Source: Verrucomicrobiia bacterium (lineage in GTDB: Bacteria; Verrucomicrobiota; Verrucomicrobiia; Opitutales; Cerasicoccaceae). Taken from it: a DNA stretch of 50,753 nt. The position numbers were made by a program, and so were the translations under genes. Shown in pieces: positions 1 through 50,753 of the stretch (position 1 is its first letter; every line of letters begins with the position of its first letter). The DNA is taken from assembly GCA_030425485.1 (NCBI GenBank), contig JAUIAM010000027.1:1-50753 (forward strand). Direction: 5' to 3'. Under the pieces are notes generated by a model, which worked only from the letters and a program-made list of their open reading frames with translations, was not told the origin of the DNA and did not search any database.

Positions 1-133
1 GTAGAAAAGGGTCTTTTCGCGTCTTTTTCCGTTTTCTCAGTTCATGAATCTGGATTCACACCACTTCGAAAGCCGAAAAAATCCTCAAAATTACCTCTTT
101 TTCCCTCGTTTCTTAATTTGAAAACACGACCTA
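1..133. repeat. Short inverted-repeat element, copy 1 (left end cut by window)
   Basis: Bases 1-127 are identical to 44262-44388, and the last six bases differ from the other copy only by GA for AG. The right end reads AATTTGAAAACAC then GACCTA, matching the terminal inverted repeat of the copies at 4194-4358 and 44232-44394. A central palindrome (TGAATC, TG, GATTCA) lies at 45-58. The left end lies outside the window. No protein is encoded, so this is a MITE-like or repetitive element probably mobilised in trans (inference). Confidence 0.85.
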
Positions 134-316
134 GGCTGTCAGGGCTCGCGTGCGATTGTCAATCAAACGATCGTTTTATAGTAGAAAATCGTTACTTGGC
201 TTTGCCTATGCTGGTGAAAGGAATCCTTGCCAATAGCGTCGAATTAGCCCATCAAGAAACACTTGTAGCACACGCGATGCTATCCGCTAACTACGCTATT
301 CCCAAAAAATTCCGCC
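134..316. other. Intergenic region before the DinB-like gene
   Basis: This stretch has lower GC than the flanking genes. A frame starting TTG at 118 inside the repeat can be read across it, but it has no recognisable domain and I do not call it. The first bases after the repeat (132-140, TAGGCTGTC) resemble the left end of another copy of the same element. I see no convincing promoter or RNA structure. Confidence 0.4.
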
Positions 317-838
317 ATGGTTGAATTGATTCAAGACAATGTGAGTTGCCTGAAGCAGGGGATTGACCTGCTCGGGGGCTTGAGTGCGGAGGAGTACTCC
401 CGACCTGTGCCAGCGTGTTTCAACAGCACGATCGGGGGGCACATCCGACACAATATTGACCACTACTACAGCTTTGCCAAGGGACACGCCGAGGGGCGTA
501 TCGACTACGACTGCCGCCTGCGCGATTCGCGGGTCGAGACCGATCCCAAGGTGGCTTGTACCCAGATGCAGGAGCTCAGCAATGCCTTGAGCGAGATCCC
601 GGCCGGGATGCTTGATCGCGAGGTGCAGGTTGTCATGGACAGTGGCAGTGATGCCGCCCAGGGCTGTGCCTCCCGTTCGACCTTGCAGCGCGAGCTCCAG
701 TTCTTGCTCAGCCATACGGTACACCACTACGCGCTCATTGCGGTGATCTGCCAACTGCGCGGCATCGAGTCCGCCAAGGGCTTTGGGGTCGCGCCCAGCA
801 CGCTGCGCTATCGCAACGCTTCCTCATGTGCACAGTAA
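317..838 (+). CDS. DinB-like four-helix-bundle protein
   Basis: A 173-residue protein of the usual length for the DinB/YfiT-like superfamily, whose members are putative metal-dependent enzymes or thiol transferases. Two histidine clusters typical of the metal site are visible: GGHIRHNIDHYYSF at about residues 40-53 and LLSHTVHHYALIA near residue 130-145. There is no signal peptide or membrane segment, so it is probably cytosolic. The ATG at 317 lies shortly after the upstream repeat region. Its 3' end overlaps the NRDE-family gene by 13 bases, so the two are probably co-transcribed and translationally coupled. The substrate cannot be told from sequence. Confidence 0.8.
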   Translation: MVELIQDNVSCLKQGIDLLGGLSAEEYSRPVPACFNSTIGGHIRHNIDHYYSFAKGHAEGRIDYDCRLRDSRVETDPKVACTQMQELSNALSEIPAGMLDREVQVVMDSGSDAAQGCASRSTLQRELQFLLSHTVHHYALIAVICQLRGIESAKGFGVAPSTLRYRNASSCAQ

Positions 839-1569
839 CTTGGTGGGGTTCGGCTGAGGGCTACGAAGTTTACTTCAGCCGGGACGAGCTCAAGAGCCGC
901 CTGCCGGCGCTGCCACCGGTGGTGGAGAGCTTAAACGGTGTGCGCTACCTGAGCCCGACCGATGCCAACGCCGGGGGCACCTGGCTGTTGGTGAACGAGT
1001 TTGGCCTCACGGTGGGGCTGCTGAACCAGTACCCGGAGCACACGCCTGCGCCCGAGCCGCCCGTTATCAGTCGGGGGGAGCTGGTGCGTTCGCTGGCGGA
1101 TTGCCGGAACGAGGGTGAGGTCTTGCTGCGCCTGCAGGGCAGACAACTGCGGCATTTTGAGGCCTTTCAGCTCATCGCGATTGAGCCGGGCAGTACGGGC
1201 TCTGTCCACCACTGGAATCGGCACCAGCTCAAGACGACCCACAACGCGAGCCACCACCTGCCCTATACCTCGTCATCTTTTCAAAACGACGATGTGGTGC
1301 GGCACAGACGAAAACTTTTTGCGGAGAAAATCGCCGCGCACGGGGACATGTCTCCCGAGGACTTGCAGGCCTTTCACCGTGAGCATGATGCCGGGGCGGG
1401 CGCCTTCTCCGTCCTCATGCAGCGTGACGATGCCGAGACGGTCAGCTTTAGCCAGATCGTGGTCAGCGCCGACCAGATCACGATGGTCTATGCGGCCAAA
1501 CTAAGCGGGCGAACTGCCTTTGCCCAGTCGGTCAGCGTGTCGCTTAAGCCCAGAACCTGCCTGGCCTGA
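826..1569 (+). CDS. NRDE-family (TANGO2-like) protein
   Basis: A 247-residue protein starting MCTVTWW with a FSRDEL motif at about residues 17-22. This corresponds to the Asn-Arg-Asp-Glu motif (here Ser-Arg-Asp-Glu) that names the NRDE/TANGO2 family. The cysteine directly after Met is conserved in the family and is thought to become an N-terminal nucleophile. A 'GGTWLLVNEFGL' segment at about residue 42-53 is also family-like. The biochemical role is unknown; family members have been linked to secretion and haem handling in other organisms. It overlaps the DinB-like gene by 13 bases and ends 8 bases before the large fusion gene, so the three likely form one operon. Confidence 0.75.
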   Translation: MCTVTWWGSAEGYEVYFSRDELKSRLPALPPVVESLNGVRYLSPTDANAGGTWLLVNEFGLTVGLLNQYPEHTPAPEPPVISRGELVRSLADCRNEGEVLLRLQGRQLRHFEAFQLIAIEPGSTGSVHHWNRHQLKTTHNASHHLPYTSSSFQNDDVVRHRRKLFAEKIAAHGDMSPEDLQAFHREHDAGAGAFSVLMQRDDAETVSFSQIVVSADQITMVYAAKLSGRTAFAQSVSVSLKPRTCLA

Positions 1570-1577
1570 CGGATATT

Positions 1578-4196
1578 ATGGCGAGTGGTTCCGATACGAG
1601 CCGACGGCTGAAGCGCCGTTACCTCCTGCTGGGGATTTTTCTCCTGCTTCTGCTGGCCTCGACTGTGGTGCGCCTGATCGTGCCCGACATGAACCCCCTG
1701 CATCCCGGTCAGATGCGTGTAGCCCTGCCCGAGTGGAAACGCGATGCCCAAACCGGGCGCGATATTGAAATTGCCTACCGCGACCTCCCGGCTACCAATG
1801 GCGACCCCGACGCCCCGGTCCTTGTCCTGATCCACGGCAGCCCGCTTGCTTCACGGGCCATGGACGACCTCATCCCGCACCTGAATGAATCTTATCGCCT
1901 GATTGTGCCGGACTTGCCCGGCTTTGGGGCGTCTAGACTGGAGGTGGCCGACTACTCGGTGCGCACCCACGCCCACAGCACCCTTGACCTGATGGATCAC
2001 CTCGGGATTGAGCAGGCGCACCTCGTGGGTTACAGTCAGGGCGGCGGCGTGATTATCAACATGGACGACCTCGCACCGGAGCGCGTGCAGAGCATGACGA
2101 TGCTTTCGGCCATCGGGGTGCAGGAGTTGGAGATGCTGGGCGACTACACGCTCAACCACGGCATCTACGGGTTTCAATTGCTGGGGCTCAGAGCTCTTGA
2201 AGCGGGGACGCCGCACTTTGGCTATCTCGATACGGCGATCATCAATACTTCCTACGCGCGTAATTTCTGGGACACGGACCAGCGTCCGTTGCGGGGCATG
2301 CTCGAAAACTACGCGGGTCCGATGTGCATCCTGCACGGTAAGGGCGACGTTTTTGTGCCACCTGCGGCAGCGCGGGAGCACCACCGCATCGTGCCTCAGA
2401 GCGAGCTGAAGATGGTCGATGGCGGGCACTTGCTGCCGTTTGGCGAGCAGGCCAAAGCGACGGCTGAGCACATTAAGCACTTCGTCCACCGCGTCGAGAA
2501 AGGCGTGGCCACGGTGAAGCAGGACGCCTCCCCGGAGCGCATGGCCAAGGCGCTCGAAGCCATGCCCAAGCGCAAGGCGCAGGGCGACACCTTTTGGCTT
2601 TACCTGATCTTTCTCGTGCTGGGGACGCAGGTGGGAGAGGACCTGACCTGTATCGCGGCGGGCTTGCTGGTCTCACGTGGGATTCTGGATTTCTGGCCCG
2701 CTACGATTGCCTGTATCGTGGGGATTTTCATCGGGGACATGGCGCTGTACCTGGCCGGACGCTACCTCGGGCGGCGTGCCCTTGGCCGGGCACCGCTGAA
2801 GTGGTTTCTCAAGGAGCGGGACGTGGACGCCATGCAGGAGTGGTTTAACCGTCGGGGGGCGGCCATCATCCTCGGTTCGCGCTTCATTCCGGGCTCGCGA
2901 CTGCCGGCCTATTTCAGCGCGGGTATGCTGCACATCCCGTTGCGAAAGTTTATTTTCTACTTCCTCATCGCGGCGGTGGCCTGGACACCGCTTCTGGTTG
3001 GCCTGGCCTACTACATGGGGGACGCCTTTATCGGGTATTTCGAGCGCTTCGAGCATTTCGCCATCTTTGGCCTTGTCGGGCTGGTGGCGGCCATGCTGCT
3101 CATCGTCCACCTGGTCGTGCCGCTGTTCTCGTGGCGCGGGCGTCGTCGCCTCTATGGCAAATGGCGTCGCTGGGTGCGCTGGGAGTACTGGCCACGCTCG
3201 GCGGTCTACCCGCCGCTGGTCGTCTATGTGCTTTGGAAGGGCTTGATCGGGCGACATCTGGCGCTCTTTACCGCGACGAATCCCGGGCTGGGGCAGGACA
3301 GCGGATTTACGGGCGAGTCGAAGCTGGAAATCCTGGGCAAGCTGGCCGGGGCGGGAGAGGCTGTAGCCACTTGGACGGGCATCCTGCGGGAGTGGCCGCT
3401 GGAGCAGAAGCTCGACCACCTACGTGCGTTCATGGAGCGCGAGGACCTGGACTTCCCGCTCGTGCTCAAGCCCGACATCGGTGAGCGGGGAAGCGGCGTG
3501 GGCATCATCCGCGACTGGGCCTCGGCGGAACATTACCTGAGCGAATGCCCGGACAACGTCATCGCCCAGCGCTTCATCCCGGGGCGCGAGTACGGCATCT
3601 TTTACTATCGCCTGCCGGACGAAAAACAGGGCCACATCTTTGGCATTACGGACAAGCGTTTTACCGCTGTAGTGGGCGATGGGAAGTCCACCCTGGAGGA
3701 ACTCATCCTGCGTGATAACCGGGCCGTGTGCATGCGTAAGTTTTACGAAGAAAAGTACGCCGAGCGCCTGAGCGAGGTTATCCCTGCGGGCGAGAAGTTC
3801 ACCCTGGCCGAGCTCGGAACGCACTGTCGGGGATCGCTTTTTCTGGATGGTTGCGCGCTGGCCACTGAGCCGCTGCGTGAGTGGGTGCAGGGCGTGAGCG
3901 ATACCTATGAGGGTTTTTACTTTGGACGCTTCGATGTGCGTGTGCCCAGCGAGGACGATCTCCAGGCCGGGCGCAATATTTCCATCCTCGAGTTGAACGG
4001 TATCAGCTCGGAGGCAACGTGGATCTACGACCCGAAGCACTCCGTCTGGTACGGCTGGCGTACGTTGTTGGAGCAGTGGCGGATTGCCTTCGCCATCGCC
4101 TCGGCCAATCGCGCCCATGGCCACAAGCCGCAGGGGCACTGGAAGACGATTAAAACCATTGCCGAGCGCAACGTACGCCCGCGCTTCGAAGCTTAG
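1578..4196 (+). CDS. Triple fusion: alpha/beta hydrolase + DedA membrane domain + ATP-grasp
   Basis: An 872-residue protein. Residues 14-36 form an N-terminal membrane anchor. Residues about 75-305 are an alpha/beta hydrolase with nucleophile Ser153 in GYSQGG, probable acid Asp257 (GKGDVF) and His284 (GGHLLP). Residues about 335-515 are a DedA/SNARE-associated membrane domain with the family signatures QVGEDL, GDMALYLAGRYLGRR and SRFIPGSRLP. Residues about 560-850 are an ATP-grasp domain with the nucleotide-binding LKPDIGERGSGVG at 630-642 and a late ELNGISSEA segment. DedA proteins act in lipid or undecaprenyl-phosphate transport, hydrolases in ester cleavage, and ATP-grasp enzymes in carboxylate-amine or thiol ligation; the combined reaction is unknown. 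All three domains keep their motifs, so it is probably active. It follows the NRDE gene by 8 bases, and its stop codon TAG coincides with the first bases of an inverted-repeat element. Confidence 0.85.
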   Translation: MASGSDTSRRLKRRYLLLGIFLLLLLASTVVRLIVPDMNPLHPGQMRVALPEWKRDAQTGRDIEIAYRDLPATNGDPDAPVLVLIHGSPLASRAMDDLIPHLNESYRLIVPDLPGFGASRLEVADYSVRTHAHSTLDLMDHLGIEQAHLVGYSQGGGVIINMDDLAPERVQSMTMLSAIGVQELEMLGDYTLNHGIYGFQLLGLRALEAGTPHFGYLDTAIINTSYARNFWDTDQRPLRGMLENYAGPMCILHGKGDVFVPPAAAREHHRIVPQSELKMVDGGHLLPFGEQAKATAEHIKHFVHRVEKGVATVKQDASPERMAKALEAMPKRKAQGDTFWLYLIFLVLGTQVGEDLTCIAAGLLVSRGILDFWPATIACIVGIFIGDMALYLAGRYLGRRALGRAPLKWFLKERDVDAMQEWFNRRGAAIILGSRFIPGSRLPAYFSAGMLHIPLRKFIFYFLIAAVAWTPLLVGLAYYMGDAFIGYFERFEHFAIFGLVGLVAAMLLIVHLVVPLFSWRGRRRLYGKWRRWVRWEYWPRSAVYPPLVVYVLWKGLIGRHLALFTATNPGLGQDSGFTGESKLEILGKLAGAGEAVATWTGILREWPLEQKLDHLRAFMEREDLDFPLVLKPDIGERGSGVGIIRDWASAEHYLSECPDNVIAQRFIPGREYGIFYYRLPDEKQGHIFGITDKRFTAVVGDGKSTLEELILRDNRAVCMRKFYEEKYAERLSEVIPAGEKFTLAELGTHCRGSLFLDGCALATEPLREWVQGVSDTYEGFYFGRFDVRVPSEDDLQAGRNISILELNGISSEATWIYDPKHSVWYGWRTLLEQWRIAFAIASANRAHGHKPQGHWKTIKTIAERNVRPRFEA

Positions 4197-4358
4197 GCTG
4201 TGTTTTCAAAATAGCTCAATGTCGCATCCTGGCTGCTTATTGGTCTAAACTGCGTGTCCTCACCTCGACAAATCTTGATTTGCCTCGGCTCGCAGCCCGC
4301 AGTTTAGCCTTAAAAATCATCTTCGGCTGCTCGTTCCGTATTTTGAAAACACAGCCTA
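4194..4358. repeat. Short inverted-repeat element, copy 2 (variant interior)
   Basis: A 165-bp element with perfect 19-bp terminal inverted repeats: TAGGCTGTGTTTTCAAAAT at 4194-4212 and its reverse complement at 4340-4358. Inside is a nested inverted repeat (CTAAACTGCG 4245-4254, CGCAGTTTAG 4298-4307) and an inner CGACAAATC/GATTTG arm, so it could fold into a long hairpin. The interior is unrelated to the copies at 1-133 and 44232-44394, although ends and length match. It overlaps the stop codon of the fusion gene. If TA is the duplicated target, the empty site would still read TAG. It encodes no protein. Confidence 0.85.
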
Positions 4359-4573
4359 GGCCGTGTATCCACTTCCCGGCCCTCTCCCGGCATCTACTGT
4401 AGGAGAGGCAGAAACATGCTTGGCAGCCGTGCGAGGAGATACTTCGACTCGCGGCGCTCGCTCAGGATGACAACATTAAGGCGCAGAAAAATATGCCTCT
4501 TTGCTGGGAGGACGGTTACGACAAAACGGGTGTGCTTTGTGTTTCTTGCGCCTATAGTAACATGCCAGGCCCG
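4359..4573. other. Intergenic region after the inverted-repeat element
   Basis: It begins with GGCCGTGT. Together with the preceding TA this makes TAGGCCGTGT, identical to the first ten bases of the element at 44232. A stretch around 4436-4472 (CTTCGACTCGCGGCGCTCGCTCAGGATGACA) resembles dispersed palindromic sequences I have seen in many bacterial genomes. No gene is recognised. It lies between the ends of two converging units, the fusion gene (+) and the response regulator (-). Confidence 0.4.
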
Positions 4574-5131
4574 CTAGCTCGATTTGGAGACCGAGCGGCT
4601 GATTTCGAGCAGGATGCGCTCGTTGGCTTCGACCAGTTTACGGGTCTGTTCGTCGAGTCGCTTTTTGAGTTCGTTGATTTCCTTGTCCATGCGCTCTGCG
4701 TTTTGCTTGAGCCGGAAGACTTCCTCCTCGCGGGCGCGCTGGTAGGCGATGCGTTCGATGGCGTTATTGATCGCGCGGATGAGCCGGTCGGGCGAGAGCG
4801 AGGCCTTGACCAGGTAGTCCTGAGCGCCGCGCTTCATGGCATCGACAGCCGTGGTTTCATCGCCCTCTCCGGTCAGCACGACGATGGGCCAGTAGACGCC
4901 CTTGAAGAGGCGGGACAGCTCGGAGATGAAGTCCAGTCCGCCCATGCCGGGCAGTTGCAGGTCGAGCAGGACGCAGTCAACGTGGGTGCTGCGGCAGTAG
5001 TTCAGGCCGTCGTTGGCCGTGCCGGATTCGAGGACGATGTTGTTGTACTCTTTATCCAGCCCAAGGTATTGCGCTATTAAGCTGCGGTCCCGGGTGTTGT
5101 CTTCGATAATGAGTATACGTCGCTTTTTCAC
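4574..5131 (-). CDS. Single-domain response regulator with C-terminal coiled coil
   Basis: From a GTG at 5131 the protein has about 185 residues. The receiver domain occupies roughly residues 1-125: acidic pocket IIEDN, phospho-acceptor Asp in VLLDLQLPGMGG, signalling Thr in VVLTGEGDE and conserved Lys in DYLVKAS. The remainder is a charged helix (EVFRLKQNAERMDKEI onward) predicted as a coiled coil and carries no DNA-binding or enzymatic output domain. Output is therefore probably by protein-protein contact. The frame stays open to 5242, but the upstream part does not look like a receiver start and overlaps the neighbouring gene. No histidine kinase is nearby, so the partner is unknown. Confidence 0.85.
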   Translation of the reverse strand: MKKRRILIIEDNTRDRSLIAQYLGLDKEYNNIVLESGTANDGLNYCRSTHVDCVLLDLQLPGMGGLDFISELSRLFKGVYWPIVVLTGEGDETTAVDAMKRGAQDYLVKASLSPDRLIRAINNAIERIAYQRAREEEVFRLKQNAERMDKEINELKKRLDEQTRKLVEANERILLEISRSVSKSS

Positions 5132-5198
5132 GGCTGTATGTTGATTAAGATAGCACTCTACTTTGCTGGCGCAAACGTTGTTTTGTAGGGTATGCGGA

Positions 5199-6086
5199 CT
5201 ATTCGGCAGTGTTGGCCATCCCGGACAAAGCGCGTGCGTCATCCGGGTTGTGTTCGAGGATGTTCTGCCAGTAGTGGCGGGCCGACTCGATGTCGCCGCG
5301 TTCGTAGAGCATCTGCGCCTTGATGTGGGGGATTTCCATATACCAGGGGGCGGCGCGTCCGGCCTGCATGATAAGGGCTTCGGCTTCGAAGAGGTTGCCG
5401 CGGGCGGCCTCCATGCGGGCCAATTCGGCCATGGCCGGGGCGTTCCCGATGTTACTTTCTATGCTGTGGGCGAGGCGTTGGTAGGGGCTGCGCGCCCAGC
5501 GAAAGCCGTCTTCGACGGCCAGCCCGATCACCCAGACTACGAGCACGAGCGTAACCACGCCATAGAGTTGCTTCCAGCCCGGTGGCGTGCGTGGGCGGCG
5601 CGCGAGCGCACCGCACTGCAGGAGCAGGCTTGCGACCATGACGGCGAGGCCCATGCCCGCAACGACCAGGTACTGCTCGGAAAAGGGCGGCCAACTTGTG
5701 GGAAAGATACCGCTAAAGGGAGCCAGCCAAATCACCGTCCAAGCCAGCCCGCGAACGACCCAGGGATTGTAACGGCGGAGCCGCCAGGCATGCCGTAGCA
5801 TGAGCACGAGGATGAGCCAAAATAGGAGGTTGATGGCAAAAAGGCCGCGGGGATCGAGCGGGCGGAGCACCCATTCACGTCCAAAGGGCCACAGCCACCA
5901 GCTCATGTGCTCCAGAATGACAAAGGCCGACGAGAAAAAGCGCTCGCCCCAGGTACTTGGTGCAACCAACGAGCTGAGTGCCTCCGGCCCGCCGCGAAAG
6001 AGGCTCTGTGTAGCCGGGGCCAGCAGCCAGATAAGTGCGCTCAGGGCAAGGAGCGGCTTGGGGGGGATGTGCTTTGATTGGCTCAC
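5199..6086 (-). CDS. Multi-pass membrane protein with C-terminal TPR, apparently N-terminally truncated
   Basis: From a GTG at 6086 (frame open to a TTG at 6140) the protein has about 295 residues. It has four to five hydrophobic segments, then a periplasmic or soluble tail with TPR-like helices (AMAELARMEAARGNLFEAEA, HYWQNILEHNPDDARALSGM). The segment VIWLAPFSGIFPTSWPPFSEQYL resembles, from memory, the central-to-late part of TMTC/O-mannosyltransferase-like TPR membrane proteins. Those proteins normally carry some 200-300 further N-terminal residues including an acidic DD motif, which are absent here. Directly upstream lies the enolase terminator, leaving almost no room for a promoter. It may be a truncated remnant or a short lineage-specific form. 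Confidence 0.55.
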   Translation of the reverse strand: MSQSKHIPPKPLLALSALIWLLAPATQSLFRGGPEALSSLVAPSTWGERFFSSAFVILEHMSWWLWPFGREWVLRPLDPRGLFAINLLFWLILVLMLRHAWRLRRYNPWVVRGLAWTVIWLAPFSGIFPTSWPPFSEQYLVVAGMGLAVMVASLLLQCGALARRPRTPPGWKQLYGVVTLVLVVWVIGLAVEDGFRWARSPYQRLAHSIESNIGNAPAMAELARMEAARGNLFEAEALIMQAGRAAPWYMEIPHIKAQMLYERGDIESARHYWQNILEHNPDDARALSGMANTAE

Positions 6087-6134
6087 GGAAAAGGAAGAAG
6101 CTGCGCATGCTCTCACGCAAAAAGTCTTTGCGCC

Positions 6135-6164
6135 AAACAAAAACGGCGTGCCGAAGCACGCCGT
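6135..6164 (-). terminator. Intrinsic terminator of eno
   Basis: On the minus strand a perfect 9-bp stem (ACGGCGTGC/GCACGCCGT, 6143-6164, loop CGAA) is followed by TTTTTGTTT. It lies about 75 bases past the eno stop codon, the expected position for ending eno transcription. Confidence 0.85.
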
Positions 6165-6239
6165 CGAAAGATATGTGGTTAACGGGTCTCCGCTGAACCC
6201 ATCCGGCGAAGCCGGATCAATGCCAGCGGGTGCTACCCG

Positions 6240-8015
<1,776 letters not shown>

Positions 8016-8693
8016 ATGAAGCGAATGCTCTCTCTATTCTCGGTATACGCCCTCTCATTGGTGGGCGTGTGCACGGTCAACGCCGCCGTGGTGACTTTTA
8101 CCGCTGTGGGCGAGCTGAGTGGCCCGAAGTCCGCCCAGAACCCCGGTGATTACAATTTCCAGACGGGCGATACCGTGTACCTTATTTTCTCCTATGATGC
8201 GGCTACGAACGATCCGGAGCTCTACGCCGGTGGGCAGCAAGCGTACTACCGCAATGCCAATCTTCAGATGGAACTGAACATCCTGACCACTGACGGGCTC
8301 TGGCAGGCGACTTCGGATGCGGGTGCCATTGCCCTCTATAATAATAACCCGAGCGGATATGATACGCTGCAGTTCACCAGCGAAACGGACCCCGCCTACA
8401 CCGGCGGCACCATCCGTGGTTCGGGCCCGGACCAGTTCAAGCTCGAGCTGGAAAACTATAGTGGAACGCTCTTTAGCGACACGACTTTGCCCAGTGCCTT
8501 GAACCTTACTGATTTTGATTTCTCCAAAGGCACGGTTTACGTTAACAACTTCAACTCGTTTTCGAGCCTGTATTTTGATCTAACGGAAGTCGTGCCCTAT
8601 GCTGTCGCCGTTCCCGAGCCGAGCAACGCTGCGATGCTTTTTGGGCTTTCGGCCCTCCTGCTGCTGACAGTCAAGCGCCGCAAGCAAGCCTAG
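8016..8693 (+). CDS. PEP-CTERM sorting-domain protein
   Basis: A 225-residue exported protein. An N-terminal signal peptide (MKRMLSLFSVYALSLVGVCTVNAA) is followed by a beta-rich Gly/Asn/Tyr-rich body without a recognised catalytic domain. The C-terminus has the complete exosortase sorting signal: VPEPSNAAML, a hydrophobic helix, then KRRKQA. Such proteins are processed by exosortase at the inner membrane and sent to the surface or exopolysaccharide matrix. No exosortase gene is in this window. No Shine-Dalgarno sequence is visible before the ATG (upstream is ATCATTTTTTT). A strong terminator follows. Confidence 0.85.
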   Translation: MKRMLSLFSVYALSLVGVCTVNAAVVTFTAVGELSGPKSAQNPGDYNFQTGDTVYLIFSYDAATNDPELYAGGQQAYYRNANLQMELNILTTDGLWQATSDAGAIALYNNNPSGYDTLQFTSETDPAYTGGTIRGSGPDQFKLELENYSGTLFSDTTLPSALNLTDFDFSKGTVYVNNFNSFSSLYFDLTEVVPYAVAVPEPSNAAMLFGLSALLLLTVKRRKQA

Positions 8694-8712
8694 CGAAACT
8701 GATTTTCCCCGT

Positions 8713-8755
8713 AAAGCCCGCCTCCTGACTTTGCGTTGAGGTGCGGGCTTTTTTT
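8713..8755 (+). terminator. Intrinsic terminator after the PEP-CTERM gene
   Basis: AAAGCCCGC at 8713-8721 pairs with GCGGGCTTT at 8743-8751, with additional pairing inside, followed by a run of T to 8755. It sits 20 bases past the stop codon. It lies just beyond the 3' end of the convergent ACT-domain gene and could act weakly on that strand too. Confidence 0.85.
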
Positions 8756-8759
8756 GTCG

Positions 8760-9218
8760 TTAGCGGGCGATGTCGTCCTTGCTCAGGACGCGGATGCCGC
8801 TTTGGGTGAGGATGTCGGCGGCGAGTTCGTTATCCTCCAGGCGCAGCACGAGGCCGGACTTGCCTCCGGGACGCGTCAGCATGGGGTAAATGTAGTGGAT
8901 GTTGATCTCGGCCTGGACGAGGGCGCAGGTGACTTTCTTGATGTCCTGCTCGGTGGCGATTTCGGCCACGACGACCTCGTTCATGGTGAAGGTAAAGCCC
9001 TTTTCGCGCAGGAAGTCCCGGGCCTGCTCCCAGTAGTCTACGATCAGGCGGATAATGCTGTCGTCGGTGGTATCGACCGTGCAAACGGCCATGATGTGGA
9101 TGTCCTGTGCGGCGAGCATCATAATGATGTCGTTGAGCCGCCCGACTTTGTTGTCCGCAAAGACGGAAAACTGGTGGACGGATTCCTCTCCGGGTTTGCG
9201 CAAGGTTTTCGCTGCCAT
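8760..9218 (-). CDS. Tandem ACT-domain protein
   Basis: A 152-residue protein with two ACT domains, at about residues 12-75 (SVHQFSVFADNKVGRLNDII) and 80-150 (FTFTMNEVVVAEIATEQDI). ACT domains bind small ligands, often amino acids, and regulate enzymes. Here they stand alone, as in small regulatory ACT proteins related to the acetolactate synthase small subunit; the ligand is unknown. There is no enzyme domain and no amino-acid biosynthesis gene next to it. It converges with the PEP-CTERM gene across a terminator and is divergent from the aldo/keto reductase. Confidence 0.8.
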   Translation of the reverse strand: MAAKTLRKPGEESVHQFSVFADNKVGRLNDIIMMLAAQDIHIMAVCTVDTTDDSIIRLIVDYWEQARDFLREKGFTFTMNEVVVAEIATEQDIKKVTCALVQAEINIHYIYPMLTRPGGKSGLVLRLEDNELAADILTQSGIRVLSKDDIAR

Positions 9219-9303
9219 GGGGTTTTATGCTAGGGGAGTCTGCGCGGAAATGACAGGGAAAAAAACAAGTGCGTTCGGGCTAAAATCATGACACATATGC
9301 GGT

Positions 9304-10293
9304 ATGACTTATCTCCCGGCGCAAGACCGTTACCAGAAGCTCGACTATGTACGCTGTGGCCGCACGGGCCTCAAACTGCCCCCGATCTCGCTGGGGCTGT
9401 GGCATAACTTCGGCGGGGTCGATGTGCCAGCGGTAGGCCGTGAGATGATTCTGCACGCCTTCGACGAGGGCATCACGCACTTTGACCTAGCGAACAACTA
9501 CGGCCCGCCTCCGGGGTCGGCGGAGGAGTTTTTTGGCGGCCTGATGGCCCGCGAACTCAAGCCCTGGCGCGACGAGATGATTATCTCGACCAAGGCCGGG
9601 TACCACATGTGGGACGGCCCCTATGGTGAGTGGGGCTCGCGCAAGTACCTCCTGAGCAGCCTGGACCAGAGTCTCGGCCGCATGGGGCTGGACTACGTGG
9701 ATATTTTCTACTCCCATCGCCCGGACCCGGACACCCCGCTGGAGGAAACGATGGGGGCGCTGGCCACGGCAGTACAGCAGGGCAAGGCGCTCTATGTCGG
9801 GGTCTCTAACTACAGCGTTGAGCAGACGCGCGAGGCGGCGGCGATCTTGCGTGAGCTTAAAACCCCGTGCCTTATTCATCAGCCCCGTTACAATATGTTT
9901 GATCGCTGGGTAGAGCCCGAGTTGCTGCCTTTGCTGGAGGAGGAGGGCATCGGTTGCATCCCGTTCTGTCCGTTGGCGCAAGGCTTGCTGACCGGGAAGT
10001 ACCTCAAGGACATCCCCGAGGACTCCCGCGCCGCCAAGTCCCACGGCTTCCTCAAGGAAGACCGGGTGGGAGAGTATTTGCCCAAGATCAAGCAACTGAA
10101 CGAGGTAGCCCAGGCCCGGGGGCAGAGCCTGGCCCAGATGGCCATCCAGTGGGTGTTGCGCCTGCCAGCCATTACCACGGCTTTGATCGGGGCGAGCAAG
10201 GTGTCCCAGATTGATGACTGCCTCGGTGCGCTTAAGGCCTCACCCTTGAGTGAGGACGAACTGGCCCGCATCGAGACGATTCTCTCCGCCTAG
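9304..10293 (+). CDS. Aldo/keto reductase, YghZ (L-glyceraldehyde 3-phosphate reductase)-like
   Basis: A 329-residue NADPH-dependent oxidoreductase of typical family length. Catalytic tetrad elements are visible: Asp and Tyr in HFDLANNYGPPPG, Lys in IISTKAGY and His in FYSHRPDPD. The cofactor-binding C-terminal half has QGLLTGKYL and ALIGASKVSQ. The LANNYGPPPGSAEE and GYHMWDGPYGEWGSRKYL motifs are those of the YghZ/Gpr subgroup, which detoxifies methylglyoxal and reduces L-glyceraldehyde 3-phosphate. The exact substrate is inferred from family. The next gene begins 5 bases after its stop, so the two are likely co-transcribed. Confidence 0.9.
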   Translation: MTYLPAQDRYQKLDYVRCGRTGLKLPPISLGLWHNFGGVDVPAVGREMILHAFDEGITHFDLANNYGPPPGSAEEFFGGLMARELKPWRDEMIISTKAGYHMWDGPYGEWGSRKYLLSSLDQSLGRMGLDYVDIFYSHRPDPDTPLEETMGALATAVQQGKALYVGVSNYSVEQTREAAAILRELKTPCLIHQPRYNMFDRWVEPELLPLLEEEGIGCIPFCPLAQGLLTGKYLKDIPEDSRAAKSHGFLKEDRVGEYLPKIKQLNEVAQARGQSLAQMAIQWVLRLPAITTALIGASKVSQIDDCLGALKASPLSEDELARIETILSA

Positions 10294-10298
10294 GCGGC

Positions 10299-11108
10299 GT
10301 GGCATGGTATCCGCTTGAGCTCCTGGCTGTGTCTCAGAATATTCGACTCCTGACCTTCAACATCGCGCACGGGCGCGGGCTGTCCCTGTACCAGGGCTTC
10401 CACAGTGAGAAGGGCATCCGCAAGAATCTTGGCAAGATCGGCTCCCTGCTGCGGGAGAGCCAGGCCGACATTGTGGCCCTGCAGGAGGTGGACGAGAACT
10501 CACACTGGAACAAGGGGCTCAACCTGGCCGAGCTGATCGGTGAGGCCGGTGGTTACCCCTATAATGAAGTGGGAGTGAACAATCGCCGGGCGGGCAACAA
10601 GCCCCTGGCCTATGGTAACGCCATCCTCTCGCGCCATCCGGTCCATTTTTGGGAAAACAATCCCTTCGGTGGAGCAACGCTGGGCGAAAAGGGCTTTCTC
10701 TACTCCGAGGTGGACGTCGGGGGGCATCACCTGCCGATCATCAATCTGCACCTGGACTTTCGTTCTCGCAAGCGGCGCATCTGGCAGGTTGAGCGTGTGG
10801 TGGAGTTTATGCGGGCGCGGCCTTGCCCGCGTGGTCGTGGGCAACTGGCTCCGATTATTTGTGGTGACTTTAACAGCCGCTCCAAGCCCGTGGGCGATGC
10901 GGTTAACCACCTCTTTCAGACCATCCTCGGGCACGGGGATTACGCCATCTATCCGCGTACGGCCAAGACTTTTCCCGCGCACTGGCCCCGCAAGGCGATC
11001 GACTTTATCTTTGTCCCCAAGCCGTACCGCGTGGTGCGCGAAACGGTGCTCAAGTCCTACCTCTCAGACCACTTGCCCGTGCTGGTGGAGTTCGTGCTGG
11101 AGGATTGA
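10299..11108 (+). CDS. Endonuclease/exonuclease/phosphatase-fold protein
   Basis: About 269 residues from GTG 10299; a second GTG at 10329 (VSQNIRLLTFNIAHG) is an equally plausible start. The fold's motifs appear in order: LLTFNIAHG (metal-site Asn), IVALQEVDE (metal-binding Glu), NLHLDF, ICGDFNS (catalytic Asp-x-Asn) and the C-terminal SDHLPV (catalytic Asp-His). The family covers DNases, phosphodiesterases and sphingomyelinase-like enzymes, so the substrate is open. The YIYPRTAKTFP-like region followed by KAIDFIFVP is typical of the bacterial uncharacterised branch. No clear signal peptide is seen. It follows the aldo/keto reductase by 5 bases. Confidence 0.85.
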   Translation: MAWYPLELLAVSQNIRLLTFNIAHGRGLSLYQGFHSEKGIRKNLGKIGSLLRESQADIVALQEVDENSHWNKGLNLAELIGEAGGYPYNEVGVNNRRAGNKPLAYGNAILSRHPVHFWENNPFGGATLGEKGFLYSEVDVGGHHLPIINLHLDFRSRKRRIWQVERVVEFMRARPCPRGRGQLAPIICGDFNSRSKPVGDAVNHLFQTILGHGDYAIYPRTAKTFPAHWPRKAIDFIFVPKPYRVVRETVLKSYLSDHLPVLVEFVLED

Positions 11109-11118
11109 GCTGCCTTTG

Positions 11119-11703
11119 TTATTGGGCTCCAGGCTGGGCCTTGGGCTTTGGGGCCTGGCGGGGTGGCTGAGGCTTTTTCGCCTGCGGATCAGGCTCGGGT
11201 TCCGGCTCGATGGGGCGCAGGTAGCGCCGCAGGTAGGGCTGGCGGAGTTCGTCAAAATAGACCAGTACGAGGTCGCCGGGTTGCAGGGACGGTGAGCCGG
11301 AGATGAAGGCATCCTGATAGGGGGCTGTGACGAGGTAGGCGTCGATGCCGTCGGCGTCGAGTTCGCTACGGCGCACGACGAGCAGGCCCTCGCGGGGCGA
11401 TTCCCAGGTGGTGCCTTCGGGCATGATGCGCAGCAGGAGCTTGCGGTCCTCCTGGCTCACTCGCTTTGTCGCGGTGATGACTTTAAGCCCCCCGTCTTCG
11501 CCAAATTCGAACACCTGGTACTGGAGCAGGTCCTGGGGCGACTTGTTGTTTACGTTGCTGACGTGCTGGTAGAACATCTCCCACATGCCCGGGATGTCCT
11601 GCTTTACGGCAGGACGGGTGGAGTCCGCCATGCTCCCTTCGACGGCGCTCAGGCTGAGGGTTGCCAGGAGGACGCTCATGACTATGGCGATGCGGGTTTT
11701 CAT
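11119..11703 (-). CDS. Exported protein of unknown function with Pro/Lys-rich tail
   Basis: From the ATG at 11703 the protein has about 194 residues and begins with a Sec signal peptide (MKTRIAIVMSVLLATLSLSAVEG). The frame is open to 11802, but the extra 33 residues do not look like an export signal. The body (TRPAVKQDIPGMWEMFYQHVSNV) has no family I recognise. The C-terminal 35 residues are rich in Pro, Glu, Lys and Gln (EPEPDPQAKKPQPPRQAPKP), a typical low-complexity periplasmic tail. It is convergent with the EEP gene, with only 10 bases between stops, and lies about 160 bases downstream of oppF. Confidence 0.6.
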   Translation of the reverse strand: MKTRIAIVMSVLLATLSLSAVEGSMADSTRPAVKQDIPGMWEMFYQHVSNVNNKSPQDLLQYQVFEFGEDGGLKVITATKRVSQEDRKLLLRIMPEGTTWESPREGLLVVRRSELDADGIDAYLVTAPYQDAFISGSPSLQPGDLVLVYFDELRQPYLRRYLRPIEPEPEPDPQAKKPQPPRQAPKPKAQPGAQ

Positions 11704-11866
11704 CAGGGAAATCATCGGCACAAAGTGCAAAGACATAAGCCGCTGGTAGGCTCGGGGCAAGCCTGAGTATGCGGGTTTATCCCGTGCCTTGGGCTGACTC
11801 ATGGTGTTTCAACCCTCCCTTCGATAGCCCCGCGACTGCTGCGCCTTCAACGTCTTCCTCCCTCGT

Positions 11867-12658
11867 CTAAAACTTCGGGACAGCCTCAAGGAGCTTCTTG
11901 GTGTAGTCGCTCTGCGGGTCGGCGTAGATGGCCTCGGCGCTGGCCTGCTCGACGATCTTGCCCCCGGTCATGACGAGCACGTCGTCGCTGATGTGTTCGA
12001 CCACGGCGAGGTCGTGCGCGATGAAGAGGTAGGTCAGGCCGAGCTCTTGCTGGAGGTCTTGCAGGAGGTTGACGATCTGGGCCTGGATGGAGACGTCGAG
12101 CGCGCTGACGGGTTCGTCGCAGATGATAAACTCTGGCTCCACGGCCAGGGCGCGGGCGATGCCGATGCGCTGGCGCTGGCCACCGGAGAACTCGTGCGGG
12201 TAGCGGTCGAGCTGCGTAGCGCTGAGGCCGACGCGGTCGATCAGTTCAGCCGCACGCTTGCGCCGATCCGCTTTGCTCATCTGAGGGAAGTGAATCTCCA
12301 GCGGTTCCGCGATGATCTGAAAGACCGACATGCGCGGGTTGAGCGAGTTAAAGGGGTCCTGGAAAACCATCTGCATGCGCTTGCGCAGGGGGAAGAAGCC
12401 GCCCTTGCTCAGGCCGGTGATTTCCTGGTCGTCGAAGTGAATGCTGCCGGAGGTGATCGGGGCCAGGCGGATGATGGCCCGGCCAATGGTGGTCTTGCCG
12501 CTGCCGCTCTCGCCCACGAGGCCAGTGGTTTTTCCCTTGCGGCAGGAGAAGCTCACACCGTCCACTGCGCGCACATGGTCGTTTACGCGGCGGAGGAATC
12601 CGCTGCGAACGGGGTAGTGTACCTTCAGGTCGCGGACTTCGAGGAGTGAAGCGTTCAA
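11867..12658 (-). CDS. Oligopeptide ABC transporter ATPase, OppF-type
   Basis: A 263-residue cytoplasmic ATPase that would energise peptide import with the fused permease upstream. Walker A ([11 protein letters not shown]), Q-loop ([14 protein letters not shown], typical of Opp/Dpp ATPases), ABC signature ([15 protein letters not shown]), Walker B ([12 protein letters not shown]) and H-loop ([10 protein letters not shown]) are all intact. It is somewhat shorter than enterobacterial OppF (about 330 residues), lacking most of the C-terminal oligopeptide-transporter extension and its Cys cluster. It is the last gene of the minus-strand transporter operon. A hairpin lies between it and the upstream OppD-type gene. 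Confidence 0.9.
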
Positions 12659-12702
12659 AAGTTTGTCGGTTTGAATGTTTTTAGGTTCAGGCGTTGATTG
12701 GT

Positions 12703-12730
12703 CGTATGTTTTCTAACTTCTAAACATACG
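12703..12730. other. Intercistronic hairpin between the two opp ATPase genes
   Basis: CGTATGTTT (12703-12711) pairs perfectly with AAACATACG (12722-12730), loop TCTAACTTCT. There is no T-run on the minus strand, so it is more likely an mRNA stability or processing element, or a repeat remnant, than a terminator. Confidence 0.5.
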
Positions 12731-12733
12731 GAC

Positions 12734-13570
12734 TCATGAACTTACCAACGATTCGTAGTCGATGGTGGTTAGGCGTTCCTGCTTGCTGCCCAGGCGGGGG
12801 ATGCAGGCGATGAGGGCTTTGGTGTAGGGGTGTTGCGGGTTGCGCAGGACGTCCTCGGTTTGGCCCTGCTCGACGATCTCCCCGCGAAACATCACCACCA
12901 CGCGGTCGGCGAAGCCGGAGACGATGCCGAAGTTGTGCGTGATGAGAACGATGGACATTTTGCGCTGCTGGCGTATCTCGGCCAGCAGGTCCATGATCTG
13001 TTTTTGGATGGTGACGTCGAGCGCGGTGGTGGGCTCGTCGGCCACGAGGATGCGCGGCTCGCAGGCCAGGGCCATGGCGATCATGACGCGCTGCTGCATG
13101 CCGCCGCTCATCTCGTGCGGGTAGGCCTTATAGCGCTTTTCTGCGTCGCGGATGCCGACGGCCTTCAGCGCATCGATCACGCGTCCGGTGACGTCCTTTT
13201 CCCCGGGGATGTGGAGCTTGATCGCTTCGGCGATCTGGTAGCCCACGGTGAAGACCGGGTTGAGCGAGCTGGACGGCTCCTGAAAAATGTAGGCGATTTC
13301 CTTGCCGCGGAGTTTACGCAGTTCGCGCGCGCTCAGGCTATTGATGTCGCGTCCGTCCAGGCGGATTTCCCCAGAGCTCTGGCAAGTCGGCGCGGGGGGG
13401 AGCAGTCGCGTCAGGGAGAGGGCGGTGACGGATTTGCCACTGCCGCTTTCGCCGACCACGGCCAGCGTCTCGCCCTCGTTGAGCGTGAAGTCGATCCCCT
13501 TGACCGCCTCCACGGTTTCATCGCGTCCGTGGAAACGGATCTTCAGGTTATTGACTTCGAGTAAGCTCAT
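12734..13570 (-). CDS. Oligopeptide ABC transporter ATPase, OppD-type
   Basis: A 278-residue ATPase partner of the OppF-type protein. Motifs in order: Walker A GESGSGKSVTAL, Q-loop YIFQEPSSSLNPV, signature MSGGMQQRVMIAMAL, Walker B ILVADEPTTALD and H-loop VLITHNFGIV. A short C-terminal segment (EQGQTEDVLRNPQHPYTKAL) belongs to the oligopeptide-transporter extension and is truncated compared with about 330-residue homologues. The start ATG at 13570 gives the expected MSLLEVNNLKIRF N-terminus. It follows the fused permease by 108 bases on the same strand. Peptide specificity cannot be told. Confidence 0.92.
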   Translation of the reverse strand: MSLLEVNNLKIRFHGRDETVEAVKGIDFTLNEGETLAVVGESGSGKSVTALSLTRLLPPAPTCQSSGEIRLDGRDINSLSARELRKLRGKEIAYIFQEPSSSLNPVFTVGYQIAEAIKLHIPGEKDVTGRVIDALKAVGIRDAEKRYKAYPHEMSGGMQQRVMIAMALACEPRILVADEPTTALDVTIQKQIMDLLAEIRQQRKMSIVLITHNFGIVSGFADRVVVMFRGEIVEQGQTEDVLRNPQHPYTKALIACIPRLGSKQERLTTIDYESLVSS

Positions 13571-13678
13571 GGCGGGATAAATTTAGAAATTCCGAATTTG
13601 TAAGGTTTGTAGATTTAGCGGCCCGAGAAGAGACCTATGTTCTTCAATTTAGAAATCCTGAATCTACAAATCCCTATC
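13571..13678. repeat. Spacer with short internal repeats between the permease and OppD-type genes
   Basis: AATTTAGAAAT occurs at 13580-13590 and again at 13646-13656, each followed by a similar sequence (TCCGAATTTG versus CCTGAATCTA). GGTTTGTAGATT at 13604-13615 is nearly the reverse complement of AATCTACAAATCC at 13661-13673. The spacer is much AT-richer than the operon around it and may be an inserted small repeat. I see no terminator. Confidence 0.5.
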
Positions 13679-16102
13679 TTAGTTGCGTTTCATTTTCGGG
13701 TCGACAATATCCCGCAGGGTATCACCGAGGACGTTAAATGCAATGACGGTGATGAAAATCATCATGCCGGGTGTGAGCAGCCACCAGAAGTCCAGATAGA
13801 AGACCTTCATGTCGCGCTGGGACTGCTGGAGCATCAGCCCCCACGAGGCCGAGGGCTCCTGGATGCCCAGCCCAAGGAAGCTCAGGGCGGCTTCGCCAAG
13901 GATGTAGCCCGGGATGGACAGCGTGGCCGCGACCAGCAGATAGCTGGCTAGGTTGGGCAGCAGGTGCTTGACCAGGACTTTGCCCGTGCTCTGGCCCATG
14001 CTCTCGGCCGCGAGGATGTACTGGCGGTTGCGGATGGACAGGCTCATGCCGCGCAGGATACGCGCCGTTCCCGCCCAGCCGATCAGCGAGAGGATAATGA
14101 TGATGACGATGAACATCTGGGCCGAGTCGAAGTGCGGAGCCAGCGCCGCACGCAGTGCCAGCAGGAGGTACAGCCCGGGGACGGCCATGAGGAACTCGAC
14201 CAGTCGCATGGCCAGAAAGTCAAATTTTCCCCCGAAGTACCCGGCCAGTCCGCCCACGATGAAGCCGATGGTCATGGTGATGGCGATGCCGATCAAGCCG
14301 ATGGTGAGCGAGATTTGCGAGCCGAAGAGCAGGCGGGAGAAAATGTCGCGCCCGGTGGAGTCACTCCCGAGCAGATACAGCGGATAGTCGAGCGGGTCGA
14401 CTTCCTGGCCCAGTTTCTCGGAGAGGGCGGCGTAGTCCGGCTGGACCAGGTGCGTCTCCATCGGGATAACGCCGAACAACTCGTACTCGAAGCCCTTGGC
14501 GAACCACTTCAGGGGCAGGCTTTCGCCTTCCACCGGAACGTACTGAGCCGCCGTGGGGTCGATGTTCTCGTAAATCTTCACCGCCAGCCCCTTGTCCCAG
14601 GTCAAGGCGGTGGGCGGGTGGAAAGTCTGGGTCAGGTTCTGATCGGAAACTTTATGCGTGGCGAGAAAGGGGGCAAAGAGCGCACCGAAATAGAGCAGGC
14701 CGAGCACGCTGGCCGCACACATGCCGATGAGGTTGCGTCGTAGTTTGGCCGCGATGTTGCGAAACGTCGGCCAGGCGATTTTACCGATAATGCCCACGCC
14801 GATAATCAGCCCAATCAGACCAATCCACTTCACCCACGACAGGAGGGCGTTCATCTGCTCGGTGTTATCCCAAGGGATGAGTGAAACCAGTATCAGAAAA
14901 ATGAATACAGCGGCCAGAAGGATACCAGCCGGGCCCCACTTGCCCTTGCGCACGGTGGTGTCCGCGCTGTCGAGCCGGATGCGCGGGTCGCTCCAGGCGA
15001 GCAGGAGGTCGGCCACGAGGTTGCCCAGCATCAGCATGGTGCAGCCCATAAGCACCGCCGCCAGCACGACGGCTTGGTCTTGGCGGAAAAAGGACTCGAA
15101 AATCAACAGCCCAAGGCCCGGGTAGTTCATGACCTTCTCCACCAGAATGGCTCCGCTGAGCAGCCCGGCCAGTGCGAACCCGAGCGAAGTCAGCAGCGGG
15201 TTGATGGCGTTGCGCAGCACGTGGCGGAACATGATGACGTTCTCGCGCAGCCCCTTGGCCCGGGCGGTGGTGACGAACTCCGCCCGCAGGTAATCGAGGA
15301 AGTTGGCCCGCATCACGCGCATCATCCCGGCAATGCTACCGATGCCCAGCACGATGGTGGGCAGGATGAGGTGGTAGGCGTAGTCGGCCATGCGGGGGAT
15401 CAGCGGCATGAAGTCGCTGGAGAGGGAGGAGCGCCCGCCCGTGGGAAACCAGCCCGTTTTAGCCGCAAAGTAGACTGCGAGGATGGCGAGGAAAAATTCG
15501 GGGATGGAAAGTGCGGCGTAGGCCAGCAGCGAGGACAGGCGATCGAAGAACGAGTTTTGCTTAATCGCGGCCAAGACCCCGAGCGGCACGGCGATGATCC
15601 AGGCAAAGGTGATGGCGCAGAGCGAAAGCAGGAAGGTGGCCAGTAGCCGCTGGCCGATGAGGTCAGACACGGCGATGTTGTAGGCCCAGGACTGACCCAG
15701 CGTCGGCTTGCCCCAGTGGAGGGAGAACACGGTTTTGATCCGCTGGGTGGGTGGGGTGTCCTCGGCCTGCGCGGAGGCGTCACTGGGAGGTGTTTCTTCG
15801 CTGGGGGCGGTTTCAGGCTCTGGGCTTTGCTCGACCGGAACAGTTTCGATAAACTTCAGGGGCGAGACGTTGTTGAGCCAGTAGGCGTACTGGACGTACC
15901 AGGCGGTGGGCTCGCCCTGAGAGTCCACCAGCCCGTACTGGCGTTCGAGCTGCGCGATCATCTCGTCGCTAATGTCGGGGCGGGCGCGGGCTTCGTTGAG
16001 GAAGTCGCCCGGCGCGAGGCTCATGAGGTAAAACACCAGCACGCTGACCCCGAAGAGCACGGGGAGCATGGTCAGGAGCCGCTTCAGGATAAAGCTTATC
16101 AT
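13679..16102 (-). CDS. Fused oligopeptide ABC permease (OppB-OppC in one chain)
   Basis: An 807-residue inner-membrane protein. Residues 1-380 are an OppB/DppB permease (start MISFILKRLLTMLPVLFGVS, coupling EAA-type loop EFVTTARAKGLRENVIMFRH). Residues about 460-807 are an OppC/DppC permease (GSDSTGRDIFSRLLFGSQIS, coupling loop QYILAAESMGQSTGKVLVKH). Each half normally is a separate polypeptide. Two further hydrophobic helices (about residues 393-445) join them; being even in number they keep both halves with cytoplasmic ends. Residues about 84-125 are a Pro/Glu/Ser-rich insertion in the first periplasmic region. Its ATG overlaps the stop of the upstream binding-protein gene by 4 bases, implying translational coupling. 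No frameshift is needed to read through. Confidence 0.92.
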   Translation of the reverse strand: MISFILKRLLTMLPVLFGVSVLVFYLMSLAPGDFLNEARARPDISDEMIAQLERQYGLVDSQGEPTAWYVQYAYWLNNVSPLKFIETVPVEQSPEPETAPSEETPPSDASAQAEDTPPTQRIKTVFSLHWGKPTLGQSWAYNIAVSDLIGQRLLATFLLSLCAITFAWIIAVPLGVLAAIKQNSFFDRLSSLLAYAALSIPEFFLAILAVYFAAKTGWFPTGGRSSLSSDFMPLIPRMADYAYHLILPTIVLGIGSIAGMMRVMRANFLDYLRAEFVTTARAKGLRENVIMFRHVLRNAINPLLTSLGFALAGLLSGAILVEKVMNYPGLGLLIFESFFRQDQAVVLAAVLMGCTMLMLGNLVADLLLAWSDPRIRLDSADTTVRKGKWGPAGILLAAVFIFLILVSLIPWDNTEQMNALLSWVKWIGLIGLIIGVGIIGKIAWPTFRNIAAKLRRNLIGMCAASVLGLLYFGALFAPFLATHKVSDQNLTQTFHPPTALTWDKGLAVKIYENIDPTAAQYVPVEGESLPLKWFAKGFEYELFGVIPMETHLVQPDYAALSEKLGQEVDPLDYPLYLLGSDSTGRDIFSRLLFGSQISLTIGLIGIAITMTIGFIVGGLAGYFGGKFDFLAMRLVEFLMAVPGLYLLLALRAALAPHFDSAQMFIVIIIILSLIGWAGTARILRGMSLSIRNRQYILAAESMGQSTGKVLVKHLLPNLASYLLVAATLSIPGYILGEAALSFLGLGIQEPSASWGLMLQQSQRDMKVFYLDFWWLLTPGMMIFITVIAFNVLGDTLRDIVDPKMKRN

Positions 16103-17934
16103 TCGGCCTCCTCCGTCCAGAGTTCATCGAGGTTCCAAAGGATGCTACCGGAGGGCGGCACGATGACGTTTTGCCACTTGTTTTTAATGCCGCTGTAGCC
16201 GTAGGGCGTCATCATGTAGAGCAGGGGGAGCTCTTCGGCCATGATGTCCTGCACCTCGGCGTAGAGGCGCACGCGCTCGTCCTCGTCAAAGGTCTGCTCC
16301 GAGGCGGTGATGAGCTCGTCAATGCGGGCTTCCCACGCGGTCGCGGGGGTCTCCTGCTTGGGGTTCCACACGTGGTAAATGCCGCTGCTGACGTAGAGCG
16401 CCTTGCTGCCAGAGGGGTCGGTGGCCCCGGCGCTGGAGCCCCAGCCGATGGCACTCATCTCGTAGTCAAAGGTGTTGTCGATTTTCTGGATGACGACGCC
16501 GAAGTCCACGTAGTTGATGCGAAGCTGGATGCCCAGCTCGGCCAGATTCTCCTTCAGCGTGGTGGCAATCTCGGTCAGGCGCTGGCTGCCCTCGAAGAGC
16601 ATGAGCTCGATCTCGACCGGGTGCCCCTGCGGGCCGATGAGCTTGCCCTGGGCATTGGTGGTAAATCCGGCTTCGGTGAGGAGTTGGCGCGCCGTGGAGA
16701 CGTTGCGGCGGTACTTCTTTACCGCGGCGTTGTGCCACTTGGGGTTGCCCTGGCTGATGATGGAGTCCATCGGCTCGGCGCGCCCGAAGTACACCCCCTT
16801 GGCGATGCCCTCGCGGTCAAAGGCGTACATGATGGCCTGCCGGAAGCGTTTGTCCTGAAACCAGGCCATCTTGTAGGGCTTGACGTAGGGGATGCCCTCG
16901 GCGTTTTCGCCGGGCTTGAGGTTAAACCACATGAAGAGCGCGCTCGGGGTGGGGCCGCGCTCGTAGAGGGTGTAGTCGTGCGGCTCCTGCCCCATTTTGA
17001 CCCAGGCCTCGTCCGTGGCGGGGATGGCGGCAGCGTCGAGCTGCCCGGAGGAAAAGAGCACCGTGTCCGCGTTGGAGTCGTTGACAAACTTCGTCACGAG
17101 GAAGTCCACGTAGGGCAGGCGTTGGCCGTCGCGGTCGGCTCGCCAGTAGTGGGGGTTGGGGGCGTAGACGATGCGTTCGCCGGGGCTGTAGGAAAAGACG
17201 CGAAACGGACCGAGGCCGACCAGTTCTTCCGGCGTCTCGATCGCGGTTTGGGTGGACCACATTTCCAGCAGGGTGCCGTCGGCAAAGGCGTCGTAGAGTT
17301 TGTGCTTGGGGATGATTTCGACAAAGCCCACGTTGCTGACGAAGGGCGAGTAGAGCTCGGGCGTGACAAACTCGACCGTGTAGTCGTCGATTTTGCGGTA
17401 CTCCAGCCGCTTACCGCCAAAGGTGAACTGCGCGATGTAGCGGTTAGGGTAGCGGGGGGTCATCTTGCCCGTGGCAGGGTCTTCGTCTTCAGTAAAAATG
17501 CAGTCGAAGGTGAAGATGACGTCGTCGGCGGTGAAGGGCTCGCCGTCGCTCCATTTGATGCCCCGGCGCAGGTGATAGGTGTAGGTCTTTTTGTCCTCAG
17601 AGATGTCCCAGGACTTGGCCAGTCCGGGCGTGACCTCGGTTTCGAGCGGGTCCCAGCCGACCAGCCCGCTGAGAAAGCGCCCCATGGCCGAGGATGAAGC
17701 CTGGTCGTGCGGGACGAGGAAGTTAAAGGTCTTAGGCTCGGTGGTTTCGGAGAGGATAAAAACACCCCCGTACTGCCCCGGCTCGGTGGTGGAAATCTCG
17801 GCGTCCTCCGGCACAGGGTACTGCCCACGCTCGATCTCTGGTGGCCCCTTGCCGCAGGCGAACAGGGCGATGGCGGTGCCGGAGAGGAGCAAGCCGTTTA
17901 GCAGGCGGTGAAATCTATGGTTTAACCCGGTCAA
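16099..17934 (-). CDS. Peptide ABC transporter solute-binding lipoprotein (family 5)
   Basis: Family 5 extracellular solute-binding protein of about 611 residues that would capture oligopeptides for the fused permease. The frame is open to a TTG at 18030, but that would place the lipobox cysteine at residue 59. Starting at TTG 17934 gives a 26-residue signal ending LFAC, typical of a lipoprotein, so I prefer it. Family features are GLAKSWDISEDKKTYTYHLR, GIKWSDGEPFTADDVIFTFD and ADTVLFSSGQLD. Its stop codon overlaps the permease start by 4 bases, making it the first gene of a binding protein, permease, ATPase, ATPase operon. Confidence 0.9.
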   Translation of the reverse strand: MTGLNHRFHRLLNGLLLSGTAIALFACGKGPPEIERGQYPVPEDAEISTTEPGQYGGVFILSETTEPKTFNFLVPHDQASSSAMGRFLSGLVGWDPLETEVTPGLAKSWDISEDKKTYTYHLRRGIKWSDGEPFTADDVIFTFDCIFTEDEDPATGKMTPRYPNRYIAQFTFGGKRLEYRKIDDYTVEFVTPELYSPFVSNVGFVEIIPKHKLYDAFADGTLLEMWSTQTAIETPEELVGLGPFRVFSYSPGERIVYAPNPHYWRADRDGQRLPYVDFLVTKFVNDSNADTVLFSSGQLDAAAIPATDEAWVKMGQEPHDYTLYERGPTPSALFMWFNLKPGENAEGIPYVKPYKMAWFQDKRFRQAIMYAFDREGIAKGVYFGRAEPMDSIISQGNPKWHNAAVKKYRRNVSTARQLLTEAGFTTNAQGKLIGPQGHPVEIELMLFEGSQRLTEIATTLKENLAELGIQLRINYVDFGVVIQKIDNTFDYEMSAIGWGSSAGATDPSGSKALYVSSGIYHVWNPKQETPATAWEARIDELITASEQTFDEDERVRLYAEVQDIMAEELPLLYMMTPYGYSGIKNKWQNVIVPPSGSILWNLDELWTEEAE

Positions 17935-18083
17935 AGGAGCTTGGTGTAATGAAGGATCAGCTAAAGCGCAATCCCTCCGAGGCGGAATCTGCTTGAACTG
18001 GTAGTAGATGCGGCTGCGCGGCACTTTCAAGCGTTTTCACACCTCAGGTAGCGTAGGGGACTGGTAAGTGAGTCGGGAGCGGC

Positions 18084-19178
18084 TCACTCCACCACCGGCT
18101 CGGGGTAGTCGTCGTAGGATTCGAGGGTGGTCTCCCAACGGTAGAACACGGTGCCCTCGGGCGTGACCTGGCGGGTGACGGCGTCCCCGGTGCCGACATA
18201 GCTCGCGACCAGCGACCACTGCTCCAGGTCGGTCGAGCTAAAGAGGCTGGCGCTGACACCGTCCGGCAGGGTGCGGTCGAACTGGAGCGCGTTGCCCACC
18301 TGCTGCACGAGGTAGTCTTTAGCGGAAAGCGGGTCGGTGACCTGATCGCGATCCACTGCGGTGAGCTCATCGCCTTGTACTGGCAGGATGCCGTAGCTGT
18401 TGGTCGAAAGCAGGCGAACGGGGACTTGGGCAAAGGCGGGGTTGCCTCCGTTGTAGTAGAGGTAGGCGATGTGCAGGTGGAGGTGGGGGCCGGTCGAGTA
18501 GCCGGTGTTCCCAGAACTGCCGATGAGCTGTCCTTCGCTCACAATCTGGCCGACTTCGACCAGCGCTCCGTTTAGCTCCAAGTGGGCGTAGTTGGCGAAG
18601 GTACCGTCCGCGTGCTCGATTTCGATGTAGTTGCCGTCCTCGATCGCGCCGTTGGTGTTGCTGTCTTCCTTGATCGCGGTGACGATGCCCCCGCGCGCGG
18701 CCAGAATCGGCGTGCCTGTGACCATGCCCCAGTCAACCGCCATGTGCTCGCCACCGGGGCGTGCGTCTTTAAAGCCCGAGCTGACGGTGTAGGTGCCCTC
18801 GTAGGGCAAGCGGTAAATGTAGTGGTCGTCCTCGACCGGGCTCATGAAGAGCTTTCCTTTGTAGGCCAGAGTGGATAAGGCATAGCTCCAGCCCGCGTGC
18901 GGGTCCACGCCCCCACCGATAAAGACGATGACCGTCTCTCCTGATAATATTTCGCACAGCTTGCCTTCGCCCACGACATACTCGCCCTGGGTGGGATGGG
19001 CTGCACTGAAGTTCTCCGCCTCGGTAATGGTCACCTCCACCGTGACGGTGTATGGGTCGGGATTGTGCAGGCTGTATTGCTCGCGTCCATCTTCAAGGTT
19101 TACGGTTCCCTTAACGAGGTCAGCGTGCAGGCACGGCGTGAGCGCAAGGAGCAAGAGAGAGAAAATAGGTCTAAACAC
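18084..19178 (-). CDS. Exported M23-family metallopeptidase
   Basis: A 364-residue secreted protein. The signal peptide is MFRPIFSLLLLALTPCLHA. The middle carries an M23 (LytM/lysostaphin-like) zinc peptidase domain at about residues 135-245: HMAVDWG supplies His and Asp ligands and GPHLHLHIAY supplies the HxH motif. Such enzymes cleave peptidoglycan cross-bridges or peptides. The N-terminal 110 residues look beta-rich; the C-terminal 100 residues have a beta-sandwich-like tail with a segment (SLFSSTDLEQWSLVASYVGTG) common at the ends of verrucomicrobial secreted proteins. It lies between ComM and the peptide-transporter operon on the same strand. A link to peptide uptake (cell-wall peptide recycling) is speculative. 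Confidence 0.85.
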   Translation of the reverse strand: MFRPIFSLLLLALTPCLHADLVKGTVNLEDGREQYSLHNPDPYTVTVEVTITEAENFSAAHPTQGEYVVGEGKLCEILSGETVIVFIGGGVDPHAGWSYALSTLAYKGKLFMSPVEDDHYIYRLPYEGTYTVSSGFKDARPGGEHMAVDWGMVTGTPILAARGGIVTAIKEDSNTNGAIEDGNYIEIEHADGTFANYAHLELNGALVEVGQIVSEGQLIGSSGNTGYSTGPHLHLHIAYLYYNGGNPAFAQVPVRLLSTNSYGILPVQGDELTAVDRDQVTDPLSAKDYLVQQVGNALQFDRTLPDGVSASLFSSTDLEQWSLVASYVGTGDAVTRQVTPEGTVFYRWETTLESYDDYPEPVVE

Positions 19179-19265
19179 AGGTAGCTTAAGGTGTTAAGGC
19201 CCAATGCTATAGCACATAGCCTCCGCGGCGGCAAGCGTGCAGCTGCCTTTGCTCTACTTTTTACC

Positions 19266-20807
19266 CTAATAGAACAGATTCCGGTCCAGACTCCGGTACT
19301 GGATGGCTTCGAGGAGGTCGGCGGTCTCGATCTTGTCGCGCCCGGCGAGGTCGGCGATGGTGCGAGTGACTTTTAAAATCCGGTCGTAGGCGCGGGCCGA
19401 GAGGTGAAGCTCCTCCATGGCCCGCTGGAGGAGGTCGCCCTGCTCGGGGGTGACGTCGCAGTGGGCGCGGATTTGCCGATGGCTCATGCGGGCGTTGCTG
19501 GAGGTTTTCGGGTTGTCCTTAAAGCGTGATAGCTGCCGCTCGCGTGCGGCCAGGATGCGCTCGCGCAGCGTGGCGGAGGACTCACCCGGCGCGCCCTTGC
19601 GCATCTCTTCGATGGAGACGGCGGGTGCTTCGACGTGCAGGTCGATGCGGTCCAGCAGCGGGCCGGAAATGCGGCTGCGGTAGCGCTGGATCTGCGTTGG
19701 CGAGCAGCGGCATTCGCGCTTCGGGTCGGAAAGGTAGCCGCACGGGCAGGGGTTCATGGCTGCAACGAGCATGAACGAGCAGGGCAGGGTGACTTTGCCT
19801 GCACTGCGCGAAATGGAGACCGTGCCGTCTTCGAGCGGCTGGCGCATGACCTCCAGCGCGGAGCGCTTAAACTCCGGCAACTCGTCGAGGAAAAGCACCC
19901 CGTGGTGGGCAAGCGAGATTTCCCCCGGGCCGGGGGTGGCACCGCCGCCCAGCAGCCCGACGTCGCTGATCGTGTGGTGGGGCGAACGGAAGGGCCGCTG
20001 AAAGCAACGTTCGTCGCCGTGCAGGCTGATACCCGCCGCGGACTGGATGCCGAGTATTTCTAAAAATTCGTCCAGTGAGGGCTCCGGCATGATCGTGGGG
20101 ATGCGCTTGGCCACCATGCTCTTGCCCGAGCCGGGCGGCCCGATCATGAGGAGGTTGTGCCCGCCCGCCACGGCGATCTCCACCGCGCGGCGAACCTGGT
20201 GCTGGCCCTTGATTTCGGAAAAATCCACTGCGTGCGAGGCGTCCGGCGGCTGCCGAAACGCGCTGCTGCGGGGGTTCATGGGCGGGATGTTGTGCTCGCC
20301 TTCGAGGAAGCGCACGCAGGCGTCGAGGGACTCGACGGGGTGGACGTTTACGCCGTCTACCAGCACGGCCTCCTCGGCAGACTCCGGGGGCAGGAGCACG
20401 CCCTTTAGCCCCTGTGAACGTGCCAGCAGGCCAAAGGCCAGCCCACCGCGCACGGGTCGCAGTGCGCCGGAGAGGCTCAATTCGCCCGCGATGAGGTAGC
20501 CCTCCAGCGACTCCGGGTTGAGCTGCCGTGTGGCCGCAAGCAAGCCCAGGGCGATGGGGAGGTCGTAGCAGGGGCCTTCCTTGCGCAGGTGTCCGGGGGC
20601 GAGGTTGATCGTGGTTCGGGTCGAGGGCATGCGAAACCCGCTGTTGGCCAGGGCGGAGGACACGCGGTCCTTGGATTCCTTGACCGCCGCATCGGGCAGC
20701 CCGACGAGGAACACCGCCGCCTCGCCGTATTCCCCGGCATTGACTTCGACCTGCACGGGCTGAGCCTCAATCCCCAATAAAGCCCCGGATGTAACAACGG
20801 CGAGCAT
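19266..20807 (-). CDS. comM: YifB/ComM-family Mg-chelatase-like AAA+ ATPase
   Basis: A 513-residue protein of normal family length. The N-terminal ChlI/Lon-like domain (residues about 20-150, e.g. [20 protein letters not shown]) precedes the AAA+ module with Walker [12 protein letters not shown] and Walker [30 protein letters not shown] and [16 protein letters not shown] (with the family cysteines) are signature stretches. The C-terminal domain ends in [16 protein letters not shown]. ComM is a hexameric helicase that drives branch migration during natural transformation, so this gene hints at competence, though many non-competent bacteria also keep it. It starts with ATG at 20807. Confidence 0.93.
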
Positions 20808-20935
20808 AGACCCGACACCTTTTCATCATTTATCCTACAAGGAAACACAAAATTCATCCATGATCACCCCTTACGCTTAATGGACTTGATCGCAGTCCTC
20901 GGGCATTTTTTATTTTGAAGTATACCGCTTTATAG

Positions 20936-20964
20936 TTGGTTTTCGATATAAACGTATATATATT
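20936..20964 (+). promoter_or_regulatory. Possible promoter of the AAA ATPase gene
   Basis: TTGGTT at 20936-20941, a 17-base spacer and TATATT at 20959-20964 in an AT-rich stretch. The start codon is only ten bases past the -10 box, so a transcript from here would be nearly leaderless. This is a weak, visual call. Confidence 0.25.
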
Positions 20965-20973
20965 GGAATAATC

Positions 20974-22158
20974 ATGGAAGAATTACGTAATCCATTTAAC
21001 CCTGGTGCTGGAACTCCCCCACCGGAACTTGCTGGAAGAGAGGAGATTATCGAGAGAGCGAATATTCTGTTGGAGCGCATAAAACTTGGCCGCTCTTCTA
21101 AGAGTATTTTACTCACCGGATTACGTGGTGTTGGTAAGACAGTTTTGCTCAACGAGATCCGGAAGAAAGCGGAGGGAAAGGGGTATCATGATATTTTTGT
21201 GGAGGCTCATGAAGATAAGTCCATGGTCGCTCTACTGGCGCCTAAATTGCGAACATTACTCTATGAACTGGATCGTAAAGAAGGTGCCAAAGAATTGGTA
21301 CGGCGAGGGTTGTCCGTTTTGGCCGGATTTGTAGGCAGTGTGAAATTAACTTATGGCGATATTCCAATCGGTATTGATATCGAGCCTGAAAAAGGAACGG
21401 CTGATACCGGCGATATTGAGAGCGATTTGCCAGAATTATTTGTTGTAATTGGTAAGGCTGCCGTTTCGCGTCATGCATATGTTGTTTTGTTGATTGATGA
21501 ACTACAGTATTTCAAGGAGAAGGAGCTGAGTTCCTTAATCATGGCGATGCATAAGATGCAGCAGGAGCAACTTCCAATCGTATTGATTGGCGCCGGCCTT
21601 CCCACCCTGCCGCGTCTGGCTGGCGAATCAAAATCGTACGCTGAGCGCCTGTTTGATTTCCCGATTGTTGGTTCTCTTGATCCGGAAGATGCAGCAATTG
21701 CGATACAAGAACCCATTGAGGAGGAGGGTGAGCAGATAACTCAGGCGGCCATCGGTCGTATTGTCGAAGTCACTCAAGGATACCCGTATTTTCTTCAAGC
21801 TTGGGGCTATCAAGTTTGGAATCGAGCGATACGTAGTCCAATTGGCAGCGATGTCATAGAAGAAGCTACAGAGATTACAACTAGCAGGCTGGATGAGGCA
21901 TTTTTCAGAGTGCGATTTGAACGATTAACAAATGGTGAAAAGACCTTTCTCAGGGCTATGGCTGAGTTAGGTACTGGACCATACAAAATGGGTGACGTTG
22001 CGGATGTTATGGATGTTCAAGTCACTAGCCTCAGCCCAAGGCGTGCTACGCTGATTAATAAAGGCATGGTTTATAGTCCTCAGCACGGTGAGATTGCTTT
22101 TACAGTGCCCTTATTTGATGAGTTTATGAAACGAGCTATGCCTGAGTTTGGGGTTTGA
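20974..22158 (+). CDS. AAA (AAA_16/Orc1-like) ATPase, likely acquired
   Basis: A 394-residue ATPase: Walker A GLRGVGKT at residues 49-56, Walker B VVLLIDELQYF near residue 170, sensor region IVLIGAGLPTLP, and a C-terminal winged-helix-like part (GTGPYKMGDVADVMDVQVTSL). This arrangement is that of Orc1/Cdc6-like or STAND-type ATPases of unknown function. Codon use and GC are visibly lower (about 45%) than the flanking genes, and it stands alone on the plus strand between minus-strand housekeeping genes. Acquisition by transfer is therefore likely. No integrase, toxin or repeat boundary was found beside it. Confidence 0.85.
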   Translation: MEELRNPFNPGAGTPPPELAGREEIIERANILLERIKLGRSSKSILLTGLRGVGKTVLLNEIRKKAEGKGYHDIFVEAHEDKSMVALLAPKLRTLLYELDRKEGAKELVRRGLSVLAGFVGSVKLTYGDIPIGIDIEPEKGTADTGDIESDLPELFVVIGKAAVSRHAYVVLLIDELQYFKEKELSSLIMAMHKMQQEQLPIVLIGAGLPTLPRLAGESKSYAERLFDFPIVGSLDPEDAAIAIQEPIEEEGEQITQAAIGRIVEVTQGYPYFLQAWGYQVWNRAIRSPIGSDVIEEATEITTSRLDEAFFRVRFERLTNGEKTFLRAMAELGTGPYKMGDVADVMDVQVTSLSPRRATLINKGMVYSPQHGEIAFTVPLFDEFMKRAMPEFGV

Positions 22159-22227
22159 GAAGTTGGCGATCTGCTTTGACTTCGAGGAGCATAAGGGCAT
22201 GTGCGCTATTTCTGTTTTCCGGGCACG

Positions 22228-22256
22228 AAAAAGCCCGGTCGGGTGGGACCGGGCTT
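22228..22256 (-). terminator. Intrinsic terminator of the fasciclin gene
   Basis: On the minus strand GCCCGGTC/GACCGGGC (22233-22254) forms an 8-bp GC-rich stem followed by TTTTT (22232-22228). It lies about 25 bases past the fasciclin stop codon. It may also weakly limit read-through from the opposing AAA ATPase gene. Confidence 0.8.
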
Positions 22257-22278
22257 GGGGAAGTTTCTTGGGAAAACG

Positions 22279-22803
22279 TTACTTGCTCAGTACCGCGGTC
22301 TTGGTGCTGGGCAGGATGACCGCGTCGATGACGTGGATGACGCCGTTGGTGGTCACGACGTCGGTGATGACGACTTCGGCGTTATCGGCCATGAGCTTGC
22401 CGTCCTTGTAGCCGAGGGTGATCGGGGTGCCGTTCACGGTCTTGAGCTCGCCGGGCTTGATGTCCTTGGTCAGGACTTTGCCGGGGACGACATGGTAGGT
22501 CAGGATGTTGGCCAGTTCGTCCTTGCTCAGGCTGTCGAGAGTACCCTCGGGGAGTTGGGCAAAGGCCGCATCGGTCGGCATAAAGATGGTGTAGGGGCCC
22601 TTGCCCTTGAGGGTGTCGGTCAGCTCGGCGGCTTCGATCGCGGCCACGAGGGTGTTGAAGTTCCCCGCGGCGGAGGCGGTTTCGACGATGTCGGATTTCT
22701 TGGCGGCGTAGCCACCGCCGCAGCAGCTACCGCCTGCGAGGGCTTGAGTGGTGCCGAGCACGGTTGCGCTGGCGATACAGAGTGAGAGAATGAGCTTTTT
22801 CAT
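22279..22803 (-). CDS. Exported fasciclin (FAS1) domain protein
   Basis: A 174-residue secreted protein with signal peptide [24 protein letters not shown], a short Cys/Gly-rich stretch ([13 protein letters not shown]) and one FAS1 domain. Family motifs visible are [26 protein letters not shown] (conserved YH) and [16 protein letters not shown]1 domains mediate adhesion or matrix binding. The two adjacent cysteines right after cleavage are unusual and could bind metal or form a disulfide (inference). It ends at an intrinsic terminator. Confidence 0.92.
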
Positions 22804-22907
22804 GGCTTATGCTGGTTTGGAGTTATTGAAATGAAGCCTTAACAAAGGCGGCTGCGCCCATTTGTCAAATGCGGGCGATGGTTCCTGACACGCGTTTTGG
22901 GAAAAAG

Positions 22908-23810
22908 TTACCCTAAGAGTATTTCGATGCGTCGGATATTGTGCTCGATGGCGACGAGGTAGTCGTTCACACCGGTGGTGGGGTTGACGAGGTAGTGCCA
23001 GAGGTTGCCGCACTCCTGGCTCATGCGCGGGGTCACGAAATCGCGGTAGAAGGCGGGCGTTTTTCTGAGCAGTTCGGTAAAACTCTGGTAGGGCCAGTCC
23101 TCGCGGGCAATGCCTTGGTGCTCGAAGGATTCGGCGAACTCATTGAAGAGGTTGGGCAGCTTTTCGATGTAAAAGCGGTCACTGAGCTGGCCGACAAAGT
23201 CCGCCGTACACACGGCTTGCCCGAGCAGGCGTTCCCGCTCGGAGGCAAAGGCGATGTCCTCGATTTTTGCCTTGGGGCCGGTGCAGCAGATGAGACGTTG
23301 AGCGGCTTCGATGCGCTCGGGGGGCCAGTCTTGCTGTTCGAGGTAGGTGCGTGCGTGCCGGCAACTGCGCTCCTCATGGACATGGGTGTACTTGGCGCCG
23401 GTGCCGTCGGAGTCGCCGTATTCCTTAAGGTATCCGGTGTCGTGGAGCAGAATGGCGATGAGGGCGAGGTCGAAATCCTCCTCCGTGATCGCGGGCTCGG
23501 CTTCGTAGGCCTGGCGGAAGACGAGCAGACAGCTCAGGCAGAGCGCGGTCTGAAAGGTATGGTCGATATCATGGTAGGAAGTATCCATGGGCAAGTAGCC
23601 CGGGTATCGTCCCATAAACATCCCCTCAACGGCCTCAAAACGATTCAGGATGTACTGGTAGGGTTTCCCCGGGAAGGCGACCTGGTGGAGACGCACAACG
23701 TGCTCTGCCACATCCAGATGGTTGCGGAAATTGATATCGCTCAGCGCAAAGTCCAAGTCTTCAGAGCCGGTATACAGGGATATAATGATGATGGTGTATA
23801 GTGTTTCCAC
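22908..23810 (-). CDS. HD-domain metal-dependent phosphohydrolase
   Basis: About 300 residues from GTG 23810 (a TTG at 23822 is also in frame). The HD signature is spread over YHDIDHTFQTAL (first His and HD pair) and AILLHDTGYL (second HD), followed by HVHEERSCRHA. These are the metal ligands expected of an active phosphohydrolase, often on nucleotides or cyclic nucleotides. No sensor or output domain is attached. The substrate is unknown. It is divergent from the large LysM coiled-coil gene, with about 130 bases between them. Confidence 0.8.
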   Translation of the reverse strand: METLYTIIIISLYTGSEDLDFALSDINFRNHLDVAEHVVRLHQVAFPGKPYQYILNRFEAVEGMFMGRYPGYLPMDTSYHDIDHTFQTALCLSCLLVFRQAYEAEPAITEEDFDLALIAILLHDTGYLKEYGDSDGTGAKYTHVHEERSCRHARTYLEQQDWPPERIEAAQRLICCTGPKAKIEDIAFASERERLLGQAVCTADFVGQLSDRFYIEKLPNLFNEFAESFEHQGIAREDWPYQSFTELLRKTPAFYRDFVTPRMSQECGNLWHYLVNPTTGVNDYLVAIEHNIRRIEILLG

Positions 23811-23954
23811 CCCACTTTTCAATTGATTTTTTTCCTCAATCTATTCCCAATACTGTCGAAGTAGGATGAAGCATGGGGGGATTGACATTGTAAGCAGTGC
23901 CGACGCCCTCTAAACTCATACCACACGACGACTATTTTACCGACACCACTTGCT

Positions 23955-26900
23955 ATGGGGAACAACTTACGCGACTACGCGCACGGACTAACCACACTTG
24001 GACTGGCCGCGTGCCTGGCTTTGTCATCACTCATCGCGTCAGATGCAAGCGCACAGGCGAGCTACTCCGTGCAGGACATCATTGGAGAGGAATCGGAGGC
24101 GACCCCCTCGCAGGAGCAGTTGAGCGAGATTCTGGACCTCTACGTGGGGGTGTGGAGCGGGACGATTGACCTTACGGATCGCTTCGGTACGGTCATCCAG
24201 ACCCTGACCGTTAATAAAGAATACCGCATGGAAACCATTGCCGGTAAGCAGGTCCTGGTCGGGCGTTTTGAGTTTGGCAGTGGCGATGACGCCAAGTTTA
24301 CCACCTCAGAGACGGAGGTCTCCCGTGGTTTCCTCATTAACCGCGTCAATCAGGCCGGTAAGAATGTCGTCTACAAGGGCACGATCGAGGACGGAAAGAT
24401 CGCCTGGCGCGAGTACGGCGTGCCGCGCGGGGAGTACAACGTTTTCTACGAGACCTTTGGTGAGCGCAACGGTAAGCGCATTGCCTCCTCCCAGAGCCGC
24501 AATCAGGTCGTTAACCGGGACGGCACCGAAAGCACATACTTTACCGCGGGCCGTTTTCGCTACCTCGGCCCTCCCGGGGATACCAAGGGCGACTGGTCCC
24601 TGCCCGAGCCCGAGTTCCAAAGCAGCACGCCGAGTCCGCGCCAGCCAGCCAACCCCAGCCCCGTGGTTGCCCCGAGCACCGACCCGCAGTTGAACAAAGA
24701 GAATGAGACCCTGCGCGCTCAGGTGGAGCAGCTCCAGACTTATCAGAATCAGGCAGACAATCTATCCAGTGAGCGTGCCGCCCTGCAGACCCAGCTCCAG
24801 CAGACGGAGGCCGAGCTGACCGCCGAGCGCACACGCCTCAAGGACTTGACCGCGCAAGTCGGCGACCTCATGGAGCGGCTGGCTGCCGCCCAGGCGGAGG
24901 CCAAAACCCTGTCCACCAGTGGCAGTGCGGATACCGAGCAGATGCGCACAGCACTGGCCGATGCCGAGGCCCGGGCCGCCGCCCTGGAGGCAAAAGTCGG
25001 GAACGCCCAGCAGGCCCGCGATCAGCTCGCGGCAGACTTACAGACGCGCCAGGACCAGATTTCCCAATTGCAGCAGCACCTCAACAGCCGCGACGCCACG
25101 ATCGAGGAAATTCAGAGCGAGCTGATTAAAGCGCGGCAGTCCCTACAGGCCGCAGGTCAGGCGGGTAACCGCGCCCAGGAACTCGAAAGCCAGTTGCAGG
25201 CCGCGCGCAGCCAGATTTCCCAGCTACAGAGCGAGCTGAGTGTGCAGGCCAGCTCTCTGACTCAGACCCAGACATCCCTGGAAGAGCTGGGTAATCTCAA
25301 CAACCGCTTCGAAAGCCAGCAGAAAGACATCAAGGCACTGACCAATCGCGCCGTCGCCCTGGAGGGGCAGCTTTACCAGTCTCAGGATCGCATCAGCTCG
25401 CTTGAGACGGAGCTCGTCCGCAAGGAGGAAACCATTACTTCGCTCAAGGCGCAGGTGCAGACCAAGGAGACCTCGCTCGGCCTTGCCAATCAACAGCTTG
25501 AGAGCCTCGGGGCCTCGACCAAGGATCAGGGTGCCTACGAGGCGGAAATCCACCAACTGGAGCTTGCCCTGGCCGACTCCAAGCAAACCATTGCCCAGCT
25601 TCAGGACGCCTCGACCGCCCGGGCCGGTGAAATCCTCCTCCTGCGCGACGAATTGTTGCAGTTCAGCGACGCTGACCAGCGCATGGAGCGCCAGAAGGAG
25701 CGTATTCTCCAGTATCAGGGTGAGCTTGAGGCGTTGCAGGCCCAGCTTGATTCCGTGCGTACGAGCAAGGAAGAAACCGAGCAGGCGCTTACCGCGCGCA
25801 AGGAGGACGTATCGGCCCTTCGCGATGAGCTCGAACTCTCCCAGCGGGAACTGGCCCAAACCTCCGCCACGCTGGCCGCCATCCGTGATGACCGGGACAG
25901 CTCTGTCGAGGCCAAGCAGGCCCAGGTTACCGGTCTGGAAACGCAACTGGCCGAATCTCAGCAGCGCGTTCGCCAGCTTCAGGAGCAGTTGATCGCGCAG
26001 GAAGAAAGCGTGATTCAGCAGGCCGGCAGCGCAGGTCAGCTTGAGGCGCTTGAGGGGCAGTTGCAGGACCGCGAAGCCCGCCTGGCTGCACAGCAGCAAG
26101 AGCTTTTAACCCAACAGCAGGAAATGCGCAAATGGCAGGACCGCGTGATCGAGCTTGAGACACAACTGGCTGCTACCGCAGGCCGCGGAAGTGAGGTTGA
26201 AGCCCTGCGGGCGGAGCTGCTCGCTGAGCGCGAGGCCGTGCTGTCCGCACAGCAAGCCAATGCGCAGTTGCAGGCCCAGCTCGTTTCGCAAGAGGAGTTG
26301 CTAAGTGCCAACGCTGAACTCGAGACCCAGCTTGCTGCCCTCGAAGCCGTTCAACGCGAGAAGGCCGCCCTCGCCGCACAGGTGGCTGCGCTGGAGGGGG
26401 ACAACAGCTTGAGCCCTGCCCAGCAGGCCGAGTACGAGTCTCTCCAGCAGCAGGTCGCCTCCCTACAGAGTGAACTTGAAGCGAGTCGCTCCAGCTTGAC
26501 CGAGCTTGAGAACAAATTGACCACCGAGCGCGCCCGCGCGGCCAAGTTGGCCGAGAGTGAGACCCTTCTCGCCAGTTCTGATGAAGAGGTCACACGCCTA
26601 CGCACGCGCATCGATGAGCTTGCCCGTCAGGCAGGTAAGGCCGAGGCCTACCGTGTGCGCCTGGAAGAGCTGGAGAGCGAGCAGATTCAGCTCAACGAGC
26701 GCCTGCGCGATGCCCGGGCCGAGAACCAGACCCTGTTCTCCGGACTGGCCGATGCTGGCTCTGAGACGCAGGACATGGTTGGGCGCCTGGCCGAAATCGA
26801 ATCTGAAAAAGCCGAGCTTTCCTCGCGACTGGCGTCCTCTGTCGAGAGCAACAGCCGTCTGACCGAGGAGCTGGCCGACATCGCGGCCAAGAATGAGATG

Positions 26901-28313
26901 CTTTTGGCCGACCAGGCCGCCCTCACCGCCAAACACGACAAATTGGCCGAGGAGAACGAAAGCCTTACCAGCGAGCGTGCCGCATTGCTGGCTAAGGTTG
27001 AGGCCTCGGAAGCGGCTCAGTCCCAACTCAAAACGCAGTTGGCCGATGCGGCTGCGCGTAATGCCATGCTGGTCGTGGACATGACTCTGGTGCAGTCCCA
27101 GAGCGGAGACCTGAGCGGGCAGCTCGCCGCCCTTGAGTCCGACAAGGCCGAGCTCGCTGAGCAACTCGACGATGCCCAGCAGCAGCTCATGGCGTCGAGT
27201 CTGATACAGGCCGAGCTCAGCGCCAAGACGGCCGAGCTTTCCCAGTTGCAGCAGTCCTATCAGGAGCTTTCCGACCAACTCGCTGCGGCTCAGGAGCAGA
27301 TTGCGGTTATCCCCGAGTTGCGGGCTCAGATCGCGGCCCAGAACGAGCAGATTACCGGGATGGAGACTCAGGTGGCCGACTTCCGCGTACAACTTGACGA
27401 GGCCGGGCTGGCTATCGAAGAGGTCAGCACCATGCGCACCGAGCTGGCCAGCAGCGACGAGCGCCTGGCCAAGCTCCAGGCCGATCTTGACAGCATCACG
27501 ACCGAGCGCGACGAGCTCCTGCGCGTTAAGGACGACTACGTTCTCCAGGAAGAGCGCATCATTGAGCTCCAGACCAATCTCGCCCAGGCTGAAACGATGG
27601 TCACGCAGCGCGAGGTGCAAGTGGCCCAACTGCAAAACGAGCTCGATACCGCCACGATTGTTCCTTCGGCGGCAGCCGTGGCTGGCATCGCAGACATTCC
27701 CGCCGGGCCACCCCGTATGGTAGCGGCGGGCAGTGCTCCCGCCCAGCCTGTGGCTGGTACGACATCGGGTGAGCTTGATCTTTTCACAGGTATTTCGGAG
27801 GAAACCCTCTCCAGTATGCCGCGCCAGGCCGGGGACCCAGAGCCCGCCACACGCGTGAGTGCCAGTGCCGATGCCGTCGAAATGCAGCAGCGTCCGGTGA
27901 CAAACCGTCCGGGGCAGCCGCGAACGGTTAGCCGTGTGGCCATCACCGCGCCGCAGCCTTCTAGCGCAGCCGTCACCTACGCCCAGCCACAGCCCGCACC
28001 GGCCCGTACGGCCTCGCGCATCGTCATCACGCCTCCGGGGCCGGTCGGCGAGCAGCCGGTGCGCATGTCTGCCTCGGCGATGCCCGTGGTGTCGTCTTCC
28101 AGCCGTGATGCTGCCGTTCCCTCGGCTACGCACACGCGCCCAGCCCGCGACTGGGACTACAAAAACCACCGTGTGGAGTCCGGCCAGAGCTTATCCGTCA
28201 TTTGCCGCGACTACGGAGCTTCGATCTGGGAGGTTATGCGCCTGAACCAGATTTCGGACCCGAGTAATATCCAGCCCGGACAAATCTTGCTCATCCGCGT
28301 TCCGGCTTCGTAA
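23955..28313 (+). CDS. Giant periplasmic coiled-coil protein with C-terminal LysM
   Basis: A 1452-residue exported protein. Residues 1-35 are a signal peptide ending SDASAQA. Residues about 50-215 form a beta-rich domain (YVGVWSGTIDLTDRFGTVIQ) resembling small lipocalin-like ligand-binding domains. Residues about 240-1260 are almost continuous coiled coil rich in Gln, Glu, Ala and Leu. A Pro/Ser/Ala-rich linker follows, then one LysM domain at about residues 1403-1450 (HRVESGQSLSVICRDYGASIWEV), which should bind peptidoglycan. A coil of about 1000 residues would extend well over 100 nm if straight, far more than the periplasm is deep, so it must fold back, lie along the wall or assemble into filaments (inference). 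The next gene, coaE, starts 10 bases after its stop. Confidence 0.85.
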   Translation: MGNNLRDYAHGLTTLGLAACLALSSLIASDASAQASYSVQDIIGEESEATPSQEQLSEILDLYVGVWSGTIDLTDRFGTVIQTLTVNKEYRMETIAGKQVLVGRFEFGSGDDAKFTTSETEVSRGFLINRVNQAGKNVVYKGTIEDGKIAWREYGVPRGEYNVFYETFGERNGKRIASSQSRNQVVNRDGTESTYFTAGRFRYLGPPGDTKGDWSLPEPEFQSSTPSPRQPANPSPVVAPSTDPQLNKENETLRAQVEQLQTYQNQADNLSSERAALQTQLQQTEAELTAERTRLKDLTAQVGDLMERLAAAQAEAKTLSTSGSADTEQMRTALADAEARAAALEAKVGNAQQARDQLAADLQTRQDQISQLQQHLNSRDATIEEIQSELIKARQSLQAAGQAGNRAQELESQLQAARSQISQLQSELSVQASSLTQTQTSLEELGNLNNRFESQQKDIKALTNRAVALEGQLYQSQDRISSLETELVRKEETITSLKAQVQTKETSLGLANQQLESLGASTKDQGAYEAEIHQLELALADSKQTIAQLQDASTARAGEILLLRDELLQFSDADQRMERQKERILQYQGELEALQAQLDSVRTSKEETEQALTARKEDVSALRDELELSQRELAQTSATLAAIRDDRDSSVEAKQAQVTGLETQLAESQQRVRQLQEQLIAQEESVIQQAGSAGQLEALEGQLQDREARLAAQQQELLTQQQEMRKWQDRVIELETQLAATAGRGSEVEALRAELLAEREAVLSAQQANAQLQAQLVSQEELLSANAELETQLAALEAVQREKAALAAQVAALEGDNSLSPAQQAEYESLQQQVASLQSELEASRSSLTELENKLTTERARAAKLAESETLLASSDEEVTRLRTRIDELARQAGKAEAYRVRLEELESEQIQLNERLRDARAENQTLFSGLADAGSETQDMVGRLAEIESEKAELSSRLASSVESNSRLTEELADIAAKNEMLLADQAALTAKHDKLAEENESLTSERAALLAKVEASEAAQSQLKTQLADAAARNAMLVVDMTLVQSQSGDLSGQLAALESDKAELAEQLDDAQQQLMASSLIQAELSAKTAELSQLQQSYQELSDQLAAAQEQIAVIPELRAQIAAQNEQITGMETQVADFRVQLDEAGLAIEEVSTMRTELASSDERLAKLQADLDSITTERDELLRVKDDYVLQEERIIELQTNLAQAETMVTQREVQVAQLQNELDTATIVPSAAAVAGIADIPAGPPRMVAAGSAPAQPVAGTTSGELDLFTGISEETLSSMPRQAGDPEPATRVSASADAVEMQQRPVTNRPGQPRTVSRVAITAPQPSSAAVTYAQPQPAPARTASRIVITPPGPVGEQPVRMSASAMPVVSSSSRDAAVPSATHTRPARDWDYKNHRVESGQSLSVICRDYGASIWEVMRLNQISDPSNIQPGQILLIRVPAS

Positions 28314-28323
28314 AGTTAGGACC

Positions 28324-28917
28324 GTGAGCGGACTCAGGCTAGGTTTAACCGGGAGCATCGGCTGTGGGAAATCCACGGCGGGGGCCTTCTTTGCCCAGTC
28401 TGGCTTTGCCCGGTCGGACTCCGACCTCGTGGTCAAGGAGCTCTTGCGCTGCGATGCGGAGGTGCTCGGGGCGGTTGGCGAGTACTTCGGGCCGGGCGTA
28501 TTGCTGGCCGAGGGTGGGGTGGACCGTGCAGCGCTGGCGGCCATTGTTTTTCAGGATAAGGCGCAACTGCAGTGGCTTGAGCAACTGCTTCACCCGCGGG
28601 TTGCAGCGGTCTGGCAGGGGCGTTTGGCAGCCGACCCGGAGGCTGACTGGTGCGTGGAAATACCGCTCTTGTTTGAAAAAAAACTTGAAAAACACTTCGA
28701 TTTCACTGTTTGTGTATACGCATCGGAACGCACACAACTGGCTCGTCTGGCCGGAAAAGGTGTTTCGGAGGATGAGGCCCGTGCCCGCATCCGGCGCCAG
28801 CTTCCTCTCGACCAGAAGGTCTCCCGCGCGGACTTTGTTCTGCTCAATGACGGCGACCAAGCCTTTCTCAGCCAGCAGGTGAATTACCTCATCGAACAAC
28901 TCTTACCCGCATCCTGA
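28324..28917 (+). CDS. coaE: Dephospho-CoA kinase
   Basis: A 197-residue kinase of normal length, using a GTG start. It catalyses the last step of coenzyme A synthesis, phosphorylating the 3'-hydroxyl of dephospho-CoA. The P-loop is GSIGCGKST (residues about 10-18), the substrate-binding region is SDSDLVVKEL, the conserved EIPLLFEK motif is at about residues 113-120, and the lid region is ARIRRQLPLDQK. Located between the LysM coiled-coil gene and rho; coaE-rho adjacency also occurs in other bacterial phyla. Confidence 0.95.
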   Translation: MSGLRLGLTGSIGCGKSTAGAFFAQSGFARSDSDLVVKELLRCDAEVLGAVGEYFGPGVLLAEGGVDRAALAAIVFQDKAQLQWLEQLLHPRVAAVWQGRLAADPEADWCVEIPLLFEKKLEKHFDFTVCVYASERTQLARLAGKGVSEDEARARIRRQLPLDQKVSRADFVLLNDGDQAFLSQQVNYLIEQLLPAS

Positions 28918-28985
28918 TCGCTTTCCGCTGCGACCTCGTAAGCCATTTCTCTCCGCCTGTGTTGGAGACGTGAATTTTTTTTCCA

Positions 28986-30983
28986 ATGAGCGAAACTGAA
29001 GAATTGAATCTGTCCCTTGAGCCCGAAGAAACCCCGGCTCCCAAGAAGAAAGCCGCCCGCAAGGCCGTTCGCCGTGGCTCCGCTCGTAAGAAGGCCGTGG
29101 CCAAGAAGGACGCCGAGGAGAAGGACTCCGGTTCTGACGCCGGTAAGGAGCAGTCCGCCGACAGCCCCAAGGAGAGCAAGGCCGACAAGCCCGCTCCGAA
29201 GGCGCCGAAGGAGGACATCCCCGAGGTTTTCTCCGCCGACCCGGACGATGTCGATGACTACGGTGATAAGGCTGCCCGCAAGCAGCGCGACGAGGAGAAG
29301 CCGCAGGACAACGATCAGGATGATGACAAGAAGGAGCCCCGCGGGAACAAGCGTTCCAATGAGCAGGACGATGGGAGTGACAACGCTTCCGACGGCGACA
29401 ATGACCGCTCTGGAAACTCCCAACAGGGCAACCGCCACAACAAAAAGGGTAAGTGGCAGCCCAAGAACAAGGCTTTCCAGAAGAAGGGCAACAACCCCAA
29501 TAATCAGAACAATTTCCAGAAGGGAAACAAGAAGCAGAAGTTTAACAAAAACCAGCGCAAGAAGGGCTTCTTCCAGCCCGCAGGTGGTTTTGCTGCTTCC
29601 AGTGACGAGGACTACGAGCCGCCCGTTTACGACTCCCTCGAAGAAGACGAAAACCTCAACAGCATCGAGGCCTTCGCCACCCTGCGCGAGGAAAAGACTG
29701 CTGGCGAGGGCGAAGCGATTTCCTTTAACGAGATCAACGAACTCAACCTGCCCGACCTGGAAAAACGCGCCAGAGAACTCGATGTGACCTGGGACGGTGC
29801 GCCCTCCAAGAAAAAGCTCCTGCGCGCGATCTTTGACAAGGCTACGGCTGACAACATTCCCCTCCGCGCTCGCGGCATCATCGAGTTGGCCGAGAACGGC
29901 TACGGCTTCGTGGTCTATGAGCGCGAGCAGTACCGCGTGCTGGCTGAAAGCGCCTTTATTCACAAGGCCTTTATCGAGCACCTCGGCCTCCAGCGCGGAC
30001 ACGTTGTCGACGTGCTGCTGCACGCCCCGCGCGAGAACGAGAGCTGCCCCTTCGTCATCGGGGTGGAGAAAGTCATGGGCACCGAGCCGGACTCCGTTCA
30101 GCACCTGACCCCCTTTACTGAGCTCGTCCCGTACTACCCGCTAGAACGCATCCTGCTGGAATGCCCGCCGGACGAAGCCACTTGGGACAACAAGTCCATG
30201 CGCATCGTTGACCTGCTCACGCCGATTGGCCTGGGCCAGCGCGGGCTCATCGTGGCTCCGCCGCGCACAGGTAAGACCGTCCTCTTGCAGGCGATGGCCA
30301 ACGCCATCGTCAAGAACCGCCCCGAGGCGCACCTGATTATCCTGCTCATCGACGAGCGCCCGGAAGAAGTTACCGACTTCCGCCGCCAGGTGGAAACCGC
30401 CGAGGTTATCAGCTCGACCTTTGACGAGTCGGCCGAGAGCCACGTGCATGCGGCGGAGATGGTGATTGAGAAATCACGGCGCATGGTCGAGAGCGGTCGG
30501 GACGTCATCATCCTGCTCGACTCGATCACCCGTCTGGCTCGCGCCTACAACACTCTCATGCCCAGCAGTGGTAAGATCCTCTCGGGTGGTGTCGAGGCTG
30601 GCGCACTGCAAAAGCCGAAGCGCTTCTTCGGCTCGGCCCGTAATATCGAGGACGGCGGCAGCCTGACTATTCTTGGTACGGCACTGGTCGAAACCGGCAG
30701 CAAGATGGACGAAGTGATTTTTGAAGAATTCAAGGGCACCGGTAATATGGAGCTGCACCTTGACCGCGAACTGGTCAATAAGCGCATCTACCCGGCTCTG
30801 AACTTTGAGAAGAGCGGCACGCGTAAGGAGGAGCTCCTCTACCACCCGCACGAGATGGAGAAGATCTACGGCCTGCGACGCGCCATGAAGGGCGTGCCCT
30901 CCACCGAGGCGATGGAGATGCTCATCAGCCGCATCAAGAAGACCAAGACCAATGCCGAGTTCCTCATGGCGATGGGGCGCTAG
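28986..30983 (+). CDS. rho: Transcription termination factor Rho with long disordered N-terminal extension
   Basis: A 665-residue hexameric RNA helicase, about 240 residues longer than E. coli Rho (419). Residues 1-240 are low complexity: Lys/Ala/Pro then Asp/Glu then an Asn/Gln/Lys-rich stretch at about 120-200 ([20 protein letters not shown]). Residues about 248-290 are the Rho N domain ([18 protein letters not shown]). Residues about 296-365 are the RNA-binding cold-shock-like domain ([15 protein letters not shown]). The ATPase has P-loop APPRTGKT at 424-431 and Walker [18 protein letters not shown]. All core motifs are intact. Rho extensions with Asn-rich segments are known to affect RNA binding and phase separation in other bacteria. 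An intrinsic terminator follows downstream. Confidence 0.97.
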
Positions 30984-31032
30984 GTTCGTCTAATACCGTC
31001 TTCCCATAACAATGATAAAGTCAGTGGGCCGG

Positions 31033-31086
31033 GTAGGGCTGCCTGCCCCAGGCAGCCGCGGACGGCTGAGGGCAGCCGTCCCTACC
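31033..31086. repeat. Tandem palindromic (REP-like) repeat
   Basis: Two hairpins lie side by side: GGCTGCCTG/CAGGCAGCC at 31037-31057 and GACGGCTG/CAGCCGTC at 31061-31080, bracketed by GTAGGG and CCCTAC. The second hairpin shares its framework with the repeat at 7662-7688. It has the look of dispersed REP-type repeats. Confidence 0.75.
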
Positions 31087-31134
31087 ATGATCGTCTAAAT
31101 CGTACACTCTCGTGTATTGATTATTTCACTACAC

Positions 31135-31167
31135 AAAAAAACAGCCCGGTCATTGCCGGGCTGTTTT
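31135..31167 (+). terminator. Intrinsic terminator downstream of rho
   Basis: ACAGCCCGG (31141-31149) pairs with CCGGGCTGT (31156-31164), loop TCATTG, followed by TTTT. A run of A precedes it, so it could also serve transcripts arriving from the hmuS side. Confidence 0.85.
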
Positions 31168-31239
31168 GGTAAATGCGATGCGCTGTCAGTCGGGCTAGGG
31201 CAGTTTAAATAAAAATGTAGCCGGAGATGTCTCTATATT

Positions 31240-31312
31240 TTAACCACGGATCACACAGATGTTCACGGATAACCCCGGAATCATCTGTGTGAATCTGCGA
31301 AATCTGCGGACA
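31240..31312. repeat. Dispersed palindromic repeat (ACGGATCACACAGATG type)
   Basis: TTAACCACGGATCACACAGATG continues into a perfect 10-bp inverted repeat, CACACAGATG (31252-31261) and CATCTGTGTG (31282-31291), and ends GCGAAATCTGCGGAC. From memory, sequences of this type are scattered through intergenic regions of Verrucomicrobia and other environmental bacteria. No coding capacity. Confidence 0.65.
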
Positions 31313-31331
31313 CAATATTTCTTAAAATGCT

Positions 31332-32399
31332 CTAGTCAACCTCGCGGAGCAGTTCGCGCCATGAGTCGAGCTCGGGGATGCCGGGCTTACGCTCACCGAA
31401 GAACTGGGCGATGTTGTTGCCGTCCTTGTCGAAGATTTCCAGCGAGTTGACTTCGCCATCTGCGGAGGGCTTGCGTACGAGCCAAGAGCTGTAGATGCCG
31501 GATTCGAGCAGGTGCAGGTTGAAGTCCGGGTCCATGACGTTGTACCAATCCTGGTACTCCATCAGTTTTTCGACCGGGCCGCTGTGGATCTGGATGCAGT
31601 GGTCATTGCCGACGAAGACCATGATCGGGACCTTGAGGTCGCGGGCCAGGTCGAGCACAACGCGGGCCGCGCCGTTGCTGACCTTGCGCGTGTAGGTGCC
31701 TTCGGCCAAGCGAAGTGCCTGCACACGGCCTACGCGGTGCTTCATAATCATGGGGAAGAAGTCGTGCGTGTCCTGCAACTTGCTCCAGGCATCGAGCAGG
31801 CTTTCCTTGTTGATCTCGGCGTCGGGTTGATCCGGCTTGGGCGCGGGAGTAGCTTCTACGCTGAGTTGCTCAGACTGGTCGTCTGACTTGTACTGTGCGC
31901 ATAAAGCTTCAAAGGGGGCCACGCCCTCGTCGCTCTTCACGTAGATCTTGTGGATCGCGGTGCCGGAGGCGTCGAAAACCTGGAGCGAGCGGCTGCGCCC
32001 GCGGGGGCCTTCTTCGTCCACGGCAAAGGCGTGCGTCCAGCCGCTGAGGAAGAGGCGCAGGTCAATGACCTTGCCGGTGATGAGGCCGATCTTCCCACCG
32101 TGCATGAGCGGGTGGATCTGCTCGTACTCACCGGTTTTCTCATGCACGCAGTGTTCGTTACGCGTCAGCACCATGACTTTGCCCAGGCCCTTCCAGCTTT
32201 GCATAAAGGCGCCCCAGTCGGAGACGTTCAGTCGCGTGACAGTCGTGCCGCATTGGGTGGCAAGCAGTTCGGCTTCGCTTACGCCGAGTGCGTCGGCGGC
32301 GTTGCGGATGCGCATCTTGGGATTTTCTTCGCGCAGTTTAGCCCAGCGTGTGGAGAGGCTCTCCGTGGAATCGGGAGCAGGAACGGATGATTGACTCAT
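31332..32399 (-). CDS. hmuS: Hemin-degrading factor, HmuS/HemS family
   Basis: A 355-residue cytoplasmic protein with the two-fold repeat of the HmuS/HemS family. The first half has VMVLTRNEHCVHEKTGEYE (candidate haem-ligand His), the second half IMVFVGNDHCIQIHSGPVE. The start resembles the family pattern SLSTRWAKLREENPKMRIRNAADALGVSEAEL. Members bind haem in the cytoplasm and deliver or break it down to release iron. It is divergent from hmuT, sharing a 69-base promoter region. A Gln/Ala/Pro-rich linker separates the halves. Confidence 0.92.
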   Translation of the reverse strand: MSQSSVPAPDSTESLSTRWAKLREENPKMRIRNAADALGVSEAELLATQCGTTVTRLNVSDWGAFMQSWKGLGKVMVLTRNEHCVHEKTGEYEQIHPLMHGGKIGLITGKVIDLRLFLSGWTHAFAVDEEGPRGRSRSLQVFDASGTAIHKIYVKSDEGVAPFEALCAQYKSDDQSEQLSVEATPAPKPDQPDAEINKESLLDAWSKLQDTHDFFPMIMKHRVGRVQALRLAEGTYTRKVSNGAARVVLDLARDLKVPIMVFVGNDHCIQIHSGPVEKLMEYQDWYNVMDPDFNLHLLESGIYSSWLVRKPSADGEVNSLEIFDKDGNNIAQFFGERKPGIPELDSWRELLREVD

Positions 32400-32468
32400 G
32401 TTTTGCTGTAAATTTGAGATTGAGTCACAAATACAATTCGTCCAGTCTTGGCCGTCAATCTGAAAAAC
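32400..32468. promoter_or_regulatory. Shared promoter region of hmuS and hmuT
   Basis: A short AT-rich interval between divergent haem genes. A Fur-type operator would be expected; the segment AAATTTGAGATTGAGTCACAAAT is AT-rich and partly symmetric but does not match a Fur box closely. Function inferred from context only. Confidence 0.35.
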
Positions 32469-33365
32469 ATGAGCACATTCACACGCCTAAGCCTTTTTTT
32501 GACTCTGATTACGCTCGGAGCGCACTGCCTGAGTGCGAACGACGCAGCCACGCACTCCGAGGAGGATTCGCGCCGAATCATCGGGATCGGGGGTGCGGCC
32601 ACCGAGATCGTCTATGCCCTGGGGGCGGGTGACGAAGTCGTCGCGGTGGACCTCTCCAGCACCTATCCGCGTGAGGTGATGAGCTTGCCCAAGGTTGGCT
32701 ACATTCGTGCGATTTCTCCCGAAGGTGTGCTTTCGATGAATCCCGGGCTTGTCGTGACAACGGAGTCGATGGGGCCTCCGGCCGCCAAGGAGGCGATGAA
32801 GCAAGTCAGCGTGCCGGTAGTCTGGTGCCCTGAGCCCGAGAGCCCGGAAGCGCTTTACGAGGGCATTGCCCTGGTGGGTGAAGCCCTCGCGCAGGAGGAG
32901 GCTGCTCAGGCGCTGGTTGCCCAGATCCAGGCCCAATTGGCTGCCGTTTCAGCGGGCACGGCCACTTGGTCGGAAAAGCCCAAGGTGCTCTTTTTCCTGC
33001 AGCCCCCGTCGATGAACCGCGCGGGCATGGCTGCCGGTAATGACACCCGTGCCGACGAGCTTATCAAGCTCTCTGGCGGGCAGAACGCCCTCGTCGGCGT
33101 GACCAAGTATCAGCCAATTACGGCTGAGAGCATCCTGGCCGCACAGCCGGATGTTATCCTGATGGGCAGTGCCGCGGGGCACGGAGCCAGCCAGGGGAAT
33201 GTGGATTATCTGGTTAACCTTCCGGCACTTCAGAGCGTACCTGCTGTCAAGAATGGCCAGGTCCTCATCGTGCCGATGGACGACCTCTCTTTTGGCCCTC
33301 GTCTGGGCCAGGCTGCCAAGTCCTGGTCTGGCACGTTCGCCAAGTCTGTGCCTCCCGCTAAGTAA
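32469..33365 (+). CDS. hmuT: Haem ABC transporter substrate-binding protein, HmuT family
   Basis: A 298-residue periplasmic protein from ATG 32469 (an in-frame TTG lies at 32448). The signal peptide is MSTFTRLSLFLTLITLGAHCLSA. The class III binding-protein fold is shown by RIIGIGGAATEIVYALGAGD, VGYIRAISPEGVLSMNPGLV, ITAESILAAQPDVILMGSA and LPALQSVPAVKNGQVL. It should pass haem from the periplasm to an HmuUV permease/ATPase. Neither partner nor a TonB receptor is in this window, so the pathway must be completed elsewhere. It is divergently paired with hmuS. Confidence 0.9.
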   Translation: MSTFTRLSLFLTLITLGAHCLSANDAATHSEEDSRRIIGIGGAATEIVYALGAGDEVVAVDLSSTYPREVMSLPKVGYIRAISPEGVLSMNPGLVVTTESMGPPAAKEAMKQVSVPVVWCPEPESPEALYEGIALVGEALAQEEAAQALVAQIQAQLAAVSAGTATWSEKPKVLFFLQPPSMNRAGMAAGNDTRADELIKLSGGQNALVGVTKYQPITAESILAAQPDVILMGSAAGHGASQGNVDYLVNLPALQSVPAVKNGQVLIVPMDDLSFGPRLGQAAKSWSGTFAKSVPPAK

Positions 33366-33503
33366 TCACCGCGAGGCAATATCGTTCGGGGGAGTTGTTT
33401 CCTCCGGACGGTCGCCTGCGGGTGGACAGTTTCATTCCTGCGGGCACTTATAGGATTGTCATGACGCGTGGGCCTTGGCTCACTGGGTGTCCTACTGTTA
33501 ATC

Positions 33504-34901
33504 ATGGACATCCCGACCTTACGCCAGGCCGTAGAGGCTTCCCCCGATAATGTTCCCCTGCTCCTTCTCTTTGCCAAGGCGCTCTGTGAGGCATTCGAGC
33601 TCGATGAGGCCCAGCAGACCTACGAGCACATCTTAACGCTGGACCCCGATAACGCGCAGGCGGTGAAGGGCGTCGTCAACGTTCTCCAGCAACTGGGCAA
33701 GTACTCCGAGGCCATCATACGGGTAGAGCACCTGAAGAGCCGCAACCCGGAACTCGCTCAAGCCTGGCTGCTGCTGGCCGAGCTCTACTGCGTTGATGAG
33801 CAACTGCCGCTGGCGCGAGAGCACTACGCGCGTGCCTGCGAGCTCGACCCCAGGCTGAGCAACGCCGAGCTCGAAAAACAGTTGGGGCATGCTGCTCCGA
33901 AGGACGAGCCCAAGGCAAAACCACAGCCCATGGACGTGGGGAGCTTCGGGGCCGGAGCCATGCGCAGCGCCGAGGAGCGAGAGGACGCGCTCGTAGAGGG
34001 GATGGATACGGACGAGTCGCTCAAGCTCGAGTTTTTAGACAAGCGGGCCAAAATCCGCTTCTCCGATGTCGGCGGCATGGAGCAACTCAAGGAAACCATC
34101 CGCATGAAGATCCTCTACCCGCTGCAAAACCGCGAGCTTTTCGCGGCATACGGCAAACAGGCCGGTGGCGGGGTCTTACTCTACGGACCTCCGGGCTGCG
34201 GCAAGACCCTTATCAGCCGCGCGACTGCGGGCGAGATCGACGCTAACTTTATTTCGGTCGGCCTGCATCAGGTGCTTAACATGTGGATCGGGGAGAGCGA
34301 GGCCAAGCTGCACGCTATCTTTGAGCTCGCACGCAAGCATGCCCCTGCGGTGCTCTTTTTTGACGAGGTGGATGCATTGGCTGCAGACCGCAAGGACCAG
34401 CGCACCTCTGCCGGGCGCACCTTGATTAACCAGTTTCTGGCTGAGCTCGACGGCAACATTGCCGACAACAAGGACGTCCTCGTCCTCGGGGCGACCAATG
34501 CTCCCTGGCATCTCGATTCGGCCTTCCTGCGCCCGGGGCGTTTCGACCAGCTCATCTTTGCCCCACCGCCGGATGAGCCCGCACGCTGCGACATCCTCGA
34601 CATCCACCTGAAGGGTAAGCCGACCGAGAAGATCGACATCACCAAGGCTGCCGGGGCCATGAAAAACTTTTCCGGGGCAGACATCATGGCCGCAGTCGAC
34701 AATGCAACGGAGGCCGCCGTGGCCGAAGCCATGAAGAAGGGCAAGCTCGTGCCGCTCTCGACCAAGTCGATTATCTCAGCGGCCAAGAAGACCAAGCCCT
34801 CGACTATGAAGTGGTTCGATAGTGCCAAGAATTACGCACTCTACGCTAACCAGAGCGGTTTCTACGACGATGTGCTCACCTACCTGGGGATGAAAAAGTG
34901 A
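33504..34901 (+). CDS. TPR-containing AAA+ ATPase
   Basis: A 465-residue protein from ATG 33504. Residues 1-125 are three to four TPR repeats (LLLAELYCVDEQLPLAREHY). A Pro/Lys linker follows. The AAA+ module of the VPS4/FtsH/Cdc48 type has Walker A LLYGPPGCGKT at about 225-235, Walker B VLFFDEVDAL at 283-291, an arginine-finger region RPGRFDQL and a C-terminal helical lid FSGADIMAAVDNATEAAV. Such meiotic-clade ATPases remodel or unfold partner proteins; the TPR part presumably recruits the target. The downstream TPR membrane gene overlaps it by 4 bases, suggesting the two act together. Confidence 0.88.
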   Translation: MDIPTLRQAVEASPDNVPLLLLFAKALCEAFELDEAQQTYEHILTLDPDNAQAVKGVVNVLQQLGKYSEAIIRVEHLKSRNPELAQAWLLLAELYCVDEQLPLAREHYARACELDPRLSNAELEKQLGHAAPKDEPKAKPQPMDVGSFGAGAMRSAEEREDALVEGMDTDESLKLEFLDKRAKIRFSDVGGMEQLKETIRMKILYPLQNRELFAAYGKQAGGGVLLYGPPGCGKTLISRATAGEIDANFISVGLHQVLNMWIGESEAKLHAIFELARKHAPAVLFFDEVDALAADRKDQRTSAGRTLINQFLAELDGNIADNKDVLVLGATNAPWHLDSAFLRPGRFDQLIFAPPPDEPARCDILDIHLKGKPTEKIDITKAAGAMKNFSGADIMAAVDNATEAAVAEAMKKGKLVPLSTKSIISAAKKTKPSTMKWFDSAKNYALYANQSGFYDDVLTYLGMKK

Positions 34902-36163
34902 GCGCCGACGAGCAGTACACTTCTCACCTGATCCGCGGGCGTATGTTGCGTGGGCACAGCCGCTACGAGGACGCGATCGAGTTTTTTAATCAGGCGATTA
35001 CCGCTCAGCCGGATTCCGCCGATGCCTATGCCGAAAAAGCCCTCTGCGAGTACCATCTGGACAAAACCCGTGAGGCCAAGGCCAGCATCGATCGCGCCAT
35101 CTCGCTCGATCCGGAGGAAGCCTTTCCCTATGCGATCAAGGCCCTCATTCTCATCGAGCTGAACCGCGCCCGGGATGCCTGCGCGATGGCCAAGAAAGCC
35201 ATCTCGATGGAGGCGGAAAATGCAACCTTTCGCCGCATACTCGGGCAGTGCTACTTCGCGATGGAGAAGTACGACAAGGCCGAGCACTGGATACGCAGGG
35301 CGTTGGCTGCTGACCCGGATGACGAGGTGGCGACCAACCTCCTGACGGCTCTGCTGCGCCAGCAGAACCGCATGGACGAAAACCAGCAGCACATGGACCG
35401 CCTGCTGGAGCGTAATCCCGAGAACGCCTTTACCCACTTCAATGCTGGCTATACGGCGCTCCAGTCCGAGCAATATGAGAAGGCCGAGGAGCACTTTCGC
35501 GAATCCCTGCGCCTGGACCCGAACTTCGATGAAGCGCGCAAGGGGCTCTTGCAGAGTTTTCGCGCACGCTCCAGATCCTACCGACTTTTCCTGCGCTATT
35601 GCTTCTTCATGCAGCGACTGAGCGGGGGTGCGCAGTGGGCCTTAATCATCGGTCTCATCATCGCCGTGAGGGTAGGGCGCAGCTTGCTGGCCACGATTCA
35701 CCCGAGCTTGAGCATCATGCTGCTGGCCGCCTGGTGGATATTTATTTTCTGGTCCTTCATCGCGGGCGGGTTTTCCAACCTCATGGTCATGGCTGACAGC
35801 AGCGCGCGCTATGCGCTGAAGAAGTGGGACATTATTGAGGGTATCACCGTGGGCGGCTTCTTTCTAGTTGGCTTGCTCTTTGCCGTATGTGCCATGCTCT
35901 TTTCGGTGCCGATCTTCCTGCCCATTGGGCTTGGCTTTGCGGCCTTCACGCTGCCCGTAAGTTTATGCTATGACAATGACTCCAAGCTGGGTATTGGACT
36001 CTTTGCCACTGTTGGCGTACTCACGCTGATTGCAGGGATCTCCATCGGGGTGATGAATATTTTCGTGCCAGACGGAAAGGTCTTCGCGCCCGTGCTCGTC
36101 ATCATGCTCCTGCTATGCGTGCTCTCCACCTGGTTGAGTGAGGTGAAGGCGCTCCGTCGCTGA
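34898..36163 (+). CDS. TPR-repeat membrane protein
   Basis: A 421-residue protein with a GTG start overlapping the AAA gene stop (GTGA). Residues 1-210 are about six TPR repeats (e.g. YEDAIEFFNQAITAQPDSAD, YEKAEEHFRESLRLDPNFDE). Residues about 240-421 hold five or six transmembrane helices (WALIIGLIIAVRVG, IMLLAAWWIFIFWSFIAGG, ITVGGFFLVGLLFAVCAMLF). The TPR part is probably cytosolic, a docking platform at the membrane for the AAA+ partner. No enzymatic motif was found. A bidirectional terminator follows. Confidence 0.8.
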   Translation: MSADEQYTSHLIRGRMLRGHSRYEDAIEFFNQAITAQPDSADAYAEKALCEYHLDKTREAKASIDRAISLDPEEAFPYAIKALILIELNRARDACAMAKKAISMEAENATFRRILGQCYFAMEKYDKAEHWIRRALAADPDDEVATNLLTALLRQQNRMDENQQHMDRLLERNPENAFTHFNAGYTALQSEQYEKAEEHFRESLRLDPNFDEARKGLLQSFRARSRSYRLFLRYCFFMQRLSGGAQWALIIGLIIAVRVGRSLLATIHPSLSIMLLAAWWIFIFWSFIAGGFSNLMVMADSSARYALKKWDIIEGITVGGFFLVGLLFAVCAMLFSVPIFLPIGLGFAAFTLPVSLCYDNDSKLGIGLFATVGVLTLIAGISIGVMNIFVPDGKVFAPVLVIMLLLCVLSTWLSEVKALRR

Positions 36164-36187
36164 TGTCCGTATCTAATATTTGGATAC

Positions 36188-36219
36188 AAAAAAAGAGTGC
36201 CCGTGGTGGGCACTCTTTT
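36188..36219. terminator. Bidirectional intrinsic terminator
   Basis: A run of seven A precedes the stem GAGTGCCC (36195-36202)/GGGCACTC (36208-36215), loop GTGGT, followed by TTTT. It ends the TPR/AAA operon on the plus strand and the PspA/flotillin operon on the minus strand. Confidence 0.92.
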
Positions 36220-36242
36220 GAAGGGTGAAGCTGTTCGCGAGC

Positions 36243-37985
36243 TTAGGGCTTGGGGGCGTCCTTGCTGCCAGCGTCGAGGACGTCGGCCAGGTCGCCAGTG
36301 AGTCCACCTGGCTTGCTCGGGTCGATGCCCAACTCGTGCAGGAGCTTGTCCACTACGGGTGAGTTCATCCGGTAAGACAGGAGGGACTCTACGAGCTGGT
36401 TGGGCATGCCGCCGGTGCTGGTCGGGTGCGCGGTGCCGTCTCCGGTGGTGGCTGTGCCGCCGGTGCCGGGGAGGTTGAAACCGTTGGTGGAGACGATCTT
36501 GATGCTGTCGATATTCTCCATCGGCTTGACGCTGGCCTCGATGATTTGCGGGGCCACTTGGGCAATGATCTTGCGCAGTTCGAAGCTGATAATCTCCTGG
36601 CTGAGCAGGTTCTTGGCTTCGTTGATGGCCTTTTCACCGTAAGCCTCCACCTCGAAACGTTTCTCGTCCGCTTCGGCCACGATGCGGATGCGCTCGGCGT
36701 CTGCCTTGGCCTGGGTGACGACGGCTTCGGCCCGGTCGATAGCGGCTTGCTTGTCGGCCTCGGCCGCCACCTTGATGTCGATGGCTTCCTTTTCGGCAGA
36801 CTCGCGGGCCTTGATGAGTTCGATTTCCTTTTCACGGTTGGCCACGGAAGTCTGGCGAACAGTGATGACGTTTTCCTCTTCCTTGACCATGGCGGAGCGG
36901 GCCTTGGCCGCCTGGGCTTCGGCTTCGGATTGCTCCTCGGACTTCTTGGCCACGGCGATGTCGGCCACCTGCTTTTTGATGTCGACGGATTGCTGGCGCT
37001 CGATGTCGGCCTCTTCGACCTGGCGTCGGGCCAGAATATCGCGTTCCTTAATGGCCTGTTCGCGGGCGATGTCGCGCTCCTTCACCGCCTGCTGCGAGAT
37101 GATTTCGGCTTCCTTCTCCTTCTGGCTTTGCGTGATGCGGGATTCTTCGGCTTCGCGTCTGCGGGTGGCCTGCTCGGTGGCCACGAGGGACTCCTGCGAG
37201 GCGGTGGCAAAGGCGACCTCTCGCTCCTGGTCGAGGCGAGCCATCTCTTCGTCACGCTTGATGTGAAAGCTCTGGCGGGCGGCTTCGAGGTTCTTGGTCT
37301 CGATCTTGACCCGTGTCTCCTGTTCGATGCGGTTACGCTCCTCGCGTTTGGCTTCGGTGATGAGCGTGAGCTTGGCCAGGCCCTGAGCGTCAAAGGCGTT
37401 GTCTTCCTTAAAGTAGGCGCGTCCGGTCTGGTCGAGCGCGGTCAGGGAAACCGACTCCAGCTCGAGACCGTTCTTGAGCAAGTCTTCGCTGACGGAGGAC
37501 TGCACGGACTGTACGAACTCCGCCCGCTGCTCGTGCAACTGCTCCATGGAGAGGCCGGCGGCCACCGCGCGCAGGGCGTCGACGAACTTACCTTGCAGGA
37601 GTTCCTTGAGCATTTCGGGCTGGAGTGTGCGGTCGCCGAGGGTTTGCGCAGCCTTGGCGATGGACTCTTTCTCGGGCTTTACACGGACGTAGAACTCGGC
37701 TGTCACGTCGACGCGCATGCGGTCTGCGGTGATGAGGCCGTCCTCGTTCTTGCGGTCCACCTGCAGGCGCAGGGTGCGCATGTTGACGGGGACGATTTCC
37801 TGGAAGACGGGCAGTTTGATGGCACCGCCGTCGAGGATGACTTTTTCGCCGCCCATCCCGGTACGGACAAACGCTATCTCTTTTGAAGATCGCTTGTAGA
37901 GTCGCGCGATGACGACACCGAAGAAGACCAGGGCAGCTATTCCGACGCCGCTCCAGATGATGATGTTTACGATAGTATTATCCAT
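36243..37985 (-). CDS. YqiK-type flotillin
   Basis: A 580-residue membrane-scaffold protein from ATG 37985; the frame stays open to 38327 but the added residues are low complexity and overlap the upstream gene. One N-terminal transmembrane helix (IVNIIIWSGVGIAALVFFGV) is followed by an SPFH domain (about 35-230; SKEIAFVRTGMGGEKVILDG), a long charged coiled coil (about 230-500) and a C-terminal Gly/Thr/Pro-rich segment. Flotillins form cages organising membrane microdomains. As in the E. coli YqiJ-YqiK pair, it sits beside a YqiJ-like OB-fold membrane protein. Last gene of a five-gene operon with pspA. Confidence 0.92.
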   Translation of the reverse strand: MDNTIVNIIIWSGVGIAALVFFGVVIARLYKRSSKEIAFVRTGMGGEKVILDGGAIKLPVFQEIVPVNMRTLRLQVDRKNEDGLITADRMRVDVTAEFYVRVKPEKESIAKAAQTLGDRTLQPEMLKELLQGKFVDALRAVAAGLSMEQLHEQRAEFVQSVQSSVSEDLLKNGLELESVSLTALDQTGRAYFKEDNAFDAQGLAKLTLITEAKREERNRIEQETRVKIETKNLEAARQSFHIKRDEEMARLDQEREVAFATASQESLVATEQATRRREAEESRITQSQKEKEAEIISQQAVKERDIAREQAIKERDILARRQVEEADIERQQSVDIKKQVADIAVAKKSEEQSEAEAQAAKARSAMVKEEENVITVRQTSVANREKEIELIKARESAEKEAIDIKVAAEADKQAAIDRAEAVVTQAKADAERIRIVAEADEKRFEVEAYGEKAINEAKNLLSQEIISFELRKIIAQVAPQIIEASVKPMENIDSIKIVSTNGFNLPGTGGTATTGDGTAHPTSTGGMPNQLVESLLSYRMNSPVVDKLLHELGIDPSKPGGLTGDLADVLDAGSKDAPKP

Positions 37986-38079
37986 GGCGTTTATGTTGTT
38001 GTTTTGTATTGGTGGGAGTCGGGCATGCGAATGGACAATGACTCCTACGGTAGCAGAAAAAAGGGTGGGGCTCGGCGAC

Positions 38080-38799
38080 TTAGTCGTCGAGGTTGGGGTT
38101 GCTGACGGCGATGCAGGTAAAGTGCCCTGCCTTTTCGCCGACGATGAGCACGTGCTCGCCCTGTTTGAAGTGTGCGGCCTCGCGGTCTGCCCGCACCATG
38201 ATGTAGTGCGTGCGTCCCAGCGGGCCCCTGAGCTTGGCTTCGGCGGCCCGCTCGTGGGTGGCCTCTCCGATGGTGATCGTGGCCACGCGCCCGACAAAGG
38301 TGTCGGACGAGATAGCATTCGTTTCATCCTTGGGGATGATGCGTCCCATGATCGCGTTGCCCCATTTTAGGGGATAGATGCTGGCTACGAGGGCGATCGG
38401 AGCCATGGCTGTGGCCGGGATCAGTCCGAGGCCAAGGTTTGTTAGCACGAGCTGCAGGTTGTAGCCGATGCAGGCAAACAGGAAGAGGAAGAGCAGCAGG
38501 ATGATGATGAAGGGGACTTTGCCAAAGTTCAGCCAGGCGAAAACCTCGGCTACCCACGAGGCTTCGCTGATGCTGTCGGGCGTGTCTGCATCTGCATCGA
38601 CCCCGCCGTCGACCGAGACCTCGCCCGGCAGGTCGAGATCTGACCCGACCGTTTCAAAGTCGGGCAGCAGGTCATCGATCCAGCCGAAGAGGCTGATGCC
38701 GGTCAGCAGGCTAACGGTTTGCAACAGCCCGATGAGGAAGAAAATCCCCAGTGCGACGGCAAACGGCAGGTTCTCTGCGGCAGTGAAGTGAGCGTACAT
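38080..38799 (-). CDS. YqiJ-like (NfeD-related, OB-fold) inner-membrane protein
   Basis: A 239-residue protein with transmembrane helices at about residues 13-35, 97-118 and 120-145. An acidic loop (LPDFETVGSDLDLPGEVSVD) lies between the first two. The C-terminal soluble domain (about 165-239; VGRVATITIGEATHERAAEA, GEHVLIVGEKAGHFTCIAV) is an OB-fold like that of YqiJ and NfeD proteins. These proteins are genomic and functional partners of flotillins. Its stop is 94 bases upstream of the flotillin start. It is placed between pspA and the flotillin in the operon. Confidence 0.8.
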   Translation of the reverse strand: MYAHFTAAENLPFAVALGIFFLIGLLQTVSLLTGISLFGWIDDLLPDFETVGSDLDLPGEVSVDGGVDADADTPDSISEASWVAEVFAWLNFGKVPFIIILLLFLFLFACIGYNLQLVLTNLGLGLIPATAMAPIALVASIYPLKWGNAIMGRIIPKDETNAISSDTFVGRVATITIGEATHERAAEAKLRGPLGRTHYIMVRADREAAHFKQGEHVLIVGEKAGHFTCIAVSNPNLDD

Positions 38800-38827
38800 G
38801 TGTGGGTAGCGAAGCCGGTGGGGTGGT

Positions 38828-39508
38828 TTACTTGGACTCGAGGGCCTTCATGCGGGCTTCGATACGGGCACGCTTGTTGAGGTGGGCGAGCTCGACGAGC
38901 TTTCCGCTTTCCTCTGTACTGGCTTTGAGCGCTCCGCGTCTCACACCGGTGGCGTCCTGCAACACACGGGTAAAGGCGCGCTCGGCACGGTCTGCCTTGG
39001 CGGCCGCATTGCCGGGGGCAGGGGCTCCGCCATCAGCAGTGGGTTCGCCCGTGGCAGCGGCCTGCTTCTGGGCCTGCTTGAACTCGTAGAGCTCGTCGTC
39101 CATCTCGTTGCGCTTTGCCACGAGACCGGTGATGGCTTTGTTAAACTCCTCTTCCTGACGGCCCAGCTCGCCGAGTTGGCTTTCGAGGGCAGGGAGTTGG
39201 TCTTCGATGTCGAGCTGACGCGAGATGGCGGCTTCGACCAGATCGCTCCGGCCCTGCTTATGGGCTTCGGCGGTCTGCTCGTCGATGCGGCTGTGCTCTT
39301 CGTTGAGCTTGGTCATGGCCTTGGAAACATGGTACTTCTGCGCCGTGATGCGGCCCAGCTCGGCCTTGACCTCGTCAAGAGCGCCATCGACTTCTGCGAT
39401 GGCCTGCTGGAGGACGACCTCAGGGGCGATGCCCTCGATCTTGGTCACGATAGAAGAGGCGGTCCCGGTGATGATGCGTCGGATGCGGTTGCTGATGCTG
39501 TCGTTCAT
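38828..39508 (-). CDS. PspA/IM30-family membrane-protection protein
   Basis: A 226-residue, mostly alpha-helical protein. The N-terminus (NRIRRIITGTASSIVTKIEG) is an amphipathic helix like that with which PspA/Vipp1 proteins bind stressed membranes. It is followed by EVVLQQAIAEVDGALDEVK and a long coiled-coil hairpin. An Ala/Pro/Gly-rich linker (about residues 158-175) interrupts the C-terminal helices. The family forms ESCRT-III-like rings or rods on the inner membrane during envelope stress. No PspBC or PspF homologue is present. Its neighbours on both sides are in the same operon, with 22-28-base gaps. Confidence 0.85.
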   Translation of the reverse strand: MNDSISNRIRRIITGTASSIVTKIEGIAPEVVLQQAIAEVDGALDEVKAELGRITAQKYHVSKAMTKLNEEHSRIDEQTAEAHKQGRSDLVEAAISRQLDIEDQLPALESQLGELGRQEEEFNKAITGLVAKRNEMDDELYEFKQAQKQAAATGEPTADGGAPAPGNAAAKADRAERAFTRVLQDATGVRRGALKASTEESGKLVELAHLNKRARIEARMKALESK

Positions 39509-39530
39509 GATAGGTGTATGGCGTTGTGGG

Positions 39531-39938
39531 TTAGGCTAGGTTGAGGGCTTGGCGCACCTGTTCGAGAAAGGCTTTCTCGGTTTCGACGCGTCCATCGGCG
39601 GTGAGAAGTCGTTCGCACAGGCCGAAGGCCAAGAGGCGTGCCTCGTAGGTTTCAAGCCGCTCATTAACTGAGACGAGGAAGTCGGTAACGGACTCAGGCG
39701 AGCCCTTGATGACGCGGACACGCCCCACCGCACGGTCGACGTAATCCTCTACGTCGGAGCTGTCCTCCCAACTGAAGGTGTCCACGCGGGCGCGGAGCAC
39801 GGCATCCTCGGAGAGGGAGAGCGCGTTGTCGATATACATGCTCAGGACGAGCAGGTCGATGAGGGCCTCGCGTTGTGGCTGTTGAAGGCCATCGTTTTCG
39901 CTCGGGTCACGATCAAACAGTTTGGGTATATGGCTCAT
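39531..39938 (-). CDS. Small TerB-like helical protein
   Basis: A 135-residue soluble protein, all helical by composition. The segments REALIDLLVLSMYIDNALSL and ARLLAFGLCERLLTADGRVE with a following Glu resemble the TerB/DjlA-N pattern (helix, aDG-x-v-x-x-E, helix). TerB domains occur in tellurite- and stress-response operons and bind metal or membranes. The assignment is by motif only and moderately uncertain. It is the second gene of the PspA/flotillin operon, 18 bases after the first and 22 before pspA. Confidence 0.6.
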   Translation of the reverse strand: MSHIPKLFDRDPSENDGLQQPQREALIDLLVLSMYIDNALSLSEDAVLRARVDTFSWEDSSDVEDYVDRAVGRVRVIKGSPESVTDFLVSVNERLETYEARLLAFGLCERLLTADGRVETEKAFLEQVRQALNLA

Positions 39939-39956
39939 AGGGGTGATGGGTTTATG

Positions 39957-40472
39957 TTATTTTTGTTTACGCTGCGTGAGCAGTCCAACCAATTCGGTAA
40001 TGGTATCCAGTTTGTCATCAAGGAGTCGGGCATTGTAGGCGGGTGCCTGTGAGGTGAGGCCCATGCGCAGAAGCTGCTCCACCAGGCGGAGGATCAAGTT
40101 CAGCAAACGCTCCTCGGTCTCAAGCAGGTAGGGCAGGGCGTCCTTTTTGGCGGGCGGCTTTTGGCGGCTGGCCAGGTAGGCCACACCCTGGGGAAGGAGG
40201 TTGGCCGCGGTATCCACCAGCTCGGAGTGCTTGCCCTGCTCGTGCTCCAGTGTCTTGAGGTTTTTGCGGGCGGGCTCCGTCATGCGGTTGAGCTCCTCGA
40301 TGCCTTCGGCGAGGTTGCCAAAGTGCTCATGGTACTGCCGGAAGAAGGAGGCCATGTGGCGGAGCTTTTCGCTGGCGGTTACCTTGCCGCCGAGCGGCTG
40401 CTGCATGAGGAAGTCGTAGTCCTGCTGGCTGATGCGTCCGCTGATGGGGACGGTTTTGACGGGTTCTGGCAT
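39957..40472 (-). CDS. First gene of the PspA operon: ribbon-helix-helix-like N-terminus plus helical domain
   Basis: A 171-residue protein of unknown function. Residues about 6-48 (TVPISGRISQQDYDFLMQQ followed by KVTASEKLRHMASFFRQYHE) fit the strand-helix-helix pattern of ribbon-helix-helix DNA-binding proteins, including an SEKLR helix start. The remaining 120 residues are helical (LLNLILRLVEQLLRMGL) with no family I recognise. It is preceded by a clear ribosome-binding site, GGAGAC, 6-11 bases before the ATG. A perfect 10-bp palindrome lies just upstream of that. I infer it could autoregulate the operon; alternatively the helical part could be a PspA adaptor. Confidence 0.6.
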   Translation of the reverse strand: MPEPVKTVPISGRISQQDYDFLMQQPLGGKVTASEKLRHMASFFRQYHEHFGNLAEGIEELNRMTEPARKNLKTLEHEQGKHSELVDTAANLLPQGVAYLASRQKPPAKKDALPYLLETEERLLNLILRLVEQLLRMGLTSQAPAYNARLLDDKLDTITELVGLLTQRKQK

Positions 40473-40489
40473 GGCAAGTCTCCAATTTG

Positions 40490-40522
40490 CACGCCGCGAC
40501 CGACTAGGACGATCGCGGCGTG
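40490..40522. promoter_or_regulatory. Perfect 10-bp palindrome upstream of the PspA operon
   Basis: CACGCCGCGA (40490-40499) and TCGCGGCGTG (40513-40522) are exact reverse complements with a 13-base spacer. It starts 18 bases upstream of the first start codon, just outside the ribosome-binding site, so it may be a repressor operator or a 5' UTR hairpin. No T-run follows on the minus strand, so it is not a terminator. Confidence 0.65.
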
Positions 40523-40624
40523 GGTTGAGGGTGGATGTGTTGGATGGCGGGAGGTCTTCCTATGGATTGAATTTTATTTCGTGGAATGTATAATATTTAT
40601 GCAAATGAATGGTGTGTGCACAAG

Positions 40625-40653
40625 AAAAATCGATGTGCTGGGGTTCGATTTTT
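40625..40653. promoter_or_regulatory. Second palindrome between the AraC gene and the PspA operon
   Basis: AAAAATCGA (40625-40633) and TCGATTTTT (40645-40653) are exact reverse complements with an 11-base spacer. It could be an operator for the operon. Alternatively it could be a weak terminator: on the plus strand the stem ends in T, on the minus strand likewise, and AraC transcription (minus) arrives from the right. Confidence 0.5.
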
Positions 40654-40727
40654 GTAAATGTCTTTGAATTAGCTATTTAAAAGGGTTTCACTTGGCTGGT
40701 GTGATGTCTACAAATCGCCTGATTGAA

Positions 40728-41546
40728 CTACAGAGGGCTCTGGGTAAGCTGCTGTCGGTAGTCGCGAGGGCTGATGGATGCTTTGAGTTTGAACTGGCGG
40801 CTAAAGGCGTAGACATCGCCGTAGCCCAGTCGATCGGCGATCTGGCTGATGGAAAGGGAGGATGAGGCGAGGAGCGACTTGGCGGCTTCGATGCGAGTGT
40901 TGATGACTAAATCGCCCGGTGACATGCCCTGGTACTTGCGAAATAGCCTGCCCGCGTGCTCTGTGCTGCAGCCAAGACGGGCGGCGATGTCGGGCAGGCG
41001 CCAGGCATTGCCGATGTCGTGGGCGATCTCCGCGCAGAGGGTTTCAAGACGCGCTGCCTGGACCTGTTCATGCCCATTCCAGCGCGTAAACGAGGCCTGA
41101 GCCTGTAGTTCCATAATGAGGGCTTTTAGCCAGAGGAGGGGCTGCTGTGCCGTGCATTGATTTTCCATGTAGCTTTGTTGGCAGCGGCTGGCCAGACTGT
41201 GGATAAAGCCAAACTCTCTGGGCTTAAAGTGAAGCGGTGCCAGCGCGTCCTCGGCGACCTGCGTTGGCTGCCCATTCGTGTCGAGATAATCAAAGTGAAT
41301 GAAGCGCATGGCCACAGGGTGGGCGCTGTCTTGTGTGGCCCAGTAGCGCACGCCTCTGCGGAAGAGCATGCATGAGCCTGCCGATACGGACCAGCTCTCC
41401 CGCTCGCAGTGATAGGTGGCTTCGCCTTCCTCTACGATGACGATGTCGTAGTCGGGCAGGGGGGATCTGGTATCCCATTTCCAGTGCGCAGAGGGGATGG
41501 TTGCTCCGGCCAGGTTGAGGCGAACTTGCGGGGTGCTGGTTTGCAT
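40728..41546 (-). CDS. AraC-family transcriptional regulator
   Basis: About 272 residues from ATG 41546 (an in-frame ATG at 41588 adds 14 residues). The N-terminal cupin-like sensor domain (DYDIVIVEEGEATYHCERES, SAGSCMLFRRGVRYW) is followed by two helix-turn-helix motifs (WRLPDIAARLGCSTEHAGRL and LSISQIADRLGYGDVYAFSR) ending in the family signature FKLKASISPRDYR. It likely senses a sugar and controls the divergent isomerase/epimerase gene. The two ATATGCTA repeats near the start favour the downstream start codon. Confidence 0.9.
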   Translation of the reverse strand: MQTSTPQVRLNLAGATIPSAHWKWDTRSPLPDYDIVIVEEGEATYHCERESWSVSAGSCMLFRRGVRYWATQDSAHPVAMRFIHFDYLDTNGQPTQVAEDALAPLHFKPREFGFIHSLASRCQQSYMENQCTAQQPLLWLKALIMELQAQASFTRWNGHEQVQAARLETLCAEIAHDIGNAWRLPDIAARLGCSTEHAGRLFRKYQGMSPGDLVINTRIEAAKSLLASSSLSISQIADRLGYGDVYAFSRQFKLKASISPRDYRQQLTQSPL

Positions 41547-41558
41547 AGTAATGCCGTG

Positions 41559-41612
41559 ATATGCTAAAAACTGGCCGCTATCGAGCATTTAGGTCGGCGA
41601 AAAAATATGCTA
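41559..41612. promoter_or_regulatory. Paired ATATGCTA repeats in the AraC/isomerase divergent promoter
   Basis: ATATGCTA occurs at 41559-41566 and again at 41605-41612 in direct orientation, 46 bases apart, between the divergent genes. AraC-family activators commonly bind direct repeats, so these are candidate half-sites. Eight-base matches can be chance, so this is tentative. Confidence 0.35.
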
Positions 41613-41657
41613 TATTCTGTATTCTTCAAATTTAACCACCACCTGAAAGCACAGTCC

Positions 41658-42449
41658 ATGTCAGATGCAAAGTTAGCCGTCCAAATGTTCACCCTGCGCG
41701 AGCACACGCAAAGCGCCCGCGATCTGGCGGCGACGCTGAAGAAGGTTCGCGAGATCGGCTATCCGGCGGTGCAGATGTCTGCTATCGGGGCGATGAACGG
41801 CGACTCGCCCGAGGTGGATGCGGCGACGGCGCGTCAGATGCTCGACGACAATGGCCTGAAGTGCATCGCTACGCATCGCTCATGGGAGAGCCTGGCTGAG
41901 CAGACGGAGTCCGAAATCGCTTTTCACCAGACTCTGGGGTGCGATTATGTCGCTATTGGTAGTGTGCCGCCCAGCTACGAGAAAACGGTGGCCGCGTATC
42001 AGCAATTTCTCAAGGATGCCAAGCCGGTGGTAGAGCGGCTCAATGCGGCTGGCTTGCGCTTCGGTCTGCACAATCACAGTTTCGAATTTTACCGTGAGGA
42101 GCGCCATGGAAAGACGCTGCTCGATGTGTTGATTGACGAGTCGCCAGCGTCATTTACGTTCGAGTTCGACTTGTATTGGCTGGAGCATGCGGGCGCGAAC
42201 TGCGTACGCTTTGTCGAGCGCTGCGCGGGCCGTATTCCGGTCATTCACCTGAAGGACAAGGAGGTGGCCGAGCCCAGCAACGAAACCCGCATGGCGCCGA
42301 TCGGTGAGGGGAACATGGACTGGGAGCGTATCCTGCCTGCCTGCGAGGCTGCTGGTGTGGACTGGTACGCGGTGGAGCAAGATATCTGCTACCGTGATCC
42401 CTTCGACTGCCTCAAGTCCAGTTACGATTTTCTGGCCGCACGGCTCTAG
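41658..42449 (+). CDS. Sugar phosphate isomerase/epimerase (xylose-isomerase-like TIM barrel)
   Basis: A 263-residue protein from ATG 41658 (MSDAKLAVQMFTLREHTQSA); the open frame from 41607 lacks a sensible extension. The fold shows LRFGLHNHSFEF (His/Glu metal-site region), FEFDLYWLEHAGA, PVIHLKDKEV (His) and VDWYAVEQDICYRDP (catalytic Glu near the C-terminus). Family members interconvert sugars or inositol derivatives using divalent metal. No signal peptide, so cytosolic. It is divergent from the AraC regulator and about 120 bases upstream of an exported esterase, suggesting a small carbohydrate-use locus. Confidence 0.87.
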   Translation: MSDAKLAVQMFTLREHTQSARDLAATLKKVREIGYPAVQMSAIGAMNGDSPEVDAATARQMLDDNGLKCIATHRSWESLAEQTESEIAFHQTLGCDYVAIGSVPPSYEKTVAAYQQFLKDAKPVVERLNAAGLRFGLHNHSFEFYREERHGKTLLDVLIDESPASFTFEFDLYWLEHAGANCVRFVERCAGRIPVIHLKDKEVAEPSNETRMAPIGEGNMDWERILPACEAAGVDWYAVEQDICYRDPFDCLKSSYDFLAARL

Positions 42450-42566
42450 GAAGTTCATTGCGGGCCAGTAAGTCGCCTTGCCCCTTGGGGTCTGGGTGGT
42501 AATTCCTGTGCGTAACAGGTGATGGGGTTTTAAACTTTTCACGTGAGAGGGGTTGGCTATGCTTGC

Positions 42567-43427
42567 ATGGTTTTAATCATGTGCATGCTTACCTTACCCC
42601 GTCGCTTCCAGCACCTGCTGGTGTTTTTTATCGCTATGCTTTGGGCTTTGCCCGGGCAAGCCGCCGAACAGGTAGAAAAAGGGATTCATTATCGCGAGAG
42701 TGATGCCTTGCTGGCGCAGGATGACTACCGTTACCAGCAGTGCCAGCTCGACCTCTACATCCCGGAGGGAGAGACGGACTTTGCCACCTTGATCTGGTTT
42801 CACGGCGGAGGGCTTACGAGTGGAAAGCGACACTTCCCCAATCTCAAAGGAAAGGGCATTGCGCTTGTCGCGGTGGGTTACCGCCTTTCGCCCCAGGTAG
42901 ATGTGCCGGCATTTATCGAAGACGCTGCTGCGGCCACCGCGTGGGTGCTGGAAAATATCAGCGACTTTGGGGGTGACTCAAGCAAGGTTTTTATCTCCGG
43001 TCACTCGGCCGGCGGTTACCTGGCCGCTATGGTAGGGATGGACCCCAGATGGTTGGAACCCTACGGCTATGCGCCCATCGATCTGGCTGGGCTCATCCCC
43101 GTGAGCGGGCAGATGAGCACGCACTTTCGGGTAAAAAGACTGCGAGGAGACAAGGGAGAGGCCCAGCGTGTTGTCGTTGACGAATACGCGCCCATGACTT
43201 ATGCTTCCAAGCACCTTCCGCCGATTTGTCTCATCGTGGGGGACCGTGAAATCGAGTGGCCCAGCCGCACGGTGGAGAATGAACTTCTGGCCTCTAGTCT
43301 GCGCAATATCGGGCACGAGCAAGTGGAATTTTACGAGATGGGCGGGCTTAACCACGGCACCATTGTTCAGGGGGCATATATCATTATTCCGTCATTTATC
43401 GAGCGGACGCTCAAAGCCCGCGAGTAA
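42567..43427 (+). CDS. Exported alpha/beta hydrolase (esterase, HSL/BD-FAE-like)
   Basis: About 286 residues from ATG 42567; GTG 42543 and ATG 42585 are alternatives. The hydrophobic N-terminus (HLLVFFIAMLWALPGQAA) is a signal peptide. The catalytic domain has the oxyanion-hole motif WFHGGGLTSG, nucleophile Ser in SGHSAGGYLAA, an acidic residue in VGDREIEW and His in GLNHGTI. This set is typical of carbohydrate esterases and lipases of the hormone-sensitive-lipase or BD-FAE kind, which remove acetyl or feruloyl groups from polysaccharides (substrate inferred). Lies in the carbohydrate region after the isomerase gene. Confidence 0.85.
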   Translation: MVLIMCMLTLPRRFQHLLVFFIAMLWALPGQAAEQVEKGIHYRESDALLAQDDYRYQQCQLDLYIPEGETDFATLIWFHGGGLTSGKRHFPNLKGKGIALVAVGYRLSPQVDVPAFIEDAAAATAWVLENISDFGGDSSKVFISGHSAGGYLAAMVGMDPRWLEPYGYAPIDLAGLIPVSGQMSTHFRVKRLRGDKGEAQRVVVDEYAPMTYASKHLPPICLIVGDREIEWPSRTVENELLASSLRNIGHEQVEFYEMGGLNHGTIVQGAYIIIPSFIERTLKARE

Positions 43428-43507
43428 GCCCGTGTCGCCGGAGTAAATTTAGCTGCGATGGACTCGGTCGTGTATGCATCGCGTGCGTGTGACTTAGCGG
43501 TTGCCGC

Positions 43508-44179
43508 TTATGCGATGTTCGTGAGGCGAACGCGCTGGGTTTGTGCGATGGCGTTCAGGTTGAGGGTGACGGGGGCCAGGTCCGGGTAGCTGTCGAGCTC
43601 AATGGTGGTTAGGGCCTGCTGCCCGCGCGTGTGGCGACTCGTGATGATGCGCGCGATGTTGGCTTCAGCCTTGGCCAGCACGGCGGTGACAGCCGCTAGA
43701 TACCCGATGCGGTCCTGATGCCAGAGGATGAAGGTGGGGGAGTCTCCCAGGATGTGCGTTTCGAAGCGATCAATCGTTGTGATCTTGACGGCTCCGCCAC
43801 CGATCGAGGCGCCAAGCATGAGGTGCTTCTCGCCGTCGCGCGAGTGGATCTCGATGCTAACTCCGTTGGGGTGGTAGTCTTCACCGAGGTCGATGGTTTC
43901 AAAGGTAAAATCGAGCTGGCGGCTTTGGGCCAGGGCGTGGCTCTGTGCCAGGCGGTCGTCGTCGGGGGCGAGGCCCAGCAGGCCACTGACCAGCGCGAGC
44001 TTGGTGCCGTGCCCGTCGCCTGTCGCCGCGAAGGAACCATGCAGGCCGATTTTTGCCAGTGCGGGTTCGCCTTCGACCAAGGAGCGCGCAATGAGCCCCA
44101 GTCTAACTGCGCCCGCGGTGTGACTGCTGGAGGGGCCGATCATGACCGGGCCGATGATGTTAAAAGCTGAATCTGACAT
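43508..44179 (-). CDS. sdaAB: L-serine dehydratase, iron-sulfur-dependent, beta subunit
   Basis: A 223-residue protein from ATG 44179 (GTG 44185 gives two more residues). It begins AFNIIGPVMIGPSSSHTAGA, the beta-subunit signature, and includes GLHGSFAATGDGHGTKLALV. The C-terminal ACT domain is RIGYLAAVTAVLAKAEANIA and ends LNAIAQTQRVRLTNIA. With the alpha subunit, which carries the [4Fe-4S] cluster, it would convert serine to pyruvate and ammonia. The alpha subunit is not next to it in this window. The upstream side (right) is occupied by an inverted-repeat element 53 bases away. Confidence 0.92.
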   Translation of the reverse strand: MSDSAFNIIGPVMIGPSSSHTAGAVRLGLIARSLVEGEPALAKIGLHGSFAATGDGHGTKLALVSGLLGLAPDDDRLAQSHALAQSRQLDFTFETIDLGEDYHPNGVSIEIHSRDGEKHLMLGASIGGGAVKITTIDRFETHILGDSPTFILWHQDRIGYLAAVTAVLAKAEANIARIITSRHTRGQQALTTIELDSYPDLAPVTLNLNAIAQTQRVRLTNIA

Positions 44180-44231
44180 GGGCACTGTAATCCAACTGAA
44201 GTGACTGGGAGCAGATAAATAGCGAAAGCGC

Positions 44232-44394
44232 TAGGCCGTGTCTTCAAATTCATCAAGGTCGGTAGAAAAGGGTCTTTTCGCGTCTTTTTCCGTTTTCTCA
44301 GTTCATGAATCTGGATTCACACCACTTCGAAAGCCGAAAAAATCCTCAAAATTACCTCTTTTTCCCTCGTTTCTTAATTTGAAAACACAGCCTA
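44232..44394. repeat. Short inverted-repeat element, copy 3 (complete)
   Basis: A 163-bp element: left end TAGGCCGTGTCTTCAAATT (44232-44250), right end AATTTGAAAACACAGCCTA (44376-44394), complementary at 17 of 19 positions. The interior from 44262 matches 1-133 almost perfectly, and a TGAATC-TG-GATTCA palindrome sits at 44306-44319. No protein is encoded. Together with the copy at 4194-4358 it defines a family with conserved ends and at least two interior types. Confidence 0.9.
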
Positions 44395-44735
44395 TCTAGA
44401 ATTGAGTAGCCCGGGGCAGCCGAGTCAACAGCGGTGTGATGAATTCTGTTATTGTTCCCGTGCTGGCTGCCACTGCGAGGGACGGGGTTGTGAGTTGGTG
44501 TCATTTTTTGGGGGCAGGCGTGTAGGCGCGAAGGATTGGCTGTTCTCAAAGCATACCGATATGCGGTTTATAAATAATTTAGAAAACATTTATAAAATAG
44601 TTGACGGGCTGTCGTCAATTTAGGATGATGTCATGCGATGGCAACGCTAGCGGAGTCGGCAAGTCACTCACACTTTAGCGCTTTCCCTGCTTTCCCTGCG
44701 TTCGTTGCGTGGAATCCAGCAACACGGGAGGCGAT
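44395..44735. other. AT-rich region before the pseudopilin gene
   Basis: About 340 bases with no supported gene; the frames here are short and lack signatures. GC is lower than average from about 44560 to 44630. It contains TTGACG...CGTCAA (44601-44618), a perfect 6-bp inverted repeat that could be an operator or a chance palindrome. The pseudopilin ribosome-binding site GGGAGG (44726-44731) closes it. Confidence 0.5.
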
Positions 44736-45428
44736 ATGAAAAGCATGAAGAGGAATGGGTTTAGTTTGATGGAACTGCTGGTCTCGATCGCCGTTATCGT
44801 CGTGTTGGGGGCGCTCGTGCTGGCTGCATTTTCCAAGATACGCGAGGTGTCGCAGCGGACGAATTGCGCTGCGAATCTACGGAGCTTTGGTGTTGCGGCA
44901 TCGATCTATAAGGCCGACAACGGAGGTAGGATTCTGGTCTATGAAATTCGAAACCCTGACGAGAAGGCTGATAGCGGAAATTGCTGGCCGCAGCTAATGG
45001 CCCCCTACATGGATGACGAGGGCTTTAGCCATACGGATAGTACATTCGGGCGATTGAGAGCCTTTGATTGCCCGACGGAAGTCGCCGTGCGCTGGGGGGA
45101 TGTGAACCCTTCGTGGCTGACGAGTTATGCCATGTTCGGCTCGCCCAGCGTGGCCGTGTATGGGGATTACGTCGTAGACCCTTCCAAGAAAATCTACATG
45201 GGAGATTCGCCCTGGGACGGAAAGCGCAGTTCCTGGAACGGGAATGCGCGGCTCGATGCCTCGTTCAGTGACTTGGACATTAACTCCGCGCGGGGAATTG
45301 CTTTTCGCCACGGAGGGCGGGCAAATTTTCTCTTTCACGACGGGCATGTAGCCAACTTTTCGCCCGAGGAACTGGGCGACTTGAATGATCCGGAGACGTA
45401 TAATGCCCGGTTCAACTGGGCTTATTAA
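44736..45428 (+). CDS. Type II secretion-like pseudopilin with FRHGG...HDGH tail
   Basis: A 230-residue protein from ATG 44736, preceded by a good ribosome-binding site (GGGAGG). A prepilin cleavage/methylation site follows (NGFSLMELLVSIAVIVVLGA; cleavage between Gly and Phe, Glu at +5). The C-terminal part has FRHGGRANFLFHDGHVANFS, the H-X9-DG-type motif of large pseudopilin families expanded in Verrucomicrobia and Planctomycetes. Such proteins often accompany polysaccharide-use genes and may be exported to the surface. It stands 47 bases before the GH20 gene, so they are probably co-transcribed. Confidence 0.88.
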   Translation: MKSMKRNGFSLMELLVSIAVIVVLGALVLAAFSKIREVSQRTNCAANLRSFGVAASIYKADNGGRILVYEIRNPDEKADSGNCWPQLMAPYMDDEGFSHTDSTFGRLRAFDCPTEVAVRWGDVNPSWLTSYAMFGSPSVAVYGDYVVDPSKKIYMGDSPWDGKRSSWNGNARLDASFSDLDINSARGIAFRHGGRANFLFHDGHVANFSPEELGDLNDPETYNARFNWAY

Positions 45429-45475
45429 GCCTGTCGCCCCAGCCGCGAAACAACTTTTACCGATTACCCTTTTAT

Positions 45476-48115
45476 ATGAATAGGATGAATACATTTACCC
45501 CGAACTACTCCGCTAAAACATGGGCTTTGCCCGGTATGGGCAGTGTCCGGTGGGGACTGGCGTTGCTGCTTTTGTGCGTCGCCCCGTTGTGCGCAGAGCC
45601 GGTGGATTTCGTTGAACTCGCGGCAGAAAATGGCTGGGATGATGCTGTTGGGCATACTTGGGGCCCGGCGGGTCCCGGCTGGGACTTCAGTGGTGAAGAG
45701 GGGAGCTACGTGCCGATGAGCGGTGTGAAGTTCAGCAAGGAGTATACCTTTGAGACCTGGGTGAAGTTTTCCCCGGAGGGCACAGAGGGTATCAACACCC
45801 TGCTTTCCTCGGATAAAAACCGCCGCTACCAGTTAGTGATTGTTTCCGGCGAGGTCATTTCGCTTCGCTATCGAAACAGCGACAAGGGCACCAGCTACTA
45901 CGAGTGCCCGTACTCTTTCGAGCCGGGTCGCTGGTATCAGATCGTGCTGAGCATCGGGCCCTCAAGTGGTGTTGCGTTTTATGTAAACGGTGAGCTTCAG
46001 GCGCGCCAGTTTCCGACCGTCCCGGGGATGAGCAGCTTTCCCGTCGCTTCCATTGGCGCGTACTGCGTGGACCGTGACGCGCGCATGTACGACCAGTTTT
46101 TCAAGGGCGCTATGTCAGGCGTAAAGCTCTACCCGCGCATCCTCTCCGAAGATGAGGTGCGGACGGCTTATCGCGAAGCCGCTTATGTGCCTGAGATCGT
46201 GCCCATGCCGCAAACCTTCGAGTACACCGCAGGTGAGGGATTAGCCATCGCGGGGTCCTTGGCGGTAAAACTGGAAGACTCCATGATGGAGGCCGATGAC
46301 CCGGCGCTGGCTGCGCTCAACGAGCAGTGGAAAGCGCTCACGGGGAGCGCGCTCAGCTTCAGCGGTATGGCTTCAGATGGCGCTCGGCTTGTTATCAAGC
46401 AGGGTGACGTCGAGGCGGCACCGGAAGGCGATGTGGCCAAAGAAGCCTACGTGCTGACGATCGATTCTGAGGGTATTGAGATCATGGCTCCGACCAAGCG
46501 CGGGGCAGCCTATGCGCTTTACTCGCTTATCTCGTTACTTAAGCCGGGGGCGAAGTCCCTGCCCGCGTTGAGCATCCACGACTGGCCGGAGTTCCCCTTC
46601 CGCGGGTTCCTTTACCTCGGGCACAGTGAGCCGCCTGAGATGCTCAAAGCGTCCTTCCAGAAGGACATGAAGGAGCTCATTCCGACGCTGGCCCAGTACC
46701 GCGTAAACCATATCACCGTGCGCATCGCGGACTGGATATGGCTGGATGACCCGGAGGTGGAAGAAGCCGCCAGAAACCTCTTCGCCTACGCCGCGAAGCA
46801 CCACGTCGAGATGGTGCCGATGAACCGGAGCTACAGTCATTCGAAGCATTTTCTGGCCCGCGACCTGCGCACAGGCCATACAGACATGATCGAGGACGAG
46901 GAGCTCACGCTCAAGGGAGACGAGCCCGTTGCCCTCTCGGTCAAGAACGTCATCATCACCCAGCACACGCCGATCATTGTCAAAAGCCGCCAGGGCGACA
47001 TCTACGAAGAAGGGGTGGACTACAGCGTGGTCGATGGGGAGATAAAGACCGAGTGGAAGCACCCTCCCGGAACACGCTCCAGTTGGTCGCGCCCACACCT
47101 TCCCGAGGACAATGAGCCGTGGCGTATCCGGCGCATTCCCGGTGGAAGCATTAGCGACGGGGAGACTGTTTTGGTAACTTATGACGTGGCCCGTGTCATG
47201 CGCGGAATGGGGCACGGCAGTTACAGCCCCTTTAGCGAGTTCACGCGTGACATCCAGCGCAACAGTATCGAGAAAATGTCAGACATTACAAAAGGTGGTA
47301 CGCTGAACGCCCGCTACCTGAACTTTGGCATGGATGAGATTTGGGTCCTCCGCACTGAGGGTCGAAGCAGCTCCCATAACAACCTCACCGACGAAGAGAC
47401 ACTGGTCTACGAGATCAATAAGCTCGACGAAGACAGCTATAATGAGAACGCCTCTAACCGGATAATGATCTGGAGCGATATGTTTGACCCGCGCCAGACC
47501 CCGACCTGGAAGAAGAGCCTGGACTACATGCAGGTGCTCGGGCCGGAGTTGAGCCGCGACGTCATCATGATGCCCTGGTACTATCCGGTGTCCTCTGACA
47601 GCCTGACCCGCGCTGCCGAGAGTATCGAGTTTCTCACCAGCAAGGGCTTCCCCGTGGTCGGCACGTCCGGGCATGATCCCCTGAATAATCTCTACTGGGG
47701 CGAAATCCTCTTTAACGCAAAATACCAGACCGGCGCCGAGGTCCATGGCCTGCTTTATACCACTTGGGCCTACGGGCCCGGAGATCGCATGGCGGGCTTG
47801 CCAGCCTTTGCTCAGGCGACATGGTCCCCGGGGCAGGTCATGGTTTCGCCCATCTTCGAGCTGATCGAGTGTTTGCGCAGGGCGGGTATTGCTACTGGGC
47901 TGGAAGCCACTGATCCCGCCCCTGTGCTGGAAGCAATCGCCAGACAGCCAGGCATGCAGACGATTATGAACAAGCTTCGCATGGCCCTGCTCATGGTCGA
48001 CGATGAGAAGTCAACGGCTGGCGAAGAGAAGCTCAACGTTCTCAATGCCGTTGGCCTAGATGTCGATGAATACTATGAGCTGGGGCTTGAGGTCCTGGAC
48101 AGCTCAGGCGGTTGA
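45476..48115 (+). CDS. LamG plus glycoside hydrolase family 20 (beta-N-acetylhexosaminidase-like)
   Basis: An 879-residue secreted enzyme. An N-terminal signal is followed by a LamG/concanavalin-like domain (about 45-235; YTFETWVKFSPEG, VAFYVNGELQARQF). A GH20b-type domain follows (about 240-360; EIVPMPQTFEYTAGEGLAIA), then a GH20-like TIM barrel starting FPFRGFLYLGH. The catalytic pair Asp620-Glu621 lies in NFGMDEIW, with Met where HxGGDE usually has Gly. An insert at about residues 480-575 (GVDYSVVDGEIKTEWKHPPG, RRIPGGSISDGETVLVTYD) looks like a beta-sandwich. It would hydrolyse N-acetylhexosaminides or related glycans outside the cytoplasm. The substrate is uncertain because of the insert and the active-site change. 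Confidence 0.87.
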   Translation: MNRMNTFTPNYSAKTWALPGMGSVRWGLALLLLCVAPLCAEPVDFVELAAENGWDDAVGHTWGPAGPGWDFSGEEGSYVPMSGVKFSKEYTFETWVKFSPEGTEGINTLLSSDKNRRYQLVIVSGEVISLRYRNSDKGTSYYECPYSFEPGRWYQIVLSIGPSSGVAFYVNGELQARQFPTVPGMSSFPVASIGAYCVDRDARMYDQFFKGAMSGVKLYPRILSEDEVRTAYREAAYVPEIVPMPQTFEYTAGEGLAIAGSLAVKLEDSMMEADDPALAALNEQWKALTGSALSFSGMASDGARLVIKQGDVEAAPEGDVAKEAYVLTIDSEGIEIMAPTKRGAAYALYSLISLLKPGAKSLPALSIHDWPEFPFRGFLYLGHSEPPEMLKASFQKDMKELIPTLAQYRVNHITVRIADWIWLDDPEVEEAARNLFAYAAKHHVEMVPMNRSYSHSKHFLARDLRTGHTDMIEDEELTLKGDEPVALSVKNVIITQHTPIIVKSRQGDIYEEGVDYSVVDGEIKTEWKHPPGTRSSWSRPHLPEDNEPWRIRRIPGGSISDGETVLVTYDVARVMRGMGHGSYSPFSEFTRDIQRNSIEKMSDITKGGTLNARYLNFGMDEIWVLRTEGRSSSHNNLTDEETLVYEINKLDEDSYNENASNRIMIWSDMFDPRQTPTWKKSLDYMQVLGPELSRDVIMMPWYYPVSSDSLTRAAESIEFLTSKGFPVVGTSGHDPLNNLYWGEILFNAKYQTGAEVHGLLYTTWAYGPGDRMAGLPAFAQATWSPGQVMVSPIFELIECLRRAGIATGLEATDPAPVLEAIARQPGMQTIMNKLRMALLMVDDEKSTAGEEKLNVLNAVGLDVDEYYELGLEVLDSSGG

Positions 48116-48206
48116 TCGCCTTTCATTCCTCATCCTATGCGGGATTTGCGCAGGGGGTGAGTTTGTGGAACAATGCATAAATATTGATTAAATATTTAAA
48201 AAATTC

Positions 48207-48236
48207 TTGATCATGCTTCAGTTTGATTGCACAATA
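48207..48236 (+). promoter_or_regulatory. Possible promoter of the LamG PEP-CTERM gene
   Basis: TTGATC at 48207-48212 and ACAATA at 48231-48236 with an 18-base spacer in a strongly AT-rich segment, 45 bases before the ATG. Visual call only. A ribosome-binding site (CAGGAGAAAG) sits before the start codon. Confidence 0.3.
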
Positions 48237-48281
48237 TCTACGTAACTCAACAGCACTACCCAACAGGAGAAAGAAAGACTT

Positions 48282-49169
48282 ATGAAGAACACCACCAAAC
48301 TCTTGGCCTTCCTGGTAGCATCCACGGCTCTGTTTTCTACGACGGCGTCAGCGGCTACCATCGCATACTGGCGCATGGGCGACGACAGCAACAATGCTCT
48401 CCTCGATTCATCCGGTAACAACAACAACTGGACCGCTGGTAACTATGGTAACTATACGCTTCCGGGGTCGGGGCGCGGCAGCGATTTCTCTAATCCGATT
48501 CCGCTAAATGGCCTGCCCAATACCAAGGCCATCGACTTGAACGGTAACAACAGTGGTGATCGCCTGACGGGAGGCGATTTCATGGATGACTCCATCGACT
48601 TTACGGTCGAGGGCTACTTCAATCTCGAAACCTACAAGACCCGCACCCAGTACATTATTTCTCACTGGGGTAACGGTGGCAGTGTTGCTACGACGGCCTG
48701 GGCGCTGGGTGTCGGCCCGAGCGATGGCATCCCGAGTCTGGGTATCGGGGCAAATGAGGTATTCGCACTGCTGCGTGATCCTGTCAGCGGCGACAGCGTC
48801 GGTTTTGGCCTCGGGCTCACGGTTGTTGCAGACACCGATTACTACTTCGCTTTCTCCTTTAACAACAGTACCGACGTGGGTGATGCGGTGCTGCGCTACA
48901 TCGACCTGACCAACGACGGAAGCCTCATCACGGTTGTCAATGACTCAGGCGTCATCGCCTTGCCCGACTCCGACTCGGGGATGGAAATCGGTGCTTACGC
49001 TGGTAAGTCCAATAACTTTGGCGGCCTAATCGATGAAGTGCGCTTGAGCACGGGCATTCTTGCAAGCCCGGACTTGCTGGTTGCCATACCCGAGGCCTCG
49101 ACTTCGTCTTTCCTGGGCATGGCTGCGGTCCTCATCGGGTGTATGGTGCTGCGCCGCAGAAAACGCTAG
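48282..49169 (+). CDS. LamG-domain protein with PEP-CTERM-type sorting signal
   Basis: A 295-residue exported protein: signal peptide MKNTTKLLAFLVASTALFSTTASA, then a concanavalin/LamG beta-sandwich (TIAYWRMGDD, NNFGGLIDEVRLSTGIL), and a C-terminal sorting signal reading IPEASTSSFLGMAAVLIGCM then RRRKR. The motif is PEAS rather than PEP, a variant I have seen in verrucomicrobial exosortase substrates. Probably a surface glycan-binding protein; its position after the GH20 gene supports polysaccharide binding. An intrinsic terminator follows. Confidence 0.85.
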   Translation: MKNTTKLLAFLVASTALFSTTASAATIAYWRMGDDSNNALLDSSGNNNNWTAGNYGNYTLPGSGRGSDFSNPIPLNGLPNTKAIDLNGNNSGDRLTGGDFMDDSIDFTVEGYFNLETYKTRTQYIISHWGNGGSVATTAWALGVGPSDGIPSLGIGANEVFALLRDPVSGDSVGFGLGLTVVADTDYYFAFSFNNSTDVGDAVLRYIDLTNDGSLITVVNDSGVIALPDSDSGMEIGAYAGKSNNFGGLIDEVRLSTGILASPDLLVAIPEASTSSFLGMAAVLIGCMVLRRRKR

Positions 49170-49195
49170 TCAGCACGCATAAAATTTACTTAGCG

Positions 49196-49232
49196 GAGGG
49201 CACTTGCTTGGCGAGTGCCCTCTTTGTTTTTT
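49196..49232 (+). terminator. Intrinsic terminator after the LamG PEP-CTERM gene
   Basis: GAGGGCACT (49196-49204) pairs perfectly with AGTGCCCTC (49214-49222), loop TGCTTGGCG, followed by TTTGTTTTTT. It is 26 bases past the stop codon. Confidence 0.92.
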
Positions 49233-49342
49233 ATAGTCGGCTCATATGCTCAGGTATGCGCGGACACAGTCGGGCCCTCGGTGCGCGCTATGCAGTCTGA
49301 CAGCAGACAGCTGAATAGCTTCGTGGCGCGTTGACCGAGTCC

Positions 49343-50581
49343 TTAGCGATCGCTGAGCTTCAGTCGAAACTCCGGGGCAAGTAGTGCCTGCATCTGCCCT
49401 GCGACCTGATAGAACGTACCGCGTCCGACAGCGGGGTTGGGCAGTTCATTCAGTTCGGGGAAATAGACGTCATGGAGTTCCTTGCCTTCGGTTTCATCGA
49501 TACCAAAGAGCTGCGTCACGAATGCGTCCGTCGTTAATGCATCCTCTGGCCATTGAGCGAAGCAGGTGTTTGGTGGTGGCTCAAATACGGGCAGCGGGGA
49601 CGTCCTTGGTTGGAGTCCGAGGGCTTTGACCAGATACGCTTCGATCGCTGGAATGCGGGTGTCGTCCCAGGAATGCTCCCCGGGATAGAGCTGGTAGTCA
49701 ATGCCCGAGCTGAGCCCCGCCATCTTGTAGCAATGATCCACCTTGCGGGCGTTTTCGTGAAAGATGTCGATGGGGAAAAGCTCGTCACGATTACCCTGAA
49801 GTAGAAAAAGCTGTGTCGGTGCGATGCAGCCGTAGAGTTGCCACATCTCAATCGTGCCCACGATGCCGGGCAGGATATTGCAGCGGCAGTGCCGTTTTTC
49901 TTTGCGGGAAATAAATTCGAAGCTGCTGGGGTAGCCCGTAGATACGACGACCGAGAGGTCATCGCTGCGCAGTGCGCCAATGATGAGCGAAAGCAGGCCG
50001 CCGCCGGAGTTACCCACGATGCCGACTCTGTCCGTGTCAAACCGCTTGTCGGCCAGCGCCCAGTCCATCCAGGCCAGTGCCTCCATTGCGATCAGACCTT
50101 GGAGCGAGCACCCGGCGGCAAAGGGCGCAATCACCGTGGGGTGTCCCATTGTCCTGCGCTCGCCCTGGCCGATGTTGTCGCTAATCAATGCCGCTACGCC
50201 GCTGTTGGCCAGTCGCCAGGCCAGCGCTTGATAGGCGGGTGCCTGCTTGCCGCCAGTGCCGTGGCCGCAGTAGATGATGACGAGGGGAATTTTTTGCGCG
50301 CTTTGCTTGGCGGGCAGGTACAGGTGGCTGGTGGCCTGGCAGCCGGCCCAGGTCTCAGCCGTAAGCCCTTGCACGCGGACGGTCTCGTACTTTCTTTCCC
50401 AGGCAAGCTGCGGCGACACGCTGGGGGTGAGTTCGTCCGTGATGCCGAGGCAGGAGTTAAATTGTTGCAGGATCTCCTTTTTATCATCTGCTACCCAGGG
50501 GCGCAGGGGGGGCATTTCGAGAACAGCTTTGCGGTACTGGTTGCTCAATGCCTCCAGAATTTCGAATGGGTCATTCATCAT
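49343..50581 (-). CDS. Alpha/beta hydrolase (acetyl-esterase/dienelactone-hydrolase-like)
   Basis: A 412-residue protein without signal peptide. Catalytic motifs: IIYCGHGTGGKQAPAYQ (oxyanion region), nucleophile Ser in VGIVGNSGGGLLS, acid in LQGNRDELFP and His in YPGEHSWDD. It resembles the large uncharacterised hydrolases (Abhydrolase_7/acetylxylan esterase-like) often encoded with glycan-use genes. A Pro-rich C-terminal extension of about 90 residues (after PVFEPPPNTCFAQWPEDALT) has no assigned role. It converges on the LamG gene. Confidence 0.8.
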   Translation of the reverse strand: MMNDPFEILEALSNQYRKAVLEMPPLRPWVADDKKEILQQFNSCLGITDELTPSVSPQLAWERKYETVRVQGLTAETWAGCQATSHLYLPAKQSAQKIPLVIIYCGHGTGGKQAPAYQALAWRLANSGVAALISDNIGQGERRTMGHPTVIAPFAAGCSLQGLIAMEALAWMDWALADKRFDTDRVGIVGNSGGGLLSLIIGALRSDDLSVVVSTGYPSSFEFISRKEKRHCRCNILPGIVGTIEMWQLYGCIAPTQLFLLQGNRDELFPIDIFHENARKVDHCYKMAGLSSGIDYQLYPGEHSWDDTRIPAIEAYLVKALGLQPRTSPLPVFEPPPNTCFAQWPEDALTTDAFVTQLFGIDETEGKELHDVYFPELNELPNPAVGRGTFYQVAGQMQALLAPEFRLKLSDR

Positions 50582-50753
50582 GGCAAGATGCCTCGTATCG
50601 GATACTATGTTTTGTTCGTGGTCGAGCCCCTATCGCAAAAGTTCGGCTGACCTGCCCGCCTCACGGGCTGACTTTGCCCCACGTCTCTTTGATTGTGTGG
50701 CATGCTTTTTTTGGTCTTCTGTATTCGTCGAGGACGCCTTTGTTGTTAAAGGC
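50582..50753. other. Right edge, nothing recognised
   Basis: No gene, terminator or repeat I can support. It is the upstream region of the minus-strand hydrolase and may hold its promoter. Confidence 0.4.

Follow-up and report, generated by a model that had tools for sequence, protein, structure and literature searches.

This locus bears on how PspA systems that are not of the E. coli type become switched on. It is an operon on the minus strand of a 50,753-nucleotide stretch of DNA from a Verrucomicrobiia bacterium (the whole of which is called the window here), and a span of 4.5 kb contains the likely switch together with its DNA site and the entire output. This compactness, and the great rarity of exact copies of the site among the genomes searched, make the question of the switch testable.

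Operon Organization and Gene Families

The open reading frame listing of the window confirmed five minus-strand genes in the order and at the positions originally predicted, namely gene 1 (39957-40472, 171 aa), gene 2 or terB (39531-39938, 135 aa), pspA (38828-39508, 226 aa), yqiJ (38080-38799, 239 aa) and a yqiK-type flotillin gene (36243-37985, 580 aa). The flotillin frame ends at 36243 and is open up to a longest possible start at 38327; the ATG at 37985 agrees with the start in relatives (580 aa) and was adopted, which gives the 94-base gap before flotillin, and the predicted intergenic gaps of 18, 22, 28 and 94 bases then follow from the gene coordinates. Downstream, a minus-strand terminator-like stem-loop at 36191-36219 comprises 12 pairs followed by a T run. 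It had been described as a bidirectional terminator; the stem is present, but the scan called the minus strand only. As terminator-like sites in the region numbered 6 against 6.6 expected, its strength and position are all that make it credible.

Pfam matches above cut-off bore out the identities claimed for the three larger products. The pspA product matched PspA_IM30 (PF04012; E 5.1e-12, 46.3 bits against a cut-off of 33.9) and fell under the cut-off of the E. coli-type PspA equivalog TIGR02977 (27.1 vs 242.95 bits). The yqiJ product contained YqiJ_N (8e-24, 84.5 bits) and the OB-fold domain YqiJ_OB (5e-19, 68.5 bits), and the flotillin contained Band_7/SPFH (2.2e-18, 67.3 bits) and Flot (4.3e-35, 120.9 bits).

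This PspA_IM30 match was the sole one in the source genome (98.2% complete). Unlike the E. coli pspABCDE/pspF system, that genome gave zero matches to the PspC model, and its 7 matches to the PspF model all stayed below cut-off (best 296 vs 443.55 bits); the claim of a module without PspC and PspF partners thus held both near the operon and elsewhere in the genome. The module as an exclusive replacement of PspC systems was also considered and rejected, with PspC found in 2 of 11 genomes carrying gene 1 (G004 and G029) and in 20 of 77 others.

Conservation of Gene 1 and Its Neighborhood

Of 88 related genomes, 11 have a full-length gene 1, and in all 11 pspA was adjacent to it or one gene off, as expected if the two genes are linked in relatives. 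In 10 of these genomes a single contig carries gene 1, pspA, yqiJ and the flotillin gene, all with unchanged order and direction; in the exception, G002, the contig breaks off within pspA. Furthermore, yqiJ was matched in 12 of the 88 genomes, comprising all 11 with gene 1. Because the same order recurs in other genomes, the cluster is not due to chance, and gene 1 is a true conserved member of the operon.

A plasmid of Vitreoscilla filiformis carries a distant gene 1 homologue (26% identity; E 1e-8 in a small locus set and 6e-4 in the whole plasmid collection) followed by PspA, YqiJ and flotillin in the order seen here. It was the sole gene 1 match in the plasmid collection at E 0.01, and as a query against plasmids it retrieved itself only; phages gave no gene 1 match at E 0.1. 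Flotillin-level matches occurred in 33 plasmid records, of which four were inspected: in one, yqiJ was preceded by gene 1 and PspA, another had PspA but no gene 1, and two had neither. An apparent gene 1-PspA fusion in Agrobacterium was discarded, its approximately 160 extra N-terminal PspA residues giving no match to the gene 1 profile. The flanking AAA+/TPR, TPR and AraC genes were likewise rejected as parts of the operon, as 15 loci extending only a few kb past it held no homologue save one 90-residue TPR-level match.

Features of the Gene 1 Product

The original prediction had taken the first gene to encode a ribbon-helix-helix-like DNA-binding protein. DNA binding is probable and the ribbon-helix-helix assignment suggestive, but none of the library or structure searches confirmed the latter. 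No Pfam or NCBIfam family matched gene 1 above cut-off (best in Pfam, DUF5798, E 0.088). Ribbon-helix-helix models were absent from the Pfam matches of 12 whole gene 1 members, 8 N-terminal pieces had zero Pfam matches, and gene 1 was not among the 4 matches of an RHH_1 search of the source genome. Alignment by hhalign with a ribbon-helix-helix profile (built from 29 of 30 fetched loci, out of 46 RHH_1 matches; L110 was left out for a wrong frame) placed gene 1 in the right register with a weak score of 14.9 and a probability of 4%; 2 of 400 column shuffles scored at least as high, as did 3 of 76 control windows taken from other proteins.

The gene 1 family has 16 invariant residues, 9 of which (start Met included) fall within the first 38 positions. 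They include R13-I14, G29, T32, S34 and K36-L37-R38, which by eye resemble what we take to be the turn and second helix of ribbon-helix-helix proteins. The remaining 7 of the 16 fall beyond the N-terminal part, with five at 120-140, so the C-terminal part matters as well. Mean column identity was 66% in the N-terminal 55 residues vs 60% over the whole protein, a small difference. Structure prediction of the product of 39957-40472, proposed earlier as a check, gave an N-terminal monomer model (pLDDT 77) in which a largely non-helical start is followed by helices at 16-24 and 33-54, with no strand seen; the full-length model, predicted helical, was poor (pLDDT 47), and no useful fold match emerged. 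With these models, Foldseek gave a best match at E 5.1 that is not a ribbon-helix-helix protein, and VIA-align gave no match. DUF2170, the family of BacA/YjfI with the CesT/Tir fold, did not appear in the Pfam listing for the 12 members (8 families, E up to 10), from which filters remove most matches above 0.1.

A Palindrome Over the Gene 1 Promoter

Over the promoter of gene 1 lies a palindrome with the consensus TGTATAANNNTTATACA, a feature that the original prediction did not mention. The window copy, TGCATAAATATTATACA, at 40587-40603 on the minus strand, has one mismatch, is a putative operator and overlaps a putative -10 element; the alignment of promoters places a putative -35 element, TTGTGC, at 40618-40623 (minus strand). 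Allowing up to 2 mismatches, the window held 1 match against 0.01 expected, and 9 of 12 operons had the palindrome within 300 bases 5' of gene 1; G004, G029 and Vitreoscilla lacked it. The N-terminus of gene 1 in G004 is otherwise nearly identical.

The 88 genomes contained 6 exact copies, and 4 of these precede gene 1, while the other two were in G027 and G052; a reversed-pattern control gave 1. One-mismatch sites in the 11 gene 1 genomes numbered 17, of which 8 were before gene 1 (reversed pattern, 7), so the one-mismatch palindrome is not exclusive to gene 1 promoters. Mean information was 1.64 bits per base in the site vs 0.37, 0.66 and 0.48 in the flanks, a value inflated by selection since the 9 promoters were chosen for having the site. 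A consensus promoter scan called nothing on the minus strand at the gene 1 promoter and one plus-strand promoter overlapping the palindrome (1 found vs 1.4 expected). Between promoter and gene 1 start codon, a minus-strand inverted repeat at 40490-40522 (13-base arms, 7-base loop), likewise unmentioned in the original prediction, was dismissed as a conserved control element, no comparable hairpin being seen by eye in the leaders of relatives.

A Possible Local Autorepressor

On balance, we lean towards gene 1 being a local autorepressor of the PspA-YqiJ-flotillin module that acts via the palindrome. Behind this reading stand the conserved order of the genes, the palindrome with its position ahead of gene 1 and its rarity elsewhere, and a genome that gave neither a PspC match, nor a PspF match above cut-off, nor a second PspA match. 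The locus would be a single-promoter membrane-maintenance operon, presumably read as one shared transcript, with a dedicated local regulator as its first gene, in which PspA would serve as membrane-binding polymer, YqiJ as membrane anchor, flotillin as membrane-domain scaffold and TerB as an optional addition in one family. Gene 1 dimers may bind the palindrome over the -10 region and block RNA polymerase, whereby the operon would hold its own expression low, and envelope stress would relieve the repression. As to how stress might be sensed, the simplest relief would be that PspA or another operon product at the damaged membrane titrates gene 1 off the DNA; alternatively, PspA may be a co-repressor that is itself pulled to the membrane.

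An extension of this idea, which we put forward tentatively, is that gene 1 could be the founder of a new family of one-component regulators, with a DNA-binding head and a helical body sensing PspA or flotillin directly. The promoter would then be informed of membrane state with no need for PspF, PspBC, a two-component system or a CesT/Tir protein, and negative regulators of unrelated origin would have come to occupy the slot before pspA in PspA-YqiJ-flotillin operons on at least two occasions.

Gene 1 could instead be a structural partner or chaperone of PspA in the CesT/Tir slot that does not bind DNA, the palindrome being bound by an unlinked regulator. CesT/Tir-like genes pair with pspA as a dyad in other bacteria (PMC11237479), and an unpublished BacA-BacB interaction is mentioned in PMC10948618. 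The helical prediction for gene 1 (from a poor model), its second invariant cluster at 120-140, the three operons with gene 1 but no palindrome and one exact palindrome in a genome without gene 1 would all suit such a partner. However, a regulator with further targets should show more sites than the few exact copies found, most of them before gene 1, and the slightly better conserved N-terminus also speaks for DNA binding, so that we regard the partner role as rather unlikely.

We think it improbable that the palindrome is simply a conserved strong promoter with no operator role, gene 1 being an accessory of unspecified activity. Its left arm does coincide with the putative -10 hexamer, and 7 of the 9 promoters aligned have a CTTG, containing the TTG of the -35 element, that begins 21 bases 5' of the palindrome. 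The right arm, however, lies beyond the hexamer yet matches the left in conservation (1.5-2.0 bits per base), both arms are altered symmetrically in G001 (TGCATAACTATTATGCA), and elsewhere in the genomes the exact sequence occurs only very rarely.

TerB as a Passenger

The gene 2 product matched TerB (PF05099) below cut-off (E 0.0023; 18.6 bits, cut-off 24.4), no TerB chain was among the PDB matches, and 13 of 13 aligned TerB members matched PF05099 at E up to 1 (best 5.9e-9). A TerB-PspA-flotillin stress system with TerB as integral fifth component is very improbable: 4 genomes, from three genera of one family, carry an intact terB that separates gene 1 from pspA, but in the other 7 of the 11 gene 1 operons it is a remnant (1; 53 codons, G001), a trace (1; G003) or absent (5), and G001 and G003 belong to the window's own genus with the other four operon genes intact. 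Gene order in relatives thus largely refutes the integral role assumed in the original prediction and marks terB as a passenger, not a core member, one that can enter and leave such an operon without damage to the remaining genes. TerB matches occurred elsewhere in 12 other genomes of the 88; in G041 TerB and a PspA-family gene share a contig approximately 3.5 kb apart with other frames between, which was not accepted as an operon.

Comparison With Known Systems

PspA at the membrane under envelope stress is the feature common to this operon and the E. coli pspABCDE/pspF system, in which a sigma-54 activator takes the place of the local repressor proposed here. In E. coli yqiJ-yqiK, the membrane protein YqiJ is paired with a flotillin as in the window operon, to our knowledge with neither PspA nor gene 1; gene 1 is likewise not known from the PspA system of B. 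subtilis.

In the bac operon of P. aeruginosa we take BacC to be YqiJ-like and BacD to be flotillin-like. This operon comprises PA3732-PA3729 and two further genes, is co-transcribed according to RT-PCR and, as here, has a small first gene immediately 5' of a PspA-family gene, then genes for a predicted membrane protein and a large protein (PMC10948618, PMC2587700). In a bacA transposon mutant of Pseudomonas grown as a biofilm, BacB, BacC and BacD were up 7.2-, 7.9- and 13.5-fold (PMC10948618), i.e., disruption of the first gene raised the remaining proteins, and gene 1 is proposed to act likewise. By analogy, the best reading is that gene 1 would work like BacA while being unrelated to it: BacA has a CesT/Tir-like alpha+beta fold known from a crystal structure and belongs to the DUF2170 family, whereas gene 1 is predicted helical with no family match. 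In addition, bac is described with a putative sigma-54 site, in contrast to the sigma-70-like promoter and palindrome of the gene 1 operon, and no equivalent of its bacE or bacF was seen here. The locus also suggests that the same regulatory slot before pspA is taken by unrelated proteins in different phyla.

PspA-flotillin-YqiJ operons with another first gene are already published, and what is new here is the gene 1 variant. Those of Ravi et al. (2024; PMC11237479) likewise join PspA to a TM/band-7/flotillin protein and a YqiJ/YuaF-type membrane protein, but they have a CesT/Tir partner where the window operon has gene 1, and some include an AAA+ ATPase that bears beta-propeller repeats. The main text of that paper mentions neither TerB nor Verrucomicrobiota. 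In B. subtilis, PspA placement on the membrane requires an SPFH protein, which, as may be the case here, ties PspA to the membrane with membrane-integral partners, although these (YdjG/YdjH in PspA-YdjG/H/I) differ from those of the window operon (PMC8581546). A ribbon-helix-helix factor is reported in PMC11237479 as well, where in some cases it ends a different operon, that of spermidine synthase.

Conservation of the Operon and Its Four-Gene Core

All five minus-strand genes that the original prediction placed at 36243-40472 were found there in the ORF listing; the flotillin frame is listed from 38327, and the ATG at 37985, which agrees with relatives, yields the 94-base gap that had been claimed. 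The products of pspA, yqiJ and the flotillin gene matched PspA_IM30, YqiJ_N plus the YqiJ OB-fold, and Band_7 plus Flot, respectively, above the Pfam cut-offs, while the gene 2 product (39531-39938) scored 18.6 bits against Pfam TerB, below the cut-off of 24.4, and the gene 1 product (39957-40472, 171 residues) matched no family above cut-off in Pfam or NCBIfam. A terminator-like stem-loop of 12 pairs closes the unit as predicted; the scan called it on the minus strand only, which does not support bidirectional activity.

Among 88 genomes covering the window's own genome, genus, family and order, gene 1 was matched in 12, full length in 11 and as a 46-residue piece in one (G054). Gene neighbourhood in relatives upheld its operon membership, since in 11/11 genomes with a full-length copy it adjoins pspA or is separated from it only by terB or a terB remnant. 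In 10 of these 11, gene 1, pspA, yqiJ and the flotillin gene share one contig, order and direction; the exception is G002, where the contig breaks off inside pspA and yqiJ lies on another. Matches to yqiJ occurred in 12 of the 88 genomes, namely the 11 with gene 1 and G011, where yqiJ and a flotillin-like gene occupy a 5.6-kb contig that lacks both pspA and gene 1. A phylum-wide draw of 387 genomes returned six gene 1 matches, five of which had been found before, the sixth being weak (G100, E = 6.9e-4), and a scan of named genomes reduced 85 pattern matches to six confirmed loci, which are contigs of G002, G005, G030, G027, G017 and G029. The identical four-gene order was found in another phylum, on a Vitreoscilla filiformis plasmid, with a gene 1 homologue of 26% identity (E = 1e-8 against a small locus set and 6e-4 against a plasmid collection). 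G054 retains no more than fragments of gene 1, pspA and the flotillin gene (L150:4707-8794), indicating that all parts of the unit can decay together; the fragments appear to be a decayed copy of the operon, and this genome also has separate PspA and PspC genes close together.

The TerB assignment of gene 2 is a fair one by sequence, and all 13 aligned family members matched Pfam TerB at E ≤ 1 (best 5.9e-9). Its predicted place in the operon did not hold: terB is intact between gene 1 and pspA only in the window's genome, G002, G004 and G005. In G001, from the window's genus, a 53-codon frame fuses roughly the initial 30 and final 24 terB residues, and the only trace in G003 is a 12-base stretch matching the former start (E = 0.007), together with an end that looks similar by eye. 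In G030 and G076 TerB is matched at another place in the genome, and a genome search gave none in G017, G027 and G029. TerB was matched in 16 of the 88 genomes, in 12 of them outside a gene 1 operon, and the other four families were not found in the short loci around these 12. Gene order in the relatives, where terB is decayed or missing from the operon, largely rules it out as a core member and makes it a passenger.

A Palindromic Site Over the Putative Gene 1 Promoter

Upstream of gene 1, at 40587-40603, lies the palindrome TGTATAANNNTTATACA, which was present with at most two mismatches within 300 bases of gene 1 in 9/12 operons. It is exact in G002, G003, G030 and G076, carries one mismatch in the window's genome, G005, G017 and G027, and has two in G001, where both arms are altered together; it is missing in G004, G029 and Vitreoscilla (best, five mismatches within 300 bases). 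A candidate -35 (TTG) stands 20 bases ahead of it in seven of the nine promoters and 18 bases ahead in G027, with none in G017, and the left arm overlaps the candidate -10. These promoters hold 1.64 bits per base inside the palindrome, a value inflated by their having been picked for the site, versus 0.37-0.66 outside; the right arm, unneeded for a -10, is conserved as well as the left. No minus-strand promoter was called here by the consensus scan.

The exact palindrome has six copies in the 88 whole genomes; four stand before gene 1 and two elsewhere, in G027 and in G052 (a genome without gene 1), versus one copy of the reversed pattern. With one mismatch allowed, the 11 gene 1 genomes hold 17 sites, eight before gene 1, versus seven for the reversed control; because this background is comparable in magnitude to the control, the exact and positional match is what counts. 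The rarity of the site points to a local regulator, for which the gene 1 product would be the obvious candidate. The second exact copy in G027 (L063:1501-1517 = G027:C24:2027-2043) lies 60 bases ahead of a 259-codon open frame, possibly a second target.

Two further features were observed in the leader. A strong 13-base inverted repeat with a 7-base loop (40490-40522), between the promoter and the ribosome site, was seen by eye in this genome only among the leaders compared and might make the leader more stable or influence translation. A short way downstream of the palindrome, the box CCTCCCGCCATC (40543-40554, minus strand) can be recognised by eye in the leaders of G003, G001 and G004 as well, and partly in G002 and G005; G004 has it though the palindrome is missing there.

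The Gene 1 Product and a Proposed Mechanism

Sixteen residues are invariant across the 12 gene 1 members, nine of them in the first 38 positions (the start Met, R13, I14, G29, T32, S34, K36, L37 and R38); of the other seven, two are at 76 and 83 and five fall within 120-140. By eye, the N-terminal stretch fits what we take to be the ribbon-helix-helix pattern. Aligned with a profile of 29 RHH_1 proteins of relatives, the gene 1 profile placed strand on strand and helix on helix at a low probability (4%), and the score was equalled by 2/400 column shuffles and 3/76 control-protein windows. AlphaFold2 gave a poor full-length model (pLDDT 47) and, for residues 1-55, a model of pLDDT 77 in which a largely non-helical beginning precedes helices at 16-24 and 33-54. 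Gene 1 had no ribbon-helix-helix match in Pfam, and an RHH_1 search of the window's genome matched four other places and not gene 1. By sequence, gene 1 alone found nothing in the PDB; its profile found 12 chains at E ≤ 10, the best two (E = 0.003 and 0.01) being designed helical proteins by name, and we took these as helix-pattern matches. Foldseek and VIA-align found no match for the models, which is unsurprising for a two-helix fragment of a would-be obligate dimer. The predicted ribbon-helix-helix identity is likely but unproven.

What the analysis shows is the DNA anatomy; beyond it, we propose that the gene 1 product would be an autorepressor acting on the palindrome, that PspA, YqiJ and flotillin would be the effectors at the membrane, and that envelope stress would relieve repression, perhaps via PspA. 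Counted against this mechanism are the three operons without the palindrome, the two exact copies not before gene 1, a one-mismatch background comparable in size to that of the reversed pattern, the weak fold evidence, the further conserved patch towards the C-terminus of gene 1, and the consensus scan without a minus-strand promoter call.

Comparison With Known Systems

The nearest experimental parallel to gene 1 is P. aeruginosa bacA, the first gene before a PspA gene; in biofilm of a bacA transposon mutant, BacB, BacC and BacD were reported as 7.2-, 7.9- and 13.5-fold more abundant (PMC10948618). BacA is a CesT/Tir-fold protein, so gene 1, if the model holds, would function as BacA does and yet be a different protein. 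A study of B. subtilis reports that PspA requires an SPFH protein for its placement at the membrane (PMC8581546). PspA-flotillin-YqiJ operons have already been published (PMC11237479), and no operon of this make-up in Verrucomicrobiota, gene 1-like first member or operator of it appeared among the listed titles and abstracts of open-licence papers.

On an Agrobacterium fabrum plasmid (L014:3986-5095), the PspA before YqiJ and flotillin has about 160 extra N-terminal residues that no Pfam family matches; they may be a CesT/Tir-like domain or reflect a wrongly placed start. Beside the window's operon, the flanking genes had no homologue in the loci checked, one TPR-level match excepted. Genes for a TPR-AAA+ ATPase and a TPR protein (33468-36163) converge on the operon, with no clear homologues beside it in those loci, and a HemS/ChuX haem-degradation gene with a divergent periplasmic-binding-protein gene (31332-33365) is probably a haem uptake locus.
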